Positions 1-64,000 of a DNA stretch of 64,000 bases are shown piece by piece. Under the pieces are notes generated by a model that was not told the DNA's origin, did no database searches, and saw only the letters and a program-made list of their open reading frames with translations. Position numbers and translations under genes: made by a program. Source of the DNA: Metabacillus endolithicus (GTDB lineage Bacteria > Bacillota > Bacilli > Bacillales > Bacillaceae); NCBI RefSeq assembly GCF_023078335.1, contig NZ_CP095550.1:4384001-4448000 (forward strand), read 5' to 3'. Numbering within the stretch: position 1 is the first letter of the stretch; each line of letters starts with the position of its first letter.

Positions 1-90
1 AGAGGCAATATTTCCGCTATGTTAAGACAATTGGGAAATAAAACAGTATCAACAGATTATATTTATTTTCTAAGAGAACGGCAAGAGTGA
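1..90 (+). CDS. C-terminal end of an unidentified protein (5' cut by window edge)
   Basis: Frame 1 is open from the first base to a TGA at 88-90 and encodes 29 residues ending in FLRERQE. It is followed by a hairpin terminator, as expected for the end of a real gene. The fragment is too short to assign a family. Confidence 0.5.
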   Translation, partial: RGNISAMLRQLGNKTVSTDYIYFLRERQE

Positions 91-116
91 TTAAGTATAG
101 AAATATCAACATAAAG

Positions 117-140
117 AAGGAACCGTAACAACGGTTCCTT
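117..140. terminator. Bidirectional rho-independent terminator
   Basis: A perfect 10-bp stem (AAGGAACCGT / ACGGTTCCTT) with an AACA loop lies between the end of the rightward gene at 90 and the leftward gene ending at 147. It probably serves both strands. Confidence 0.7.
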
Positions 141-146
141 CCTGAG

Positions 147-590
147 TTAACGACAACTAAATGATTGAATACGATCTAAATCAATACCGAAATAAACCCA
201 ACGATATTGACGTCTACGCCAACGATATCCTGCGATAGAGTTGCGCCCTACAAATGTTGGATAGAACCAGAAGCCACGTCCATTGTTTAAACGAATATAT
301 GTGTATCGATATAAACAACCACGAATTCCACCTGGATCTACAGCAAAAACACTTGCTTGACCTTGTGCTTGAAGGGGTGGTATTTCACTTGGTGGTGGAC
401 CAGGGGGAGGGCCTGCCTGGTCAAATCCACCTACAAATCCACCTTGACCGTAGCCAGGTGGTCCAAATGGAGCTTGTTGATCAAAATCATTTTGTGGACC
501 ATAAGGATATTGATCAAAACCATTACCAACTGGTGGACCATAAGGCGGAAATCCGGGCACTTGAATTGAAAACTGACGATATGGATACAT
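147..590 (-). CDS. Pro/Gly-rich protein with conserved aromatic/basic C-terminal domain
   Basis: Function is unknown. I chose the ATG at 590 (MYPYRQF...) because AGGAGAG sits just upstream; a longer reading to 704 has no ribosome site. The N-terminal two thirds (about residues 10-75) is low complexity, rich in Pro, Gly, Phe, Tyr and Gln (PYGP and PPGPPP runs). The last 65 residues form a compact domain rich in Trp, Tyr and Arg with three Cys. This architecture resembles spore-surface or secreted proteins of Bacillus, but there is no signal peptide and no family can be named with certainty. A spore or surface role is inference. Confidence 0.6.
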   Translation of the reverse strand: MYPYRQFSIQVPGFPPYGPPVGNGFDQYPYGPQNDFDQQAPFGPPGYGQGGFVGGFDQAGPPPGPPPSEIPPLQAQGQASVFAVDPGGIRGCLYRYTYIRLNNGRGFWFYPTFVGRNSIAGYRWRRRQYRWVYFGIDLDRIQSFSCR

Positions 591-706
591 ATTTTTCTCT
601 CCTCTCATGAACCTTCGTATTACATTATGCAAGAAAATTAGATAGGTGAGTGTCCCGAATTTGTTTATTGAAGGTATCATTCTGATGAAAACACGGCGGA
701 ACAAAA

Positions 707-745
707 AAAGATAATGAAAAAAGAAGTTTCTTCTTCATTATCTTT
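707..745 (-). terminator. Terminator of the CBS-GGDEF gene
   Basis: A 12-bp stem (AAAGATAATGAA / TTCATTATCTTT) lies just downstream of the leftward stop at 751 and is followed on the minus strand by a T run. Confidence 0.65.
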
Positions 746-750
746 CCTTA

Positions 751-1740
751 TTATTGTTGTGGTGCACAACAATCCTTCTTAGCATTCAAATCATAGCTCA
801 CATAACAGCTATCTTCTTGTAACTTACAGAGTTTTTTTACTTCTGCAGCAATTTTACTAATCTCATCAATTGAATGGTAAATATGATTTTGATTTGTAAT
901 AGTAGCTATAGAGAGAGCTACTAATGGTATTTTGTTGAAATTACCGTTCCGATCTTTTGTGTAAACAAATTTATTATTCCAGTCATGAGGATCGTAATAT
1001 TGTTTTATGCGAATTTCATATTCCTGGATAATAAGTTGGCAAATCTCTTCATAATGGTAATGAGGAAGAATGGCTACAAAATCATCTCCACCGATATGTC
1101 CAACAAAGGCATCTCTATCATCAATTAATAAAATATTTTTGCTTAATAGGTTGGCTACTTCTTTTATTAACAAGTCACCTTTTTTAAATCCATATGTGTC
1201 GTTGTATTCCTTGAAATGATCAAGATCAACATAAAGAAATGAAAATTCTTTTTGTTTAGTAGTAAGAAATTCATTCATCTTTTCTTCAATAAGAACATTT
1301 CCAGGTAATCCTGATAAGGGGTTAGTATACATTGCTAGATTCACTTGTACTTCTGCTAGCTTAATCAGCAGATTTTTTATACTGACTATTCCCTTTAGCA
1401 TTTGATCTTTAGTAACAACTACATAATCATACAGGTTTTTTTGGCTGCGCCCCATTGCTTTTGAACTAACGACAGTAATTGCTTCAGTATGTTCGACAAT
1501 AAGTGGAGCTGTATCCATGACTAGATCAATTGGTCTTCCCATAAAAAGATCAAAACCATATTTGGTAGAAATTTTTTGGTAAAATTGTGCTTTCATGACA
1601 AGTCCAACGGGTTGATTTTCACTAGCAACAACGATTCCTTCAAGATCAGGTAAATCTTCAAAAATCTGATTTACCTCCGAACTTTTTGTTTCTATTGAAA
1701 CAACTGGTACTTTTTCGATAATATCTCCAATGGTTACCAT
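751..1740 (-). CDS. CBS-pair / GGDEF-domain protein (probable diguanylate cyclase)
   Basis: 329 residues. Residues 1-125 look like a degenerate pair of CBS modules (probable ligand sensor). Residues about 140-310 are a GGDEF domain that begins NPLSGLPGN and carries the signature GHIGGDDF, a GGDDF variant of the active-site loop that could still be catalytic. No RxxD inhibitory site is visible at the usual place before the signature. No membrane segment is seen, so it should be cytosolic. GGDEF domains make cyclic di-GMP from two GTP; with the variant loop a degenerate sensor role is also possible. The ATG at 1740 follows an AGGAG site. It is transcribed away from the sensor kinase at 1970. 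Confidence 0.8.
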   Translation of the reverse strand: MVTIGDIIEKVPVVSIETKSSEVNQIFEDLPDLEGIVVASENQPVGLVMKAQFYQKISTKYGFDLFMGRPIDLVMDTAPLIVEHTEAITVVSSKAMGRSQKNLYDYVVVTKDQMLKGIVSIKNLLIKLAEVQVNLAMYTNPLSGLPGNVLIEEKMNEFLTTKQKEFSFLYVDLDHFKEYNDTYGFKKGDLLIKEVANLLSKNILLIDDRDAFVGHIGGDDFVAILPHYHYEEICQLIIQEYEIRIKQYYDPHDWNNKFVYTKDRNGNFNKIPLVALSIATITNQNHIYHSIDEISKIAAEVKKLCKLQEDSCYVSYDLNAKKDCCAPQQ

Positions 1741-1969
1741 GTACTCACGACTCCTATTTTAATGAACAGGCTGATATATTACCTACTATTTTACTATAAA
1801 AACAGAAGATTTTTGTTAAATAAATGTAAATTTTTTAGGATTGAGAAATAATATGAAGGATTTCGCTCGTTAGATTAAAGTAAATAGGTATAAATATCTA
1901 TATTGCTTTTTTGCCTAAAACATTGATATCCTATACTTATTATTGAATTATCATCATTGGAGGATCATT

Positions 1970-3217
1970 TTGTTATCACTTATAAAACCACTTATTGTGA
2001 ATATTACCATTTTATTTTCATTAACATTTAATGCTAATTTGTTCTTACCATTTCAAAAAAACGTTAAACTAACATTAAAATATAAATCAATATATGGTTT
2101 TTTAGGTGCATTTGGTGCATTGTTATGTATGGCATATCCTATTGAGACGTTAGGAGAAACAAATTTTGATTTGCGTATGATTGCGATTATGGTTGTAACC
2201 TTGTATGCTGGGTGGATTCCTGGAAGTATCATTGTTACGATTGTATCAATTGCACGATTTATTATCGGAGGATCTTTTTTACATATCGGAATTATTGTTT
2301 CTATAGGCGCTTTTGTTATTTCTCTATTGTTTAGAAAACAGTATTTAAATGCAGCAAATCGATTTATAAGTGCTTCATTTATCTCAATCATTTATTTTTT
2401 ATTATATATAATCGTTATTTATATTAATATCGATTTCTTAGATGCAAAGTTTTACTGTATCTATTTTTTAGCCTTTTTTGGAACATATATGGCTACGATT
2501 TTTATTATTGAAACCTTAATGAAGTCTAATAAACAATTTGATGAAATGGTATACATGGATAAGCTGACAACAACAGGTCAAATGGCAGCATCAATTGCTC
2601 ATGAAATACGAAATCCTATTACAACTGTAAGAGGTTTTATCCAGTTAATTCAACAAGATACTGTTGATCAAAAATTAAAAAAGTTTGCTCCTCTTATACT
2701 AGAGGAACTGGACCGCACAAATAATATTATTACTAATTATTTGAAGTTAGCAAAACCGGAGTCTTTTGAATTAACGAAGGTGGAGCTAAATACAATTCTA
2801 AGCGATTCTATAGAATTATTACGTCCTTTAGGCACTTTCTCAAATGTATCCATTGAATTTACTCCTTTTAAAGAAAGTTGTTTTGTAAAGGGGGATATAC
2901 AGCATATCAAACAATCTTTACTAAATATTATAAAAAATGCGATCGAGTCCATTGAAGAATGTGGAGTAATCGATATTCGAACTGATATAGATCGAAATGA
3001 AGGAAGAGCTATTATTAGCATTGAAGATAATGGAAAAGGGATGACAAAAGAAGAGTTAAAGCATATTGGTTTACCTTTTTACACAACGAAAACAAAAGGT
3101 ACAGGTTTAGGAAGTATGATCACAAATCGACTAATTCGACAAATTGGGGGAACGATAGAATATAGCAGTGAGTTAGGTAAAGGAACCGCTGTTACGGTTA
3201 CTTTTCAATTAGTTTAA
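1970..3217 (+). CDS. Membrane sensor histidine kinase with LytS/YhcK-type 5TM sensor domain
   Basis: About 415 residues. GGAGG at 1959-1963 places the start at TTG 1970; an in-frame TTG at 1943 lies upstream of that site. Residues 1-180 form five to six membrane segments of the 5TM-LYT type. A HisKA domain follows with the phospho-acceptor His in the AHEIRNP motif near residue 211, then an HATPase domain with N box (NIIKNAIESI), DNGKGM and GTGLGS motifs. The layout matches the KinB-like kinases that feed the sporulation phosphorelay in Bacillus. No response regulator gene is adjacent, which fits an orphan phosphorelay kinase, but that role is inference. A strong terminator follows. Confidence 0.85.
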   Translation: MLSLIKPLIVNITILFSLTFNANLFLPFQKNVKLTLKYKSIYGFLGAFGALLCMAYPIETLGETNFDLRMIAIMVVTLYAGWIPGSIIVTIVSIARFIIGGSFLHIGIIVSIGAFVISLLFRKQYLNAANRFISASFISIIYFLLYIIVIYINIDFLDAKFYCIYFLAFFGTYMATIFIIETLMKSNKQFDEMVYMDKLTTTGQMAASIAHEIRNPITTVRGFIQLIQQDTVDQKLKKFAPLILEELDRTNNIITNYLKLAKPESFELTKVELNTILSDSIELLRPLGTFSNVSIEFTPFKESCFVKGDIQHIKQSLLNIIKNAIESIEECGVIDIRTDIDRNEGRAIISIEDNGKGMTKEELKHIGLPFYTTKTKGTGLGSMITNRLIRQIGGTIEYSSELGKGTAVTVTFQLV

Positions 3218-3233
3218 TGGTTTCTCTAAATAA

Positions 3234-3272
3234 AATGGAAAGCTGACAATTCATAGTCAGCTTTCCATTTTT
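3234..3272. terminator. Bidirectional terminator
   Basis: A 14-bp perfect stem (AATGGAAAGCTGAC / GTCAGCTTTCCATT) with an 8-nt loop separates the convergent kinase and lipoprotein genes and is followed by a T-rich run. Confidence 0.85.
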
Positions 3273-3273
3273 A

Positions 3274-3672
3274 TTATCGTTGTAATTTTTCGACCTTTTG
3301 TGTTTTTAAGTCTACCATGTACCATGCTTCACTGTTTTCTTTTTCTCCATCAAGTGAATAGACATGGATTATATAATGACCATTTTCTAAGTGATCATAT
3401 TGAACAATTGTATTTTCATTATGTTCTGAACCTATTTTCTTCTTGACTAATTGCTCAGCTTCAGTAGGATGTAGCGGATCATCGTTATTATCCAGATTTA
3501 CTTCTTCTCTTGATTCAACTAGTAGGTCATCATTTCTTTTTATTTCATCATTGCCTGTTTGAAGTAAACCTTGTTCCTGCTCCACTTCTGCTCCATTCAT
3601 TGCTTCATCTTGGTTGTTCGTATTACAAGCTGTACAAATTAATACAGTCATAAATATTACAAAATATTTCAT
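3274..3672 (-). CDS. Small predicted lipoprotein
   Basis: About 132 residues from the ATG at 3672, chosen because GAGGTGG precedes it and it puts a signal peptide at the very N-terminus. Residues 1-16 are hydrophobic and end in a lipobox LICTAC, so cleavage before Cys and membrane anchoring are expected. A Glu/Asp/Asn-rich linker leads to a C-terminal domain of about 60 residues (EQLVKKKIG ... WYMVDL) that resembles PepSY-like or small peptide-binding modules in outline only. Function unknown. Confidence 0.75.
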   Translation of the reverse strand: MKYFVIFMTVLICTACNTNNQDEAMNGAEVEQEQGLLQTGNDEIKRNDDLLVESREEVNLDNNDDPLHPTEAEQLVKKKIGSEHNENTIVQYDHLENGHYIIHVYSLDGEKENSEAWYMVDLKTQKVEKLQR

Positions 3673-3762
3673 AATCCACCTCGCGACTTTTATCATAACT
3701 CATGCTTATTTTGTTAAATCAGCGTGTTATTTATTCGAAATGAATGCTATCTGGACAATAAA

Positions 3763-3788
3763 AAAGACAGACATAAGCGTCTGTCTTT
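3763..3788 (-). terminator. Terminator of the purine permease gene
   Basis: A 10-bp stem (AAAGACAGAC / GTCTGTCTTT) overlaps the permease stop codon and is followed on the minus strand by six T. Confidence 0.8.
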
Positions 3789-5073
3789 AATGTAATGAAT
3801 GAAAGATAAAGTTTAACAAAAATAAAAATGCAATAATATAAAGAGGTGGTTTAACATCTGTTTGTCTTTTAAGAACAATCTTTAAGATCGGATACATAAT
3901 AAATCCGAATGCCATACCATCTACAATACTATAGGTAAATGGTATTAAAGCAATAATTAGAAATGCCGGGAAGCTCTCACTAAAGTCATTTAAATCTATA
4001 TGCTGGATATTTTGTATCATTAAACTTCCAATTAATATTAGTATAGGAGCTATTGCGCTATCGGGAATTATTCTTACAAATGGTAAGAATAAAAGTGAAG
4101 TTAAAAATAAAACTCCAGTTGTAAGTGATGTTAAACCAGTTCTTCCACCAGCAGTAATTCCAGCTGCTGTCTCAACAGTACTCACCGTTGGACTTGAGCC
4201 GAAAATACCAGAGGTAATTGTTGATAATGCGTTAGCTTGTAAAGATCGATTATATCGCTGTGGACGATTAATCATATGTACTTGACCAAATACTAAGCCG
4301 ATGTTCTCAAATACGATAACCATTGTTAAAGAAAACGTTGCTGTCCAGAAAGCAATATCAACCATATTTGCAAAAGACATAGCCAAAAAAACCTCTTTAT
4401 ACATAACAAATGCATCAACTGATTTAAAAGTAAAATCATAGTTGAGCTGACCAAAGCATGCTGAAAGAATAGTCCCAAATAATATACTAATTAGAAAGTT
4501 ACCAGGTATTTGTTTGGAAAATAATATAACAGTTGCAATTAAAGTGATGAGAGTCAAAAAGACAGTGGGTTCACTAAAATCACCTAAGGCTACGTATGTT
4601 TCTTTATTTAAAACAACAATGCCGCCTTTTTGTAGACCTATAAATGTTAAGAAAAAACCAATTCCAACTGTTATGGCTTCTTTTAAAGAAAGTGGGATTG
4701 ACTCCGAGATTATTGTTGAAAGCTTTGTAAAGGCAATAATAGTAAACAGAATACCGGAAACAAAGACAACTGCCAGACCTTCTTGCCAAGTTAGCCCCAT
4801 CCCCAACACAATAGTGTAAGTGAAAAGTGCGTTTACTCCCATGCCAGGAACAAGGATTATAGGCGTATTTCCGAATAACCCCATAATGAAACAACCCGCC
4901 ACAGATGTCAGAACTGTTGCTATTATCCCTGCTTCTAAAGGTATCCCCGCGTCGGCTAAGATAGAAGCATTAACAACGACAATATAGACAATAGTGAAAA
5001 AAGAAACAGATCCAGCAAGTATTTCCTGTTTTATTGACGTTTTATTTTTAGTTAATTGAAAAAACTTATCCAA
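3787..5073 (-). CDS. NCS2/AzgA-type purine (guanine/hypoxanthine) permease
   Basis: 428 residues with about 12-13 hydrophobic membrane segments. The N-terminal KQEILAGSVSFFTIVYI stretch, the PGMGVNALF segment and the GSSPTVSTVETAAGI motif are those of the AzgA branch of nucleobase:cation symporters, such as Bacillus PbuG/PbuO (about 430-440 residues). It should import guanine, hypoxanthine or adenine across the cytoplasmic membrane. Translation starts at TTG 5073 behind AAGGAAGG. A TATAAT element is present at 5141-5146 on the minus strand. I found no purine riboswitch upstream, unlike B. subtilis pbuG, so a PbuO-like member or another control is likely. Confidence 0.88.
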   Translation of the reverse strand: MDKFFQLTKNKTSIKQEILAGSVSFFTIVYIVVVNASILADAGIPLEAGIIATVLTSVAGCFIMGLFGNTPIILVPGMGVNALFTYTIVLGMGLTWQEGLAVVFVSGILFTIIAFTKLSTIISESIPLSLKEAITVGIGFFLTFIGLQKGGIVVLNKETYVALGDFSEPTVFLTLITLIATVILFSKQIPGNFLISILFGTILSACFGQLNYDFTFKSVDAFVMYKEVFLAMSFANMVDIAFWTATFSLTMVIVFENIGLVFGQVHMINRPQRYNRSLQANALSTITSGIFGSSPTVSTVETAAGITAGGRTGLTSLTTGVLFLTSLLFLPFVRIIPDSAIAPILILIGSLMIQNIQHIDLNDFSESFPAFLIIALIPFTYSIVDGMAFGFIMYPILKIVLKRQTDVKPPLYIIAFLFLLNFIFHSLH

Positions 5074-5425
5074 TGTAGACCTTCCTTAATTGTGCCCCTC
5101 AACCCAACCCATTGAATACGAAAAAACGATTCACTACAGGATTATAACAAGAGTGTCACAAAAATGCATTTAATTTTTGTTTCTTTATATTTACAAAGTA
5201 CATTACTATCATGTCATAGAACCAATAGAAAAATGTAAACAACATAGAAAATAAGACCAATTATGTAGTTAATAATGCAATTGGATCCCAACTAATATTG
5301 AAATGAGTAAAGCTTGGAAGGGAAAATGAATTAATGAAATGGATTGAAAAGTTGGGGATTTATTAATTATATGTTTGAGACAACCCTGAACTTTCATATA
5401 CATGTGTAGAGCGTAGAGAAAGGGT
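5074..5425. other. Divergent intergenic region (352 bp)
   Basis: AT-rich region between the leftward permease and the rightward DUF1906 gene. Apart from the promoter elements listed I see no gene, riboswitch or repeat. Confidence 0.5.
5375..5402 (+). promoter_or_regulatory. Candidate sigma-A promoter of the DUF1906 gene
   Basis: TTGAGA and TATACA are separated by 16 bp and end 23 bp before the start codon. The match is by eye only. Confidence 0.4.
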
Positions 5426-6085
5426 GTGGTGTCTCTGGCACGAAAAGTTTGGGGTGTTGATTCAGTATATACAGTTAATCAAGAGTTATATGATTGTGTT
5501 AGAAAGCGATTTGGTTTACCTAAGTTTTGGGGGAGATACTTAACAGATATTCCTAAGGTTTCAAACGGTTTAACTAAACAAGAAATCACTTTTATCAGAA
5601 GTAAGGGGATAAAAGTATTACCTATTTATAATGTTATTAGAGAAGCCGTTGGCTATGATGAAGCGCAAATTGCCGTAAGAAATGCTGTTTATCATGCCAG
5701 AAGACTTGATTTACCTCAAGGAACGGTTCTGTTCGCAAATGTTGAAAATTTCTTTAATGTTGATTCAGCTTGGATAAGAGGATGGGTCGAGACACTCTTA
5801 CCGACCGGGTATCAATCGGGATTTTATCATGATCCGGTTGAAGGGGATTTTACTCAAGCTTATTGTCAGGCTGTTCAGGAGAATAATGAAATTGCCCTAC
5901 AATCCATTTTATGGAGTGCAGAACCTGAACCAGGAGTCACTTCTGAAAGAAAAGCCCCTAAGTATAATCCGGCAACTCCAAACTGTAAGGCAAATGTTTG
6001 GGTATGGCAATATGGCAGGGATGCAATGAAATGCCAGATAGACACTAATCTGGCAGATGAAAGAGTATTAAATTATTTATATTAA
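5426..6085 (+). CDS. DUF1906 glycoside-hydrolase-like protein
   Basis: 219 residues with no clear signal peptide. It begins with WGVDSVYTVNQELYDCV and has the alternating strand/helix pattern of the Rv2525c-like DUF1906 TIM-barrel family, including KVLPIYNVI, the acidic VLFANVENFF strand, GYQSGFYHD and the VWVWQYG end. Family members are related to glycoside hydrolases and lysozyme-like GH25 enzymes, but their substrate is generally unknown; cell-wall glycan is a guess. GTG codons at 5426 and 5429 are both possible starts behind AAAGG; the second has better spacing. It is monocistronic, with its own promoter and terminator. Confidence 0.75.
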   Translation: MVSLARKVWGVDSVYTVNQELYDCVRKRFGLPKFWGRYLTDIPKVSNGLTKQEITFIRSKGIKVLPIYNVIREAVGYDEAQIAVRNAVYHARRLDLPQGTVLFANVENFFNVDSAWIRGWVETLLPTGYQSGFYHDPVEGDFTQAYCQAVQENNEIALQSILWSAEPEPGVTSERKAPKYNPATPNCKANVWVWQYGRDAMKCQIDTNLADERVLNYLY

Positions 6086-6088
6086 TAG

Positions 6089-6116
6089 AAAAGCTTGGAA
6101 TGCACTCCAAGCTTTT
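6089..6116 (+). terminator. Terminator of the DUF1906 gene
   Basis: An 11-bp stem (AAAAGCTTGGA / TCCAAGCTTTT) with a 6-nt loop starts a few bases after the stop codon. Confidence 0.75.
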
Positions 6117-6206
6117 GCTTATAGATTGAATCAAGATAATCGTATTAAAATACTAAAACAATTGCTGCTAGGACATGGTATTTCTTATAATCTCAAATAA
6201 AATCCT

Positions 6207-6233
6207 TTAAGTTTTTAAAATATTTGCCGATAT
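6207..6233 (+). promoter_or_regulatory. Sigma-D (motility) type promoter of cheV
   Basis: TTAA, 15 bp, then GCCGATAT. The -10 octamer is the exact sigma-D consensus of Bacillus flagellar and chemotaxis genes and the -35 element differs by one base from TAAA. cheV starts 39 bp downstream. Confidence 0.75.
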
Positions 6234-6271
6234 AATAAGTACAAATGTATTCAGATGGAAGGAAGAAGAAA

Positions 6272-7176
6272 ATGGATCAACAAAAAGGGATTTTACTTGA
6301 GAGTGGAACAAATGAACTTGAAATTGTAGAGTTTAGCGTAGGTAAAAATAAATTTGGTATTAACGTAATCAAAGTAAAAGAAATAATTCAGCCAGTACAA
6401 GTAACGCAAATACCACATTCACATCCAAATGTGGAAGGAATAATAGATATCAGAGGGGAAATCTTGCCTGTCGTAAGTGTTTCTAGAGCGCTAGGTTTTG
6501 GACAAGATGAGGCAGTAAAAGATGAAAAATTTATTGTTACAGAATTTAATCAAACAAAAGTTGTTTTTCATGTACATGCAGTTACACAAATTCACCGAAT
6601 TTCCTGGGATAAAATAGAAAAGCCATCTGGAATGTATCAAGGCTTGGAAAGCCAAATTACAGGAGTAGTAAAAATTAACGGAGAGATGATTCTTCTGTTA
6701 GACTTTGAAAAAATTGTTGTTGATATCAATCCAGAGTCAGGGATTAATGTTGAAAGTGTAAAAAAGCTAGGGTCAAGAGAAAGATCGGAAAAAAATTAGT
6801 TATTGCAGAAGATTCACCGTTATTACGTAAATTATTGCAGGAAACGCTTAATGAAGCTGGGTTTCAATATATTGAATTCTTTGAAAATGGTAAAGATGCA
6901 CTATCCTATTTAAAGTCGATTGTAGAGACAGGCAAAGCAATTGAAGACGAGGTGCAATTAGTTATTACTGATATTGAAATGCCACAAATGGATGGACACC
7001 ATTTAACAAGAAGGATAAAGGATGATCCATTATTAAGTATTTTACCAGTTATTATCTTTTCTTCCTTAATTACAAATGACCTTCGACATAAGGGTCAGAT
7101 GGTAGGGGCTAGTGAACAAATAAGTAAACCTGAAATAAGCACCCTTGTACAAAATATCGATCAGTATGTACTTTAA
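6272..7176 (+). pseudogene. cheV: Chemotaxis coupling protein CheV (CheW-REC fusion), frameshifted
   Basis: CheV couples receptors to the CheA kinase and tunes adaptation through its receiver domain. The start is ATG 6272 behind AAGGAAG. Residues 1-150 are a CheW domain (SGTNELEIVEFSVG, VEGIIDIRGEILPV). The reading frame hits TAG at 6797-6799 just after an A7 run (6789-6795). Adding one A joins it to KKLVIAEDSPLLRKLL and a complete receiver domain with phospho-acceptor Asp in VITDIEMPQMDG. The repaired product has about 302 residues, the normal CheV length. The break is therefore probably a one-base deletion in the homopolymer. It is preceded by a sigma-D type promoter and followed by a terminator. 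Confidence 0.9.
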
Positions 7177-7183
7177 TATACAG

Positions 7184-7212
7184 AAGACTGCATCATAATA
7201 TGCAGTCTTTTT
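7184..7212 (+). terminator. Terminator of cheV
   Basis: A 10-bp stem (AAGACTGCAT / ATGCAGTCTT) is followed by TTTTG. Confidence 0.8.
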
Positions 7213-7303
7213 GTAGTACAACTAAGAGGGAATTATATGCATTGGTGGGGACGGATTGATCAAGATCATTCTGGTTTATAATAAAGTGGCTAGAGGTGAA
7301 GAT

Positions 7304-7861
7304 ATGGAGATTTTACTAAAAGCAAGAGATCTTGCTAAGAACGCACATAATGGACAGAAAAGAAAAATAAGTGGAAAACCATATTTTACACACGTAGAAA
7401 ATGTGGCAGCTATACTTAAACAATCCGGTTTTCCTGATAGCGTTGTTGCAGCAGGATATCTGCATGATGTTATCGAGGATACCGACGTATCCCAAGAGGA
7501 TATTAGAGAGATATTTGGTGAGGAGATCTTGCAGCTTGTTTTACATAATACAGAAAACAAAGATTTGGAATGGGAGCAAAGAAAACAAGCTACCATACTA
7601 AAAGCACAAGAATCATCGTTTGAAATTAAAGCATTAATAGCAGCGGACAAACTAGATAATAGTCAGGATTTACTGAACTTTCACCAAAAATATGGAGACA
7701 AAGTGTGGGAGTTTTTTAATAGAGGGTATGAAAAACAAGCTTGGTATTATAAGGAATTAACAGAAGCTTTATTTAAAAATGTAAATGAAACGGAGATTCC
7801 TGATTTTTTTCATATTCTTAGAAGTAATGTTGAAAATCTATTTTGTCAGAAAGAAATGTAA
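7304..7861 (+). CDS. HD-domain phosphohydrolase (SpoT/MESH1-like)
   Basis: 185 residues from the ATG at 7304, which follows GAGGTG; a longer reading from 7256 lacks a ribosome site. The N-terminal part has the layout of the HD hydrolases related to RelA/SpoT: ARDLAKNAHNGQKRK, YFTHVENVA with a metal-binding His, and AGYLHDVIEDT with the HD pair at about residues 53-54, then LIAADKLDN supplying a further Asp. Such stand-alone proteins may hydrolyse (p)ppGpp or related nucleotides; the substrate cannot be read from sequence. It sits between cheV and ykyB, where B. subtilis has no gene as far as I recall, so it is probably an insertion. Confidence 0.75.
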   Translation: MEILLKARDLAKNAHNGQKRKISGKPYFTHVENVAAILKQSGFPDSVVAAGYLHDVIEDTDVSQEDIREIFGEEILQLVLHNTENKDLEWEQRKQATILKAQESSFEIKALIAADKLDNSQDLLNFHQKYGDKVWEFFNRGYEKQAWYYKELTEALFKNVNETEIPDFFHILRSNVENLFCQKEM

Positions 7862-7878
7862 CTTCTGAAAGGCAAAAG

Positions 7879-7908
7879 AAAAAGCCACTTACGATAATGT
7901 GGCTTTTT
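7879..7908. terminator. Bidirectional terminator
   Basis: A 10-bp stem (AAAAAGCCAC / GTGGCTTTTT) with a 10-nt loop separates the convergent HD gene and ykyB. Confidence 0.8.
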
Positions 7909-7914
7909 TCGTAT

Positions 7915-8397
7915 TTATCTGTAGCTCTCACCTAATCTTTTAAAAACCGGCTTTTCATATGTACGTGCTTTGTTTGTACGATAATTGTGTGATTTAGGTT
8001 TTTTCTCTTCCTTCATTCCAACATAATTTTGTAAGAGAATCTTGGCCTTCGTTAAGGACATGTGTGTTTTTGGGTTACGATAAGTTGAATTTAATGAACC
8101 TAAATGTGGAAGTTGATCGAAGTCATCTTTTGTAGGAGGCATATGAAAGTAATACTCCCCAGCTAAAACTAAAACATCAGATTGCTGTTGACTTAATTTT
8201 GGATTATTTGAAAAGTGAAGTCCTTTTTTAGTTGCTTTTCCTTCTTGGACAAGCTTAAGTAATGCTTTCTTTTTTAAAGCATAAAGATATTTTGGGTTTG
8301 GTGCAGTTTTTGCATGACGGTTAACTACGTAAATAGCACGTGCGAGGTTTTCAATTGTTGGGTTTAATCTTGGATCGAGCCGCTTATGATCGTCCAT
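7915..8397 (-). CDS. ykyB: YkyB family protein
   Basis: 160 residues, close to the B. subtilis YkyB length of about 154. The highly conserved stretches VNRHAKTAPNPKYLYALKKK, GLHFSNNPKLSQQQSDVLV, YYFHMPPTKDDF and MSLTKAKILLQNYVGMKE identify it. It is basic and soluble with no membrane segment; the biochemical function is unknown. The ATG at 8397 has a GGAGAG-type site. In B. subtilis ykyB also lies between cheV and ykuC; here an HD hydrolase and an HD-GYP gene flank it. Confidence 0.93.
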   Translation of the reverse strand: MDDHKRLDPRLNPTIENLARAIYVVNRHAKTAPNPKYLYALKKKALLKLVQEGKATKKGLHFSNNPKLSQQQSDVLVLAGEYYFHMPPTKDDFDQLPHLGSLNSTYRNPKTHMSLTKAKILLQNYVGMKEEKKPKSHNYRTNKARTYEKPVFKRLGESYR

Positions 8398-8581
8398 TGG
8401 TTCTCTCCTTTTCTTGTTACACTTTCAGTTTGTATCTATCTTATATAAATTATACTTGGTCAGTAGTAAAATGCAACTAGAAAAGGGTATTTAATTGCAA
8501 AAATTCATTAAAGTCTGTAAATAGAAGCATAAGTCAGCATAAGTCAAAACGAATGCTTCTATAATAGAATTTTCTTGAAAG

Positions 8582-10109
8582 TTATACGCTTTTCTTAAGT
8601 TGATCGCTAGCCAACTGTTCATTTTGTCTCATATAGCTTATGAAAAGCTGAGCATATTTTGGATCCCATTGAGACCCTTTTCCTTCTTCTATAATGGCTA
8701 AAGCTTTTTGAATAGGCATGCCTTTACGATATGGACGATCAGATGTCATAGCATCAAAAGCATCAGCAACAGCCATAATTCTACCGAAGAGAGGAATATC
8801 TTCCCCCAGAAGACCTTCCGGATAACCTAATCCGTCATATCGTTCATGGTGATATTTTACACCTGGAATAAGTGCATCCATCTCCACTTTAGGCTGAACT
8901 TGGGAGAGAATGGTTGCTCCGATAACAGGATGGGTTTTTATCTCATTAAATTCCTCATCCGTTAAACGACCATCTTTCAATAAGATATCATCTCTAATGC
9001 CTATTTTTCCAATATCATGTAATAAAGCTGATTTTCTTAATAAATCTAGTGTTTCCATATCTAGCTGAGCTTGTTCACCAATTAAAACTGAATACTTTGC
9101 AACTCTGACTGAATGACCAGCAGTATATGGATCACGAGCATCTAATGCTAATGCTAGTGTTGTAAAAAGACTGTCTAATAGTTGTTTGTTTATTTTATCC
9201 CTTCGTTTAAGACCACTAACCATTTGATTATAGCCGGATATTAATTTGGAAAATTCATCAGAATACACATCTTTTTGATAAACAAGATTACCTTGCTGAA
9301 TTTGTTGCATCGCATCTTCAAGTGTTTGGATAGGTTCTGCTATATTATGAAACAATAAATACGCACCATAAAAAGCAAATAATATCGAAACAACTAAAAC
9401 GATAACAAGCCCAACTCCAGTATTCTGTCAATAATGGGATGGAGGCTTCGGTAAATCGAAAATGAGTGGCTAAGCTAAATAATAACAAAGGAAAAATACC
9501 TATAAAAATTGCACTATACAATACTTTCTTTTGTATCGAAATGTATATATGCGATTGATGTGAAAAGTCCACGTCATATAAATTCTGACTTTGATCTCTA
9601 ATATAAACAAGTATCGGCTGTATAGCCTTCGTAGCTAAAAAGAATTCTATAATAGCATGCATTCCTGCTATAAGTACAGAAGCACCGAAAGCAATTCCAA
9701 CATAATACAAAGGAAAAGGAAGCATTTCATTGTTAATATAAATGTAGCTCATTGCCATGGCAGGTATAGAAAATCCAAATAAATGCGGACCGAAGATTCT
9801 ATAAACACTAAGAATAGGTAATCGATGTGTTTGTTTATAAGATAATCTTAAGTCATGAAGTGACGGTTGATCATTCAGGAATGTCCTCTTTATTGGTCTG
9901 ATCATAAGTGAAAATACAATACTTTCTAGTGAAAGCATACATAAAAGTGAAAGGCAGATTATTTTCCCCAATAAAATGGTTTCATTTAATTGTACATCTA
10001 TTGTTGTAAACATGAAAAGTGCTCCAACTCCAAATACTGCAAGTAAGGAGCCAAATATATAGTTTCTAAGTAGAATCAATAAAAAATGTCTAAATATCGT
10101 ATGTCGCAT
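8582..10109 (-). pseudogene. Membrane HD-GYP cyclic-di-GMP phosphodiesterase, frameshifted
   Basis: The N-terminal part has about six membrane segments followed by a HAMP-like linker (PIQTLEDAMQQIQQGN). The C-terminal HD-GYP domain has ALLHDIGKIGI, KTHPVIGA, KYHHERYDGLGYPEGL and DAFDAMTSDRPYRK, so all metal ligands and the GYP loop are present and it should degrade cyclic di-GMP. The frame breaks near 9423-9431; removing one base gives a continuous last membrane helix (LLQNTGVGLVIVLVVSIL). The break is not in a homopolymer. The start at ATG 10109 is preferred because the sigma-D type promoter at 10157-10183 would place the transcript start next to the upstream ATG at 10154. Confidence 0.85.
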
Positions 10110-10156
10110 TTGCTCACAACCTAACATAAGTGGTAAAGAATAAAGTGTCTCCATAT

Positions 10157-10183
10157 ATATCGGCTAGAAATGATAAATATTAA
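10157..10183 (-). promoter_or_regulatory. Sigma-D type promoter of the HD-GYP gene
   Basis: Read on the minus strand: TTAA, 15 bp, GCCGATAT. This is the same form as the cheV promoter, which ties the phosphodiesterase to the motility regulon. Confidence 0.65.
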
Positions 10184-10197
10184 GGGGAATAAAAGAC

Positions 10198-10226
10198 AAG
10201 GATGACTCTTTGGGAAAGTCATCCTT
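10198..10226 (-). terminator. Terminator between ykuC and the HD-GYP gene
   Basis: A 10-bp stem (AAGGATGACT / AGTCATCCTT) lies immediately after the ykuC stop. The T run on the minus strand is interrupted, so strength is uncertain. Confidence 0.55.
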
Positions 10227-10227
10227 T

Positions 10228-11523
10228 TTAGATTGAGGTGATATTTGCATTTGCTTTATGATTCTTATGATTCAATCTTCTTTGCTTTCTCTCAAATGCC
10301 TCACTTAATTTTGGAAGTGTGAAGGCATAGAAGAGGGAAACTAGTAAAATAATAGCGGCAATTCCGTAATAGAGTAAATCAATTTCCTCGATGATTTTTG
10401 GGAATAAAAGTGCAATAAGACCTAATGTCATAGATTGTGCAAACATCATTAGTGGGTCAATCCATCCACTAACACGGCCCATAAGTTTAGGATGGACAAT
10501 TTTAGGCATCCAACCGCCAATTGCTATATTAATTGGACCTAAGCATGTCCCAATAATAAACACGATTATAAGAAAGATCGATATTCTATCTGTAAAACCT
10601 AAAAAGAAAACGAGCAAACTTGTTAGAAAGATTGGAAAGATCATTAATTGATGTGGCTTAAACTTTGAGGCAATTAATGTTCCCAGACCGCTTCCTGTTA
10701 ATAATCCTAAACCTAATGAAATGGCGAAAAGGGATGCATACCATTCATAGTTTGTAGGTGAGAGTTCATATTTCATTGTAAACATAGGTAAAATAGCAAA
10801 TGCTCCATTAAAAAAACCAAAAACAAAAAAGCCAAAGATTAAAGAAGCTAACAGTCGATTTTTAATAATATAGAGTATTCCATCTTTAAAATCGACAAAT
10901 GAAGATTTAATACTAACATCCTTCCATTCTAACCTTCCGTTAGGAAGTCTTGCAGAAGATGGTATCTGACATGACCTAATAAGTAAGCCAGAGATAATAA
11001 AGCTAACAAAGTCAACAGCAACTGCACCATGTATCCCGATTGTTTTATACATTGCTGCACCTATGCCGACTCCAAACACCATAAAAATACTAAAAAGCAT
11101 TTGATTTAGTCCAGCTGCTTGTGCATATTGATCTTTGTTTAAAATCCCTTGAACAAGACTATTTTCAGCAGGGAAAAAGAATTTTGTTACAGCACTTCTT
11201 AAGAAAAGTACCAGAAAAATAAGAGGGATAGAGTTAGTGAAAAGTGAACCAAATAAGATAACGGTTAAAGCTGCGCGTATCCAGTCACAATTTTCAGCTA
11301 CTTTCTTACGATCAAATCTGTCTGCGACAACTCCAACGATGAAAAAAACGAGAATGGTAGGCAATGAATACATCAGCTCTGCAATTGTTGCATAAGAAGG
11401 CTGATGACTAAAATGATCCAGCAAATAAAAGGCAAAAGCCATATTTCCTATTGTTGTACCCATTTGCGAAAAAAGGGCAGCATAGAATAATTTAACAAAG
11501 TTACGATTACGAAAAATTTTCAT
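10228..11523 (-). CDS. ykuC: MFS transporter YkuC
   Basis: 431 residues, equal to the usual YkuC length of about 430, with 12 hydrophobic segments. The loop VADRFDRKKV between segments 2 and 3 is the major-facilitator signature. Position between ykyB and ykuD on the same strand as in B. subtilis supports the name. It belongs to the MFS group that includes macrolide and other drug exporters, but the substrate is unknown. AAGGAG precedes ATG 11523. The C-terminal tail is basic and cytosolic. Confidence 0.85.
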   Translation of the reverse strand: MKIFRNRNFVKLFYAALFSQMGTTIGNMAFAFYLLDHFSHQPSYATIAELMYSLPTILVFFIVGVVADRFDRKKVAENCDWIRAALTVILFGSLFTNSIPLIFLVLFLRSAVTKFFFPAENSLVQGILNKDQYAQAAGLNQMLFSIFMVFGVGIGAAMYKTIGIHGAVAVDFVSFIISGLLIRSCQIPSSARLPNGRLEWKDVSIKSSFVDFKDGILYIIKNRLLASLIFGFFVFGFFNGAFAILPMFTMKYELSPTNYEWYASLFAISLGLGLLTGSGLGTLIASKFKPHQLMIFPIFLTSLLVFFLGFTDRISIFLIIVFIIGTCLGPINIAIGGWMPKIVHPKLMGRVSGWIDPLMMFAQSMTLGLIALLFPKIIEEIDLLYYGIAAIILLVSLFYAFTLPKLSEAFERKQRRLNHKNHKANANITSI

Positions 11524-11620
11524 TTGTTTTCTCCTTATTTTCTTCGTCCGTATCTACAATTGTCATTATAAGGTAACAAATAACGTTTTGATACGTAAAT
11601 TACAAAATCTTAATAAAATC

Positions 11621-12115
11621 TTAAGGTCTTATCATTACATTAGTACCATTAGGAACTAGTGAAGCTAGTTCTAAAACATCGCTGTTGTACATTCTAATAC
11701 ATCCTTGTGAAACGGCTTTACCAATAGAAGATGGGTTGTTTGTTCCATGTATGCCATAGTGGATTTTAGACAAGGAAAGCCACATTGCCCCAAAAGGTCC
11801 ACCAGGGTTTGGTTCCCGATTTACAATGACAAAATCTCCGACAGGGGTTGAACTAACCATTTTCCCTACGGCAATAGGGTATTCTTTCATAACTTGTCCG
11901 TTTCTGTTTAGGGTTAAACGTTTATTGGATATAGATATTTGAATCGAATAAGGAATGGTATTAGGATTAGGTAATCCTGGAATCGTTATTTTTTGTCCAA
12001 TATAGATAATATTAGGATTTTGAATTGAGTTTGCTGATAATAGCTTATTTATAGTAGTTCGGTAATTAGCAGCTATCAGGGCAAGGCTTTCTCCTTGTTT
12101 AACAATATGAATCAT
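11621..12115 (-). CDS. ykuD: L,D-transpeptidase with LysM domain (YkuD)
   Basis: 164 residues from ATG 12115 behind GGAGG, the same length as B. subtilis YkuD. Residues 1-52 are a LysM peptidoglycan-binding module ([19 protein letters not shown]). Residues 56-164 are the YkuD catalytic domain with [14 protein letters not shown] and the active-site motif SQGCIRM (Cys about residue 139); the usual residue before Gly in B. subtilis is Lys or His, Gln here. The enzyme forms meso-DAP to meso-DAP crosslinks in peptidoglycan and in B. subtilis is associated with sporulation. No cleavable signal peptide is seen, as in the homologue. Confidence 0.93.
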
Positions 12116-12313
12116 GTTAATACCTCCAATTATAATAGACACTGTCATACAGAGATTTTGTAAAAAAAGAAATCAATATAACTTATGTATGGATATGGTA
12201 TAATGTACATTAATTTATTCCTATAAGATGACGTTTACAGTAAGATATCAAATAAATGTTTAATACTTTATTCGCACAGTTGTATGTAATTTATATATGT
12301 AAGGGTGTTGAAA

Positions 12314-13845
12314 TTGAATCAAGAAAAATATGCAATAGTTGATATCGGATCAAATACAATGCGACTTGTTATTTACTTACGGGAGAAAAGCGGAAGATTA
12401 AAAGAAATTGAAAATGTAAAGGTAGTGGCACGTCTTAGAAACTATTTATCAGATGAGGGAGTGTTAATGGACGAAGGAATGTCAATTTTAATTAACACGC
12501 TTCTTAGTTTTAAGGAGGTAACAAATCATCATAAATTAGATGAGGTAAAATGTGTGGCCACTGCTACAATCCGCCAAGCCAAAAATCAGCAAACAGTTCT
12601 TGAAAAAGTAAAAGCTGAGACTGACTTTGTGATTAGAATCTTATCAGAGTATGAAGAAGCTTATTTTGGTTATTTAGCTGTAGTTAATACAACACCTTTT
12701 GATCATGGTATTACAATTGATATTGGTGGAGGAAGTACAGAGCTTACGTACTTTTCTAATCGAAAATTAATAAGTTATCACAGTTTTCCGTTTGGAGCGC
12801 TATCTTTAAAAAAGCAATTTATAAAAGGTGACGTTCCGACTCCGGATGAATTAAAAAAGTTAAGAGCGTTTATATATGAACAGTTTCAAACACTTGATTG
12901 GGTAAATAACAGAAAGCTTCCAATTATCGGTATTGGAGGAAGCGCGAGAAATATGGTTCAAATACACCAAGAACGGATCGGATACCCAATTGCAGGTGTT
13001 CATCAATATTTAATGAATAATGAGGACATTAATGAAATCAATCAATATCTTCAGTCATTAACGTTTTCAGAGTTACAACGAGTCGAAGGGCTTTCTAAAG
13101 ACCGAGCAGATATTATCATTCCTGCTGTTGAAGTGTTTCATTGTTTAGTGGAGGTTGTAAACACAAATAAGTTTGCATTAAGTAAAAAAGGTTTGCGAGA
13201 TGGTGTTTTCTTTGAGGAACTTACAAAGGAATTTGGAATAAGTATCTTCCCTAATGTTATTGAAGAGAGTTTTTATGAATTGGCAACAGATTACAGCATT
13301 AACTTAAACCATGTTTTTCATGTAACTACAAATGCATTAATGATAACTACTCTTCTTGGTAAAGCTGAATTAGCTTCATTTAATAAAGAAGACGAGCTAT
13401 TACTTAAAAGAGGTGCATTTGTTTATGACCTTGGTTCATATATTGACTCGGAATCAAGCAGTCAACATACTTTCTACCTTCTAGCCAATAGAACAATTGA
13501 TGGATTGCTTCACCGAGATCGTATTATTATCGCATTGATTGCTTCTTATACAAGTAAAACAAATTTCAAAAGATATGTTTCTTCATATAGTGATTGGTTC
13601 ACAAAAGATGAGTTAGCAAAGTATAGAATGTTAGGAAATTTATACTAAAATTTGCATATAGCTTAAATGCGACGAAAAGAAATATTATTAGAACCCTTGA
13701 TTTGAAGCTTGAGCAAGGGAAGTTGGTTTTCGATGTGACATGTAACAGAGATTGGAAGCCAGAGCAATATCAAGTTGAAAAGCAGAAGAAACATTTGGAA
13801 AAAGTATTGAAAAGGTCAATATCTATTAATTTTGTTGAAGAATAA
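12314..13845 (+). pseudogene. ppx: Exopolyphosphatase Ppx/GppA, frameshifted near C-terminus
   Basis: Ppx removes terminal phosphates from polyphosphate, or the 5' phosphate of pppGpp. The ASKHA nucleotide fold is clear: IVDIGSNTMRLVIY (phosphate 1 loop), TIDIGGGSTELTYF and IIGIGGSARN, then an HD-like C-terminal half. The frame stops at 13648, but the next frame continues without stops as ALNATKRNIIRTLDLKLEQG to 13845. One missing base around 13645-13650 reconciles them and yields about 510 residues, the normal length. TTG 12314 behind AAGGGTG is the preferred start; GTG 12305 is an alternative. It pairs with ppk downstream. Confidence 0.88.
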
Positions 13846-13977
13846 AAAGATAGATCACTGTTGATAGTAAATGTCGAATGTACGTTAAGTTTTAATAACA
13901 ACTTGTTAGAGGAAGTTATGCTAATCATTATTTATCTATGAAGGGTATTGTCTAAATTTATTCATAAGCTAGCTTTA

Positions 13978-14031
13978 TTTACATAAAATTAATAAAAATT
14001 TACATAAATTTTACAATTAGAGTAGTACCAT
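13978..14031 (+). promoter_or_regulatory. PhoP-like box and -10 region of ppk
   Basis: Four six-base repeats close to the Bacillus PhoP half-site TT(A/T)ACA: TTTACA (13978), TTAATA (13989), TTTACA (13999) and TTTACA (14010), spaced 4-5 bp. A TACCAT -10-like element starts 10 bp after the last repeat, the layout of Pho-activated promoters. ppk starts 49 bp further on. Confidence 0.55.
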
Positions 14032-14080
14032 AGTGCTATCATGTAAACAGTAGATATTTGTCGAAAAAGGGTGGCTTAAA

Positions 14081-16191
14081 ATGAATACAATAAATAAAAA
14101 CGCTGTAGATCTACAGAGTCCGCTATATTATAACAACAGAGAACTAAGCTGGCTTGCTTTTAACGAACGAGTTTTGGAAGAAGCACTAGATGAGCGTAAC
14201 CCTTTACTAGAAAGGTTAAAATTTTTAGCGATATTTAGTTCGAATTTAGATGAGTTTTTCATGGTTCGTGTAGCGGGATTAAAAGACCAAGTAAAAGCAG
14301 GTTTTAATAAGCCGGAAAATAAGGCGGGGATGACCCCAAAACAACAACTTAACCAAATTGGCATTCGAACTCACCGCCTTGTTGAAATGCAATATGAAGC
14401 TTATAATCACCTTCTGATCCCAAATCTTGATATAGAAGCTATTCAGTTATTAAAGATGGAAGAAGTAGCTTCTGAGCAGCTACAAATTCTTGAGGAATAT
14501 TTTGACGAACAAATTTTCCCAGTCCTTACTCCAATGGCTGTTGATGCATATCGGCCGTTTCCAATGCTTTTAAATAAAAGCTTAAATCTTGCTATTGTTA
14601 TCGAGGATAACGATGAATATGAAGAAAATCGCTATAAAACAGCTATTGTTCAAGTTCCTTCTGTTTTAGATCGCTTTGTTAAACTTTCTTCTTCAGGAGC
14701 CACTCAATTTGTGTTGCTTGAAGATATTATTAGCAGGTTTATCCATAAACTTTTTAAAGGATATAAGGTGGTTTCTGTATCTGTTTTTCGGATAACTAGA
14801 AATGCAGATATGACGATTCATGAAGAAGGTGCTCGTGATTTATTAAAAGAAATTGAAAAAGAGCTGAAAAAACGAAAATGGGGAGCAGCTGTTAGGCTGG
14901 AAATTCAAAAACAAGGATTTGATCGTAATATATTACGTTATCTTACAGAAGAACTCGAAATTCATGAAAAAGATGTGTATGAAATAGATGGACCTCTAGA
15001 CCTAACATTCTTATTTGGTTTTGCAAAAGAAATTTCTAAAGTTAGAGAGGACCTTTTGTTTGAAACACTTATTCCCCAGCCTCCTCGCGATATCGGCTCA
15101 GATGAAGATATTTTTGAAAAAGTTTCAGAACAAGATGTTTTCTTGCATCATCCTTATGAATCGTTTGAGCCTGTTGTAGAATTTATTTCTGATGCAGCAG
15201 ATGATCCAGATGTGCTTGCGATTAAACAAACTTTATATCGGGTTAGTGGTGATTCTCCTATTATTGAGGCGCTTATGCGTGCTGCTGAGAATGGGAAGCA
15301 AGTAACAGTTCTCGTTGAGTTAAAAGCTCGATTTGATGAGGAAAATAATGTCCAATGGGTAAGGAGCTTGAAAAAGCGGGATGTCACGTTATTTACGGGA
15401 TGACATATTTAAAAACTCATAGTAAAATAACTCTCGTTGTTAGAAGAAAAAATAACCGAATTGAGCGATTTGTCCATCTTGGAACAGGTAATTACAATGA
15501 TCAAACAGCAAAAATATATACAGATATGGGCTTGCTTACATCAAAAAGGAAATTTGGTATTGATGCCACAAATTTCTTTAACTATTTAAGTGGTTATACC
15601 GAAAAGCCTGAGTTTCATCATTTATCTGTAGCACCTTTTGACATTCGTAAGGATTTTATTCAACTCATAGATGATGAAATTAATTTCCACAAAAGATTTT
15701 CAAACGGGCGGATTATTGCAAAAATGAATTCTTTAACAGATAAAGTCATTATTACAAAGCTCTATGAAGCTTCAAACGCTGGAGTGAAAATTGACTTAAT
15801 TATTCGAGGAACATGCTGTTTACGTCCGGGAATAAAAGGAGTAAGTGAAAATATAAGGGTTCGCAGTATTGTTGGTAGATTTTTAGAGCATAGCAGAATC
15901 TATTTCTTTCACCATAATGGAGAAGAAAAAACATTCCTATCATCCGCTGATATGATGACAAGAAATATGGAGAAGCGAGTTGAAATCTTATTTCCTATTT
16001 TTGATGGTCGAATCAAGAAACGCTTAAATCAAGTCCTAATGTCGAATTTAGCTGATAATGTAAAGGCAAGAGAGCAGGACAAAGATGGTGTGTATCATTA
16101 TGTAACTCGTGAGGTTGAAGATGAACCAATGATCGATAGCCAATTATTACTTTTTGGTCAGGCTTATCGTGTTCTAGAAGATGAAGAATAA
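14081..16191 (+). pseudogene. ppk1: Polyphosphate kinase 1, frameshifted
   Basis: Makes polyphosphate reversibly from ATP. The start region (RELSWLAFNERVLEEA, SNLDEFFMVRV), DVFLHHPYESFEPV and [14 protein letters not shown] segments, and the catalytic-His motif [20 protein letters not shown] are all those of PPK1. One frame ends at 15403; the other is open from 15355 to 16191. The switch lies at 15370-15375 (TGAAAAAG), where one added base gives [20 protein letters not shown] or a Lys variant. The repaired length is about 703 residues, typical for PPK1. AAGGGTGG precedes the ATG. A PhoP-like promoter lies upstream and a terminator follows. Confidence 0.92.
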
Positions 16192-16208
16192 ATAACATAA
16201 AAAAGCAG

Positions 16209-16240
16209 GACCTTCAAATGACTAACTGAAGGTCTTTTCT
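16209..16240 (+). terminator. Terminator of ppk
   Basis: An 8-bp stem (GACCTTCA / TGAAGGTC) with a 10-nt loop is followed by TTTTCTTTTTC. Confidence 0.7.
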
Positions 16241-16318
16241 TTTTCTTGAAAAGGAACTTTCTTTTGAGATAATAAGAGAAAGTGCTCTTTTTAGAAAGAT
16301 TAGGTGGAAAGGAACCTT

Positions 16319-16699
16319 ATGATGAAAGAAAAATTTCATAATAGCTTAATTGTTGCAGGCGGAGGAGCAATAGGTTCTACATTCCGATATATGTTTTCTT
16401 TCGCTCACTCTTATGGACCATTCTCTACGTTTACAGTTAACATAATAGGTAGCTTTTTATTAGGTTTTTTCACGGTCTTCTTTACAAATCGGGTAGAAAA
16501 TAAGAAGTCGAAGTTACTTCTTGGTACAGGATTTTGTGGAGGATTAACAACGATGTCAACTTTAAGCTTGGAATTAACGACTATGCCGATACATCAGGCT
16601 ATTTTGTACCTTATATGTACTCTAATTATAAGCTTCTTATTAGTACTAATAGGAATGAAAATCGCAAGAAATATAGTGAAAAAGGAGACTTCGTCATGA
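16319..16699 (+). CDS. crcB: Fluoride exporter CrcB/Fluc, first copy
   Basis: About 126 residues and four membrane segments. GGAIGSTFRYMFS, FTVNIIGSFLLGF and GTGFCGGLTTMSTL are the Fluc channel motifs, the last containing the conserved Phe/Thr/Ser path. The ATG at 16319 follows AAAGGAA. It overlaps the second copy by 4 bp (ATGA), so the two are co-translated; adjacent pairs in Firmicutes often form a heterodimeric or dual-topology channel. No fluoride riboswitch is visible upstream. Confidence 0.9.
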   Translation: MMKEKFHNSLIVAGGGAIGSTFRYMFSFAHSYGPFSTFTVNIIGSFLLGFFTVFFTNRVENKKSKLLLGTGFCGGLTTMSTLSLELTTMPIHQAILYLICTLIISFLLVLIGMKIARNIVKKETSS

Positions 16700-17058
16700 T
16701 AGCTGCAGCAATTGGCGGTGCTTTGGGTGCATCAGCACGATATTTGATAGGTGAATACATGAATAGTATGTTCAAATCTTCAATGCCTATTTCAATCATG
16801 CTAATAAACCTTTTAGGAGCTTTCTTATTAGGTTTGTTTATCAATGTCACATCCGGAAACATTCTATTATTTCTAGCCACAGGGTTTTGCGGAGGCTTTA
16901 CTACTTATTCTACTTTTAGTATAGAAGCTATACAGTTAGTTCAAGAGAAAAAATATTTATATTTTATTTTGTATCTACTAATAACCATTGTTGGAAGTAT
17001 TCTTGCAATTATGATAGGTAATTCTTTAACAACTCATTGGGGAGCAGTTGTTAAATGA
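16696..17058 (+). CDS. crcB: Fluoride exporter CrcB/Fluc, second copy
   Basis: 120 residues from ATG 16696, which overlaps the stop of the first copy and has AAAGGAG upstream. Motifs are GGALGASARYLIGEY, MLINLLGAFLLGLF and ATGFCGGFTTYSTFS, with four hydrophobic helices. The two proteins are clearly related but diverged, consistent with complementary membrane orientation of a paired fluoride channel. This last point is family knowledge, not visible here. Confidence 0.9.
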   Translation: MIAAAIGGALGASARYLIGEYMNSMFKSSMPISIMLINLLGAFLLGLFINVTSGNILLFLATGFCGGFTTYSTFSIEAIQLVQEKKYLYFILYLLITIVGSILAIMIGNSLTTHWGAVVK

Positions 17059-17166
17059 TAACATTATGGTACTATTAAATTAAAGATCCTAGGGATCAAA
17101 CAAAATTAGTTACCACAGTTATTTTATTGTTAAACATTATAAATAGACATGTACAGGATGATGGGG

Positions 17167-19256
17167 ATGAACGATTTTTTAAACTTAAAAAAAGACTTTA
17201 ATAACGACAAAAAGCTATCAGTAATTGAGTCGTTTATTTTTCAAATTATTTTAAAGCATATCAATGATTTGATATTTATAATGAAGGTTGAAATTGATGG
17301 TTCATTTACTTATTTATTTGTGAATGAAATGGGGAAAATAAGAGCAAAGCTTGACAATAATTATGCGGGGAAGACCTTTTACGACCTCCAACCTGCAAAG
17401 ATTGCAGATGAATTAAATGAGAAATATACATTTGTGAAAAATCATAAAATGGCAACCACATTTCAAGATAGAGTAAAAGTTGATGAAAACCATTTTGCAT
17501 ATGGTGAAACCATTTTAACACCAATAAAAAATGATGATGCTGATGTTATTTATATTATTGGTGTAACTAGAGATATTTCAGAAAGGGTTCATGAAAAGAC
17601 CTTGTTAATAGAAAGTCAACAAATGTATAAATCACTTGTTGATTTCAATATGGATGCAGTTTTATCAGTTGATAATGATGGAGTAATCTATTCGTTTAAT
17701 CATTCTGCTAAAAGAATACTCAAGGTAGACGATGAACATATTAATGTGAGCGTTTTCTCGCTATTTGAATACAGCTATCATCTAGAAATACAGCATGCAT
17801 TTCAACGATCTATTAATGGAGAATCTTCTGAAGGAGAAGCGGTTCTTATTCAAAAGCAAATCAGATTAAATGTTCATTATAAAACAGTGCCTATTATGAT
17901 AAATGAAACAGTAAGTGGAATCTTTTTTATATTAAGGGATATCACAGAGAAGGTAAAGCATGCGGAGCTAATTGAGCACCTTGCATATCATGATTCTCTT
18001 ACTGGATTGTATAATCGAAGTGCGTTAAAAAAGGACTTGCCTAAAGTAATGGAGATTTCTAAACAAAATCAAACACCTCTGGCTTTAATGTTTATGGATT
18101 TAGACCGCTTTAAAATGTTAAATGATACTCTTGGACATAATAATGGTGACCAAATCTTAATAGAGGTTGGGAAAAGGCTGTTAAGTATAAACTCTCCTGA
18201 ATTTAATGTATACCGTCATGGAGGAGATGAATTCATCATTGTTTTGCCATCATCTAATGTAGAAGTGGCAAGCAAGGTTGCCACACAAATTCTGGATATG
18301 TTTAAAGACCCTTTTTCTATCAATGATAACTTATACTATGTTTCCATTAGCATAGGTATAAGTATATATCCCGATGATTGTCAGGATGAAGACTCATTAA
18401 TCATGAATGCGGATAAAGCACTATATGTTGTAAAGCAAAGAAGCAGGGCACAATATCAACTTTATCATAAGGGTATGGATAAAAATACCAACGAGTTATT
18501 ATCTATGGAAACTGCTCTAAGAAGGTCTATAGGAAACAATGAATTAAAATTGCATTATCAACCACAAGTTGACTTGCATACAAATGAGATCGTAAGCTAT
18601 GAAGTATTATTGAGATGGGAAAATTCACACTTAGGAAGTGTTTCGCCTGCTAAATTTGTGCCCATTGCCGAGGAGTCAGGATTGATTATTTCTATAGGCG
18701 AATGGGTAATTGAGGAAGCCTGCAAACAGCTTATGCAATGGAAAAAGAAGGTTTAGGTGAAATTGTACTAGCCATAAATCTGTCAGCTAAGCAATTTGAA
18801 CAACCTTATTTAGTAGAAAAAATAAAGAGCTTATTTAGTGAGTATTATATAAATCCTAATCAAATTGAATTTGAGATTACAGAAGGTGCCTTACAAAATG
18901 TAGATGAAGCATTGCATATTATGAGTAGGTTAAAAAAAATTGGAGTAGCTATTTCAATTGATGATTTTGGCACAGGATATTCTTCCCTAATGTATTTAAA
19001 ACAATTTCCTATTGACTCCTTAAAAATTGACCAATCATTTATTCGAGAAGTGTTAACCGATCAAAAAGATGAGGCAATCGTCAAAACAATCCTTTCTATC
19101 GCTGAAAATTTAGGGAAAATCTTAGTAGTAGCAGAAGGAATTGAAACGTTGGAGCAGTTGAATTTTTTAAAAACGCTAAACTGTCAAAAGGGACAAGGTT
19201 TTTACTTTAGCAAACCAATCCCACCCGTAGAAATCACCAATAGGCTGAAGGATTAG
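17167..19256 (+). pseudogene. PAS-GGDEF-EAL cyclic-di-GMP turnover protein, frameshifted
   Basis: Residues about 25-255 contain two PAS-type sensor segments (VTRDISERV and LRDITEKV mark their ends). The GGDEF domain (YHDSLTGLYNRSALKK ... RHGGDEFIIV) has an intact active site. The EAL domain begins YEVLLRW (ExLxR form) and continues with SIDDFGTGYSSLMYL and VVAEGIETLEQL. The frame is lost in an A5 run at 18742-18746; one more A joins LMQWKK to EGLGEIVLAINLSAKQF. The intact enzyme would have about 696 residues and could both make and degrade cyclic di-GMP. No membrane segment. The start is uncertain: ATG 17167 fits AGGATG best. Confidence 0.9.
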
Positions 19257-19271
19257 ATCCTTTAGCCTATT
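19239..19271. terminator. Bidirectional terminator overlapping two stop codons
   Basis: A 15-bp stem with one G.T pair (AATAGGCTGAAGGAT / ATCCTTTAGCCTATT) spans the stops of the convergent EAL gene and ykuE. Confidence 0.75.
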
Positions 19272-20145
19272 TTAATGAGTGGAGTGTAAACTGAGTTAAT
19301 TCTGGAACAGATAAAAACCTAAACGGAAGTCTAGTTGTGCCTAATCCCCTATTAACATAAAGCTTCATCTTTTCCACATCATATAAACCCTCAATATATT
19401 CAGTAGCATAAGGCGGTGTAATTAGCGGTCCAATAAAGGGCAGTTGAATTTGTCCGCCATGACTATGACCTGAAAGCTGTAAGTGAACAGGATACTTTTT
19501 TGACTCAAGTGCTGCATCTGGTTCATGAGCTAATAGAATATTAAACATATCTTTATTTAAATTTCCTAATGTTGCATCATAATTGGGTTTCCCAAGCATA
19601 AGGTCATCAATTCCTGCAATGGCTATTTTACTACCATCAACCATTTTTACATTTGCAACCTCATTTTGTAATAATGTAAACCCAGACATTGTTATAACAT
19701 TTCGATAAATATCAGTACCGTAACCACCATGGTCATGATTCCCGTAAACAGCGTATTTTCCAAATGGTGCCTCTAGCTTTTCAAGAACAGGAACAATTTT
19801 ATTTATTTTCTCATATTGATTTGGTTCGTCCATTAAGTCACCCGTGAAAAGCAATAAATCAGGAGAAAGAGAATTTATTTCCTTCACAATTGTTTCTAGT
19901 CGTTCTAATGTGAAAAATTCACTTAAATGTGTATCGCTAAATTGTACGATTTTAAAACCTTCGAATGCTTTTGGGATGTTTGGATGTGAGAGTGAAAGAA
20001 TGTTTTTATCTAAAAAAGTAGGCTCAATATACCTGGCATATGTATAACCACCTGCTGCTGTTAAAAAGCTTACAAAAGAAAAGGAAAGAAGACCTTTTAA
20101 AAAAGATCTTCTTGAATATAATTTTGTCATGTTTCTACCAACCAT
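19267..20145 (-). CDS. ykuE: Metallophosphoesterase YkuE, Tat-exported
   Basis: About 290 residues. The N-terminus has a twin-arginine signal (SRRSFLKG) and a hydrophobic stretch (residues about 17-40), matching YkuE, a known Tat substrate in B. subtilis that attaches to the cell wall. The calcineurin-like motifs are QFSDTHL, LFTGDLMDE, VYGNHDH, LLAHEPD and LSGHSHGGQ, so the di-metal site is complete. The start at ATG 20145 has GGAG very close; ATG 20130 (MTKLYSRR) is an alternative. It is divergent from ykuF, as in B. subtilis. Confidence 0.9.
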   Translation of the reverse strand: MVGRNMTKLYSRRSFLKGLLSFSFVSFLTAAGGYTYARYIEPTFLDKNILSLSHPNIPKAFEGFKIVQFSDTHLSEFFTLERLETIVKEINSLSPDLLLFTGDLMDEPNQYEKINKIVPVLEKLEAPFGKYAVYGNHDHGGYGTDIYRNVITMSGFTLLQNEVANVKMVDGSKIAIAGIDDLMLGKPNYDATLGNLNKDMFNILLAHEPDAALESKKYPVHLQLSGHSHGGQIQLPFIGPLITPPYATEYIEGLYDVEKMKLYVNRGLGTTRLPFRFLSVPELTQFTLHSLK

Positions 20146-20295
20146 TTCTCCGTGTTTTATTCATATATATTAAGTCATTTTATATTTTTACGTCCGTACC
20201 TGAAAAAATTCTTCAAAACAAGTATATCATGCTTCAATTTAAAGAACCATTTCATACTATTTAAATAGTAACAGAAGTGTAATTATGTTAAGATA

Positions 20296-20313
20296 TGAAT
20301 GAATGGTCATTCA
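20296..20313. promoter_or_regulatory. FadR-type operator upstream of ykuF
   Basis: TGAATGAATGGTCATTCA contains an inverted repeat (TGAATGA / TCATTCA) and matches the B. subtilis FadR site TGAATGAMTAKTCATTCA at 17 of 18 positions. It directly follows a -10-like TAAGAT at 20289-20294 and precedes the ykuF ribosome site, a position suited to repression. Confidence 0.75.
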
Positions 20314-20335
20314 TTACACAAGGGGGAAAATGATT

Positions 20336-21100
20336 ATGAAGGATAATGTTATCATTGTTACAGGTGGCTCAAGTGGGATGGGAAAAGCTATGGCAAAACG
20401 GTTTGCTGAAGATGGTGCTAAGGTTGTTATAATTGGTCGAACGCTAGAAAAACTGAATGAAGCGAAAAATGAGATTCAAACATATGATGGACAGGTCCTT
20501 CCAATACAACTTGATGTAAGAGATCCTGAAAAAATATCAGAAATGATTCAGCAGGTTGATACTAAATTTGGAAAAATTGATGGATTTGTTAATAATGCTG
20601 CAGGGAATTTTATCTGCCCTGCTGAAAATCTTTCTATAAATGGTTGGAAGGCCGTAATAGATATTGTGTTAAACGGGACATTTTATTGTTCTTCCGCAAT
20701 CGGAAAGTACTGGATTGAGAAAAAAGTAAAGGGATCAATTTTGAATATGGTGGCTACATATGCATGGGGAGCAGGGGCAGGTGTTATTCATTCAGCTGCT
20801 GCAAAGGCTGGAGTGCTTTCAATGACAAGAACACTTGCTGTTGAATGGGGCAGTAAATATGGGATTAGAGTTAACGCTATCGCACCTGGTCCAATTGAAA
20901 GAACAGGTGGAGCTGATCGTTTATGGGAATCAGAGGAAGCTGCTGAACGTACTTTAAATAGTGTGCCACTAGGCCGATTAGGAACTCCGGAAGAAATTGC
21001 AGTGCTCTCAGCATTTTTATTATCAAATGAAGCATCTTATATAAACGGTGAATGCATCACAATGGATGGCGGTCAATGGTTAAATCAACGACCATTTTAA
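20336..21100 (+). CDS. fadH: SDR-family 2,4-dienoyl-CoA reductase-like protein YkuF (FadH)
   Basis: About 254 residues from ATG 20336 behind AAGGGGG. It is a short-chain dehydrogenase: TGGSSGMGKAMAK is the NAD(P) binding loop, NNAAGNFICPAE follows beta-strand 4, and ATYAWGAGAGVIHSAAAKAG holds the catalytic region. GKYGIRVNAIAPGPIERTGG-like segments and GECITMDGGQWL at the end match B. subtilis YkuF closely. It probably reduces 2,4-dienoyl-CoA in degradation of unsaturated fatty acids. A FadR-type operator upstream supports that role. The B. subtilis partner ykuG is absent here. Confidence 0.9.
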   Translation: MKDNVIIVTGGSSGMGKAMAKRFAEDGAKVVIIGRTLEKLNEAKNEIQTYDGQVLPIQLDVRDPEKISEMIQQVDTKFGKIDGFVNNAAGNFICPAENLSINGWKAVIDIVLNGTFYCSSAIGKYWIEKKVKGSILNMVATYAWGAGAGVIHSAAAKAGVLSMTRTLAVEWGSKYGIRVNAIAPGPIERTGGADRLWESEEAAERTLNSVPLGRLGTPEEIAVLSAFLLSNEASYINGECITMDGGQWLNQRPF

Positions 21101-21326
21101 ATGTGATAATTCAAAACTTAATTTGAAGTCTGAGTATTTGATAAGATGGCTGTCAATTCCTTTTAGTAATGAAGGTGTTTTGGCAGCTTTATTGCTCCCT
21201 TTTTAATATCTTTGAAGCCTTAATCAATTTGCAAAAAAATTCCTTTAGTTGCAATTTTGCCTAATCTTTTCAGGACTATGCTATAATATGATTACTTTCT
21301 AGATAGATATAGGTGAGGGGATTGCA

Positions 21327-22544
21327 ATGGATCCGTTAGACGTTTTAACGAATTTGGATAAAGTATTTCCAAACTATCAGGCAATTTTCAGTGCTGATGA
21401 ACAAACAGTTATTGGATATGAAGTATTAGGAAGAATAAAAATCAATGATCAAATAGATAGCCTTGGCTCATTTTTTCATGATGAAAGTATTCCAGATGAA
21501 TATCGGATTGAAGTCGATGATCATTTACTACATATAGCAATAGATGAATTTTTAAAGCTTAATAACCAAGAACTGATGCTATTCATTAATCGAGATGCAA
21601 ATTTGCTTATGCTAGATCATGGTGAAGATTTTTTGCATACTTTAATAGAAAAACAAGAAAAAGGATTACACTTAAATCAAATTGTACTGGAAATTACAGA
21701 GCATAATTTTCTAGGAGATATTGAACAACTGTATCATCTTTTACTTTATTACAGAACTTATGGTATTAAAGTTGCTATTGATAATATCGGGAAGGCAGGT
21801 AGCAATTTAGATCGAATTGGCCTTTTAACACCTGATATATTGAAAATAGATTTACAGCCTCTCCGATTGACTTCACCACTTCAATCTTATTATGATGTTC
21901 TTTATTCAATTTCTTTGTTAGCACGGAAAATTGGGGCAACTCTTTTATACGAAGATATTGAAGTTAATTTTCAGCTTCAATATGCATGGAAAAATGGTGG
22001 GAGATATTATCAGGGATACTTTCTAAACAAACCAACTCGTAACTTTATTGAGAGAGACGATTGTAAAGAAAGGCTCAGATTAGAATTTCAGCGTTATATA
22101 AGCTCTGAGAAGAAAAAACTAGAAGGATTATATAACTTTACTGAACAGTTTAACCTAAGAGTCCAGCAAATGCTTAATAAAATTGGTAAGCAATATACTG
22201 ATTATAAACAATTACTTGAACAACTCTCAAATGAGTTAGACGATTGTTGTTTTCGTATATATATTTGCGATGAAGATGGATTTCAGCAATCCGTTAATAT
22301 ATTCAAAAAAGATAATTGGGAAATCCAACCTCAGTATTATTTGAAAAATTGGAGTTGGAGACCATACTTTTTAGCAAATATTATAAGAATGAGATTTGAT
22401 CAAAAGGGATTTTTAAGTGATGTTTATAGTGACATAGAGACTGGTGAGCTGATTAGAACTTTTTCGTATCCATTGGATCAAAATCAGTATCTTTTTATTG
22501 ATTTATCCTACGAGTATTTATATGAGGCAGATGGTTTATTATAA
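21327..22544 (+). CDS. ykuI: EAL-domain cyclic-di-GMP binding protein YkuI
   Basis: 405 residues against about 407 in B. subtilis. The N-terminal EAL domain has GYEVLGRI, VLEITEHNF, VAIDNIGKAGSNLDRI and LLYEDIE; the second Asp of the usual DDFG motif is Asn (DN), as in B. subtilis YkuI, which binds cyclic di-GMP but is reported to lack activity. The C-terminal domain (about residues 250-405; FRIYICDEDGFQQS, NWSWRPYFLANIIRMR) is the PAS-like YkuI_C module. Soluble. ATG 21327 has a GTGAGGGG site. Synteny ykuF-ykuI-fsrA is preserved. Confidence 0.94.
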   Translation: MDPLDVLTNLDKVFPNYQAIFSADEQTVIGYEVLGRIKINDQIDSLGSFFHDESIPDEYRIEVDDHLLHIAIDEFLKLNNQELMLFINRDANLLMLDHGEDFLHTLIEKQEKGLHLNQIVLEITEHNFLGDIEQLYHLLLYYRTYGIKVAIDNIGKAGSNLDRIGLLTPDILKIDLQPLRLTSPLQSYYDVLYSISLLARKIGATLLYEDIEVNFQLQYAWKNGGRYYQGYFLNKPTRNFIERDDCKERLRLEFQRYISSEKKKLEGLYNFTEQFNLRVQQMLNKIGKQYTDYKQLLEQLSNELDDCCFRIYICDEDGFQQSVNIFKKDNWEIQPQYYLKNWSWRPYFLANIIRMRFDQKGFLSDVYSDIETGELIRTFSYPLDQNQYLFIDLSYEYLYEADGLL

Positions 22545-22639
22545 ATTTTTCACTATTAACTGGTTATTATTCATTGAGGTACTATAAGAATAATTTGCAG
22601 GTAATGAGTCATCCTATTTATAGAAGGGGTGACAGCAAG

Positions 22640-22879
22640 ATGACCTACTTATCAATGGTACTCGGTGTGATAGCATTGCTTATTTTAGCTACAAGCTTGA
22701 TTTATACATTCAAGGTAGGAAGGCTTGTAAGTGAAAGAAAAGCGAAATATGACACTCAAATTAATGAAAAGGTTCAAGATCATCCTTACACTCGCAACCC
22801 AGTATTTCTAACTTATTTGATTGCAGCTGTTCTCTCGCTTGCATATATTTTTTATTTGGCATTTACAATATCATGGTAA
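22640..22879 (+). CDS. Small two-helix membrane protein
   Basis: 79 residues from ATG 22640 behind AAGGGGTG. Two membrane helices, about residues 4-24 and 55-77, are joined by a charged 30-residue loop (SERKAKYDTQINEKVQDH). I recognise no family. It may be transcribed with ykuI (95 bp gap) and ends in a strong terminator. Confidence 0.7.
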   Translation: MTYLSMVLGVIALLILATSLIYTFKVGRLVSERKAKYDTQINEKVQDHPYTRNPVFLTYLIAAVLSLAYIFYLAFTISW

Positions 22880-22912
22880 AAACAGCGGACAGGTTTTCCG
22901 CTGTTTTTTTTA
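22880..22912 (+). terminator. Rho-independent terminator
   Basis: A 10-bp stem (AAACAGCGGA / TCCGCTGTTT) with a 7-nt loop is followed by a run of T. Confidence 0.85.
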
Positions 22913-22931
22913 GAAAATTATTAAAAAAACG

Positions 22932-22960
22932 TTGACAATGAAACTGATAATCATTATCAT
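22932..22960 (+). promoter_or_regulatory. Fur-controlled promoter
   Basis: TTGACA and TATCAT separated by 17 bp form a strong sigma-A promoter. TGATAATCATTATCA at 22945-22959 is an exact 7-1-7 Fur box and covers the spacer and -10, so Fur with iron should block it. No rightward gene follows before a terminator at 23113-23141. Confidence 0.85.
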
Positions 22961-22966
22961 TATAAT

Positions 22967-23141
22967 CAAGAAAGAAAATAAAACAATCTAGAACTACATA
23001 AAACATTTTTACGAAGGTGAGACCCTTTTTCATCACCTTAGAATGTGCTTGTAGGAACTTGATTAGTCATTAAACTCTCGATTTTCCCCAAACCCCTTTT
23101 AATAGACGGAAAAAGCTTGGCTGGTCACCAAGCTTTTTTTC
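22967..23141 (+). ncRNA. fsrA: FsrA-like Fur-regulated small RNA
   Basis: From the Fur-controlled promoter to a terminator (stem AAAAGCTTGG / CCAAGCTTTT plus T run) there is no plausible ORF. In B. subtilis the iron-sparing sRNA FsrA is encoded exactly here, between ykuI and ykuJ. The transcript carries a 7-bp hairpin (AAGGTGA / TCACCTT) and an unpaired C-rich tract at about 23078-23098 (CTCTCG, TTTTCCCC, AAACCCC), the kind of element FsrA uses to pair with ribosome sites of iron-rich protein mRNAs. Predicted length, about 175 nt, exceeds the 84 nt known in B. subtilis, so a second start or processing is possible. Confidence 0.7.
23113..23141. terminator. Bidirectional terminator of fsrA and the glutaredoxin gene
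   Basis: A 10-bp stem (AAAAGCTTGG / CCAAGCTTTT) with a T run on both strands. Confidence 0.8.
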
Positions 23142-23153
23142 TTTCTTGATTCT

Positions 23154-23392
23154 TCAGTTTTCAATCTCCAATAATTTTTCAAGCTTTTGCAAATCAAAAC
23201 CTGTTACTACTGCATCATCAACTGTAACAGTTGGTGTGGAAGTAGATTGTAATTCATTGATTAGTGTGTTTCTTGCATCTAAGTCTTTTGAAACATCTTT
23301 TTCAAGATAGGAAATCTGATGATGATCTAAAACTTCTTTACCACCTGACATGGCGGACAACTTGGTTGAGTATAAACTGTAACTTTTTTCAT
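23154..23392 (-). pseudogene. Glutaredoxin-family protein with CPPC site, frameshifted
   Basis: The single long frame from 23396 reads as a glutaredoxin-like protein lacking its cysteines. The neighbouring frame, starting at ATG 23392 seven bases after GGGGG, gives MKKVTVYTQPSCPPCQVVKK with the proper CPPC active site and then hits a stop. Adding one base in the A4 run at 23329-23332 (T4 on the coding strand) joins it to DHHQISYLEKDVSKD, STPTVTVDDAVVTGF and LEKLLEIEN, a complete thioredoxin fold of about 79 residues. The gene is therefore an ordinary small dithiol glutaredoxin with an apparent one-base deletion. Substrate unknown. Confidence 0.8.
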
Positions 23393-23423
23393 TCATATCC
23401 CCCTGACATTTTTATATAGATTT

Positions 23424-24392
23424 TTACTTTTTGTGTTCAAGTTTATAAATGTAATCAACAAGGCCTTGAGCACAAACTGATAAATCAAGTAATACCATAT
23501 CATGAACATCATTTGAAAGTGTAGCTTTTTGTTCAGCTAACACTTGAGAAACAAGGTTTTCTAATTCAATATTTACCTGTTTACTTGCTTGTTGAATGGT
23601 TTCAAAGCTCTTGTTAGTAAGAGTTTGTTGAGCTGTTTGTAAAAATCGAGGTAACCACTTCCTCAATTCATTAATTACCTGGTTTGGATTTTTACTGACT
23701 CCATAATGACTAAAATAAATTGAACTTACATTTAAATTTTCAATCATTTTTGCAGAACGAAGCATTGCTTCCGGGTCAAATTGATTAGGTGATGTAGAAG
23801 GTAGATAAAATTCCTTATTGTTTTCAGATAGAACTCCATAAAAAACCCCTATCGTGTCCCCAGTAAATATTCCATTGCTTACAGAATCATGAATACTAAA
23901 ATGATGATTTGCATGACCTGGAGAATCATAAAAGGTTAGAGTACAGTGATTACTTAATTCAAGAGTATCAAGATGTTTCTTAATTATTATTCGATCTTCA
24001 GCAATTGGAAGTACTGGATGGAACAAACGATCAAAGCTTTCACCGTAGACTGCTCTTGCACCAGCAATTAATCTTGAGGGATCAATCATATGCCTAGCAC
24101 CTTTTGGATGGACAATAAGCTTTGCATTGGGACACTTTTCTAAAAGTAATCCTGCTCCACCGGCATGGTCTAGATGAATATGTGTTACAATAATAAAGGC
24201 TATTGATTCAAACGGAATGTTTAGCTCGTTTAGTCCTTCTAGGATATGAGGTACTGAAGGGCTTGCTGACGGTTCAAAAAGGACTACCTGTTTTTCATCC
24301 TGTAGAACATAGCAACTTGTTCTACCTTGCATTCCTAAATCCATTGTGTCGATGATTGTTATTCGATCATTAATCTTTTTTGTGAGTGCCAA
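23424..24392 (-). CDS. Metallo-beta-lactamase fold hydrolase
   Basis: About 322 residues from TTG 24392, chosen for AAGGGGG nine bases upstream. The MBL zinc site is clear: THIHLDHAGG, then a later His (DSPGHANHH), Asp (FTGDTIG) and His (YFSHYG). The C-terminal 90 residues are helical with no named domain. Related proteins are annotated as hydroxyacylglutathione-hydrolase-like enzymes; the true substrate is unknown. It lies 28 bp downstream... on the same strand as the glutaredoxin, which it precedes in transcription, so a thiol-related role is possible. Confidence 0.82.
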   Translation of the reverse strand: MALTKKINDRITIIDTMDLGMQGRTSCYVLQDEKQVVLFEPSASPSVPHILEGLNELNIPFESIAFIIVTHIHLDHAGGAGLLLEKCPNAKLIVHPKGARHMIDPSRLIAGARAVYGESFDRLFHPVLPIAEDRIIIKKHLDTLELSNHCTLTFYDSPGHANHHFSIHDSVSNGIFTGDTIGVFYGVLSENNKEFYLPSTSPNQFDPEAMLRSAKMIENLNVSSIYFSHYGVSKNPNQVINELRKWLPRFLQTAQQTLTNKSFETIQQASKQVNIELENLVSQVLAEQKATLSNDVHDMVLLDLSVCAQGLVDYIYKLEHKK

Positions 24393-24499
24393 AATTAATT
24401 TCCCCCTTGGTTTAAACACGAATTTTTTTGACTGACGAGGGTGAAAGTGATTTCCTAGCAATTAATATCAAGGCAGTTTTTGTTGCTTCAATTGTGTTG

Positions 24500-24538
24500 T
24501 TGATATTAATAAATCAACGTTTGTCAATACTATGACAA
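24500..24538 (-). promoter_or_regulatory. Promoter and inverted repeat upstream of the MBL gene
   Basis: On the minus strand TTGACA (24527-24522) and TATCAA (24505-24500) are 16 bp apart. The inverted repeat TTGTCA-N6-TGACAA at 24521-24538 covers the -35 element and could be an operator. The rest of the 309-bp gap shows nothing else clear. Confidence 0.4.
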
Positions 24539-24701
24539 TTTCCTTGGAAATCATTATATACATAGTGTAAAATTGATATGGCACAAAGTAAAGATACTGA
24601 TTATTGAATCGTTGTTTAGTGGATAGAATGTATGGTAGAGTAAAACAATAAAATATGAGGAATTAGTTATACGTTAACTCTTCCGGAAGGGGGATATTCT
24701 A

Positions 24702-24939
24702 GTGTCACAACTTTTAGGTATTATTACAAGACTTCAAAATTTACAAGAAAATGCGGGGGCTTGGAGAACCAGTTCAACGTTTTTTTGAAGTAGAAGGTGA
24801 AAAACGCTGTAGTGTAAAATATTTTGATAAAAACAGCACGTTTGAACTTGAGGTTTATCAAAAGGGTGAAAAACCTCAATCTTACCAGTTCGACAATATT
24901 GATATGATTGCGATGGAAATTTTTGATCTCCTCCAGTAA
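24702..24939 (+). pseudogene. ykuJ: YkuJ family protein, frameshifted
   Basis: GTG 24702 behind AAGGGGG starts MSQLLGIITRLQNLQENAG, the conserved YkuJ N-terminus. The frame then breaks at a G5 run (24755-24759). Removing one G joins it to LGEPVQRFFEVEGEKRCSV and FELEVYQKGEKPQ, DNIDMIAMEIFDLLQ, giving 78 residues, the normal YkuJ length of about 79. The family has a known fold but no known function. Position between fsrA and ykuK is conserved. Confidence 0.88.
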
Positions 24940-24960
24940 CTAATGGAGTAAGGAGGCAAA

Positions 24961-25113
24961 ATGAGAAAAGAGCCTTTTGTTATTTGTCCATCATGTCATG
25001 GACAAGGACCACTATCAGAATCATTAACAGCTCAATCTAATCAAAATGTTATCTTTACGTGCGCTCATTGTCATGCAACCATTAAAAACATTGAGACTAG
25101 TAAAGGAAAGTAG
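24961..25113 (+). CDS. Small zinc-ribbon protein
   Basis: 50 residues from an ATG with AAGGAGG upstream, 21 bp after ykuJ, so probably co-transcribed. Two CxxC pairs (CPSCHG near residue 9 and CAHCHA near residue 39) form a probable zinc ribbon. Function unknown. The stop codon lies inside a strong terminator hairpin. Confidence 0.75.
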   Translation: MRKEPFVICPSCHGQGPLSESLTAQSNQNVIFTCAHCHATIKNIETSKGK

Positions 25114-25141
25114 CCATGCCTTAAGGTATGGCTACTTTTTT
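25111..25141 (+). terminator. Terminator of ykuJ and the zinc-ribbon gene
   Basis: A 10-bp stem (TAGCCATGCC / GGTATGGCTA, one wobble pair) with a TTAA loop is followed by C and seven T. Confidence 0.85.
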
Positions 25142-25279
25142 TCTGCGTTAATTATACGTTTGCTATGAGTTAGTTAGAATTAATGAGAAATACTCATAAT
25201 ATTCCTTGTTTAATACATATAGTGAGGTAGAAGGGAAAAACTCTTTTGAAAAATGAAATCATTGACAAGGAGATGTGAC

Positions 25280-25798
25280 ATGAACGAATCTTTCACCTTT
25301 TATAATGTCTCTGAGAAGAATATGTCCTTCCAAACTGTAATTGAGCGTATAAAAGGCTTTATGTTAAAGGATCCACGTTCACTTTATGTATTGTCAATTG
25401 GTTCAGACTCACATGTTCATCAAACAGAGACTAAGTTTATAACAGCCATACATGTACATCGTGTTGGTAAAGGTGCATGGGGATGTTTAAAGTACCATAG
25501 TGTGAACAGGCCAATTTCGAGTATTCGTGAAAAAATTTCGATGGAAACTGCACTTAGTCAAGAAATTGCTTACTACTTTACTTCTCAATATTTAGAACAG
25601 TTAACAGATGTATTAATTCCATTTTCAGATGAAGGAGCAGATTTAGTTTTTGAAATTCATCTTGATATAGGAAGAAAAGGATTAACAAAGGAGTTAATTC
25701 AGGAAATGACAGGTCGCATAGAAGCGATGGGAATTGAAGCGAAAATAAAACCAGATTCTTACACAGCATTTAGTTACGCAAATCGATATACAAAATAA
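25280..25798 (+). CDS. ykuK: YkuK family protein (DUF458, RNase H-like fold)
   Basis: 172 residues from ATG 25280 behind AAGGAGATG. The motif SIGSDSHVHQ (residues about 43-52) and the acidic C-terminal half (FEIHLDIGRKG, SYTAFSYANRYTK) are those of the DUF458/YkuK family, which is predicted to have an RNase H-like fold with conserved acidic residues. Its function is unknown; in Bacillus it is linked to sporulation-phase expression. Position between ykuJ and abbA matches B. subtilis. Confidence 0.9.
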   Translation: MNESFTFYNVSEKNMSFQTVIERIKGFMLKDPRSLYVLSIGSDSHVHQTETKFITAIHVHRVGKGAWGCLKYHSVNRPISSIREKISMETALSQEIAYYFTSQYLEQLTDVLIPFSDEGADLVFEIHLDIGRKGLTKELIQEMTGRIEAMGIEAKIKPDSYTAFSYANRYTK

Positions 25799-25814
25799 TG
25801 GGAATTTAGTATTA

Positions 25815-25860
25815 TTGTCGAAACTTGCGTTTGACTCCCTGCTTTTGAATTGATTATGCT
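25815..25860 (+). promoter_or_regulatory. Spo0A box and promoter of abbA
   Basis: TTGTCGAA at 25815-25822 is a Spo0A box (TGTCGAA core exact). Nine bases before it ends the upstream gene; eight bases after it a -35 TTGACT (25831) pairs with TATGCT (25855) at 18 bp. A box just upstream of -35 is the arrangement of Spo0A~P-activated promoters. Confidence 0.7.
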
Positions 25861-25896
25861 TAGGGAAAGCAATCCATTTCATGGGGGGATTCTTCA

Positions 25897-26082
25897 ATGG
25901 AGACAATTGATAGATTATCGTATGATGAGCAAAAGCTTTTAGTAGAAACGCTATTAAGACAAGATTACGCTATAGAATTAATTAGCAGTGAAATAAATGA
26001 TATTGAATCAGGTTTAAAACAGGTGGATGAAGGATTTTATCATCAACTTAAGTTGTTATATGACAGATTGAGAATAAAATAG
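25897..26082 (+). CDS. abbA: AbbA, antirepressor of AbrB
   Basis: 61 residues; B. subtilis AbbA has about 65. The core EQKLLVETLLRQDYAIELIS, SEINDIESGLKQVD and LLYDRLR match AbbA (formerly YkzF), a DNA-mimic protein that binds AbrB and releases its targets at the transition to stationary phase. GGGGGG precedes the ATG. Context ykuK-abbA-ykuL and the upstream Spo0A box agree with the known gene, which is switched on by Spo0A~P. Confidence 0.88.
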   Translation: METIDRLSYDEQKLLVETLLRQDYAIELISSEINDIESGLKQVDEGFYHQLKLLYDRLRIK

Positions 26083-26116
26083 TTATTCTCTACTTAAAAT
26101 AGAAAGATTAAAAGTG

Positions 26117-26146
26117 GATACTCATTTAATGAGTATCATTTTTTTA
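26117..26146 (+). terminator. Terminator of abbA
   Basis: A 9-bp stem (GATACTCAT / ATGAGTATC) with a 3-nt loop is followed by ATTTTTTTA. Confidence 0.75.
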
Positions 26147-26302
26147 TTTGTTCCTAAGTTTAAGAAGATCTATATTGCTGCTGAATGAGTGTTAGAAAAG
26201 ATCAAATGAAACATATACAATAGCTTTTATGATATGATAGATTTGGATTATTCATTACCTCTTTTATAATATAGAAAAGTTTTTTAGAGAGGAAGAACAG
26301 CT

Positions 26303-26761
26303 ATGTTTAGTATTGACGCCAATGAGTTAATGGGTTTAACCATTAGAGATTTAATGATTCCTGGGGATAAGGTAGCACATGTTCAAATTGGAAATAATTT
26401 AGAGCATGCTTTACTTGTTTTAACTAAGACAGGGTACACAGCCATTCCTGTTTTGGACCCAACTTTTAAGCTTCACGGTCTTATCGGGATGAATTTAATA
26501 ATGGACAATATCTTTGGTCTAGAGAGGATAGAATTTGAAAAATTAGAAAATATGAAAGTAGAAGAAGTGATGAATACAGAAATACCAAGACTCTTTTTAA
26601 ATGACTCTTTAGAAAAAGGACTGGATCTTGTTGTAAACAATCCTTTTATTTGTGTGCAAAATGAGGAGAAGATATTCGAAGGGATTTTTACAAGAAGGGC
26701 AATTTTAAAGCAATTAAAGAAACATATTCATCTATTAAATAATAATCAACATAATAAATAG
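26303..26761 (+). CDS. darB: CBS-pair cyclic-di-AMP receptor DarB (YkuL/CbpB)
   Basis: 152 residues made of two CBS motifs (about 12-72: DLMIPGDKVAHVQ ... GYTAIPVLDP; about 82-145: VEEVMNTEIPRLF ... GIFTRRAILKQL). Length and sequence match B. subtilis YkuL, shown to bind cyclic di-AMP and, when free of it, to stimulate Rel-dependent (p)ppGpp synthesis and pyruvate carboxylase. It thus links potassium/cyclic-di-AMP status to the stringent response. GAGAGG precedes the ATG; a terminator follows. Confidence 0.88.
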   Translation: MFSIDANELMGLTIRDLMIPGDKVAHVQIGNNLEHALLVLTKTGYTAIPVLDPTFKLHGLIGMNLIMDNIFGLERIEFEKLENMKVEEVMNTEIPRLFLNDSLEKGLDLVVNNPFICVQNEEKIFEGIFTRRAILKQLKKHIHLLNNNQHNK

Positions 26762-26772
26762 AAATTCTTAAG

Positions 26773-26796
26773 CGGTGTAAAAATTTACACCGTTTT
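26773..26796 (+). terminator. Terminator of darB
   Basis: CGGTGTAAA and TTTACACCG form a compact hairpin followed by TTTTC. Confidence 0.7.
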
Positions 26797-26823
26797 CATA
26801 TTACATAAAAGGCGGATCAAGCA

Positions 26824-28341
26824 ATGGGAGAAGGAAAAGAATTTTTAACATTTAGGCAAAGAAATTCTGGAATAACAAAAAGACCATATGTATTGGCTAC
26901 TGTTATGTTAGCTATGTTTATGGCGGCAATTGAAGCAACAATTGTTGCAACAGCTATGCCGGCAATTGTTGCAGAACTTGAAGACTTTTCTTTATATAGC
27001 TGGGTGTTTTCGTCATATCTATTAATGAATGCTGTTACAGTCTTAATATATGGAAAATTATCTGATATTTTCGGACGAAAACCAGTATTAACTGTTGGGA
27101 TTGTTATTTTTTTAATTGGTTCTATTCTTTGTGGATTAGCGTCATCAATGGAATGGCTTATATTTGCCCGTTTTGTTCAAGGATTTGGAGCAGGTGCAGT
27201 AATGCCGATCGCATCAACTATTGTAGGAGACATTTATACAAAAGAAGAACGGGCCAAAATACAAGGTTACTTATCAAGTGTGTGGGGAATCTCGGCTATC
27301 ATGGGGCCGGCAATTGGTGGTTTATTAGTCGAATTTGTAAGCTGGAGATTTGTTTTCTGGATTAACGTTCCATTAGGAATATTAGCGATAATTGGATTAT
27401 ATTTATTTCTACATGAGGAAATTGAAAAGAGTAAGCCAAAAATTGATTATGTTGGTGCCTTTCTTTTAACGTTATTTGTAACTACATTTATGTTTATTCT
27501 TGTAGAAGGAGGAGTGCGTTGGGACTGGCTATCAGGGCCTATTGTCAGCCTGGCATTACTCTCGCTCCTAAGTTTGGTGATTTTTGTTTTTTATGAGCGT
27601 AAAGTAGATGATCCGATGATGCCATTTGAGCTTTGGCGTGAGCGCTCAATTTTAATAGCAAACTTAACTTCGTTAACAACTGGAATTATATTAATCGGCT
27701 TATCGACGTTTTTGCCTACCTTTGTTCAAGGTGTGATGGAGGAAAAACCAATCATTGCTGGGTTAACATTGACAACAATGTCCATTGGCTGGCCAATAGC
27801 TGCGACAATTTCAGGAAAAGCCATATTGTCAATTGGCTTCCGTACAACCTCCATCTTGGGAGGAGTTTCTCTTATTTTAGGAAGTATTGTGTTTACGATA
27901 CTATCTGGAAGTGATAGTCCATTATTGGCTGCGTTTGGATCTTTTCTGATAGGGATTGGGATGGGGTTAACAACTACTGCTTTTATAGTCTCCATTCAAA
28001 GCACCGTTTCTTGGAACACAAGAGGCGTTGCAACTGCTACTAATATGTTTATGAGAAATGTCGGTAGTACAGTAGGTGCTGCTCTTTTAGGAGGAATTTT
28101 AAATAGTCAGCTTCTTGCGTTTTATTCAAGTAAAGGTGTTGAGGATGAAATGAATCTTGACTCGACTACTATGTTACTCGATGATCAGCAAAGAAACGAA
28201 CTAACAGCACAGGCTAGATCTCTTTTACAGGAAGGACTTGAGATTGCTTTAAATGATGTTTATTGGGTAGTATTTGGGTTTGCGGTTTTAAGTTTTTTGT
28301 TCATATTATTTTTACCTAAAAAGCAAAAGGCTGATGTGTAA
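26824..28341 (+). CDS. MFS drug exporter, DHA2 (EmrB/QacA) type
   Basis: 505 residues and 14 predicted membrane segments, the length and topology of the DHA2 family of proton-driven multidrug exporters. Segment 1 contains FMAAIEATIVATAMPAIV (motif D1 with a membrane acid), the A-loop is GKLSDIFGRKPVL, and motif C (GPAIGGLLVE) is present. Substrate unknown. It stands between darB and the VOC gene and has its own leader, so it is probably an accessory insertion in the ykuL-ccpC interval. Confidence 0.88.
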   Translation: MGEGKEFLTFRQRNSGITKRPYVLATVMLAMFMAAIEATIVATAMPAIVAELEDFSLYSWVFSSYLLMNAVTVLIYGKLSDIFGRKPVLTVGIVIFLIGSILCGLASSMEWLIFARFVQGFGAGAVMPIASTIVGDIYTKEERAKIQGYLSSVWGISAIMGPAIGGLLVEFVSWRFVFWINVPLGILAIIGLYLFLHEEIEKSKPKIDYVGAFLLTLFVTTFMFILVEGGVRWDWLSGPIVSLALLSLLSLVIFVFYERKVDDPMMPFELWRERSILIANLTSLTTGIILIGLSTFLPTFVQGVMEEKPIIAGLTLTTMSIGWPIAATISGKAILSIGFRTTSILGGVSLILGSIVFTILSGSDSPLLAAFGSFLIGIGMGLTTTAFIVSIQSTVSWNTRGVATATNMFMRNVGSTVGAALLGGILNSQLLAFYSSKGVEDEMNLDSTTMLLDDQQRNELTAQARSLLQEGLEIALNDVYWVVFGFAVLSFLFILFLPKKQKADV

Positions 28342-28352
28342 GCATCAGTCTT

Positions 28353-28727
28353 TCAGTCATCAATTCTTTGTAATAATTCAATTCTGTTGTTAAAAGGATC
28401 AAAGCATGAAAATCTAACAATCCCGGGAATAGGTGTATCTTCTTTAATAGGAACCTGGTAGTGTTCCAAGTGCTTTCTTGTTTCCGTAATATCTTCGACA
28501 ATAAATGCTGGATGACGCTTGCTTGTTATTGCATCAAACTCCTCTACTCCTATATGAAGAAAAGCATCGCCTGCACAACACCAAAAACCGCCGTTTTTCT
28601 TCAGACTCTTCGGTTTTTCAATTTCCTCAAAGTTTAATATATTAAGGTAGAATTCACGAGCGGTTTCTTCTTGATCAGTAGGGACACATATTTGAATATG
28701 ATCAAGTCCTGTTATTTTCAATGTCAT
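28353..28727 (-). CDS. VOC-superfamily (glyoxalase-like) protein
   Basis: 124 residues with the paired beta-alpha-beta-beta-beta modules of the vicinal-oxygen-chelate fold: GLDHIQICVPTDQEETAREF at the start with a metal-type His, then FLHIGVEEF, HPAFIVEDI and DPFNNRIELLQ with the terminal Glu. Candidate ligands are His10, His near residue 58 and Glu near residue 117. It may be a lyase, dioxygenase or drug-binding protein; the substrate is unknown. Convergent with the MFS gene, 11 bp apart. Confidence 0.82.
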   Translation of the reverse strand: MTLKITGLDHIQICVPTDQEETAREFYLNILNFEEIEKPKSLKKNGGFWCCAGDAFLHIGVEEFDAITSKRHPAFIVEDITETRKHLEHYQVPIKEDTPIPGIVRFSCFDPFNNRIELLQRIDD

Positions 28728-28865
28728 AAAACAATTCCCCTTTTCTGGTGAAATTATTACTTTACAAACCCTTTATTCATCCTTATCATACAATTAAAAT
28801 CAATATAATAAAATTAGATATTCTTTGATACATATTATAAGAAAAACTTATAAAGTAGGTGCTAT

Positions 28866-29737
28866 ATGCAAACATCAGAGCTTAGGATGCTTGTTGTTTT
28901 ATCAGAGGAAATGAATATGAGAAAAGCTGCTGAACGTCTATTTGTTTCACAGCCAGCTTTATCACAGAGATTGCAAACAATTGAAAAATCGTGGGGAATA
29001 CAAATTTTTGTTCGTTCTCAAAAAGGGTTAACACTAACTCCAGCCGGTGAGAAAGTCATACAATATGCACGTGAAGTCGTTTTGAAAGAGGAGAAAGTAA
29101 AGGAACAAATATTAGAATTAGAAGGAGAAGTTCATGGCACGTTGAAGCTTGCTGTAGCCTCTATAATAGGTCAGCATTGGTTGCCAGGTGTTTTAAAAAC
29201 ATATGTAAGAAAATATCCACATGCAAAAATATCTCTTATTACTGGATGGAGCAGCGAGATTTTAAGAAGTATGTACGAAGATCACGTGCATTTAGGTATT
29301 ATTCGAGGAAATCCAGATTGGAAAGGTATCAAGAGGCATTTATTAACAGATACTTTGTATTTAGTAGACACAGAAATTAACAATATAGAAGATGTTCTAC
29401 ATACAGAAAGACCTTTTATTCAATTTAAGAGTGATTCGTCTTATTATCAGGAAATTCAGGATTGGTGGCACAGACAATTTCATACTTCACCTAAAAGAAC
29501 AATTGTTGTTGATCAGATTGAAACTTGTAAACAAATGGCTCTTAATGGAATCGGTTACGCGATTCTTCCATCTGTTACCCTTAAAGAAGAACAGCAGGAT
29601 GTTTATAGAATTCCACTTCTAGATGAAGATGGTAAACCTATTGAAAAGATACATGGTTGTTAGGTTTTGAATCGTCATTTGAATTAAAACAAGTTAAAGC
29701 GTTTTTAGAAGTAGTGGAAGAGTATAAAAAAACTTGA
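28866..29737 (+). pseudogene. ccpC: LysR-type regulator CcpC, frameshifted near C-terminus
   Basis: CcpC represses citB (aconitase) and citZ and senses citrate. Residues 1-60 form the LysR winged helix (MNMRKAAERLFVSQPALSQR). The effector domain follows (LKLAVASIIGQHWLPGVL, GIIRGNPDW, MALNGIGYAILPSV). The frame stops at 29663 just after an A4 run (29644-29647). One extra A gives PIEKDTWLLGF followed by FELKQVKAFLEVV to a TGA at 29735-29737, for about 290 residues against about 293 in B. subtilis. Position before dapH fits ccpC in B. subtilis after loss of ykuNOP. Confidence 0.88.
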
Positions 29738-29856
29738 AATTTGTTTTGAAACATAAAACATAACCGTCTACATGACAAATTTAGCAGATGGCTTGTCAAC
29801 CGATGAATCCTTTGATACAGTAAAGAATGACTGAAATGTACAAGGAGGATATACAT

Positions 29857-30567
29857 ATGAAAATGATGGATGCAAATGAGATTATCTCATTTATACAAAA
29901 CAGTACAAAATCAACACCTGTAAAAGTTTACGTAAAAGGAAATCTTGAAGGTGTAAACTTTGGTGATTCTGCGAAAACATTTATTACTGGAAACACTGGT
30001 GTAGTTTTCGGAGAGTGGGCAGAAATTCAAGAAGCGTTAGAAAATAACAAAGATAATATTGAGGATTATGTTGTAGAAAACGATCGACGTAATTCTGCAA
30101 TTCCTTTACTTGATCTTAAAGGTATTAAAGCACGTATTGAGCCTGGCGCAATCATTCGTGATCAAGTTGAAATTGGTGATAATGCGGTTATTATGATGGG
30201 GGCTTCAATCAATATCGGTTCTGTTATTGGTGAAGGGACAATGATTGATATGAATGCTACACTTGGTGGTCGTGCGACTGTAGGTAAAAACTGTCATATC
30301 GGTGCTGGATCTGTATTAGCGGGTGTTATTGAGCCACCTTCTGCAAAACCAGTTGTTATTGAAGACGATGTTATGATTGGAGCTAATGTTGTTGTACTTG
30401 AGGGTGTAACAGTTGGTAAAGGTTCCGTTGTTGGTGCAGGTTCAATCGTAACGAAAGATGTTGAGCCTTACACAGTTGTTTACGGTGCTCCTGCTCGTAA
30501 AATTAAAGATATTGACGATAGCACAAAATCAAAAACTGAAATAATGCAAGAATTAAGACAGCTATAA
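29857..30567 (+). CDS. dapH: Tetrahydrodipicolinate N-acetyltransferase
   Basis: 236 residues from ATG 29857 behind AAGGAGG, identical in length to B. subtilis DapH. An N-terminal alpha/beta domain (to about residue 85) precedes a left-handed beta-helix built from hexapeptide repeats ([54 protein letters not shown]). It acetylates tetrahydrodipicolinate in the lysine and meso-DAP pathway, feeding peptidoglycan and dipicolinate. dapL, for a later step of the same branch, is 56 bp downstream. Confidence 0.95.
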
Positions 30568-30572
30568 GAACA

Positions 30573-30601
30573 AAAGGCGTGGATCATGATCCGCGCCTTA
30601 A
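30573..30601 (+). terminator. Hairpin between dapH and dapL
   Basis: An imperfect GC-rich stem (AAGGCGTGGATC / GATCCGCGCCTT) lies in the 56-bp gap. There is no T run after it, so it may be an mRNA-stabilising or processing element rather than a terminator. Confidence 0.4.
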
Positions 30602-30622
30602 GTATAGAGAGGAATGGTCGTA

Positions 30623-31753
30623 TTGGGGAAAGAACATCTCATTCAAATTCGCAGGGATCTTCATCGTATCCCAGAGATTGGTTTCCAGGAATTCAAAACA
30701 CAGCAATATTTACTAGATTTATTAAATAAGCTGCCACAAGACCGTTTGGAAGTAAGAACATGGAAAACAGGAATTTTTGCGTTAGTAAAAGGGACGAACC
30801 CTAAGAAAACAATTGGCTACCGAGCGGATATTGATGGCTTGCCAATAACTGAGGAAACCGATTATGATTTCCAATCTGAACATCCTGGTTTTATGCATGC
30901 ATGTGGACATGATTTGCACATGACAATTGCAATCGGAATTCTTATGCATTTTATTGAAAATCCTATTTCTGATTCTGTTTTGTTTTTATTTCAGCCAGCA
31001 GAAGAGGGTCCTGGTGGAGCGGAACCAATGTTAAATAGTGAAATTGCCCAAGAATGGAGACCGGACATTATTACTGCACTTCATATTTCTCCTGAGCTTC
31101 CAGTAGGTACAATTGCGACAAAACCTGGTTTGCTTTTTGCTAATACCTCCGAATTGTTCATAGATCTCAAAGGAAAAGGTGGACACGCTGCATATCCTCA
31201 TACAACAAATGATATGGTTGTTGCGGCTTGCTCGCTTGTTACTCAGCTGCAATCAATCGTTGCTCGTAATGTCGATCCATTAGATAGTGCAGTTATTACG
31301 ATTGGAAAAATAACTGGTGGAACAGTCCAGAACATTATAGCTGAAAATGCTAGATTGGAAGGAACCATTCGAACGCTTTCAGTTGAATCAATGGATAGGG
31401 TAAAGGAAAGAATTGAAGCAATCGTAAAAGGAACAGAAATTGGATATTCATGTCAAGCCAAAATTGATTATGGATCTATGTATCATCAAGTCTTTAATGA
31501 TGAAGCACTAACAACAGAATTTATGGATTATATATCTAAAAATACGTCTTACCATGTAAATGAGTGTTCAGAAGCAATGACTGGTGAAGATTTTGGTTAT
31601 ATGGTTGATCAAGTTTCCGGATTCATGTTTTGGCTTGGGGTTAATTCATCATACGGATTACATCATGCAAAACTTCAACCAGATGAAGCAGCAATTGATG
31701 TTGCAGTAAATGTTATGAGTAAATATATTTCGTTCAAAGCAACCCAATCATAA
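30623..31753 (+). CDS. dapL: N-acetyldiaminopimelate deacetylase
   Basis: About 376 residues. The M20 amidohydrolase motifs [40 protein letters not shown] and the final MTGEDFGYM with the metal-bridging acids are present. In Bacillus this protein (YkuR) removes acetyl from N-acetyl-LL-diaminopimelate after DapH and the aminotransferase. TTG 30623 is ten bases after GAGAGG and is the better start; ATG 30614 abuts the site. A terminator overlaps its stop. Confidence 0.92.
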
Positions 31754-31767
31754 TGATTGGGTTTTTA
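31741..31767 (+). terminator. Terminator of dapL
   Basis: A 9-bp stem (AACCCAATC / GATTGGGTT) encloses the stop codon and is followed by TTTT. Confidence 0.8.
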
Positions 31768-31872
31768 AATGTCAAAATAGACAAGGTTGAGTTATATAGT
31801 TAAAAAACGAAAAAGAATTAAAGTATATTTTATCCAACCATGTACACAATACATGTAGGAGGTGGATAAATT

Positions 31873-32118
31873 ATGGCAAAAATCGGTGTAGAACAATCAC
31901 TATCTGATGTAACTTCTGCTTTACAAGAAAAAGGCTATGACGTTGTCCAATTAAAAAATGAAAATGATGCAAAAGGTTGTGACTGCTGTGTCATTACAGG
32001 ACAGGATTCTAACGTAATGGGAATTAGTAATGTAGTGACAGCTGGATCTGTTATTCAGGCAAGCGGTATGTCTGCTGATGAAATCTGTCAGCAAGTTGAA
32101 AGCAAAATCAACCGTTAG
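31873..32118 (+). CDS. ykuS: UPF0180 family protein YkuS
   Basis: 81 residues, the usual length. [20 protein letters not shown], the [16 protein letters not shown] segment with three Cys and [19 protein letters not shown] identify the UPF0180/YkuS family, which has no known function. AGGAGGTGG precedes the ATG. A 5' inverted repeat CATGTA-N5-TACATG at 31839-31855 lies directly before this ribosome site. Position between dapL and ykuT is conserved. Confidence 0.9.
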
Positions 32119-32130
32119 TAAAAGCTATGT

Positions 32131-32176
32131 GGCAAGTGATTAGATTCGTTTTTCATCTGTATCACTTGCCCTCTTT
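32131..32176 (+). terminator. Terminator of ykuS
   Basis: A 10-bp stem (GGCAAGTGAT / ATCACTTGCC) with a 20-nt loop is followed by CTCTTT. Confidence 0.6.
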
Positions 32177-32205
32177 AAGATTAGTTAATAATGTAAGAAC
32201 ATAAA

Positions 32206-32236
32206 AAGGGTACCTAAAAAAATTAGGATACCCTTC
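32206..32236 (-). terminator. Terminator of ykuT
   Basis: AAGGGTACCTAA and TTAGGATACCCTT form a stem with one bulge next to the ykuT stop; a T-rich stretch follows on the minus strand. Confidence 0.65.
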
Positions 32237-32249
32237 TTTACTCTAAATA

Positions 32250-33087
32250 TTACTGACTCTTTTTCTCAACATATACTTGATGTGGAAATGGAATTTCGAT
32301 TCCGTTTGCGTCTAGAGCCTCTTTCATTGCTTTACGTAATTTACGTTCAACAGCCCCATTGCTGCATGTTTTCAGTCTTTGCAAGCACACGAATGACAAC
32401 GTCAGATGCACCTAATGCTTGGACACCGAGTACGTTTGGCCCCTCTACAACAGTGTTATCCTCAGCTGCAAATTTGTCACATACATCTTGTAAAACAGTA
32501 ATGGCTTTATCAATATTATCATCATAAGAGATTCCAATATCTATTAATGCTCTCATATTTCCACGAGAATGGTTACTTACATTTGTGATTTCACGGTTTG
32601 GAACATAATGAAGTGTCCCATCAAATCCTCTAATTTGAGTTGTTCGTAACCCTACTTGTTCAACAACACCGTCAAAACCAGCTACAGTAACATAATCTTC
32701 TACATCAATTTGCTTTTCTAGTAACAGAAAGAATCCGGTTACGACATCACTAACTAATCCTTGTGCACCAAAACCAATTGCTAGCCCAACAACACCTGCA
32801 CCAGCAATTAATGCAGATGCATTATAGTTAAATACCTCAAAAATCATGACAACAAAAATGAAAACTAACACATATGAAAACACATTTAGTGAAAGACTTT
32901 GGAGAGTTAAAGCTCGACCTGATGAAATATTGTCACGTTCTTGTAAACGTTGAAACATTCTTCGAATAATTTTGTTTCCGATTGCTTTTATGATTAGAAA
33001 AGCAATGATAATTCCTATAAGTTTTAAAATAATAATTCCTGCTTCAGTCATTAATGATGACCAATCAATTTCCTCGAACCAATCCAT
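32250..33087 (-). pseudogene. ykuT: MscS-family mechanosensitive channel YkuT, frameshifted near C-terminus
   Basis: Small-conductance mechanosensitive channel: three membrane helices in the first 110 residues, the pore helix rich in Ala/Gly ([20 protein letters not shown]), then the beta domain ([20 protein letters not shown]). The frame ends early at 32347. A C4 run at 32354-32357 with one base too many explains it: removal gives [20 protein letters not shown] and the tail GIEIPFPHQVYVEKKSQ to a stop at 32250, about 278 residues against about 267 in B. subtilis. Normal synteny after ykuS, on the opposite strand. Confidence 0.88.
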
Positions 33088-33419
33088 TGTACAACATCCT
33101 TTCTCGAAATAGAGGTCCTTTCAATACTGCACGCAACCTGTTATTACGCTCTAATTTTTGAAAGAAAGAACAAGTTATTTATACCCTACTTCTACTATGT
33201 TAAACATATTTTGTGTAAAAATGAAGGAATTTAGCTTATTTTGACTAAAATGATATGGTCTTTTAGAAAGCAATCAATGCGCTTTTGCATGAAATTCTTA
33301 AATCGTGACAATAATGATAGTGGTAAAAACTATAACCCTAATGAGTGTAAATTAACTGTAACGCAAGATTACATAATAGTTGAATTTTTAAAAATATGGT
33401 TTTTTCGGAGGTATAAAAT
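33088..33419 (+). other. Divergent intergenic region ykuT/ykuU (332 bp)
   Basis: The only element I can suggest is a promoter for ykuU, TTGACT (33241) and TAGAAA (33264) with 17 bp between. No gene, PerR box or riboswitch was recognised. Confidence 0.4.
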
Positions 33420-33962
33420 ATGGGTGAACGTATGGTGGGAAAACAAGCACCTCGATTTGAGATGGATGCAGTAATGGATGACAAAGAATTTGGAAAAGTT
33501 AGTTTAGAGGAAAATATGAAAAATGACAAATGGACTGTACTTTTCTTTTATCCAATGGACTTTACTTTTGTCTGTCCTACAGAAATAACGTCCCTATCTG
33601 ATCGATATGAAGAGTTTGAAGATTTGGATGCTAAAGTAATTGGTGTTTCAACAGATACGATTCATACCCATCTGGCATGGATTAAGACTGATCGTAAAGA
33701 TAATGGTTTGGGAGATTTAAACTATCCATTAGCAGCTGATACGAACCATTCTGTTTCCCGCGATTATGGTGTGTTAATTGAAGAAGAAGGTATTGCACTT
33801 CGTGGGTTGTTTATTATTAATCCAGAAGGTGAAACTCAATATGCTGTTGTTAACCATAACAATATTGGCCGTGATGTTGATGAAACACTACGTGTATTAC
33901 AAGCTCTTCAAACAGGTGGACTTTGCCCGGCTAACTGGAAACCAGGTCAATCAACTCTATGA
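33420..33962 (+). CDS. ykuU: 2-Cys peroxiredoxin YkuU
   Basis: 180 residues. The peroxidatic Cys lies in YPMDFTFVCPTEI (about residue 49) and the resolving Cys in GGLCPANWKPG (about residue 170), so it is a typical 2-Cys peroxiredoxin that reduces hydrogen peroxide and organic peroxides. CGGAGG precedes ATG 33420. It is 54 bp from ykuV and the pair is conserved in Bacillus. Its reductant is probably thioredoxin. Confidence 0.93.
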   Translation: MGERMVGKQAPRFEMDAVMDDKEFGKVSLEENMKNDKWTVLFFYPMDFTFVCPTEITSLSDRYEEFEDLDAKVIGVSTDTIHTHLAWIKTDRKDNGLGDLNYPLAADTNHSVSRDYGVLIEEEGIALRGLFIINPEGETQYAVVNHNNIGRDVDETLRVLQALQTGGLCPANWKPGQSTL

Positions 33963-34016
33963 TCCCGGGTATAATAATCATTACTTTCAATTTCCAATAT
34001 GCTTGGGGGGTACAAA

Positions 34017-34475
34017 ATGAAATTACGTGAACCGATGCCTGAGTTAAACGGTGCAACGAAATGGCTCAATGGCCAAGTATCAAGAGAGGATTTGGTTGGA
34101 GATAAGCCGACTCTGATCCATTTTTGGTCAATTAGCTGTCACTTGTGTAAAGAAGCAATGCCTGCTGTGAATGAATTCCGCGATCAATATTCTAAGAAAT
34201 TAAACGTTTTAGCTGTTCATATGCCTCGTTCTGAGGATGATTTAAATATTGATGAAATAAAAAAAGTTGCAGCTGAGCATGATATCACTCAGTCAATCTT
34301 TGTTGATAATGAGCATATACTAACAGATACTTTAGAAAATCAATATGTTCCTGCCTATTATGTTTTCGACAGGGAAGGAAAGCTTCGACATTTTCAAGCT
34401 GGTGGCAGCGGAATGAAAATGCTAGAAAAACGGGTGAATCGTGTTCTAGCTGAATTAGAATCATTTGCAGAGTAA
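34017..34475 (+). CDS. ykuV: Thioredoxin-like thiol-disulfide oxidoreductase YkuV
   Basis: 152 residues from ATG 34017 behind GGGGGG. TlpA/ResA-like thioredoxin fold: LIHFWSISCHLCKEAMPAVN holds the CHLC active site, and VPAYYVFDREGKLRHFQAGG has the cis-Pro. No signal peptide, so it is cytosolic like B. subtilis YkuV (about 148 residues). It may serve as a partner for the peroxiredoxin upstream. Confidence 0.92.
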   Translation: MKLREPMPELNGATKWLNGQVSREDLVGDKPTLIHFWSISCHLCKEAMPAVNEFRDQYSKKLNVLAVHMPRSEDDLNIDEIKKVAAEHDITQSIFVDNEHILTDTLENQYVPAYYVFDREGKLRHFQAGGSGMKMLEKRVNRVLAELESFAE

Positions 34476-34497
34476 GATATTAGATTATTTTAACCTG

Positions 34498-34528
34498 GTC
34501 GGTTACCATGAAGGTAGCTGACTTTTTT
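34498..34528 (+). terminator. Terminator of ykuUV
   Basis: GTCGGTTACC and GGTAGCTGAC pair with two wobbles around a 4-5-nt loop, then six T. Confidence 0.65.
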
Positions 34529-34572
34529 GTTTGAATCATTAGTAAAGATTTTTATAAAGGGGTGGGTAAGAG

Positions 34573-35184
34573 TTGATTGAAACATTAGGTGTTTTACTCG
34601 CTGGAGGTCAATCACGTAGATTCGGAAGTCCAAAAGCATTTGCTACATACAAAGGTAAGGAATTTTGGGAATATTCCTTACAAGCACTCAAAAGTTCGAC
34701 AGAAAGCCAAGCAATTATAAGTCACCCTAGCTTAATAGAAAAATTCAAAAAACAAACGAATATAAAAGTTTTGTATGATGATCCAATAGTACAGGGGAAA
34801 GGACCGCTTGCTGGAATTTATACTGCAATGAAAGATGAAAAAGCTGAATGGTTTGTGTTTCTTTCCTGTGATATTCCTTTAATAACAGATAAAGTGTTAT
34901 CAACACTCCTAACATATAGAAGTGAAGGTGCAAAAATAATTATCCCTAAAATAAATGGCGAACTTCATCCGTTAATAGGAATCTATCACTATTCAATACA
35001 GTCTGTTGTAGAGAAGCAGCTATTAAACAATGAGCTAAAGATGATGTCATTGTTTGAAAAGGTCCCAGTTTATTATGTCTTACAACATCAATTAGGTGTA
35101 GAATCTAAAATATTTAGTAACATAAACTCACCAAATGATTATGTTGAAATTCTAAAAAATGATAAAATAGCAGAATCTGATTAA
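34573..35184 (+). CDS. mobA: Molybdenum cofactor guanylyltransferase
   Basis: 203 residues. The nucleotidyltransferase signature LAGGQSRRFGSPKAF and the metal motif FLSCDIPLIT identify MobA, which attaches GMP from GTP to molybdopterin-Mo to form the guanine dinucleotide cofactor. TTG 34573 follows AAAGGGGTGGG. It is first in a compact run mobA-moeA-mobB-moaE-moaD, all on the same strand; B. subtilis also has moeB next to it, missing here. Confidence 0.9.
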   Translation: MIETLGVLLAGGQSRRFGSPKAFATYKGKEFWEYSLQALKSSTESQAIISHPSLIEKFKKQTNIKVLYDDPIVQGKGPLAGIYTAMKDEKAEWFVFLSCDIPLITDKVLSTLLTYRSEGAKIIIPKINGELHPLIGIYHYSIQSVVEKQLLNNELKMMSLFEKVPVYYVLQHQLGVESKIFSNINSPNDYVEILKNDKIAESD

Positions 35185-35212
35185 ACTTACTATTTTATTT
35201 ACCGGAGTGGAA

Positions 35213-36495
35213 ATGATGATAGAAAAAAGAAAGCCTTTGGCTGTAAAAGAAGCAATTAATCAAGTAATGGAGTATTCTGTAGTTGGTAAGGGTGAAAAGG
35301 TAACACTTCAAGAAAGCTATGGTCGTTTTTTGGCAGAGGATCTTATTGCAGATCATCCTGTACCACCTTTTGATCGTTCTCCATATGATGGTTACGCGAT
35401 AAGATCTATCGATACTATACATGCTCAAAGTGATCATCCTATTGAATTTGAAGTAATTGATGAGATTGGTGCAGGAAGTGTTAGTGATTATACACTAGGT
35501 AGGATGCAGGCAATTCGTATTATGACTGGTGCACAAATGCCGGTAGGAAGTGATGCGGTTGTTATGTTGGAATTAACGAAAATGTTTCAACAAGATAATA
35601 AGTCTTTTATGTCGATTAAACGACCTTTTAAAAAGGGAGACAATGTGTCATTCAAAGGAGAAGATACACCAGAAGGTAGCGTATTAGTAAAAAAAGGTAC
35701 ATATATAACCCCTGGTGTTATAGCATTGCTAGCAACATTCGGCTATGAAAAGGTTTCTGTAGTAAAAAAGCCTAAAATTGGAATTATTGCTACAGGTAGT
35801 GAATTACTAAATGTTGGGGAGCCGCTTGTTCCTGGTAAAATAAGAAATAGTAATTCATATATGATTGAAGCTCAAGCTAGACGAAGCGGATTGCACCTGT
35901 TTTTCTGGGGAAACTTGTTGATGATCTTGAAAAATGCTATGATGCGATCGCAAGTGCCTTAGAAAAGGTAGATTTCTTGATTACAACGGGGGGAGTTTCC
36001 GTTGGTGACTATGATTATTTGCCTGAAATTTATAAACGTTTAGGTGCAAATGTTCTTTTCAATAAAGTAGCGATGAGACCAGGAAGTGTAACAACAGTAG
36101 CTGAGTTGAATGGAAAATTATTATTTGGACTGTCAGGCAACCCGTCTGCATGTTACGTTGGTTTTGAGTTATTTGTACGTCCTATTGTTCGGATCTTTTT
36201 AAACTCAAATCATCCGCATCTTCAAAAGGTTACTGCAACCTTAGGAGAGGATTTTCCAAAGCCAAATCCTTTCACTCGCTTTGTTAGAGGGGTTATCTCA
36301 ATGGAAAATGGGCAGGTACTAGCTACACCAGTTGGATTAGACAAATCCAATGTCGTTACATCACTTGCTGAAGCAAATGCTTTTATTGTTTTACCAGGAG
36401 GAACAAGAGGATATAAAGCAGGAGATACAGTTGATGTCCTTTTAATTGAAGATCAAACAGGAAGTGAACAACCTTGGGCAGAATCCTTCAAGTAG
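35213..36495 (+). pseudogene. moeA: Molybdopterin molybdenumtransferase MoeA, frameshifted
   Basis: Inserts molybdenum into adenylylated molybdopterin. ATG 35213 follows CGGAG. The N-terminal half has FDRSPYDGYAI and MTGAQMPVGSDAVV; the C-terminal half has TTGGVSVGDYDYL, FNKVAMRPGS and FGLSGNPSACYVGFE. The frame slips at 35889-35892: one added A (GGATT to GGAATT) gives SGIAPVFLGKLVDDLEKCYD, joining the halves into about 427 residues, the normal MoeA size. Everything else is conserved, so a deletion error is likely. Confidence 0.9.
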
Positions 36496-36998
36496 TCGGG
36501 TTTCAAAATAGTGGAAAAACGACATTTGTAACGGAATATATTAAAGCTTGTGTAGAAGCGCATTTAAAAGTAGGCACAATTAAGCATCATGGACATGGGG
36601 GAGCATCCCTTCATCATGATCAACAAAAAGATACAGGAAAGCATCGTCAAGCAGGAGCCCATGTTTCACTTGTTGAAGGCAATGGATCGTTTATTTTGTC
36701 TACAGACAAGTTAAGTTTAACTCTCACACAAATGATTATATTATATAATATGTTTGAACTAGACGTGATATTAGTTGAGGGTTTTAAATTTGAACGATAT
36801 CCGAAAGTTGTTCTACTTCGAGGAGAAGAAGATATTGACCTGTTAGATAAGCTTGAAAATGTTTGTTGTATTCTAGCTGGCTTTCCTTTACCGAAAATTT
36901 ACAGCGGAAAATTCAGGATTTATTCTAACATGTATGAGTGTATAAACTGGTTAATAAATACTAAAGCAGGTGAATATATTGACAATTCCAATGTTTGA
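36474..36998 (+). CDS. mobB: Molybdopterin-guanine dinucleotide biosynthesis adaptor MobB
   Basis: 174 residues. VVGFQNSGKTTFV is the P-loop, TIKHHGHGG the conserved His-rich segment and DVILVEGFKFERYPKV the Walker B-like region of MobB. It binds GTP and assists MobA. It starts at TTG 36474 inside the 3' end of moeA and overlaps moaE, so translation is coupled. Confidence 0.9.
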   Translation: MGRILQVVGFQNSGKTTFVTEYIKACVEAHLKVGTIKHHGHGGASLHHDQQKDTGKHRQAGAHVSLVEGNGSFILSTDKLSLTLTQMIILYNMFELDVILVEGFKFERYPKVVLLRGEEDIDLLDKLENVCCILAGFPLPKIYSGKFRIYSNMYECINWLINTKAGEYIDNSNV

Positions 36999-37449
36999 GA
37001 TTGTAACAAATCCAATTTCAGTAAAAGAAATGACAAATAAGGTAATACGCAGGGAAGCGGGCGCAGTAACAACGTTTATTGGAACGGTAAGGGAATTTAC
37101 ATACGGTAAACGAACATTATCATTAGAATATCAAGCTTATGAAAAAATGGCTGTGAAAATGCTTGCTCAAATAGGTCAAGAAATAAATGAAAAATGGGAG
37201 AATTCAAAAGTAGCGATTACACACAGGATTGGAAAATTAGAGATTTCTGATATTGCTGTTGTTATTGCGGTTTCAACACCACATCGTAAAGATGCGTATG
37301 AAGCAAATGAATATGCAATAGAACGAATTAAACAAATTGTCCCAATCTGGAAAAAAGAAATATGGGAAAACGGCGAAGCATGGATTGGTGATCAATTAGA
37401 AAAAACACCATATCCAAGTGGAAAGCCATTGGAGGATAAACATGATTAA
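36979..37449 (+). CDS. moaE: Molybdopterin synthase large subunit
   Basis: About 156 residues. REAGAVTTFIGTVREF, the conserved HRIGKLEISD and the catalytic Lys segment VPIWKKEIWENGEAWIGD are MoaE hallmarks. With MoaD it adds two sulfurs to precursor Z. The start is probably TTG 36979 behind AGGTGA; ATG 37000-region alternatives lack a site. It overlaps both mobB and moaD. Confidence 0.92.
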   Translation: MTIPMFEIVTNPISVKEMTNKVIRREAGAVTTFIGTVREFTYGKRTLSLEYQAYEKMAVKMLAQIGQEINEKWENSKVAITHRIGKLEISDIAVVIAVSTPHRKDAYEANEYAIERIKQIVPIWKKEIWENGEAWIGDQLEKTPYPSGKPLEDKHD

Positions 37450-37675
37450 AGTACTTTTATTTGCTCACTTACAAGAAAAAATTGGAACGGACAATATTGT
37501 TATTGAAAAAAACTCACTAACGGTTAAAGAATTAAGAGATTTTGTTAGTCAAACGTATGAAGTAGGGTCACTTGAAAATGTTATGGTTGCTGTAAATGAA
37601 GAATATGCACTTGAAGAAGATCTTGTACAGGCAGGAGATACTGTTGCGTTTATACCACCTGTTAGTGGTGGATGA
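37442..37675 (+). CDS. moaD: Molybdopterin synthase sulfur carrier subunit
   Basis: 77 residues from ATG 37442 behind TTGGAGG, overlapping the moaE stop by 8 bp. A ubiquitin-like fold ends in PPVSGG, the Gly-Gly tail that is adenylated and thiocarboxylated. It is the small partner of MoaE. The activating enzyme moeB is not in this window. Confidence 0.93.
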   Translation: MIKVLLFAHLQEKIGTDNIVIEKNSLTVKELRDFVSQTYEVGSLENVMVAVNEEYALEEDLVQAGDTVAFIPPVSGG

Positions 37676-37731
37676 CACCATCAGTTTAGGAATCACTATA
37701 GACAAGATGTGTATTAAATGGGGAATAAATT

Positions 37732-38396
37732 ATGACATATGAATTTTGGGATCCTATTTTCCTATCAGTGAGAACTGCTTTAATTGCCAGTGTTTTTGTT
37801 CTATTAATGGGTACTTTAATAGGCAGGTTTATGGCAAAATCTTCATTTAAAGGAAAAATGTTAGTTGAAACAGTATTGATTTTACCACTGGTTTTGCCGC
37901 CTTCTGTTATTGGCTTTTTCTTGATCATTATATTTGGAATGAACAGTCCTATAGGTCGAGTGATTGAGAACATTTTTAATGAAACCATTATTTTCACTTG
38001 GTGGGCGGGGGTTATTGCTGCTGCGGTTGTGGCTTTTCCCCTTATGTATCAAGTCACAAAAGCTGGATTTGAACATGTTGACACCGATATTGAAAATGCT
38101 GCACGTGTAGACGGAGCTGGTGAAAGAGGAGTTTTTTTCTTGTCTCCCTTCCGTTAACAATAAAATATATTTTTACTGGTTTCGTTTTAAGTTTTACTAG
38201 AGCGTTAGGTGAATTTGGGGCAACTCTTATGTTTGCGGGAAATATACCAGGAAAAACGCAAACAGTTTCAACTGCCATTTATATTGCGATAGATAGTGGG
38301 AAAATGGACCTTGCATGGTTATGGGTATTGTCGATGATCCTTATATCCTCGATCATGTTATTGATTGTTCAATGGATGAATAAGAAAGCACATTGA
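37732..38396 (+). pseudogene. modB: Molybdate ABC transporter permease ModB, frameshifted
   Basis: Five membrane segments and the inner-membrane EAA loop (ENAARVDGAGE), typical of ModB. The frame ends at 38157, but a T7 run at 38132-38138 with one T too few explains it. The other frame gives VSLPLTIKYIFTGFVLSFTR, ALGEFGATLMFAGNIPGKTQ and MDLAWLWVLSMILIS to TGA 38394-38396. The repaired length is about 221 residues, normal for ModB. Neither modA (binding protein) nor modC (ATPase) is adjacent, which is unusual. It follows moaD by 56 bp. Confidence 0.88.
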
Positions 38397-38555
38397 TGTT
38401 ACTGGTGATTTGACAGTTATAGGAAAAAAGGTTATTATAGAATTTAGTGCTTGAAAACCTTTGATATTTTAGTGTTGTGTGAGTGATCAAATTAGCAAAA
38501 AGTAGATGTTAATCAATTCACACTGGCGCGGACTAGGAGCCGTAAGGACGAAAGA

Positions 38556-38590
38556 GAGGTAGGCTTTCGTTGTTTTGAAAATTCAGCAAT
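38556..38590 (+). other. Unassigned hairpin downstream of modB
   Basis: ACGAAAG and CTTTCGT form a 7-bp stem around AGAGGTAGG, followed by GTTGTTTTG. It lies in a locally GC-richer stretch (about 38520-38575, including GGCGCGGACTAGG) unlike the AT-rich flanks. It may be the end of a small RNA or of the modB transcript; I cannot name it. Confidence 0.3.
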
Positions 38591-38650
38591 TTTTATAAAT
38601 AAAATATAGACTATTTTTTATTATAACTAACGAAATATGGAGCTGCTTCA

Positions 38651-38707
38651 TTCACATATTATAAAGAATATCTATATCAACCATTGATATTCTCTATAAT
38701 ATGTGAA
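38651..38707. repeat. 57-bp imperfect palindrome upstream of the csp remnant
   Basis: Arms TTCACATATTATA (38651-38663) and TATAATATGTGAA (38695-38707) are perfect complements. Inner arms GAATATC (38666) and GATATTC (38686) also pair. The two sets are separated by symmetric 2-nt internal loops. The total is 20 base pairs around a 13-nt loop. Confidence 0.7.
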
Positions 38708-38765
38708 TTTGATTTATTTCCGGTACGAGTAAACCTGTATTAAAAAATCTTTGGAGGTACTACTT

Positions 38766-38900
38766 TTGAAAACAATTTGTAGTGTAAAAATGCTTAATTC
38801 AGAAAAAGGTTTCGGATTTATAGAAGTTGTAGAAGGTAACGATGTATTTACTTACTTCAATACTAATAATTGAGAAGGTTTTGAGTTATTAACGGACTAA
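38766..38900 (+). pseudogene. Cold-shock protein remnant
   Basis: TTG 38766 behind TTGGAGG starts MKTICSVKMLNSEKGFGFIE then VVEGNDVFTYF, which aligns with the first half of Csp proteins (RNP1 KGFGFIE intact, RNP2 VFVHF changed to VFTYF). TGA at 38871-38873 follows residue 35, then EGFELLTD and a second stop at 38900. The rest of the usual 66 residues is replaced by a terminator. Trp of the KWFN motif is lost (KMLN). This looks like genuine decay, though the leader, ribosome site and terminator remain. Confidence 0.75.
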
Positions 38901-38923
38901 CAATCTCTTGTTAGTCCATTTTT
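38894..38923 (+). terminator. Terminator after the csp remnant
   Basis: A 10-bp stem (GGACTAACAA / TTGTTAGTCC) with a TCTC loop is followed by ATTTTTG. Confidence 0.85.
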
Positions 38924-39008
38924 GTTAGGGGTAAACTTATAGAATGGGTGAGTCTTTTTAAAAAGACTTACGCTTGTTTTTCATTTCCTAGACTTTTTTA
39001 GTCATAAC

Positions 39009-39188
39009 TTATAGTTCGGTTAAACGAACAACTGGTACGTTTTTTTCTGCTTGAGGGTTGTTTATCGGAAAGATACGTGCAGTTTCTTGCTCTTCGTTCA
39101 CAGATTGTATGTAGATGGATTCTCCTTCAAATTGAACATTCACCATTTCACCCATACTTGAGATTTCTTTTGCGCGATTTACATTCAT
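39009..39188 (-). CDS. sspH: Small acid-soluble spore protein H-type
   Basis: 59 residues, the same as B. subtilis SspH. MNVNRAKEISSMGEMVNVQF, then SIYIQSVNEEQETARIF and VPVVRLTEL match H-type SASPs, minor spore-core proteins made in the forespore. ATG 39188 follows GGAG. It is monocistronic and convergent with the csp remnant. I could not settle a forespore (sigma-F/G) promoter by eye. Confidence 0.85.
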   Translation of the reverse strand: MNVNRAKEISSMGEMVNVQFEGESIYIQSVNEEQETARIFPINNPQAEKNVPVVRLTEL

Positions 39189-39458
39189 ATTATCAACTCC
39201 ACTTGTATTTGATAAAATCCTTTTTATGAAAGTTTTACGTTAAATCCAAGAAAATCCCTTTTGTTTTTTCCTTCATAATTGGTTGAAGGGGTTGTATTAC
39301 AGTCATCATATGGCGATAGAACTTTCACAATAAGTATATTTTTACGTTCTCCGATTATAAGAAAACTATGCTAGAATAAACTGATATTTTAAATATATTT
39401 TCTCACGGTGTGAGATGTGTTATCTTGTATAGAGAGAAAAGGGGGATTAGGGTAATTG

Positions 39459-40566
39459 ATGAGCGCTATTATATTTTTACTATTTTTCTTCATTAGTATT
39501 GCAGTCATTTATTTATATTCTAACCAACAACCAATAAGTGAGAATGTTTTTAGTAGTTCTTTCATTCTGTCTGTTATGAAAAAATATGGTGGGACCACCC
39601 TTTCGCATCTTCTCCTATTAGAGGATAAACAGGTGTTTCAAGCGCAGGGGGGTTCTGTCCTAATTTCGTATAGAAAAAAGGGAAGAAGACTTTTTATCCT
39701 TGGTGATCCGTTTGGTGATAAGGGGAAAATTGAAGAAGGTTTAAATGAGTTTTTTTCTTATGCATCTAAAAGAAAATTAACACCGGTCTTCTATCAGGCA
39801 AGTGAAAAATATATTTCATTTTATGAAAAACACGGTTACCGAGTGTTTAAAGTCGGAGAAGAAGCTAAAGTGAATCTTAAAAGCTTTGTAATTGAAGGGA
39901 AAAAGTTCGGCAATATCCGAAATATTAAAAATAAATTTACAAAAGACGGATATATCTTTTCGGTTGCTCATCCACCGTTCTGTTCCAGTCTTTTAGAAGA
40001 AATGAAATCTGTTTCAAATGAATGGTTGAATGATCGAAAAGAAAAAGGTTTTTCTGTAAGTTCATTCTCCGAGGAATATATTAGTTATTTTCCGGTATCG
40101 CTCTTTCGTGATCCAAATGGACGTTTAATTGCCTTTGCAAGTCTGCCATCTGATTACCAAAAAGAAGAAACATTAAGTATTGATATAATGAGATATCGAA
40201 ATGATAGTAGAGGTGCCATGGATATGGTGTTTGTATCAACGATTCTTTGGGCAAAAGAAATGGGTTATACATCATGTAGTCTTGGAATGTCCCCATTATC
40301 AAATGTGGGCGTTGACAATAACTCACCTTTTCAAGAGAAAATAGCCCGATATGCCTTTTTGAATGGATGTAAATTTTATAATTTTAAGGGCTTTGCGTAG
40401 GTATAAAGCTAAATTTGCCACCGATTGGTCACCTCGTTATTTAGTTTATAAAAAGTCCTTATTATTTTTGCTGATTTTTCAACTCATTTTAATTGTACAA
40501 AAAGAGCCAATACACAAATTTTCTTTTATAAAGAAGAAGATTTTTCGAGACAAAGAAGCGGTATAG
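39459..40566 (+). pseudogene. DUF2156 / MprF C-terminal-type protein, frameshifted near C-terminus
   Basis: One N-terminal membrane helix (residues 2-20) precedes the tandem GNAT-like domain of MprF/DUF2156: FILGDPFGDK, VFYQASEKYISFYEKHGY and LSIDIMRYRNDSRGAMDMVF. In MprF this domain transfers lysine or alanine from tRNA to phosphatidylglycerol; the flippase part with 8 or more helices is absent. The frame stops at 40400. Removing one T from 40392-40394 gives KGLRRYKAKFATDWSPRYLVYKK-type sequence to 40566, about 368 residues. Lipid substrate unknown. Confidence 0.82.
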
Positions 40567-40570
40567 AGGA

Positions 40571-40604
40571 AAAGGACGACTAAATGCAGTCGTCCTTTTT
40601 TTAT
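40571..40604. terminator. Bidirectional terminator
   Basis: An 11-bp stem (AAAGGACGACT / AGTCGTCCTTT) with a 6-nt loop and a T run separates convergent genes. Confidence 0.85.
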
Positions 40605-40888
40605 AGTGTTGAAACAAGCTCCAAACAATGTGCAACAATTTCTTTTTCTTCATCTTCTTCAAGACCGAAATCTAAAAATTTTTCTGTTGTCATCTCAATG
40701 AAATCATATTGTGCAATATTGTATTGATCTTGGTAAACGGCAAATATTAATTTAAGTTTAATTCCGTGTTCACTAAACAACTCATCCTCCTCATCTACAT
40801 CTAATGTAAGGAAAATCTCGTAACGATCTCCGGAAAGAATGCCGAATGGGTCATCTAATTTTTCAATTGTTGATTCAATGATTTTCAT
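40601..40888 (-). CDS. Small acidic protein, DUF6509-like
   Basis: 95 residues, strongly acidic. DDPFGILSGDRYEIFLTLDV followed by a Glu/Asp-rich segment and FAVYQDQYNIAQYDF resemble a small Bacillus family (DUF6509 by memory) of unknown function. No membrane segment. Start ATG 40888; AAGAGG upstream. Confidence 0.6.
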   Translation of the reverse strand: MKIIESTIEKLDDPFGILSGDRYEIFLTLDVDEEDELFSEHGIKLKLIFAVYQDQYNIAQYDFIEMTTEKFLDFGLEEDEEKEIVAHCLELVSTL

Positions 40889-41017
40889 TTAAATCTTACC
40901 TCTTCCTATTCTTGAATAATCTCATTTAATGGTGTGAAAATATGTACCTAAGTCAAACTTCTAGAGCATTAATATTATAGCCTTTTCTTTATGATAATCC
41001 AAATTAGGGGTGGTCCT

Positions 41018-41516
41018 TTGAAAATCTTGGTTCTTGGAGACACACATATACCCAAACGTGCAAAAAAACTTCCATCTATTATTAAAACAGTGTGTAAGGA
41101 AGTGGATCGTATTATACATGTTGGAGATTGGCAAACAATTGAGGTGTATGAAGAACTTTCAAAGTTTGGAACACTTGACGGTGTTTTCGGAAATGTCGAT
41201 AGCCAGGACTTAATGAACGTTTTACCTGAAAATAAAATAATAACACTCAGGTGGTAAGAAAATCGGAATAGTACATGGACATGGAAAGTCTCAAACAACA
41301 GAGAAACGTGCTATTGCAGCTTTTAAAGATCATAACGTTGATTGTATTTTATTTGGTCACTCTCATATTCCCTTTAAAAAGGTAGTAAATGGTATTCTTT
41401 TATTTAATCCGGGTTCTGCCACTGACAAAAGGAGACAAAGTCACTATTCATATGGAATTTTAACAATCACAAATGAGATTCACGCTGAACATAAGTTCTA
41501 TAGTGTTAAAGAGTAA
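41018..41516 (+). pseudogene. YfcE/MJ0936-type metallophosphoesterase, frameshifted
   Basis: TTG 41018 behind AGGGGTGG starts MKILVLGDTHIPKRAKKLP (first metal motif), followed by IIHVGDWQT and VFGNVDSQ. The frame stops at 41257. Skipping one base near 41249 continues as GGKKIGIVHGHGKS, LFGHSHIPFKK and LFNPGSATDKRR to TAA 41514-41516. All five metal motifs are then present and the length is about 165 residues, normal for this phosphodiesterase family (YsnB in B. subtilis). Physiological substrate unknown. Confidence 0.85.
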
Positions 41517-41748
41517 ATTTGTAGATATGCAGGTAGTTAAAATAACTTGGATTATTAAAAATGCGGCAATCAGTATTTCTAAAAAAGTAACTATTTTTAT
41601 GGTAATTCTCATTCTTTAGAGAATGCTAGTGAATAGGTGTATTTATGTTACGGTCAAACATGTCTTTATTGTGAATATCTCATCTGCTAAAAAGTCAGCA
41701 TGTTAACTACACGATTAGCATGATTTTAACCGAAAAGGAGAACGATTT

Positions 41749-43235
41749 ATGGAAAAGGTGTCAAAAGTTTTTTGGATTTCAATCGTCATCGCTTCAATAT
41801 TCGTTGGATGGGGAGTGGTTGCTCCTGCACATCTTGGAGCTGTAATGGATAGAACTAAAGCTTTTTTCTTAGTAGCTTTGGTTGGTTTTATCAGTTATCG
41901 GCAACCTTCTTTTTAATCTTTGCCATATTCCTAATTTTTAGCAAGTATGGGAAAATTAAATTAGGCGCTGATGATGATAAACCGGAATTTAAACGATCTA
42001 CATGGTTTGCTATGCTATTCAGTGCTGGTATGGGAATTGGGCTTTTGTTTTTCGGAGTGTCTGAGCCTGTATCTCACTTTGCTAATCCTCCAATTGGTGA
42101 AGGGGGAACTGGTGAGGCTGCAAAAGTAGCGCTGCGATACACATATTTACATTGGGGATTTCATGCTTGGGCAATCTATGCAGTTATTGCATTAGTGCTC
42201 GCTTATTATAAATTCAGAAAAAAAGAGCCAGGTTTGATGAGTGTAACATTAACTCCTTTACTTGGCAGGAGAGCAACAGGTGTAATAGGAACCATTATAG
42301 ATGTAGTAGCTGTTTTTGCTACAATATTTGGTGTAGCTGCTTCTTTAGGTTTAGGAGCTGCACAAATTAACAGCGGATTGAGTTATATTGCCGGAATTCC
42401 AAATAATTTTACGGTTCAGTTAATCATCATTTCAATTGTTACAGTATTGTTTATCTTATCTGCAAGTACGGGGATACAAAAAGGGATAAAATATTTAAGT
42501 AATGCAAATATGGCTCTAGCTGTTATCCTTTTAATTGTATTCTTGGTTCTTGCCCCAACAAGATTTGTGTTAGATCTTTTTACAACAACCCTTGGGAGCT
42601 ATATTCAAAACTTACCTAGTATGGGTTTAAGACTCGCACCGTTTAATGAAGAAAGTGCTTCTTGGATCCAGGGTTGGACAATCTTTTATTGGGCATGGTG
42701 GATTGCATGGGCTCCTTTTGTAGGAACGTTTATTGCCCGTGTTTCTAAAGGAAGAACTGTTCGTGAATTTATGGTTGCTGTATTAGTTATTCCAACACTT
42801 GTTTGTGCGTTTTGGTTTGCGGTATTCGGTGGAACTGGTATTTATTTTGAATTCTTTAAAGGATTAAATGTGAGTGGTCAAAGCTTGGAAACAGTGATTT
42901 TCTTTGTGTATCAGCAGTTACCATTAACAGGTTTGTTAATTGTTGTGACATTAATGTTGATTACCACGTTTTTTATTACATCTGCAGACTCGGCAACATT
43001 TGTATTAGGTATGCAGACTGCACATGGAAGCCTTAATCCACCGAATATTGTAAAGATTGTTTGGGGATTTTTCCTATCCGCATCAGCTGTTGTTCTAATG
43101 CTGTCTGGTGGTTTAAATGCAATGCAAACAGCGATTATTGTTAGTGCATTTCCGTTAACGTTTGTTTTGATAGCAATGTCATTCTCCATTTTAAAGGACT
43201 TTAATTTAGAATTAAAGACTGGAAAATCACGTTAG
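41749..43235 (+). pseudogene. BCCT-family betaine/choline/carnitine transporter, frameshifted near N-terminus
   Basis: ATG 41749 behind AAAAGGAG. The first 45 residues run to a T3 at 41877-41879; one added T continues as GWFYQLSATFFLIFAIFLIF and joins the long frame (SAGMGIGLLFFGVSEP, then WTIFYWAWWIAWAPFVGTFI). The repaired protein has about 495 residues and 12 membrane segments. The Trp-rich substrate box on segment 8 and GMGIG motif on segment 3 are BCCT signatures. Sodium-driven uptake of glycine betaine for osmoprotection (OpuD-like) is the likely role. Confidence 0.9.
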
Positions 43236-43252
43236 ATTTAATTGTTTTTATT

Positions 43253-43283
43253 GAGCATCTCATGAACTTGAGGTGCTCTTTTT
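43253..43283 (+). terminator. Terminator of the BCCT gene
   Basis: A 10-bp stem with one wobble (GAGCATCTCA / TGAGGTGCTC) is followed by TTTTTA. Confidence 0.8.
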
Positions 43284-43342
43284 ATTGTTAGTAAAAAAAT
43301 TTCATTTTAAAAGCTGTATAAAATCATGTTCCAAATCACCTA

Positions 43343-43359
43343 TGTTAGATATTCTCACA
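43343..43359. promoter_or_regulatory. GlnR/TnrA box, upstream copy
   Basis: TGTTAGATATTCTCACA fits TGTNANAWWTTNTNACA at every fixed position. Its centre is about 72 bp before the inferred amtB transcript start. Confidence 0.75.
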
Positions 43360-43388
43360 CACAATTATCAGAAACTTTGCAAAACGTG

Positions 43389-43416
43389 TTGACACTTTGA
43401 AAATATCGTATAGAAT
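43389..43416 (+). promoter_or_regulatory. Sigma-A promoter of amtB
   Basis: TTGACA and TAGAAT are 16 bp apart, lying between the two GlnR/TnrA boxes. Confidence 0.65.
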
Positions 43417-43433
43417 AGTAAATAAGAAACAGA

Positions 43434-43450
43434 TGTTATATTTTCTTACA
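43434..43450. promoter_or_regulatory. GlnR/TnrA box, downstream copy
   Basis: TGTTATATTTTCTTACA is a second full match to TGTNANAWWTTNTNACA. It lies about 11-27 bp after the inferred transcript start, a position expected to repress. Confidence 0.75.
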
Positions 43451-43486
43451 TCTAGTGTAAACTAAACAAACAAGGGAGGAAATGAC

Positions 43487-44752
43487 ATGGATTCAATGTT
43501 TTTAATGAACAGCTTGTGGGTCATGTTAAGTGCAATATTAGTTATTTTTATGCTAGGAGGATTTATTCTACTTGAAGCAGGGTCAACAAGAATGAAAAAT
43601 GCAGGTCATATTGCAGGTAAGACAATTTTCACGGTCGGCCTTGCTTCATTAGTTTACTGGGCGGTAGGGTATGCATTTACTTTTGGTGGAAATGGTAATT
43701 TCTTTGTCGGGTTATCTGATTTCTTCTATTCAGGAGCACAAGCAGAAGGAATGGGATTATCCACAGCAGTATTCTTTGTTTTCCAATGTGCATTTGCCTG
43801 TATCTCAATTACAATTGCTTTAGGTGGATTTGCAGAACGTGCTAAATTATCAATTTATCTAGTTTTTACTATCTTATTCTCAGCTCTTATTTATCCGGTT
43901 ATTGCTCATTGGATTTGGGGTGGCGGTTGGTTAGCAGAACATGGTAAACAAGACTTTGCCGGATCAACAGTTGTTCACTTAACAGGTGCTATGGCAGCAT
44001 TTGCAGCAACAATTTTATTAAAACCTCGTATTGGAAAATACAATAAAGATGGCTCAGCTAATAACATTCAAGGTCATAACCAAGTATTCACAGCTTTAGG
44101 TGTTCTTATCCTTTGGGTAGGTTGGTTCGGATTTAATGCAGGTAGTACTGTAGCAGTTGATGAAGGTTTCTTCGGATTTGTTGCTTTAAACACGAACTTA
44201 GCTGCTGGAGCAGGTGCAGTTGCAGCACTTCTTATTTCTTGGATGGTTTTAGGGAAATCAGATGTTCCAACAATGTTAAACGGTGCTTTAGCAGGTTTAG
44301 TTGCTATTACAGCATCATGTGCATTCGTTGATACTTGGGCAGCAGTCGTCATTGGTTTTATAGCTGGTATTTTAGTATTCTATAGTGCAAGATTCTTTGA
44401 AAAGAGAAAAATTGACGATCCAATCTTTGCTTTATCTGTACACGGTGTTGCTGGTGTATGGGGAACTTTATCAACAGGCTTCTTTGCAACACCAGAACTA
44501 GCATCTGTTGGTAAGCCTGGTTTATTCTATGGTGGCGGATTTGATCAACTTGGCGTACAATTTATGGGTGTAGCAGTATCTGGTCTTTATGCATTCATTG
44601 TATCTTTTGTTATCTTAGCAATTGCTAAGAAAGTAATGAATGGTCTTCGTGTAACAGAAGAAGAGGAAGTAATGGGATTAGATATGAGTGAACACGGAAG
44701 CTATGGTTACCCAGAAGTGTTTGCTTCAAAGAATCAGAATGTTGGCTCATAA
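43487..44752 (+). CDS. amtB: Ammonium transporter
   Basis: 421 residues and 11 membrane helices. MLGGFILLEAGSTRMKNAGH, the first pore His in HLTGAMAAFAA (about residue 165), FGFNAGST and the second pore His in SVHGVAGVWGT (about residue 314) mark the Amt/MEP/Rh channel. It conducts ammonium at low supply. GGGAGGAAA precedes ATG 43487. The usual glnK partner does not follow; a DUF294 protein and an exonuclease do. Two GlnR/TnrA boxes flank its promoter. Confidence 0.95.
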   Translation: MDSMFLMNSLWVMLSAILVIFMLGGFILLEAGSTRMKNAGHIAGKTIFTVGLASLVYWAVGYAFTFGGNGNFFVGLSDFFYSGAQAEGMGLSTAVFFVFQCAFACISITIALGGFAERAKLSIYLVFTILFSALIYPVIAHWIWGGGWLAEHGKQDFAGSTVVHLTGAMAAFAATILLKPRIGKYNKDGSANNIQGHNQVFTALGVLILWVGWFGFNAGSTVAVDEGFFGFVALNTNLAAGAGAVAALLISWMVLGKSDVPTMLNGALAGLVAITASCAFVDTWAAVVIGFIAGILVFYSARFFEKRKIDDPIFALSVHGVAGVWGTLSTGFFATPELASVGKPGLFYGGGFDQLGVQFMGVAVSGLYAFIVSFVILAIAKKVMNGLRVTEEEEVMGLDMSEHGSYGYPEVFASKNQNVGS

Positions 44753-44807
44753 ACAACATAAATGGTTAGATACGCTCATATTGAATAAACGTGAGGAAGT
44801 GTCTCTC

Positions 44808-45797
44808 ATGCACGGTGCATTTGATTCCTATGAATCAATTAAAAAGTGGAAAGACAATCATATCCACAATTATGGATCAAATACAATAGAGTTAAATAAA
44901 TTTCATGATGAGATGATGAAGAGTGCTAGTAAAGTAGCACTCTTTCATCTTGAAAGGAACTTTGGGGCTCCACCTTGTGATTTTACATGGTTTATTACTG
45001 GGAGTGGTGGACGAATTGAACAAGGTATCATTAGCGATCAAGATCATGGCTTAGTTTACAAAGAAAAATCAGAACGTGCAAGCAAGTATTTCTCTGCCCT
45101 TGGAGAAGAATTGTCAAAAGGACTTCATTTAATCGGATATCCGTATTGTGAAGGAAACGTTATGAGCTCAAATCCTTTGTGGTGTAAATCATTAGATGAC
45201 TGGGAAAAGCAGCTAATTCATTGGATGGATGAAAAGAGCTGGGAATCCATTCGATTTTTACAGATCTTTTATGACTGTAGAAGCTTAGTTGGAAATGATG
45301 CCTTTATAAAGGACTTAAAAAATACAATCTTTGAATATCGAAATACAAATCCTAAGCTTTTACAGCGATTTATGGATAATATTCAACATATTAAACATTC
45401 TGTTGGTCCATTAGGACAAATCTATGTAGAACAAAGTGGCCAGTATGAAGGATGTATTGATCTAAAAAAAGCAGCTTTTTTACCGTATGTTAATGCAGTT
45501 AGGTTACTAGCAATGAAAGAGGGAGTAATTGAAACCTCTACTCTCGAAAGAATTACCATCCTTAGTAAAAAAGATCCTTATCGACAAGAAATGCTTTATT
45601 ATAAAAAGAATTTTGAAAAGCTCCTTGAATACCGAAGACTATTATTTGCAAGTGCTGAAAGTTATGATGATGTGCATTATTTAAACATTAAGAAAATGAC
45701 CAAGGAAGAAAAAAGAGAGATAAAATCAATCTTAAAAGATGGTAAAAAACTGCATCAATATGTGCAGGGGATCATAGATAAAGGGTGTTTAGAATGA
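44808..45797 (+). CDS. DUF294 nucleotidyltransferase-like protein
   Basis: About 329 residues from ATG 44808 (MHGAFDSYESI) behind GAGGAAGTG. Longer in-frame readings reach back into amtB without a site. Residues about 65-160 carry the DUF294 nucleotidyltransferase core FTWFITGSGGRIEQG with SDQDHGLVY, the GSxGRxE and DxD metal motif seen in GlnD-type uridylyltransferases. The C-terminal half (about 190-300, HSVGPLGQIYVEQSGQ ... AVRLLAMKEGV) is DUF294_C. CBS domains often found in this family are absent. It overlaps the exonuclease by 4 bp. Target unknown. Confidence 0.82.
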   Translation: MHGAFDSYESIKKWKDNHIHNYGSNTIELNKFHDEMMKSASKVALFHLERNFGAPPCDFTWFITGSGGRIEQGIISDQDHGLVYKEKSERASKYFSALGEELSKGLHLIGYPYCEGNVMSSNPLWCKSLDDWEKQLIHWMDEKSWESIRFLQIFYDCRSLVGNDAFIKDLKNTIFEYRNTNPKLLQRFMDNIQHIKHSVGPLGQIYVEQSGQYEGCIDLKKAAFLPYVNAVRLLAMKEGVIETSTLERITILSKKDPYRQEMLYYKKNFEKLLEYRRLLFASAESYDDVHYLNIKKMTKEEKREIKSILKDGKKLHQYVQGIIDKGCLE

Positions 45798-46498
45798 CAT
45801 TTGACCCGTTTTTTTTTATGAGAGGTAAGCTTGGTGGCTCTCAATCTGGCCAATCACAGCAACAAGTAGCCTACCTTAGACAATTACAACGTGAAATGAG
45901 GGTGGAGGAGACATTAAATATTCCTCTTACTGAATTAAACGTCATTGTTTTTGATATCGAAACAACAGGTTTTTATCCTGATCAAGGAGACCAAATTATT
46001 TCAATAGGTGCAATTAAAGTAAAGGGAGATGAAATTAAAGAAGAGGAAACCTTTTACTCACTTGTTCGCTCAGAAAAACCAATTTCCAATGAAATTAGTT
46101 CTTTGACAGGTCTAACAAACGAGCAATTAACAACTGCTCCACTGTTATCCGAAACCTTGTTTGAATTTTTTCGGTTTGCCCAGGACTATACACTTGTTGC
46201 TCATCATGCAAACCATGAAAAGATGTTTTTACAGCATGCCTCTTGGAAGCTTTACCGGGCACCATTTAAGCACCGTCTTGTAGATATGTCCTTCCTGTAC
46301 CGAATCGCAGAGCCTGAACTAAAGCTTATTACTCTTGAAGAATGCTGCAAACATAATGGGATACCGATTATTGGTCGTCATCATGCTCTGGAGGATGCCA
46401 AGTTGACTGCTCTGTTATGGAGTATTTATGTTAATAAGCTTAAAAGATTAGGGTGTGAATCTTTAAAGGATTTATATGAACGTTATACAATGGTTTAA
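45794..46498 (+). CDS. DnaQ-like 3'-5' exonuclease (DEDDh)
   Basis: About 234 residues from ATG 45794 behind AAAGGGTG. The RNase T/DnaQ motifs are complete: VFDIETTGFYPD (Exo I), VAHHANHEKMFL (Exo II) and GRHHALEDAKLTALLW (Exo III, DEDDh). The first 50 residues are Gln-rich and non-catalytic. ATGA overlap with the DUF294 gene shows tight coupling. The DUF294-exonuclease pair recurs in other bacteria by memory, but its role is not established. Confidence 0.85.
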   Translation: MTFDPFFFMRGKLGGSQSGQSQQQVAYLRQLQREMRVEETLNIPLTELNVIVFDIETTGFYPDQGDQIISIGAIKVKGDEIKEEETFYSLVRSEKPISNEISSLTGLTNEQLTTAPLLSETLFEFFRFAQDYTLVAHHANHEKMFLQHASWKLYRAPFKHRLVDMSFLYRIAEPELKLITLEECCKHNGIPIIGRHHALEDAKLTALLWSIYVNKLKRLGCESLKDLYERYTMV

Positions 46499-46501
46499 TG
46501 A

Positions 46502-46528
46502 AAAGGGTTATCAAAATGATAGCTCTTT
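46502..46528 (+). terminator. Terminator of the amtB group
   Basis: A 9-bp wobble-containing hairpin (AGGGTTATC / GATAGCTCT) is followed by TTCTTT. Confidence 0.5.
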
Positions 46529-46612
46529 CTTTATATGAGGAAAGTTTCAGAATATAATGATTTATCTTGAAAAGATAGCCAAATTACATTATAAGTAGTA
46601 TGATAGTACTAC

Positions 46613-46639
46613 TAAATTTTTAGACAGAATTGCCGAAAT
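46613..46639 (+). promoter_or_regulatory. Sigma-D type promoter of the chemoreceptor
   Basis: TAAA, 15 bp, GCCGAAAT: exact -35 and 7 of 8 at -10 against the Bacillus motility sigma factor consensus. The riboswitch starts about 15 bp further on. Confidence 0.75.
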
Positions 46640-46654
46640 TATTTGTATATAATA

Positions 46655-46800
46655 TAAAAATGGGCAAACCATTTGAAAAAATGGGACGCAAAACTAAAGG
46701 GGCTTATCATCTTATGCCAGCCAGTTGCAGATATGATTAGCATTGAATTTGTAAGTGAGCTGTCCTTATTTTTATCATTTGGGCAGTTTTATTATTTTAC
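46655..46800 (+). promoter_or_regulatory. Cyclic-di-GMP-I (GEMM) riboswitch with terminator platform
   Basis: The aptamer core shows the GEMM-I landmarks in order: GGGCAAACC, a GAAA-type tetraloop context (TTTGAAAAAATGG), GGGACGCAAAAC, AAAGGGGC, TTATGCCAGCC and AGTTGCAG. It spans about 46655-46735. Downstream, CTGTCC (46760) and GGGCAG (46781) form a hairpin followed by TTTTATTATTTT, an intrinsic terminator before the chemoreceptor start at 46840. Binding of cyclic di-GMP should therefore set read-through; whether it is an on or off switch needs folding of the competing helices. Confidence 0.9.
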
Positions 46801-46839
46801 ACAGAGAGTAATAGAGGCGAGAAAGGGAGAAAGAACATC

Positions 46840-48852
46840 ATGAAAATCCGTCATGTTTTAAAGAATAATGTATTAAAAGGTTTTGACAGAAATCTCACGA
46901 TTAGAAAAAAATTAATCATTGCCTTCGCATGTATTTTATTAGTACCAAGTCTTGCTATAGGATTTATTTCTTATCAATCTGCAAAATCTGAATTACAAGA
47001 TAGCATGCTTCAAACAGCTAAGGAAAGTGTGCAACTAATTGATTCCTCTATGAATTCACAGCTAATTCCTATAGAAAAGGACATTGAATATTTTGCTCAG
47101 ACAGCAAAAACGGCTAATGCAAAAATTGATATCGAGGAAATTTCGAAAATTAAATTGAAATTTAATCAATATATTGAAACAAAACCTGGAGCACAAGCGA
47201 TTTATATTGGAACTGATACGGGTGAAATGATTGTTTCACCAACACTTCAACTTCCTGATGATTATGACCCGCGTGATCGTCCTTGGTATACGTTGGCAAT
47301 GGAGAATAAAGGAGAAGTTGTTATTACAGATCCGTATATCGATGCTAATACAAATGAAACATCAGTAACGTTTGCTAAAGTTTTAAATGATGGTTCAGGT
47401 GTAGTGGCTGTTGATGTGAACTTAAATGTACTAAAAGATATGATAAGTGTAGTGAAGGTTGGGGCAGAGAGGTACTACGTAACAATTGTTGATGAAACTC
47501 AAACATACTTAATTCATCCTTCTAAGCAAGGTGAAAAGGTAACAGGTGATTGGGTAGGAAATTTATTTAAAAGTAATACTGGTGAATTTTCCTATACTAT
47601 AGATGGTAAAGCGAAGGAAATGGATTTTATTACAAATGAACTAACAGGCTGGAAGATTGCTGGTACGATGTATACTAGTGAAATCTCAGAAGCCGCTCGA
47701 GGAATATTTTTAAAAACATTAGCTGTAGTACTAGTATCCTCTATTCTCGGAGCTATCGTTATTTTTGTTATTATACGTTCTATTTTACAACCAATTCGTA
47801 TGTTAGTTGCTTCTTCAGAAAAAATTGCTAATGGAGATTTAGCGGTTGATATTAACATTAGTTCTAATGATGAAGTAGGACAATTGTCCAAGAGCTTTAA
47901 CAAAATGGTCGAAAATTTACGTGCAGTGGTTGTAAGTCTTCAAACAGCATCAGAAAGAGTGAGTTCCTCTTCTGAAGAGTTGATTGCTAGTGCAGACCAA
48001 TCGACAGCTGGAACTAAACAAGTAACAGAATCAATCCAACAGGTAGCTAGTGGAGCCGAAAGCCAAACACTTAAAATTGATGCAAATAATGCTGCATTAG
48101 ATGAAGTACTACAAGGAATTCTAAGGATTTCATCTAGCTCATCAAATGTTTCTGATTTAGCACAAGCAACTGTAAGTGAGGCAGAAGTTGGAGGGAAATT
48201 TGTTAAAGATAGCTTGGAGCAAATGAAGTTTATTCATGCCTCCGTGACAGAATCAAATAAAGTCATTCAATCATTATCCAACAGATCACAGGAAATCGGA
48301 AAGATCCTAGATGCCATTTCTGAAATTGCTAATCAAACAAATTTACTTGCATTAAATGCCGCAATTGAGGCAGCAAGAGCTGGTGAACATGGAAAAGGAT
48401 TTGCAGTAGTAGCAGATGAAGTGCGCAAATTAGCAGAACAATCTCAACAATCAGCTGGTCAGATTTCTACACTAATTTCATCTATACAGCAAGACACAAA
48501 TCATTCCGTACAGGTAATGAGTGAGGTATCTAAAAATGCAGAGCAGGGTTTATCAATATCAACAGAAACATCTGAAAAATTTGATTCGATATTGAATAGA
48601 ATGAACACTATGACTCCGCAAATTGAAGAGGTTTCAGCAACTGTACAGCAAATAACAGCAGCTATTCAAGAAGTTACAGCATCAGCCAATGAGCTTGCTA
48701 TTATTGCAAAAGAAAGTTCAGCAACATCTGAAGAAGTAGCGGCTACAACTGAGCAACAACTTGCTTCAATGGAGGAAATCACAGCAGCCTCAAAAGCTTT
48801 AACTGGAATGGCTGAAGAACTTCAATCAATTATTGATCGCTTTAAAGTATAA
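46840..48852 (+). CDS. Methyl-accepting chemotaxis protein (dCache-HAMP-MA)
   Basis: 670 residues. Membrane segment 1 is about residues 24-44, a dCache sensor domain about 45-275 ([18 protein letters not shown] is the Cache signature), membrane segment 2 about 287-308, HAMP about 309-362 and the signalling domain 380-670 with tip [16 protein letters not shown]. It reports an outside ligand, often an amino or organic acid, to CheA through CheW/CheV. The AGAAAGGGAGAAAG region precedes the ATG. It is controlled by a sigma-D type promoter and a c-di-GMP riboswitch. Confidence 0.95.
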
Positions 48853-48861
48853 GCAAATATT

Positions 48862-48897
48862 AAAAAGTCAGCTGAAGTTGCAGCTGGCTTTTTAAGT
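48862..48897 (+). terminator. Terminator of the chemoreceptor gene
   Basis: A 13-bp stem with one wobble (AAAAAGTCAGCTG / CAGCTGGCTTTTT). Confidence 0.85.
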
Positions 48898-48987
48898 TTT
48901 TAAGATAAAGGTTATTTTGTGCAAAAAGATGTGTGGTTTAAGTTCCGGATACAGTGAATAACAATAATGTAAGAGGGAGGGAGTTGT

Positions 48988-49836
48988 ATGAAAAGTGACA
49001 AATATGGAGTGCCAGAAATTTTTGAAGAGAACGTAAAGGGAAATTTATCTTATTTGTATCAGGATATTCAATATGTACTTAAGGTGCCAATTGTAAACTT
49101 TATATTTAGAACAACTGCGCTTTATGAAGCATTTTTACAACTAGCCTGGAGTCAAGTGCGACCAAGCATGCTAACTTCAAATATGGAAAATGCAGCTTCA
49201 GAAATAAGAAATCCAAAGCTTGGTGTTGATATGCCGACGATTAATTGGTCAAACCATTACGACCAAGCTACCATCGAAAAAATAAAAAAGATCATTTTTA
49301 CATTTAATTATGTGAATAGTAAATTATTAATCATTGCATCTGCTTGGTCAGAGAGTTTATCCAATAGAACAATTCACGGAGGAAATCAAATAAGTGGGTA
49401 TATTCAACCGGGAATCTTGCCTGGTCTTCCGAAGATTAATCTTATAAAGATAGAAAGTGCGCCTAAAGAAGTGAAAGGTCTTTTATTAGATATAGCAAAA
49501 ACTCACCATACATACGACGTTGCTAGTGATTACCGGGCATTAGGGAGATATCCTGTATTTTTAAGAAAGAGCTGGAGTCATTTAAAGGAATATATAGGGA
49601 CAGATTCTTATCAGCTATTATCAACGCAACTTAAGAAACAATCAATTAATCTTGCACATCAAATGCCTTTCCCAGTTACAATAAATAGATCTCTATTATC
49701 ACAATGTTATTCTCCAAAAGATATAGCCGGCATTATGGGAGTTATTTCTATGTTTCAGCAATTCCTTCCGCCACTGATCATAGATGGTGAATTTTTCAGA
49801 ATGATGTTAACTGGAAAAGAGCTTGATGGTAAGTGA
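48988..49836 (+). CDS. DehI-like (halocarboxylic acid dehalogenase family) protein
   Basis: 282 residues, all helical in outline, no signal peptide. Two related halves are visible: VPEIFEENVKGNLSYLYQDIQ with VNFIFRTTALYEAFLQLAWS, and again IKIESAPKEVKGLLLDIAKT with YPVFLRKSWSHLKEYI. This pseudo-dimer pattern is that of DehI-type 2-haloacid dehalogenases. Bacillus members have not been shown to dehalogenate as far as I know, and catalytic Asp/Asn positions cannot be confirmed by eye. GGGAGGGAG precedes the ATG. Confidence 0.6.
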   Translation: MKSDKYGVPEIFEENVKGNLSYLYQDIQYVLKVPIVNFIFRTTALYEAFLQLAWSQVRPSMLTSNMENAASEIRNPKLGVDMPTINWSNHYDQATIEKIKKIIFTFNYVNSKLLIIASAWSESLSNRTIHGGNQISGYIQPGILPGLPKINLIKIESAPKEVKGLLLDIAKTHHTYDVASDYRALGRYPVFLRKSWSHLKEYIGTDSYQLLSTQLKKQSINLAHQMPFPVTINRSLLSQCYSPKDIAGIMGVISMFQQFLPPLIIDGEFFRMMLTGKELDGK

Positions 49837-49896
49837 ATCAAGCTCTAATGAGACGTTAGATGAACAGTTCCCTATATACGGGTTTGGAAACTACTA

Positions 49897-50093
49897 TCAA
49901 TTTTTTTGGTTTTCATTACTGGGAAATAGAAAATACGTAATTAAGCCGGAAAAAAAGCCCCACCTAAAGAAATCAAAGTTCGGATTTGTATGGAAATAAT
50001 GCTACCATAGTTTTGGTCAAGCACTCTAATCGCAAAAATAAACACTATAATCATTACAGGCAGCACAATTTTAAATTTCTTCAAAAGCTTCAC
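49897..50093 (-). pseudogene. Possible small two-helix membrane protein, frameshifted
   Basis: From GTG 50093 the frame reads MKLLKKFKIVLPVMIIVFIF and on to LISLGGAFF, then stops at 49941. An A7 run (49950-49956; T7 on the coding strand) with one base added continues as SGLITYFLFPSNENQKN to 49897, giving a coherent 65-residue protein with two membrane helices. A GGG motif is close upstream. No family recognised. The rest of the 567-bp gap between 49837 and 50403 shows nothing else. Confidence 0.35.
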
Positions 50094-50403
50094 ATCCCTA
50101 TTAAAAAATAATACTTAGTTTACCATATTTGATGTTAATTGCTAGAACAAGAATACCAACAATTTGGTCGTAGTCAAGATTAACGGTACAGACGAATAGA
50201 GAAATAGAAAAAAATAATAATGCTAGTCCACCTCTAATAATTATGTTTAAAACATTTATTTTAAGCTAAACACACGGGATGATCATGACTAATTTTGTTA
50301 TATTATTTAGAATTGATAACCTTTTTCAACGAAATTGTTGTACTATTATATGTGAGACTAACTAGAGATTAAACAGTTTGAAGTTAAGGAGAAAATAACA
50401 TAT

Positions 50404-50988
50404 ATGATAAAAAATATGGCTGAATTTACATATAAATTAAATGAAAATGGTGGAGGCCACATTCTGTATTTTACGGAGAAATTAGATGATTATGTTCAAA
50501 ACGCTGTTGAATTTATAATTAGTGGTATAAAGAACAATGAATATGTTTTGTTTGTTGAAAATGAGCCTATTAACCTTTTAATATCACAAAAACTAAAAAA
50601 TATGTTAGAAGCAGATGAAATAAAGAGAGTCCACCAAATTAATAATTTTGATTTCTATTGTTCCACAGGTAATTTCCACACAGTAACAATTCTAAACTAC
50701 TTTTTTAACACATTAGATCCCTATTTTGATCAAAATTTAAAAATAAGGTGTTGGGGCCATGTGGAATGGCCGACTCAAAAGCATATTAATAGCACATTGA
50801 AAGAATTTGAATTTGAAGTAGACAGGTTAATGCCGGAAATGGATATAATCGGTGTTTGTGCATATAATTTAGACCGATTAACGAAAGAGGTCCAAAAAGC
50901 TTTAATGGAGTGTCACGGATACTTAATGACGGATAATGAAATAACGAGACTAGTTGATGAATCTGATGGAATAAAGAAAATATTTTAA
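50404..50988 (+). CDS. MEDS-domain protein
   Basis: 194 residues. GGHILYFTEKLDDYVQNAVE, YVLFVENEPINLLI, RCWGHVEWPTQK and MDIIGVCAYNLDRL match the MEDS/DcmR-type sensory domain, a RecA-like fold found alone or fused to kinases and in sporulation or stress regulators. It has no output domain, so it may act on a partner protein. AAGGAG lies about 10 bases before the ATG. Confidence 0.75.
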   Translation: MIKNMAEFTYKLNENGGGHILYFTEKLDDYVQNAVEFIISGIKNNEYVLFVENEPINLLISQKLKNMLEADEIKRVHQINNFDFYCSTGNFHTVTILNYFFNTLDPYFDQNLKIRCWGHVEWPTQKHINSTLKEFEFEVDRLMPEMDIIGVCAYNLDRLTKEVQKALMECHGYLMTDNEITRLVDESDGIKKIF

Positions 50989-51025
50989 ATTAAGAAGTTC
51001 AGTTCCCAATGGCAATTTGATTCAT

Positions 51026-51409
51026 TTATTCGTCATCCTTTTTTTCTTTTAGCAAATCACGTATTTCTTCCAGTAGAAGTTCAGTGTTTGTTTTAGTTTG
51101 ACCAAAGGGCTTGTCGTTGTCTATATTCCGGAGCTTATAAAATAGTTGGACGAAGAAGAAAATACTATAAGTAATGATTAAAAATTCAAGTACAGTTTGT
51201 AAGAATGACCCATATTGAATAACGGATGCTCCAAATGGTAAAGAGAAATCTTTCAAATTTATGCCGCCTAAAAGTACACCTATTACTGGCATTACAAGAT
51301 CATCAACTAATGAGCTAACGATCTTTCCGAAAGCCGTTCCGATAATTACACCTACTGCTAGGTCAATTGCATTCCCTCTTATGGCGAATTGTAGAAATTG
51401 TTTTAGCAT
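51026..51409 (-). CDS. mscL: Large-conductance mechanosensitive channel MscL
   Basis: 127 residues, two membrane helices. FAIRGNAIDLAVGVIIGTAFGKIVSSLV is the pore helix region (quoted in part: GNAIDLAVGVIIGTAFG) and the charged C-terminal bundle (LLLEEIRDLLKEKK) is present. It opens under extreme hypo-osmotic tension and forms a homopentamer. Together with the YkuT channel and the betaine transporter it adds to an osmotic-stress theme. Confidence 0.95.
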   Translation of the reverse strand: MLKQFLQFAIRGNAIDLAVGVIIGTAFGKIVSSLVDDLVMPVIGVLLGGINLKDFSLPFGASVIQYGSFLQTVLEFLIITYSIFFFVQLFYKLRNIDNDKPFGQTKTNTELLLEEIRDLLKEKKDDE

Positions 51410-51510
51410 GATATTAACTCCAATCTATTCATTACTTTTAAAGAGGACACTAAAAACAGTCCTTAATAAAGAATATTCACATAAGACAAGTTTAGAAGGA
51501 GAAGAAGAAT

Positions 51511-52077
51511 ATGAAGGTTTCATTGTCAGAATATGATCCAAAATGGCCGCAACAATACCTGATTGAAAAGGAAATGTTACAATCTAAACTAGGTTTTCTT
51601 AAACCAATGATTGAACATATTGGAAGTACATCAATAATTGGTTTATCAGCAAAACCAATTATTGATATCATGATTGGTGTTAGAGAGGAAATTCAGCTTG
51701 AAAAGGTTGTTGATGCATTATCACAATCCCCTTATGTATATGTATCAATCTATGATAAACAGCTACCGTTTCGACGGTTTTTTATTGTGGTTAAAGAAGT
51801 TTATTCTGAGTTGTATCCACATGTATTAACGACTGAAAATTTTATTGAGATTCCCCATCAACATCGAATAGCTCATATACATACAGTACCTATAGATAGT
51901 CAATGGTGGGAGGAACATCTTTTATTTCGTGATTTTCTTATACGATCGAAAGAGCATCTTTTAGAGTATGAAAGCTTGAAAAAGAAATTATCGAAAATAG
52001 AATGGACTAATGGAAATGAGTATGCTGAGGCAAAGGCTAAATTTATACAGTCTGTTCTTAAAGAGGCAAAATTATAA
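51511..52077 (+). CDS. GrpB/UPF0157 nucleotidyltransferase-like protein
   Basis: 188 residues. YDPKWPQQYLIEKEML, EHIGSTSIIGLSAKPIIDIM and FRDFLIRSKEHLLEYESLKK are the conserved segments of the GrpB family. The GST and DIM parts resemble a nucleotidyltransferase active site, but no activity is known. AGAAGGAGAAGAAGAAT precedes the ATG. It ends in a very strong terminator. Confidence 0.85.
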   Translation: MKVSLSEYDPKWPQQYLIEKEMLQSKLGFLKPMIEHIGSTSIIGLSAKPIIDIMIGVREEIQLEKVVDALSQSPYVYVSIYDKQLPFRRFFIVVKEVYSELYPHVLTTENFIEIPHQHRIAHIHTVPIDSQWWEEHLLFRDFLIRSKEHLLEYESLKKKLSKIEWTNGNEYAEAKAKFIQSVLKEAKL

Positions 52078-52090
52078 GGTGTTATTTAGA

Positions 52091-52140
52091 AAGATGCTTA
52101 TTGGTTAGTTGAGATCTACTAACCAATAAGCATCTTTTTT
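52091..52140 (+). terminator. Strong terminator after the GrpB gene
   Basis: A perfect 19-bp stem (52091-52109 / 52118-52136, arms AAGATGCTTATTGGTTAGT and complement) with an 8-nt loop and a T run. Confidence 0.9.
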
Positions 52141-52315
52141 CGTTCAAATGTATTAGTCCTTTCGTCCATTAGAAGGAGGTAGATTCCTTCAAAGGATATA
52201 TTTTTTGAAAATTAAGCCAAATATATGGATAATTATTTCGATTGTCGATATATTTAAACGTATTACGTTATATTTATAGGTAATGTGATGGGAAGCAATT
52301 TAGGGGAGGGGAAGT

Positions 52316-54072
52316 ATGGAAACGTTTAAAAAGTTAAAAAGCTTTTATTGGCCATACAGAAAGTATTTCTTATGGTCATTGTTTTTTGTCATATTTATTA
52401 CAGCCATTACCGTGATTTATCCAATCGTTTTGCAATTAACAATCGATGAAATTGTATTAAAGAAACAATATGAGTATATTCCATGGATTGTGGTTGGTTT
52501 TTTATCATTGATGGTGGTAAAAGGGGTATCTGCATTTTTTCATCAATATTTAGGAGATATGTTTGGGATACAGTCAGTTTACAGACTTAGGAATGCCTTA
52601 TATGAAAAGTTACAGCGATTGCCTTTTATTTACTATGATAATGCTAAAACGGGTGATTTAATGTCCCGATTGACTGCTGATGTAGAAGGGTTTCGTTTCT
52701 TTTTATCGTTCGGTTTTTCTGAGCTTGTTCGATTTTTACTATTAATATGCGGAACATTAACAGTTATGTTTATTTATTCCGTACCGTTAACGTTAGTAAC
52801 GATCGCTGCTTTACCTTTTCTAGCGGTAGCTGTGTATCATTTTGATAAACGTGTACATCCAGCTTTTCGGAACATTCGTGAGTCATTTGGAAAGCTAAAC
52901 ACGAATGTGCAAGAAAATATTAGTGGAATACAAACGGTTAAGGCACTTTCTCGTGAGGATTTTGAAATATCAAAGTTTAACCGAGCAAACGGCAATTACA
53001 AAGAAAAATCATTAACAACATCATTTGTTTGGGCGAAATTTTTCCCTCTCATGGAGTTAATCGGAAATATATGTGTTGTCGCATTGCTTGCATACGGAAG
53101 TGTACTTGTTATTCAAGGAGGCCTGCAGCCTGGTGAGCTTGTTGCTTTCTTCAGTTTAGTTTGGTATTTAATGAACCCAATCATGCACTTAGGATTTGTG
53201 ATTAACTTATTTTCGCAATCGAAGGCATCCGGAGAGCGACTACTTGAAATTTTAGAGGCTGAGGAAAGCATTCGAGATCAAGAAAATATCCTTCCAGATA
53301 CTAAAATAAATGGAGAAGTAACCTTTTCTAATGTAAGTTTACGTTATAAAGAGGAAGAATCACTGGCATTACATCAACTAACTTTTCAGGCATCAAAGGG
53401 AAAAACAATCGGGTTAATTGGTTCAACTGGTTCTGGAAAAACAAGTTTGACTCAATTGATGACAAGGTTTTATACACCAACAAGTGGTCAAATTTTAATT
53501 GATGGAGAAGATATACGTGATTATTCATTAAAAGCATTACGCTCAAATATAGGAGTGGTTTTACAAGAATCATTTTTATTTTCATCCACAATTAAATCAA
53601 ATATAGCTTACGGAAGACCAGATGCCACGATAGATGAAATTATTGATGCAGCAAAACGTGCTCAGGCACATGATTTCATTATGGAACTGAAAGACGGATA
53701 CGATACGATGTTAGGTGAAAGAGGACTCGAGAACTTTCAGGAGGACAAAAGCAAAGAATTGCAATTGCCAGAGCAATTTGCATGGATCCACGCATTCTAA
53801 TTTTAGATGATGCAACTAGTGCTGTAGATATGACGACAGAGTCCCATATTCAACAAGCATTAAAAGAAGTGATGAAGGGACGGACGACATTTATCATTGC
53901 CCATCGTATTTCTTCTTTGAAGCATGCTGATGAGATTCTTGTTCTTGATAGTGGTTCAATTATTGAGAGAGGAACTCATGAAAAGCTTCTGCAGCAAGAA
54001 GGTTATTACAAACGAATCTATGATATTCAATATAAAGATCAAAAAGCTGTTTTACACTCAACAGCAGGGTAG
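52316..54072 (+). pseudogene. yknU: ABC transporter YknU (membrane-ATPase half transporter), frameshifted
   Basis: Six membrane helices (residues 1-310) then an ABC ATPase with Walker A IGSTGSGKTS, Q-loop VVLQESFLF, signature LSGGQKQRIAIARAI, Walker B LILDDATSAVD and switch His IAHRI. The first frame reads into nonsense after GERGLE near 53729-53732 (GAGA); removing two bases or adding one restores the signature. Total about 585 residues, equal to B. subtilis YknU. It should form a heterodimer with YknV, 8 bp downstream. Substrate not established. Confidence 0.9.
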
Positions 54073-54080
54073 GTGATGAT

Positions 54081-55901
54081 ATGGAAAACAAAGATATAAA
54101 AGAAAAAATTAAGGAAAGATTTCATTACTCCACAGAAACGGTTATAGATAAACCATTTAATTGGCAGCAAATGTGGAGATTACTAAGTTACTTGAAACCG
54201 TATTCCAGAACATTACTTCCAGCAGCATTTATTGCTGTCCTCATTTCTGCAGTGGTCCGTCTCGTGGCACCTATATTAATAGGAAAATATACACTAGATT
54301 ATGCAATTGCAAATAAAGATACCAAGCTTCTCATTATCTTAGTTACGACAATTTCTTGTCTCTATCTAGTATCTTACATAGCCAACACATTTCGAATCAG
54401 GTGGATGAACATGCTTGGCCAAAATGTAATTTATGATATTAGAAAGCATATATTTACTCATGTTCAATCATTGTCCCATAGATTTTTTGATCAGCGTTCC
54501 GCAGGTTCTATCCTAGTTCGAATTATGAATGATATTAATTCCCTTCAGGAGCTATTTACTAGTGGGGTAATCAACCTGTTAATGGATTTCATCCTCTTAA
54601 TCGGGGTTGTAGTACTTTTGTTTACTCTAAGTCCACAACTCACATTAGCAATTATGGTCATTGTGCCGCTTATGTTTTTCATTTCTACCAGTCTACGAAA
54701 AAAAATACGTCGTTCATGGCAAACTGTACGATTAAAGCAATCAAAACTGAATTCACATCTGAATGAATCAATTCAGGGAATCCGAGTGACTCAATCATTT
54801 ACACAAGAAAAAGAAAACATTGAATACTTTGATGGAGTTAACTCGGAGAATTTTCACTCATGGCAAAATGCTACGAAGCGCAATGCAATGTTTACACCAA
54901 TGGTTGAAATGACAAACGCAATTGGTACAGCTATTTTAATTGCTTATGGAGCAACCCTGATAGCTAATGAATCAATTACAATTGGAACTTTTGTATCTTT
55001 TGCTTTTTACTTAGGAATGTTTTGGGAACCAATTTCGAGACTAGGCCAGGTATATAATCAATTGTTAATGGGAATGGCCTCTTCAGAAAGAATTTTTGAA
55101 TTTATTGATGAAAAACCGAATGTTGCTGATTCGGATAATCCGACCATCCTTAAGAGTATGAAAGGTAAAATTGATTTTGAATCAGTGGAATTTGCCTATG
55201 ATTCTTCTAGAAAAGCACTCAACAAGATCTCTATATCAATCCCAGCGGGGCAAACAGTTGCATTGGTTGGCCATACGGGTTCTGGAAAAACAACAATCGC
55301 CAATTTAATTAGTCGTTTTTACGATGCAACTGGAGGAAGTGTAAAAATTGATGATATAAATATTAAAAATTTACCAATCAGTGAATTAAGATCACGTATC
55401 AGTGTTGTTCTTCAAGATACATTTATCTTTTCAGGCACAATTATGGATAATATTCGATTCGGTTGCCCAACAGCTTCGGACGAACAAGTGGTAAATGCGG
55501 CGAAAGCAGTTGGTGCGGATGATTTCATATGCTGTTTGTCTAGTGGTTACTTAACAGAAGTAGAGGAAAGAGGAAATGTATTGTCAGTAGGTGAACGACA
55601 ACTTATTTCTTTTGCTCGGGCACTACTTGCAGATCCAACCATTATTATTCTTGATGAAGCAACTGCAAGTATTGATACTGAAACAGAAGTGAAAATTCAA
55701 CAAGCATTGAAAACCCTCCTGAGTGGAAGAACTGCAATAATGATTGCCCATCGACTTTCAACAATTCGTGAGGCTGATAATATTATTGTTTTGGATCATG
55801 GTAGTATTATGGAGCAAGGAAATCATGGGCAATTAATGGAAAAACAGGGTGTTTACTATGGATTGGTCAAAGCTCAATTTACTATGTTAGAAGTGGGATA
55901 A
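54081..55901 (+). CDS. yknV: ABC transporter YknV (membrane-ATPase half transporter)
   Basis: 606 residues against about 604 for B. subtilis YknV. Six membrane helices lie in residues 35-330. The ATPase has Walker A VGHTGSGKTT, signature LSVGERQLISFARALL (degenerate second and third positions, common in one half of heterodimeric exporters), Walker B IIILDEATASID and IAHRLSTI. AGGTGATGAT precedes the ATG. It ends in a terminator, whereas in B. subtilis yknW follows directly. Confidence 0.93.
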   Translation: MENKDIKEKIKERFHYSTETVIDKPFNWQQMWRLLSYLKPYSRTLLPAAFIAVLISAVVRLVAPILIGKYTLDYAIANKDTKLLIILVTTISCLYLVSYIANTFRIRWMNMLGQNVIYDIRKHIFTHVQSLSHRFFDQRSAGSILVRIMNDINSLQELFTSGVINLLMDFILLIGVVVLLFTLSPQLTLAIMVIVPLMFFISTSLRKKIRRSWQTVRLKQSKLNSHLNESIQGIRVTQSFTQEKENIEYFDGVNSENFHSWQNATKRNAMFTPMVEMTNAIGTAILIAYGATLIANESITIGTFVSFAFYLGMFWEPISRLGQVYNQLLMGMASSERIFEFIDEKPNVADSDNPTILKSMKGKIDFESVEFAYDSSRKALNKISISIPAGQTVALVGHTGSGKTTIANLISRFYDATGGSVKIDDINIKNLPISELRSRISVVLQDTFIFSGTIMDNIRFGCPTASDEQVVNAAKAVGADDFICCLSSGYLTEVEERGNVLSVGERQLISFARALLADPTIIILDEATASIDTETEVKIQQALKTLLSGRTAIMIAHRLSTIREADNIIVLDHGSIMEQGNHGQLMEKQGVYYGLVKAQFTMLEVG

Positions 55902-55950
55902 TTCAATAGATATCGAATAAGAATAATAGTTATTATGGATTAAAACTTGA

Positions 55951-55978
55951 AAGGCGCCCAAAATGGGTGCTTTTTTCA
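55951..55978 (+). terminator. Terminator of yknUV
   Basis: AAGGCGCCC and GGGTGCTTTT form a stem (one wobble, one bulge) followed by T. Confidence 0.75.
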
Positions 55979-56060
55979 TTTCAAAAAAATGAAATTTAAA
56001 TTTTTTATAACCTTTGTGAATTAAATGAACAAAACATTGAAAGAGGCTTCATTACAATGA

Positions 56061-56087
56061 TTAACATATCTGCATCAGATATGTTAA
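56061..56087. repeat. Perfect 12-bp inverted repeat
   Basis: TTAACATATCTG and CAGATATGTTAA with a 3-bp spacer lie 7 bp before the first codon of the sensor-kinase fragment. Could be an operator or an mRNA hairpin. Confidence 0.6.
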
Positions 56088-56093
56088 ACATTA

Positions 56094-56567
56094 GTGAAAA
56101 ACATTTCATTAATCAACATATTCAGGATAATTTACCTAATATCAAAATTATTAGGTAAATTGGGAAGAGCGTCAGAGATGAAGATTCATTTTGAAATAGA
56201 CCCGGAAAGTTATGTAGATCCTCTTCCAAAACATATTGGAGTTACAGAGATCATCACAATTATTGGTAATTTAATTGACAATGCTTTTGAATCAGTCATT
56301 TTTCAAGATAAGAGAAACGTTTCATTTTCTATAACAAACCTCGGAAATGAAATTATTATAGAGGTAACTGATAGTGGCAATGGGTTATCAAAAGAACAAT
56401 TTGATACACTTTTTGCAGTTGGCTTTTCTTCTAAAGGTGAAAATAGAGGATATGGACTATATAATGTAAAACGCATTGTAGATGCCTTAAACGGAAATAT
56501 TGATGTAATTAATGGCAAAGAAGGAGGGGCAATCTTCACAGTGTTTCTTCCAAAGGGAGTTAAGTAA
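56094..56567 (+). pseudogene. 5'-truncated CitA/DcuS-type sensor histidine kinase
   Basis: Only the end of the dimerisation region and the ATPase domain remain: ISKLLGKLGRASEMKIHFEI, GNLIDNAFESVI (N box), EVTDSGNGLS (G1), FSSKGENRGYGLYNV (G2) and GGAIFTVFLP. Intact kinases of this class have about 530 residues with two membrane helices and a PAS-type (PDC) sensor domain, all missing here. Upstream sequence to 55901 gives no matching frame. The response regulator gene follows 20 bp on. It cannot sense or, probably, phosphorylate as it stands. Confidence 0.8.
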
Positions 56568-56587
56568 AGATTAAGGAGAAGGTTCAA

Positions 56588-57274
56588 ATGATTAACATTT
56601 TAATTGCAGAAGATGATTTTCGAATTGCCCAGGTTCAGGAGCAATTTCTAAAGAAGATAGCAGACGTCCAATTAGTAGGAAAGGCACTAAATGCAAAAGA
56701 CACGATGAAGTTGTTGAATGAAAATAAAGTTGATCTGCTTTTACTTGATATATATTTACCAGATGAATTAGGTACAGATCTATTACCTAGAATTAGAGAG
56801 CTATATCCTACCACCGATGTAATCATGATCACGGCTGCAACTGAAAAAGACATGCTTGAAACATCTATAAGACAAGGTGTATTTCATTATTTATTAAAAC
56901 CTGTAACGATGGAAAAATTTATTGAAACAATTGAAAACTATAAAAATAGAAGGAAATTATTTTATAGCCAAGATGAAGTGACTCAAGTCTTCATTGATCA
57001 ATATTTTACAAAAGGAAAACAACAAACACTAAATCAAAAAGATTTACCTTCCGGGGTCGATAAAATAACGCTACAAAAGGTAATTGAGGTTCTCAACGCT
57101 TTTAACGGTGGTGTTACGATTGAAGAGATGGGGGAAAGAATAGGTGCCTCAAGAACAACTGCAAGAAGGTACTTGGAGTATCTCGTCTCAATTGATGAAT
57201 GTAAATCAAAACATGAATATGGCATAGTTGGAAGACCGGAGAGAAAGTACTTTAAAAAAGGTGGAGTTTATTAG
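56588..57274 (+). CDS. CitT/DctR-type response regulator
   Basis: 228 residues. Receiver domain 1-120 (NILIAEDDFRIAQVQEQF, phospho-acceptor Asp in LLLLDIYLPDELG, Lys in YLLKPVTMEKF). The C-terminal helix-turn-helix (GGVTIEEMGERIGASRTTAR) and end GRPERKYF are those of the CitB-subfamily regulators such as B. subtilis CitT and MalR/DctR. It should activate dicarboxylate or citrate uptake genes. AAGGAGAAGG precedes the ATG. The kinase partner next to it is truncated. Confidence 0.9.
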   Translation: MINILIAEDDFRIAQVQEQFLKKIADVQLVGKALNAKDTMKLLNENKVDLLLLDIYLPDELGTDLLPRIRELYPTTDVIMITAATEKDMLETSIRQGVFHYLLKPVTMEKFIETIENYKNRRKLFYSQDEVTQVFIDQYFTKGKQQTLNQKDLPSGVDKITLQKVIEVLNAFNGGVTIEEMGERIGASRTTARRYLEYLVSIDECKSKHEYGIVGRPERKYFKKGGVY

Positions 57275-57277
57275 GTA

Positions 57278-58252
57278 ATGATGAGAAAAAGAATCTTTTA
57301 TGTTTACTTATATTTTCTCCTTTTCCTTTTTGGATGTTCAGTACAAGAGAATAATGAAATTCTGCTAAATGAAGATATAACAATTATAGCTCCAAGCTCA
57401 AAAGGTGGAGGATGGGATTTAACAGCAAGAGCTGTGCAACGTACTCTTTTAAGTGAAGGGATCATAGAGGAAGATATTCAAGTAGTGAATAAAATTGGTG
57501 CTGGTGGAGAACTAGGGTAGAAATTTTTAAGTCAGCAAGATGGACAAGTACTTGCGATGAATTCAAGTCTTCTTATAACAAATCATTTGCTAGGTCAAAG
57601 TAAGCTAACATTTAAAGATTTTACTCCAATCGCAACATTGGCAACTGAATGGGAAGCAGTTATTGTCTCAAAAGAATCTGAAATGAATAGTGCAAAAATG
57701 TTAATGGAAAAGATGAAATCAGCACCAGAATCTTTTAAAATTGGGGTTTCGCCTAGATTAGGAAACGATGATCAACTTTCTTTTGTATTGGCTAGTAAAC
57801 AAGCAGATATAGAGCCAACAAAGCTTAATTTCCGGGTGTATGAAAATAGTCAACAGGTTGTTGATGCATTACTTGCAAAACAAATAGATGTTGCCACTAT
57901 GACAATATCAGAAGCAATTAAGTATTATGAGTTACATCAAGTAAAGCTTCTAGTAGTTTCGGCCGATAGGCGATTGAGGGAACTTCCGATGATTCCTACC
58001 TGGAAGGAAGAAGGGATAGACGTCGTTTTTAGCCATTGGCGAGGAATAATGGGGCCGCCTAATATGACGAAAGAAGAGATTTTATTTTGGGATAAGACAT
58101 TAAGTGAAATGGTGAAAACTAAAAAATGGCAAGGAATACTAGACGAATATATGTGGAAGAGTTTTTATAAAGACAGTAAAGATACCTTTAACTATCTTGA
58201 ACAACAAAGTGAGATGTATGAGCGTTTAATGGGGGTTAATGAGATGAGTTGA
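57278..58252 (+). pseudogene. TctC-family tricarboxylate-binding lipoprotein with in-frame amber stop
   Basis: The lipobox LFLFGC near residue 20 marks a lipoprotein. The Bug/TctC fold is clear: ITIIAPSSKGGGWDLTARAV, then after the stop QQDGQVLAMNSSLLITNHLL, FTPIATLATEWEAVIV, IKYYELHQVKLLVVSADRRL and HWRGIMGPPNMTKEEI. A TAG at 57518-57520 interrupts the same frame between GELG and KFLSQQ; a Trp codon TGG would fit, so a single G-to-A change explains it. Intact length about 324 residues. TctA/TctB membrane partners are not nearby, as for B. subtilis YflP next to citST. Confidence 0.85.
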
Positions 58253-58504
58253 TTCTCATGAACAAAATGGTCAAAACTCACTTAATGAATATAATAAAAT
58301 AATTATTTGTATTATTTACTTTGAAAGTAACTGGAATTATCATATGGAATGAAAGGTTACAAAACTTTATCTTGTCTTAGCAACTGTTTCTAAAAGGGGA
58401 ACTTTATACTATTTATTAGATTGCTATTTATAAATGTTAGTATAGAAGTTTACCATTATGATTTGACGATTAGCCTTTTATCAAAGATATTGGGGGAGAA
58501 AAAA

Positions 58505-58663
58505 ATGTGGGTAATTACTGTTTATTCTAATGAAAGTATTAAAATGTTCGAATATGAATGTGAATTAGAAGCTAAAGAATCACTACAGAGCATGAGAGGA
58601 AGTAGTATCCTCTCACATGTTGTTTATTTTAATGATCACTTAGTAGAAACAGTAGCTAATTAA
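58505..58663 (+). CDS. Small conserved-looking protein of unknown function
   Basis: 52 residues from ATG 58505 behind TTGGGGGAG. MWVITVYSNESIKMFEYECE, then SILSHVVYFNDHLVE. It looks like a two-strand, one-helix, one-strand miniprotein; short Bacillus proteins of this appearance are known to me but not by name. Strong site and strong terminator support expression. Confidence 0.65.
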   Translation: MWVITVYSNESIKMFEYECELEAKESLQSMRGSSILSHVVYFNDHLVETVAN

Positions 58664-58676
58664 TAGAAACCAAAAT

Positions 58677-58743
58677 GACCCTATCTAAATTGCTCTTTTC
58701 CCATTGTTAATGTGAAAAGAGTAGCAAATTAGGGTCTTTTTTT
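58677..58743 (+). terminator. Long terminator hairpin
   Basis: GACCCTA...TAGGGTC enclose an extended inner helix (ATTGCTCTTTTC pairs with GAAAAGAGTAGCAAAT) and precede seven T. Confidence 0.85.
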
Positions 58744-58791
58744 AGTTATTGCAACAGAATAGGAAAGCAGATTTAAGAGGGGTGATTAAGA

Positions 58792-59880
58792 TTGGTCAAG
58801 CAAATAAACCTTTATTTTATTATTGAAACAGTCATTGTTGGAGTATTTGGGGGAACTCTTTTCTTACTATTTAACTTGCCTTTAGCATGGATGCTTGGTC
58901 CATTAAGTGCAGTTATGCTTTGGAAGTTGATAACTAAACGCAAATTACATTGGCCAATTGGTTTTCGTAACGGTGGACAGATGATTTTGGGCTTTAGTAT
59001 GGGGTTATCATTTACAACGGAGAGTGCCAGGCAAATACTTGAGCAATTTCCCTCAATGATGATAACAACAATTTTAATGGTTGGATTTGGTCTTATAATG
59101 GCTAAGTTCATTTCAAAGGTCACAAAAATGAAAGGAGCAAGTGCGGTGATGGGGACAACACCCGGGGGATTATCACAAATGGTTATTTTAAGTGAAGAAA
59201 TTACTGATGCAGAACCAACAATTGTTACATTTATGCAAACGGTGAGGATGTTAACGGTTATTTTTCTAGTACCTTTCTTAACGATCCATGCATTATCTAC
59301 CTCTCACACCGATAGTTTCGTGGAAGACTCTGTTTCTCAAATGAATACAAGCGGTTACATACAACTATTAATCTTTTTAGTTATTGTTTTCTTTTTTACT
59401 AAATTGGCAGTTCGTTTTAAATGCCCTACTCCGTGGATTATTGGTCCACTTATTTCTACTGCACTTTTAACTGTATTTGGGTTTAACGTTCCACCTGTGC
59501 CTGATTTTTTGACCATATTGGCACAGCTTTGCTTGGGGATCTACCTAGGTCTTGGGATGAAAACAAATATGCTAGGTAATTGGCGAAGTTTGTTGCCAGT
59601 TACGGTCTTGTCATCATTACTCATTGTAGGGTTTGCTCTTTTATTAGCATACGGATTACATAGCTTATACTCTATTTCTATGTCTACAGCATTTCTATGT
59701 ATTGCACCAGGTGGATTACCTGAAATGGGTGTCACAGCTCATACAGTAAATGCGGATGTTTCAATGGTGGCGGCCTTCCAATTATTTCGTGTGTTTTTTA
59801 TCTTATTCATCATTCCGTTATTCTTAAGAAAATTTTTTGGTAGAAATACAATCGAGAAAAAATCAGTTACTGTGAGTTAA
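58792..59880 (+). CDS. AbrB-family (AbrB_dup) membrane protein, putative transporter
   Basis: 362 residues with about 10-11 helices in two repeats. Each repeat has a LAWMLGPLS / PWIIGPLIS motif and a GTTPGGLSQM / CIAPGGLPEMG motif. This is the AbrB/ammonia-monooxygenase-like membrane family, named after E. coli AbrB and unrelated to the DNA-binding AbrB. It is a putative transporter often linked to Tct or dicarboxylate genes, consistent with the TctC gene before and malic enzyme after. TTG 58792 follows AGAGGGGTG. Confidence 0.82.
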   Translation: MVKQINLYFIIETVIVGVFGGTLFLLFNLPLAWMLGPLSAVMLWKLITKRKLHWPIGFRNGGQMILGFSMGLSFTTESARQILEQFPSMMITTILMVGFGLIMAKFISKVTKMKGASAVMGTTPGGLSQMVILSEEITDAEPTIVTFMQTVRMLTVIFLVPFLTIHALSTSHTDSFVEDSVSQMNTSGYIQLLIFLVIVFFFTKLAVRFKCPTPWIIGPLISTALLTVFGFNVPPVPDFLTILAQLCLGIYLGLGMKTNMLGNWRSLLPVTVLSSLLIVGFALLLAYGLHSLYSISMSTAFLCIAPGGLPEMGVTAHTVNADVSMVAAFQLFRVFFILFIIPLFLRKFFGRNTIEKKSVTVS

Positions 59881-59937
59881 TAAATACCGTAAATAAAATG
59901 AACAAAATACACAGAAAAAATTAAAAGCAATAAATTG

Positions 59938-59951
59938 TCAAAACGATTACA
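59938..59951. promoter_or_regulatory. Candidate catabolite-responsive element (cre)
   Basis: TCAAAACGATTACA matches the CcpA site TGWAANCGNTNWCA at all fixed positions but one (C for G at position 2). It lies 160 bp before the malic enzyme. Confidence 0.35.
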
Positions 59952-60110
59952 GAAAAGAGCACCTATAATAAAATGTATTCAGGATATTAAAACGCTTCCA
60001 ATTCATCTAATTTATTTCAAGCGCAAATGCTTATAGGCTTTCGCTACGTACAAGAAATAGATTAGTCGTTCTAATATCCCCTTTATTGATAAAGCATGTG
60101 GAGGTATCGA

Positions 60111-61553
60111 ATGTCTCAACTTAGTAATGCAAGCATGAATATAATTATTAGACTTCATTTTCAGAAAAACCTTATTACGTTTAGTGAGATTGCTAAGGTA
60201 ATTGGGGAAGCTGGTGGTGATGTAATTGGAATTGATGTGATCTCAACAAGTAAAACACAAACGGTACGAGACATAACGATAACAGTAAAGAATCAACAAC
60301 ATGGTCAAACTGTTATGGACGAAATCAGTCAACAAGAAGGTGTAAAGATTTTGTCAGTTTCTGATCGAACCTTTTTATTACATCTTGGAGGAAAAATAGA
60401 AATCACTCCAAAAAATCCGATTAAAAATCGAGATGATTTATCTAGAGTTTATACACCTGGAGTCGCACAGGTATGTAACGCCATTGCTGATGAGCCACTT
60501 AAAGCTCACTCGTTAACGATTAAACGAAATACGGTTGCGGTTGTTTCTGATGGAACTGCAGTTTTAGGACTAGGTGATATTGGGCCATTGGCTGCAATGC
60601 CTGTTATGGAAGGAAAAGCAATGCTGTTTAAACAAATGGCAGATGTAGATGCATTCCCAATATGCCTTGATACGAAAGATCCGGAAGAGATTATTTCGAT
60701 TGTTAAATCAATTGCGCCTGCCTTTGGAGGTGTTAATCTAGAAGATATTTCTTCTCCTAGATGCTTTGAAATCGAAGAAAGATTAAAGGCTGAAATGGAC
60801 ATACCTGTCTTTCATGACGACCAACATGGAACAGCTGTCGTATTACTTGCAGGTCTTTACAATGCACTTAAGCTTACTGGTAAAAATATTGAATCAATCA
60901 AAGTTGTTTTGAATGGTGTAGGTGCAGCTGGAACAGCATGTGCAAAAATGCTGCTAGCTGCTGGAGTGAAAAACATCATAGGTGTTGATCGAGTAGGTGC
61001 TATTAATAGAAATGAAACATACGATAATAAAAATTGGACAGACTTTGCATACATGACAAACCCAGAAAATATCAGTGGTTCCTTAACTGACGTAATAATA
61101 GGAGCAGATGTTTTTATCGGAGTTTCAGCTCCTGGTGTGTTAACGGTAGAACATCTCAAAACAATGGCGAAAGATCCAATTGTGTTCGCATTAGCTAACC
61201 CTGTACCCGAGATTGATCCAGAACTAGCTGAACCATATGTTAGAGTGATGGCGACAGGTAGATCCGATTTTCCAAATCAGATTAATAATGTCCTTTGTTT
61301 CCCTGGCATTTTTAGAGGGGCACTTGATTGCCGGGCTTCAGAAATTAATGAAGAAATGAAAATTGCTACTGCAAAAGCTATTGCAAATGTAGTTTCTGAT
61401 GATGAATTAAGTGAAACCTACATTGTTCCAAGTGTATTCAATCAAAAAGTTGTTGAAAAGGTACGCGAGGCAGTGGTGAAGGCTGCTTATGAATCTGGTG
61501 TAGCAAGAAAAGATCTATTTAAAGAAGAAAATGCACTAGTGAGAAGTTATTAG
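60111..61553 (+). CDS. NAD(P)-dependent malic enzyme with N-terminal ACT domain
   Basis: 480 residues from ATG 60111 behind GGAGG. Residues 8-85 are an ACT-type regulatory module (IIIRLHFQKNLITFSEIAKV). The malic enzyme core follows: SRVYTPGVAQVCNAI with the catalytic Tyr, catalytic Lys in VMEGKAMLFKQM, metal-binding acid/HDDQHGTAVV, Rossmann VVLNGVGAAGTACAK and ALANPVPEI. It decarboxylates malate to pyruvate, linking the neighbouring dicarboxylate genes to central metabolism. A cre-like site upstream suggests carbon control. Confidence 0.93.
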   Translation: MSQLSNASMNIIIRLHFQKNLITFSEIAKVIGEAGGDVIGIDVISTSKTQTVRDITITVKNQQHGQTVMDEISQQEGVKILSVSDRTFLLHLGGKIEITPKNPIKNRDDLSRVYTPGVAQVCNAIADEPLKAHSLTIKRNTVAVVSDGTAVLGLGDIGPLAAMPVMEGKAMLFKQMADVDAFPICLDTKDPEEIISIVKSIAPAFGGVNLEDISSPRCFEIEERLKAEMDIPVFHDDQHGTAVVLLAGLYNALKLTGKNIESIKVVLNGVGAAGTACAKMLLAAGVKNIIGVDRVGAINRNETYDNKNWTDFAYMTNPENISGSLTDVIIGADVFIGVSAPGVLTVEHLKTMAKDPIVFALANPVPEIDPELAEPYVRVMATGRSDFPNQINNVLCFPGIFRGALDCRASEINEEMKIATAKAIANVVSDDELSETYIVPSVFNQKVVEKVREAVVKAAYESGVARKDLFKEENALVRSY

Positions 61554-61557
61554 TAAA

Positions 61558-61610
61558 AAGTCTTAGGTTACTAGTTTTTTAAAACAAGTAGCTTAAGATT
61601 TTTTATTTTT
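61558..61610 (+). terminator. Terminator of malic enzyme
   Basis: A wobble-containing stem (GTCTTAGGTTACTAG with CAAGTAGCTTAAGAT) is followed by TTTTTATTTTTTT. Confidence 0.65.
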
Positions 61611-61611
61611 T

Positions 61612-61637
61612 TGAAACCATTTAATACCTCCTACGTA
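61612..61637 (+). promoter_or_regulatory. Sigma-W type ECF promoter of yknWXY
   Basis: TGAAAC, 16 bp, CGTA is the exact B. subtilis sigma-W consensus with the right spacing, 35 bp before the yknW start. B. subtilis yknWXYZ is a sigma-W regulon member. Confidence 0.85.
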
Positions 61638-61671
61638 TTAGGTAATGAAGACAAATTTTGGAGGTAGAAAC

Positions 61672-62338
61672 ATGGAAGAACAAACAATAAAAACGAAAAA
61701 ACCGTCATTATTCGGAATGATTTTTCAACCGGGAGAACAATTTGAGAGATTAAGAGAAAGACCAGTCATTTGGTTGCCATTAATTCTTTTGTCTATACTT
61801 GGAACAGTTATTGCTGTCCTTACAGTACTTAACGTGGATTATTCTACATTACCAGGACCAGCTATGTCCGCTGAAGAGCTTGAGCTTACAAAAATGTTTG
61901 GAATCATTTTTGGGGGACTTGGTGGTTTATTTGGTACATCAATTGGCTTTTTAGTTGTTGCAGCAATTTTATTCGGAATTGCCAAAATAGCTAAATCATC
62001 AGTTTCATTTAAACAAATGTTTTCACTAATCATTTTCACAGGATTTATCACAACAATTGGTCAATTATTGAATCAACTTATTATTTTCGCAATTGGTGGA
62101 GATCCGTACGTTATGCTAACAAGTGTGAACAGTCTTATTGGAGCAGATGGAGTTTTAGGAGCAGTTTTAGGCGTATTTGAAGTGTTTCAAATTTGGTATT
62201 ATGTTTTGCTGGCACTTGGACTTATGAAAGTTTCAGCTTTCCAAACCGGCAGCATATACAATTGCTATTATTTTCTTTATTTTAGGTCTTATTGTTGCAG
62301 CAATTGGAGGAGTTTTTGAAGGGATAGCACAGTTCTAA
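61672..62338 (+). pseudogene. yknW: Yip1-family membrane protein YknW, frameshifted near C-terminus
   Basis: ATG 61672 behind TTGGAGG. Four to five membrane helices with the N-terminal LFGMIFQPGEQFERLRERPV segment typical of Bacillus Yip1-type YknW. The frame is lost near 62241-62242 (CC); with one C removed it reads MKVSAFKPAAYTIAIIFFIL and ends EGIAQF at TAA 62336-62338, giving about 221 residues against about 231 in B. subtilis. The stop overlaps yknX ATG. YknW assists assembly of the YknXYZ exporter that protects against the SdpC toxin. Confidence 0.88.
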
Positions 62339-63456
62339 TGAAGAAAAAAATTTGGATAGGTATAGGCGTTGCGTGCTTAATCATTATATTAGTTGGAATT
62401 AATGTTTTTCGAACAGTAAATAAAGAAAACCTAACAGTTGATACAATAAAAGTTGAAGAACGTGAAATGACCGGGAATGTAATGGTTCCCGGTACACTTT
62501 CGCTAAGAAATGAGAGTTTTGTTTACTTATCCCCTGAAAGCGGTAATGTTGCTGAGATTCTTGTAAAAGAAGGAGATAAGGTGGAAGAAGGAACACCTCT
62601 ACTTCGGTATGAGAATGAACAGCTATTATTAGAAAAAGAACAAAATGCTTTATCTCTAGAGTCTTCCTACTTACGAATTAATCAGGTGGAAAAACAAATA
62701 AATGATTTGGATGAAAAAGAGGAAGATTTGACGAAGCAAGTAGGCAAGGATGAAGCAAAAAAACAAGTTGATGCCGAAAGAGATCAATTAAAAACAGATT
62801 TAAAATTAGCTAACCTCGAAGCTAGACAAGTGCTACTTCAAAAAGAAACAATTGAGAAAAAACTGGGAGAACTTGAAGTTGTAAGTGAAATTTCTGGTAC
62901 GGTTCTTTCTATTAGTAAAGATGCATCAAAAGGAGTCACTCAAGGAGCTATTTTACACATTGCAAAACCTGATGAGCTTATTGTAAAGGGATCCATTTCT
63001 GAATATGATTCTTTAAAAATTAAGGAGAAGCAACCTGTAACATTGAGATCTGATGTTGTACCAGGAAAGGAATGGGTTGGTGCCGTTAGTAAGGTTAATC
63101 TTCTGCCGGAACAGAATGAAAATGCAATGGGTAATGAAGATAGTGCTGTTCAGTATCCAATTGAAGTTACAATTGATGATAAAGGTATTAAAGCAAAACC
63201 AGGCTTTAAATTAATAATGGATATCCAAACAGAAAAAAGAAAAGCTCTTGCTGTTCCTTTAGAAGCAGTGAAACAGGATGCTGAAGAATATTATGTATTT
63301 GTTGTTAAAGAAGGAAAGGCCATTCGTAAAATAGTAAAAACAGGTGCGGCAAGTGATGAGTATATGGAGATCAAAACAGGGTTAGAAACAGGAGAAAGAG
63401 TTATTGTTAGTCCTTCAAATGAGCTGCAAAATAACATGGAAGTGAATGAGAAATGA
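62338..63456 (+). CDS. yknX: HlyD/MacA-type membrane fusion protein YknX
   Basis: 372 residues against about 377 in B. subtilis. One N-terminal membrane anchor (residues 4-22), biotinyl-lipoyl-like motif (ESGNVAEILVKEGDKVEEG), a helical hairpin/coiled coil (about 105-180) and beta-barrel segments (KGSISEYDSLKIKEKQPV, AVPLEAVKQD). It is the adaptor of the YknWXYZ export complex. It overlaps yknW by one base and yknY by 4 bp. Confidence 0.92.
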   Translation: MKKKIWIGIGVACLIIILVGINVFRTVNKENLTVDTIKVEEREMTGNVMVPGTLSLRNESFVYLSPESGNVAEILVKEGDKVEEGTPLLRYENEQLLLEKEQNALSLESSYLRINQVEKQINDLDEKEEDLTKQVGKDEAKKQVDAERDQLKTDLKLANLEARQVLLQKETIEKKLGELEVVSEISGTVLSISKDASKGVTQGAILHIAKPDELIVKGSISEYDSLKIKEKQPVTLRSDVVPGKEWVGAVSKVNLLPEQNENAMGNEDSAVQYPIEVTIDDKGIKAKPGFKLIMDIQTEKRKALAVPLEAVKQDAEEYYVFVVKEGKAIRKIVKTGAASDEYMEIKTGLETGERVIVSPSNELQNNMEVNEK

Positions 63457-64000
63457 TTGAGTTAACTTCCATTACTAAGAGCTATAAAGTAGGACAGGAT
63501 ACATTAGATGTTCTTAAAGGAATTAGTCTAACAATTAACGAAGGTGAATTCGTTGCGATTATGGGTCCTTCTGGTTCCGGAAAATCGACACTAATGAACG
63601 TTATTGGATGTTTAGACAACCCTACCTCGGGCACATACTTACTCGGTGATGAGGACATTTCCACTTATAAGGATGAAATGTTAGCTAGGGTACGTAATTT
63701 ATCGATAGGCTTCGTTTTCCAACAATTTCAGCTTCTTCCCCGGCTCACGGCTCTAAAAAATGTAGAGCTTCCGATGGTTTACGCGGGTTATAAGAAAAAA
63801 GAGCGTGAGGAGAGAGCAAAGCAGGCTCTTGAAAAGGTTGGGCTAGCCGAGAGGGTGAATCACTTGCCCAATGAGTTATCTGGAGGACAAAAACAACGTG
63901 TTGCAATCGCGAGGTCAATTGTAAATAACCCTAAAATCATACTGGCGGACGAACCAACTGGTGCACTTGATAGTAAAACAAGCATTACAATAATGGAGCA
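63453..64000 (+). CDS. yknY: MacB-type ABC transporter ATPase YknY (3' cut by window edge)
   Basis: 182 codons are present from ATG 63453 and remain open to the window end. Walker A is MGPSGSGKSTLMN, the Q-loop VFQQFQLLP, the signature LSGGQKQRVAIARS and Walker B IILADEPTGALD, all of the MacB/LolD/FtsE-type class. It energises the permease YknZ, presumably just outside the window. Start overlaps the yknX stop (ATGA). Confidence 0.95.
   Translation, partial: MIELTSITKSYKVGQDTLDVLKGISLTINEGEFVAIMGPSGSGKSTLMNVIGCLDNPTSGTYLLGDEDISTYKDEMLARVRNLSIGFVFQQFQLLPRLTALKNVELPMVYAGYKKKEREERAKQALEKVGLAERVNHLPNELSGGQKQRVAIARSIVNNPKIILADEPTGALDSKTSITIME

Follow-up and report, generated by a model that had tools for sequence, protein, structure and literature searches.

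The locus described here raises the question of how production of a chemoreceptor is controlled, and whether c-di-GMP and the motility sigma factor SigD both take part in it. The leader and its receptor gene sit in the 5.3-Mb genome of Metabacillus endolithicus, and we analysed them within a stretch of 64,000 nucleotides, hereafter the window. The original prediction placed a SigD promoter, a c-di-GMP-I aptamer and an intrinsic terminator before a chemoreceptor gene, all within about 230 bp. This order holds for a SigD-like box, the aptamer, a hairpin and the receptor gene, and a further promoter stands in front of them. The features are as follows, with the basis of each:

46576..46604, + strand: sigma-A-type promoter TAGCCA-N17-TATGAT, likely the main promoter (hexamers recognisable in 13/13 orthologous leaders)
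46613..46639, + strand: SigD-like box TAAA-N15-GCCGAAAT, a possible second promoter (matrix score 14.4, 3/2000 shuffles)
46653..46732, + strand: c-di-GMP-I (GEMM-I) riboswitch aptamer (RF01051, 66.7 bits, cut-off 35, E 7.3e-11)
46669..46689, + strand: 5′ hairpin of the aptamer, its GAAA loop and the next bases, proposed to pair with the arm and loop of the terminator (duplex energies, three genomes; 1/1000 platform shuffles)
46757..46798, + strand: intrinsic-terminator-like hairpin with a 9-bp stem, a 15-nt loop and a T-rich tail (sequence fold; conservation in three genomes)
46823..46829, + strand: ribosome-binding site AAGGGAG (read from the sequence)
46840..48852, + strand: chemoreceptor gene of 670 aa with dCache_1, HAMP and MCPsignal domains (domain matches)

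The gene is indeed that of a methyl-accepting chemotaxis protein, as its matches to an MCP signalling domain (PF00015, 165.8 bits), a HAMP domain (PF00672) and an extracellular sensor (PF02743) show. The leader is a further example of a known arrangement, that of riboswitch-controlled chemoreceptor genes; its SigD element is doubtful. We think it probable that the leader acts as a c-di-GMP-I riboswitch by transcription attenuation, with a sigma-A start near 46611 and in the OFF direction.

The aptamer itself is secure. A covariance-model search confirmed the GEMM-I core that had been read from the letters, at nearly twice the curated cut-off, and the aptamers of the two closest genomes score 64.7 and 68.7 bits. 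In the aptamer alignment a G at 46663, an A at 46690 and a C at the 3′ position are present, which we take to be the positions that contact c-di-GMP (G20, A47 and C92 in Vc2 numbering). The alignment also retains a GAAA loop at 46675-46678 and has the letters CUUAU in place of the consensus CUAAg; presumably these are the tetraloop and its receptor. Unlike the identity of the aptamer, the response of the leader to c-di-GMP and the direction of that response are matters that we infer. At least one c-di-GMP-I aptamer was found in 21/21 genomes of the genus that were searched, its own included, and the latter holds nine, with scores of 66.6-86.5 bits.

Several other observations were made in the genome and the window. 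One aptamer of the genome (L004, C1:1884124-1884211, − strand) precedes a gene for an EAL-domain, phosphodiesterase-type protein, which is followed after about 210 bp by a chemoreceptor gene. L064, in genome G053, and L132, in the genome studied here, are orthologous chemoreceptors of the dCache type (72% identity over 451 aa) that differ in their leaders: a c-di-GMP-I aptamer but no SigD box is present before L064, and a SigD box but none of the genome's nine aptamers before L132. The window also contains a match to the small RNA BsrC (38498-38583, − strand, 70.7 bits, cut-off 38) and two open frames with GGDEF matches (17143-18753, + strand, and 754-1758, − strand).

Before this receptor the aptamer was found in three genomes, namely its own and two whose sensor regions are 97 and 98% identical. 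A decaying aptamer that has ceased to regulate the receptor would be in keeping with several features: the window aptamer is second from the bottom among the nine of its genome, its tetraloop receptor is altered, and among the orthologues nine have no match and one, in G071 (L034, 59% identical), has nothing but a sub-threshold c-di-GMP-I-GGC match (48.5 bits, cut-off 59), which lies directly behind the same sigma-A-type promoter. However, across the three genomes only 2/71 columns of the aptamer core and 1/42 of the terminator vary, against 6/24 in the linker, and the key G, A and C have been retained. We regard decay as unlikely. No clear terminator was seen by eye in the L034 leader. A tree of 13 orthologues and 5 outgroup rows left the deep forks unsettled, so that one gain of the aptamer followed by losses and two separate gains are indistinguishable.

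Upstream of the aptamer lies a conserved sigma-A-type promoter, whose hexamers in the window agree with TTGACA/TATAAT at 9/12 positions. An ungapped comparison of orthologous leaders found TWKYMW-N17-TAWDAT in 13/13. L010 (M. niabensis) and L011 (M. halosaccharovorans) are orthologous loci, and L027 and L026, from genomes of the genus, have the same leaders. The promoter hexamers average 1.50 bits compared with 0.93 over all 115 columns, a figure to which the −10 contributes as the anchor, the block having been found and anchored on the −10 word TAGTA--AT. The −35 columns and a CTA downstream played no part in this anchoring. Here, the first position of the −35 is T in 13/13 leaders, C and A occupy its last two positions in 12/13 each, and CTA lies just downstream of the −10 in 13/13. 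Nine of the 13 promoter-bearing orthologues gave no riboswitch match with an E value of 1 or less, in a search that covered L023-L035 (L035, truncated and with its leader missing, was not used). Transcription would start at about 46611, giving a leader of 229 nt in which the aptamer spans about +43 to +122. We also noted a CodY-like box that precedes the −10 anchor by 53 nt, scored against an assumed CodY consensus. It has 12/15 letters in five of the 13 leaders and 11 in two more; shuffles of the five leaders with 12 letters reach 12 in 25-36/200, and we set CodY control aside as unproven.

The sigma-A-type promoter ends 8 bp upstream of the SigD-like box, from which SigD might transcribe the leader, alone or together with sigma-A, placing the receptor under SigD and the riboswitch. 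The start would be at about 46646 and would fall about 7 nt before the aptamer. The box, TAAATTTTTAGACAGAATTGCCGAAAT at 46613-46639, is the single pattern match in the window, and 8/100 whole-window shuffles contain one. Compared with the consensus TAAA-N15-GCCGATAT, as given in PMC5200910, it has one −10 mismatch, T to A, which makes the GATA core GAAA. Eleven of the 12 letters and the spacing of 15 are found in G000 and G067. To score the box we built a weight matrix from 15 boxes picked by their likeness to the published consensus, 13 of them from chemoreceptor upstream stretches of the genus and the other two from before an ORF that precedes a FlgM-like ORF and before an amidase-like gene (names by reading). 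The window box lies inside the range of its source boxes (12.3-19.3), and its score was reached in only 3/2000 shuffles of the 167-nt intergenic stretch, so that it appears to be no plain chance match. Moreover, the genome has a SigD gene and further chemoreceptor genes with SigD boxes, four sister orthologues (L025-L028) carry AACGATAG or AACGATGG at the same offset with CGAT kept, and two other genera offer a convincing combination of SigD box and GEMM-I in front of a different gene.

Against SigD stands, first, the position of the mismatch. T at −10 position 6 is present in 15/15 matrix boxes, a count that the selection of boxes favours. A fairer comparison is with 37 other chemoreceptor upstream stretches of the genome, with start codons set by script and a few of them fragments: 6 combine TAAA with a single mismatch, which in 6/6 falls at −10 position 1. 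(The 37 derive from 42 chemoreceptor-domain rows; the five dropped were that of the window's gene, an extra row next to 3120385 and three weak ones, of which two lie in the same frame as a stronger row.) TAAA is itself altered in G057, one of the three aptamer-bearing genomes, where AAAA (N15) or CAAA (N16) replaces it. The 10 more distant orthologous leaders have no SigD box (best matrix scores 2.5-6.2), and the CGAT-bearing sisters have TGAA, AGGA or ATGG as their −35, the one that was scored, in G063, reaching 2.95. The box columns, at 0.61 bits, are below the mean of the leader block. Lastly, the strict pattern TAAA-N14-16-GCCGANAW occurs at 14 places in the genome versus 24 for the backward control and gives no signal alone. 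Transcription by SigD is therefore a possibility that we consider doubtful, and the promoter is not the exact one originally claimed. The same applies to the proposal that the receptor belongs to the motility regulon under feedback from c-di-GMP. The SigD gene and 20 GGDEF matches in this organism make the idea possible, and the riboswitch and the receptor are real, but the SigD promoter on which it rests is unproven.

We return to the preferred reading, attenuation from a sigma-A start, and to the hairpin between aptamer and gene. Its stem arms lie at 46757-46765 and 46781-46789 and are followed by the tail TTTTATTATTTT. As an intrinsic terminator, which is how it was first described, it has the 9-bp stem and the T-rich tail, but the 15-nt loop is long and the T run is interrupted. 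It is missing from a simple terminator scan because that scan allows loops of 3-8 only. Positions 46669-46689, in the 5′ part of the aptamer, can pair with 46756-46795 (terminator arm, loop and tail) in a duplex of -17.7 kcal/mol, an energy reached by 1/1000 shuffles of the platform and 4/1000 of the aptamer segment. The same duplex has -17.7, -18.1 and -17.7 kcal/mol in the three close genomes that bear the aptamer, which are near-identical and too alike for covariation. From this potential pairing between terminator and aptamer we predict an OFF switch. Sigma-A RNA polymerase would start near 46611. At low c-di-GMP the 5′ hairpin of the aptamer would open and, by pairing with the terminator's left arm and loop, allow readthrough into the receptor gene. 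At high c-di-GMP the ligand would keep the aptamer folded, the terminator would form and no receptor would be made.

Folding calculations bear on this scheme in both directions. The RNA 46646-46800, on which the decision to terminate would be taken, adopts the alternative pairing as its minimum fold when unconstrained (-33.3 kcal/mol), with terminator pairs at a probability of 0.06-0.07, whereas with the aptamer pairs enforced (-28.8 kcal/mol) the terminator forms, and both results favour attenuation in the OFF direction. For transcript ends of 46760-46840 the unconstrained fold is more stable than the enforced one by 4.4-9.9 kcal/mol, the free structure having been inspected for some of these ends. 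Folds of whole leaders disagree, and this counts against the scheme. The minimum fold of the leader 46646-46839, with no ligand, holds both the 5′ hairpin and the terminator, with a terminator-pair probability of 0.75-0.81; for 46611-46839 it is 0.22-0.24, and in the leaders of G067 and G057 it is 0.02 and 0.60. Further points against are the off-consensus tetraloop receptor, the anchoring of the sigma-A block on −10 words, and structure probing of the Bc1-mcpE leader, which gave the opposite result. Taken together, we treat the pairing of the terminator arm with the 5′ hairpin as a supported prediction from modelled structures.

The opposite direction, in which c-di-GMP blocks termination as in the cap-gene switch Bc2, has precedents close at hand: Bc2 of B. 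thuringiensis is a class I ON switch (PMC6366702), and the Bc1-mcpE terminators unfold with ligand in SHAPE data (PMC11218506). In the window, however, the strand that the terminator arm and loop compete for is the aptamer's own 5′ hairpin, so ligand should free the terminator, and class I switches of C. difficile are described as uniformly OFF (PMC6200980). We judge an ON switch to be unlikely. We also surveyed the platforms of 38 aptamer loci of the genus, finding a terminator in 22 and none in 12, with the core missed by the search pattern in 4. The best complement was the 3′ strand of the aptamer in 6/22 terminator platforms (reached by at most 7/60 shuffles). It was the 5′ hairpin in the window platform (3/60 shuffles) and may be so in L009 (5/60); in L064 it is not significantly so (12/60). 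The survey allows no firm statement on the genus.

Riboswitches before chemoreceptor genes are already in print, in PMC11218506 and PMC6366702, the latter mentioning one before a chemoreceptor of B. anthracis. The closest in layout is the Bc1-mcpE leader of B. thuringiensis (B. cereus group), which is 267 nt long with a sigma-70-type promoter and an aptamer at +48 to +132 (PMC11218506). It shares with the window a c-di-GMP-I aptamer in a chemoreceptor leader, this type of promoter and intrinsic termination, and its aptamer begins at +48 compared with about +43. The likeness is one of leader layout, as Bc1 has two terminators with a Zur site between them, whereas the window has one long-loop terminator predicted to pair with the 5′ hairpin. 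According to the same paper, the Bc1-mcpE terminators form without c-di-GMP in SHAPE-MaP, and expression in vivo hardly responds. Cd1, of the flgB operon of Clostridioides difficile, is likewise a class I, motility-related riboswitch with a terminator, and is OFF, a direction shown in Cd1 and predicted in the window. However, Cd1 controls an operon that encodes SigD, as described in PMC6366702, whereas in the window any action of SigD would be confined to a point upstream of the riboswitch.

Lastly, a strict pattern for a SigD box plus GEMM module matched 2/80 genomes of the family and 31/397 of the order (32 matches). Rfam models, run on 12 of the 32 order-wide matches, identified a c-di-GMP-I or -GGC aptamer in 4; the match in the window had a scan of its own, and the other 19 look like chance by eye. 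The order-wide scan (397 genomes) led to a secreted glycosidase-like protein, with a signal-like start by eye, which has no Pfam or NCBIfam match and is remotely similar to a 'putative GH97' of solved structure (E 1.4e-11). Relatives occur in 88/397 genomes of the order. In genus g26 the strict pattern was found in 3/14 genomes, and the protein-led search found more because many boxes start with A. The loci concerned are:

L104, L105, L106 (G142, G440, G203) and L107 (G119); L151-L153; ten of L159-L171: SigD box immediately followed by a c-di-GMP-I or GGC-type aptamer, then a secreted glycosidase-like gene

Among the best 30 of the 88 loci, 28 have a GEMM core by pattern search, and 12 of these 28 have a SigD box of at least 12 bits no more than 100 nt upstream, each box being reached by 0-2/200 shuffles. 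L161, whose aptamer was found by Rfam, also has a box, making 13/30 loci examined, and these are all 3 matched g46 genomes and all 10 matched g26 genomes. The other 17 of the best 30 have no SigD box, and 16 of them have the aptamer core. An Rfam aptamer is present in 20/20 of the loci that were run. TAAA is intact in 11/13 boxes and CGATA in 13/13, with a −35/−10 spacing of 15-16, in a search by our own matrix, which favours GATA. The boxes sit at nearly fixed distances upstream of the core edge (43 or 60 nt; 56 in L166), and their spacer letters vary. These SigD boxes before GEMM-I aptamers in g26 and g46 look real, as judged by sequence, and in the portion of the open-licence literature available to us we saw no description of a c-di-GMP riboswitch driven by SigD. 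The window leader resembles them in having a −35/−10 pair just before a c-di-GMP-I aptamer, but theirs has a complete CGATA core at a nearly fixed position before a different gene, and the core in the window is broken. The relative of the glycosidase-like gene in the genome studied here (L003) has an aptamer without a SigD box.

A joint reading, which we offer tentatively and think improbable as a whole, is that a young SigD promoter was added in three close Metabacillus genomes before a sigma-A-driven riboswitch receptor, and that SigD plus GEMM-I arose separately before the glycosidase-like gene in two genera. If so, one receptor would be set by two sigma factors and c-di-GMP, and a logic gate of the form 'made when motile, stopped when c-di-GMP rises' would be a recurring one. 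The more general point is this AND/NOT logic, in which a c-di-GMP riboswitch lies behind a promoter for a motility sigma factor; the sequence support for it is good in two other genera. Should the switch of Metabacillus endolithicus behave as we predict, the set of stimuli that this Bacillus relative can sense would be subject to c-di-GMP, in addition to whether or not it swims.
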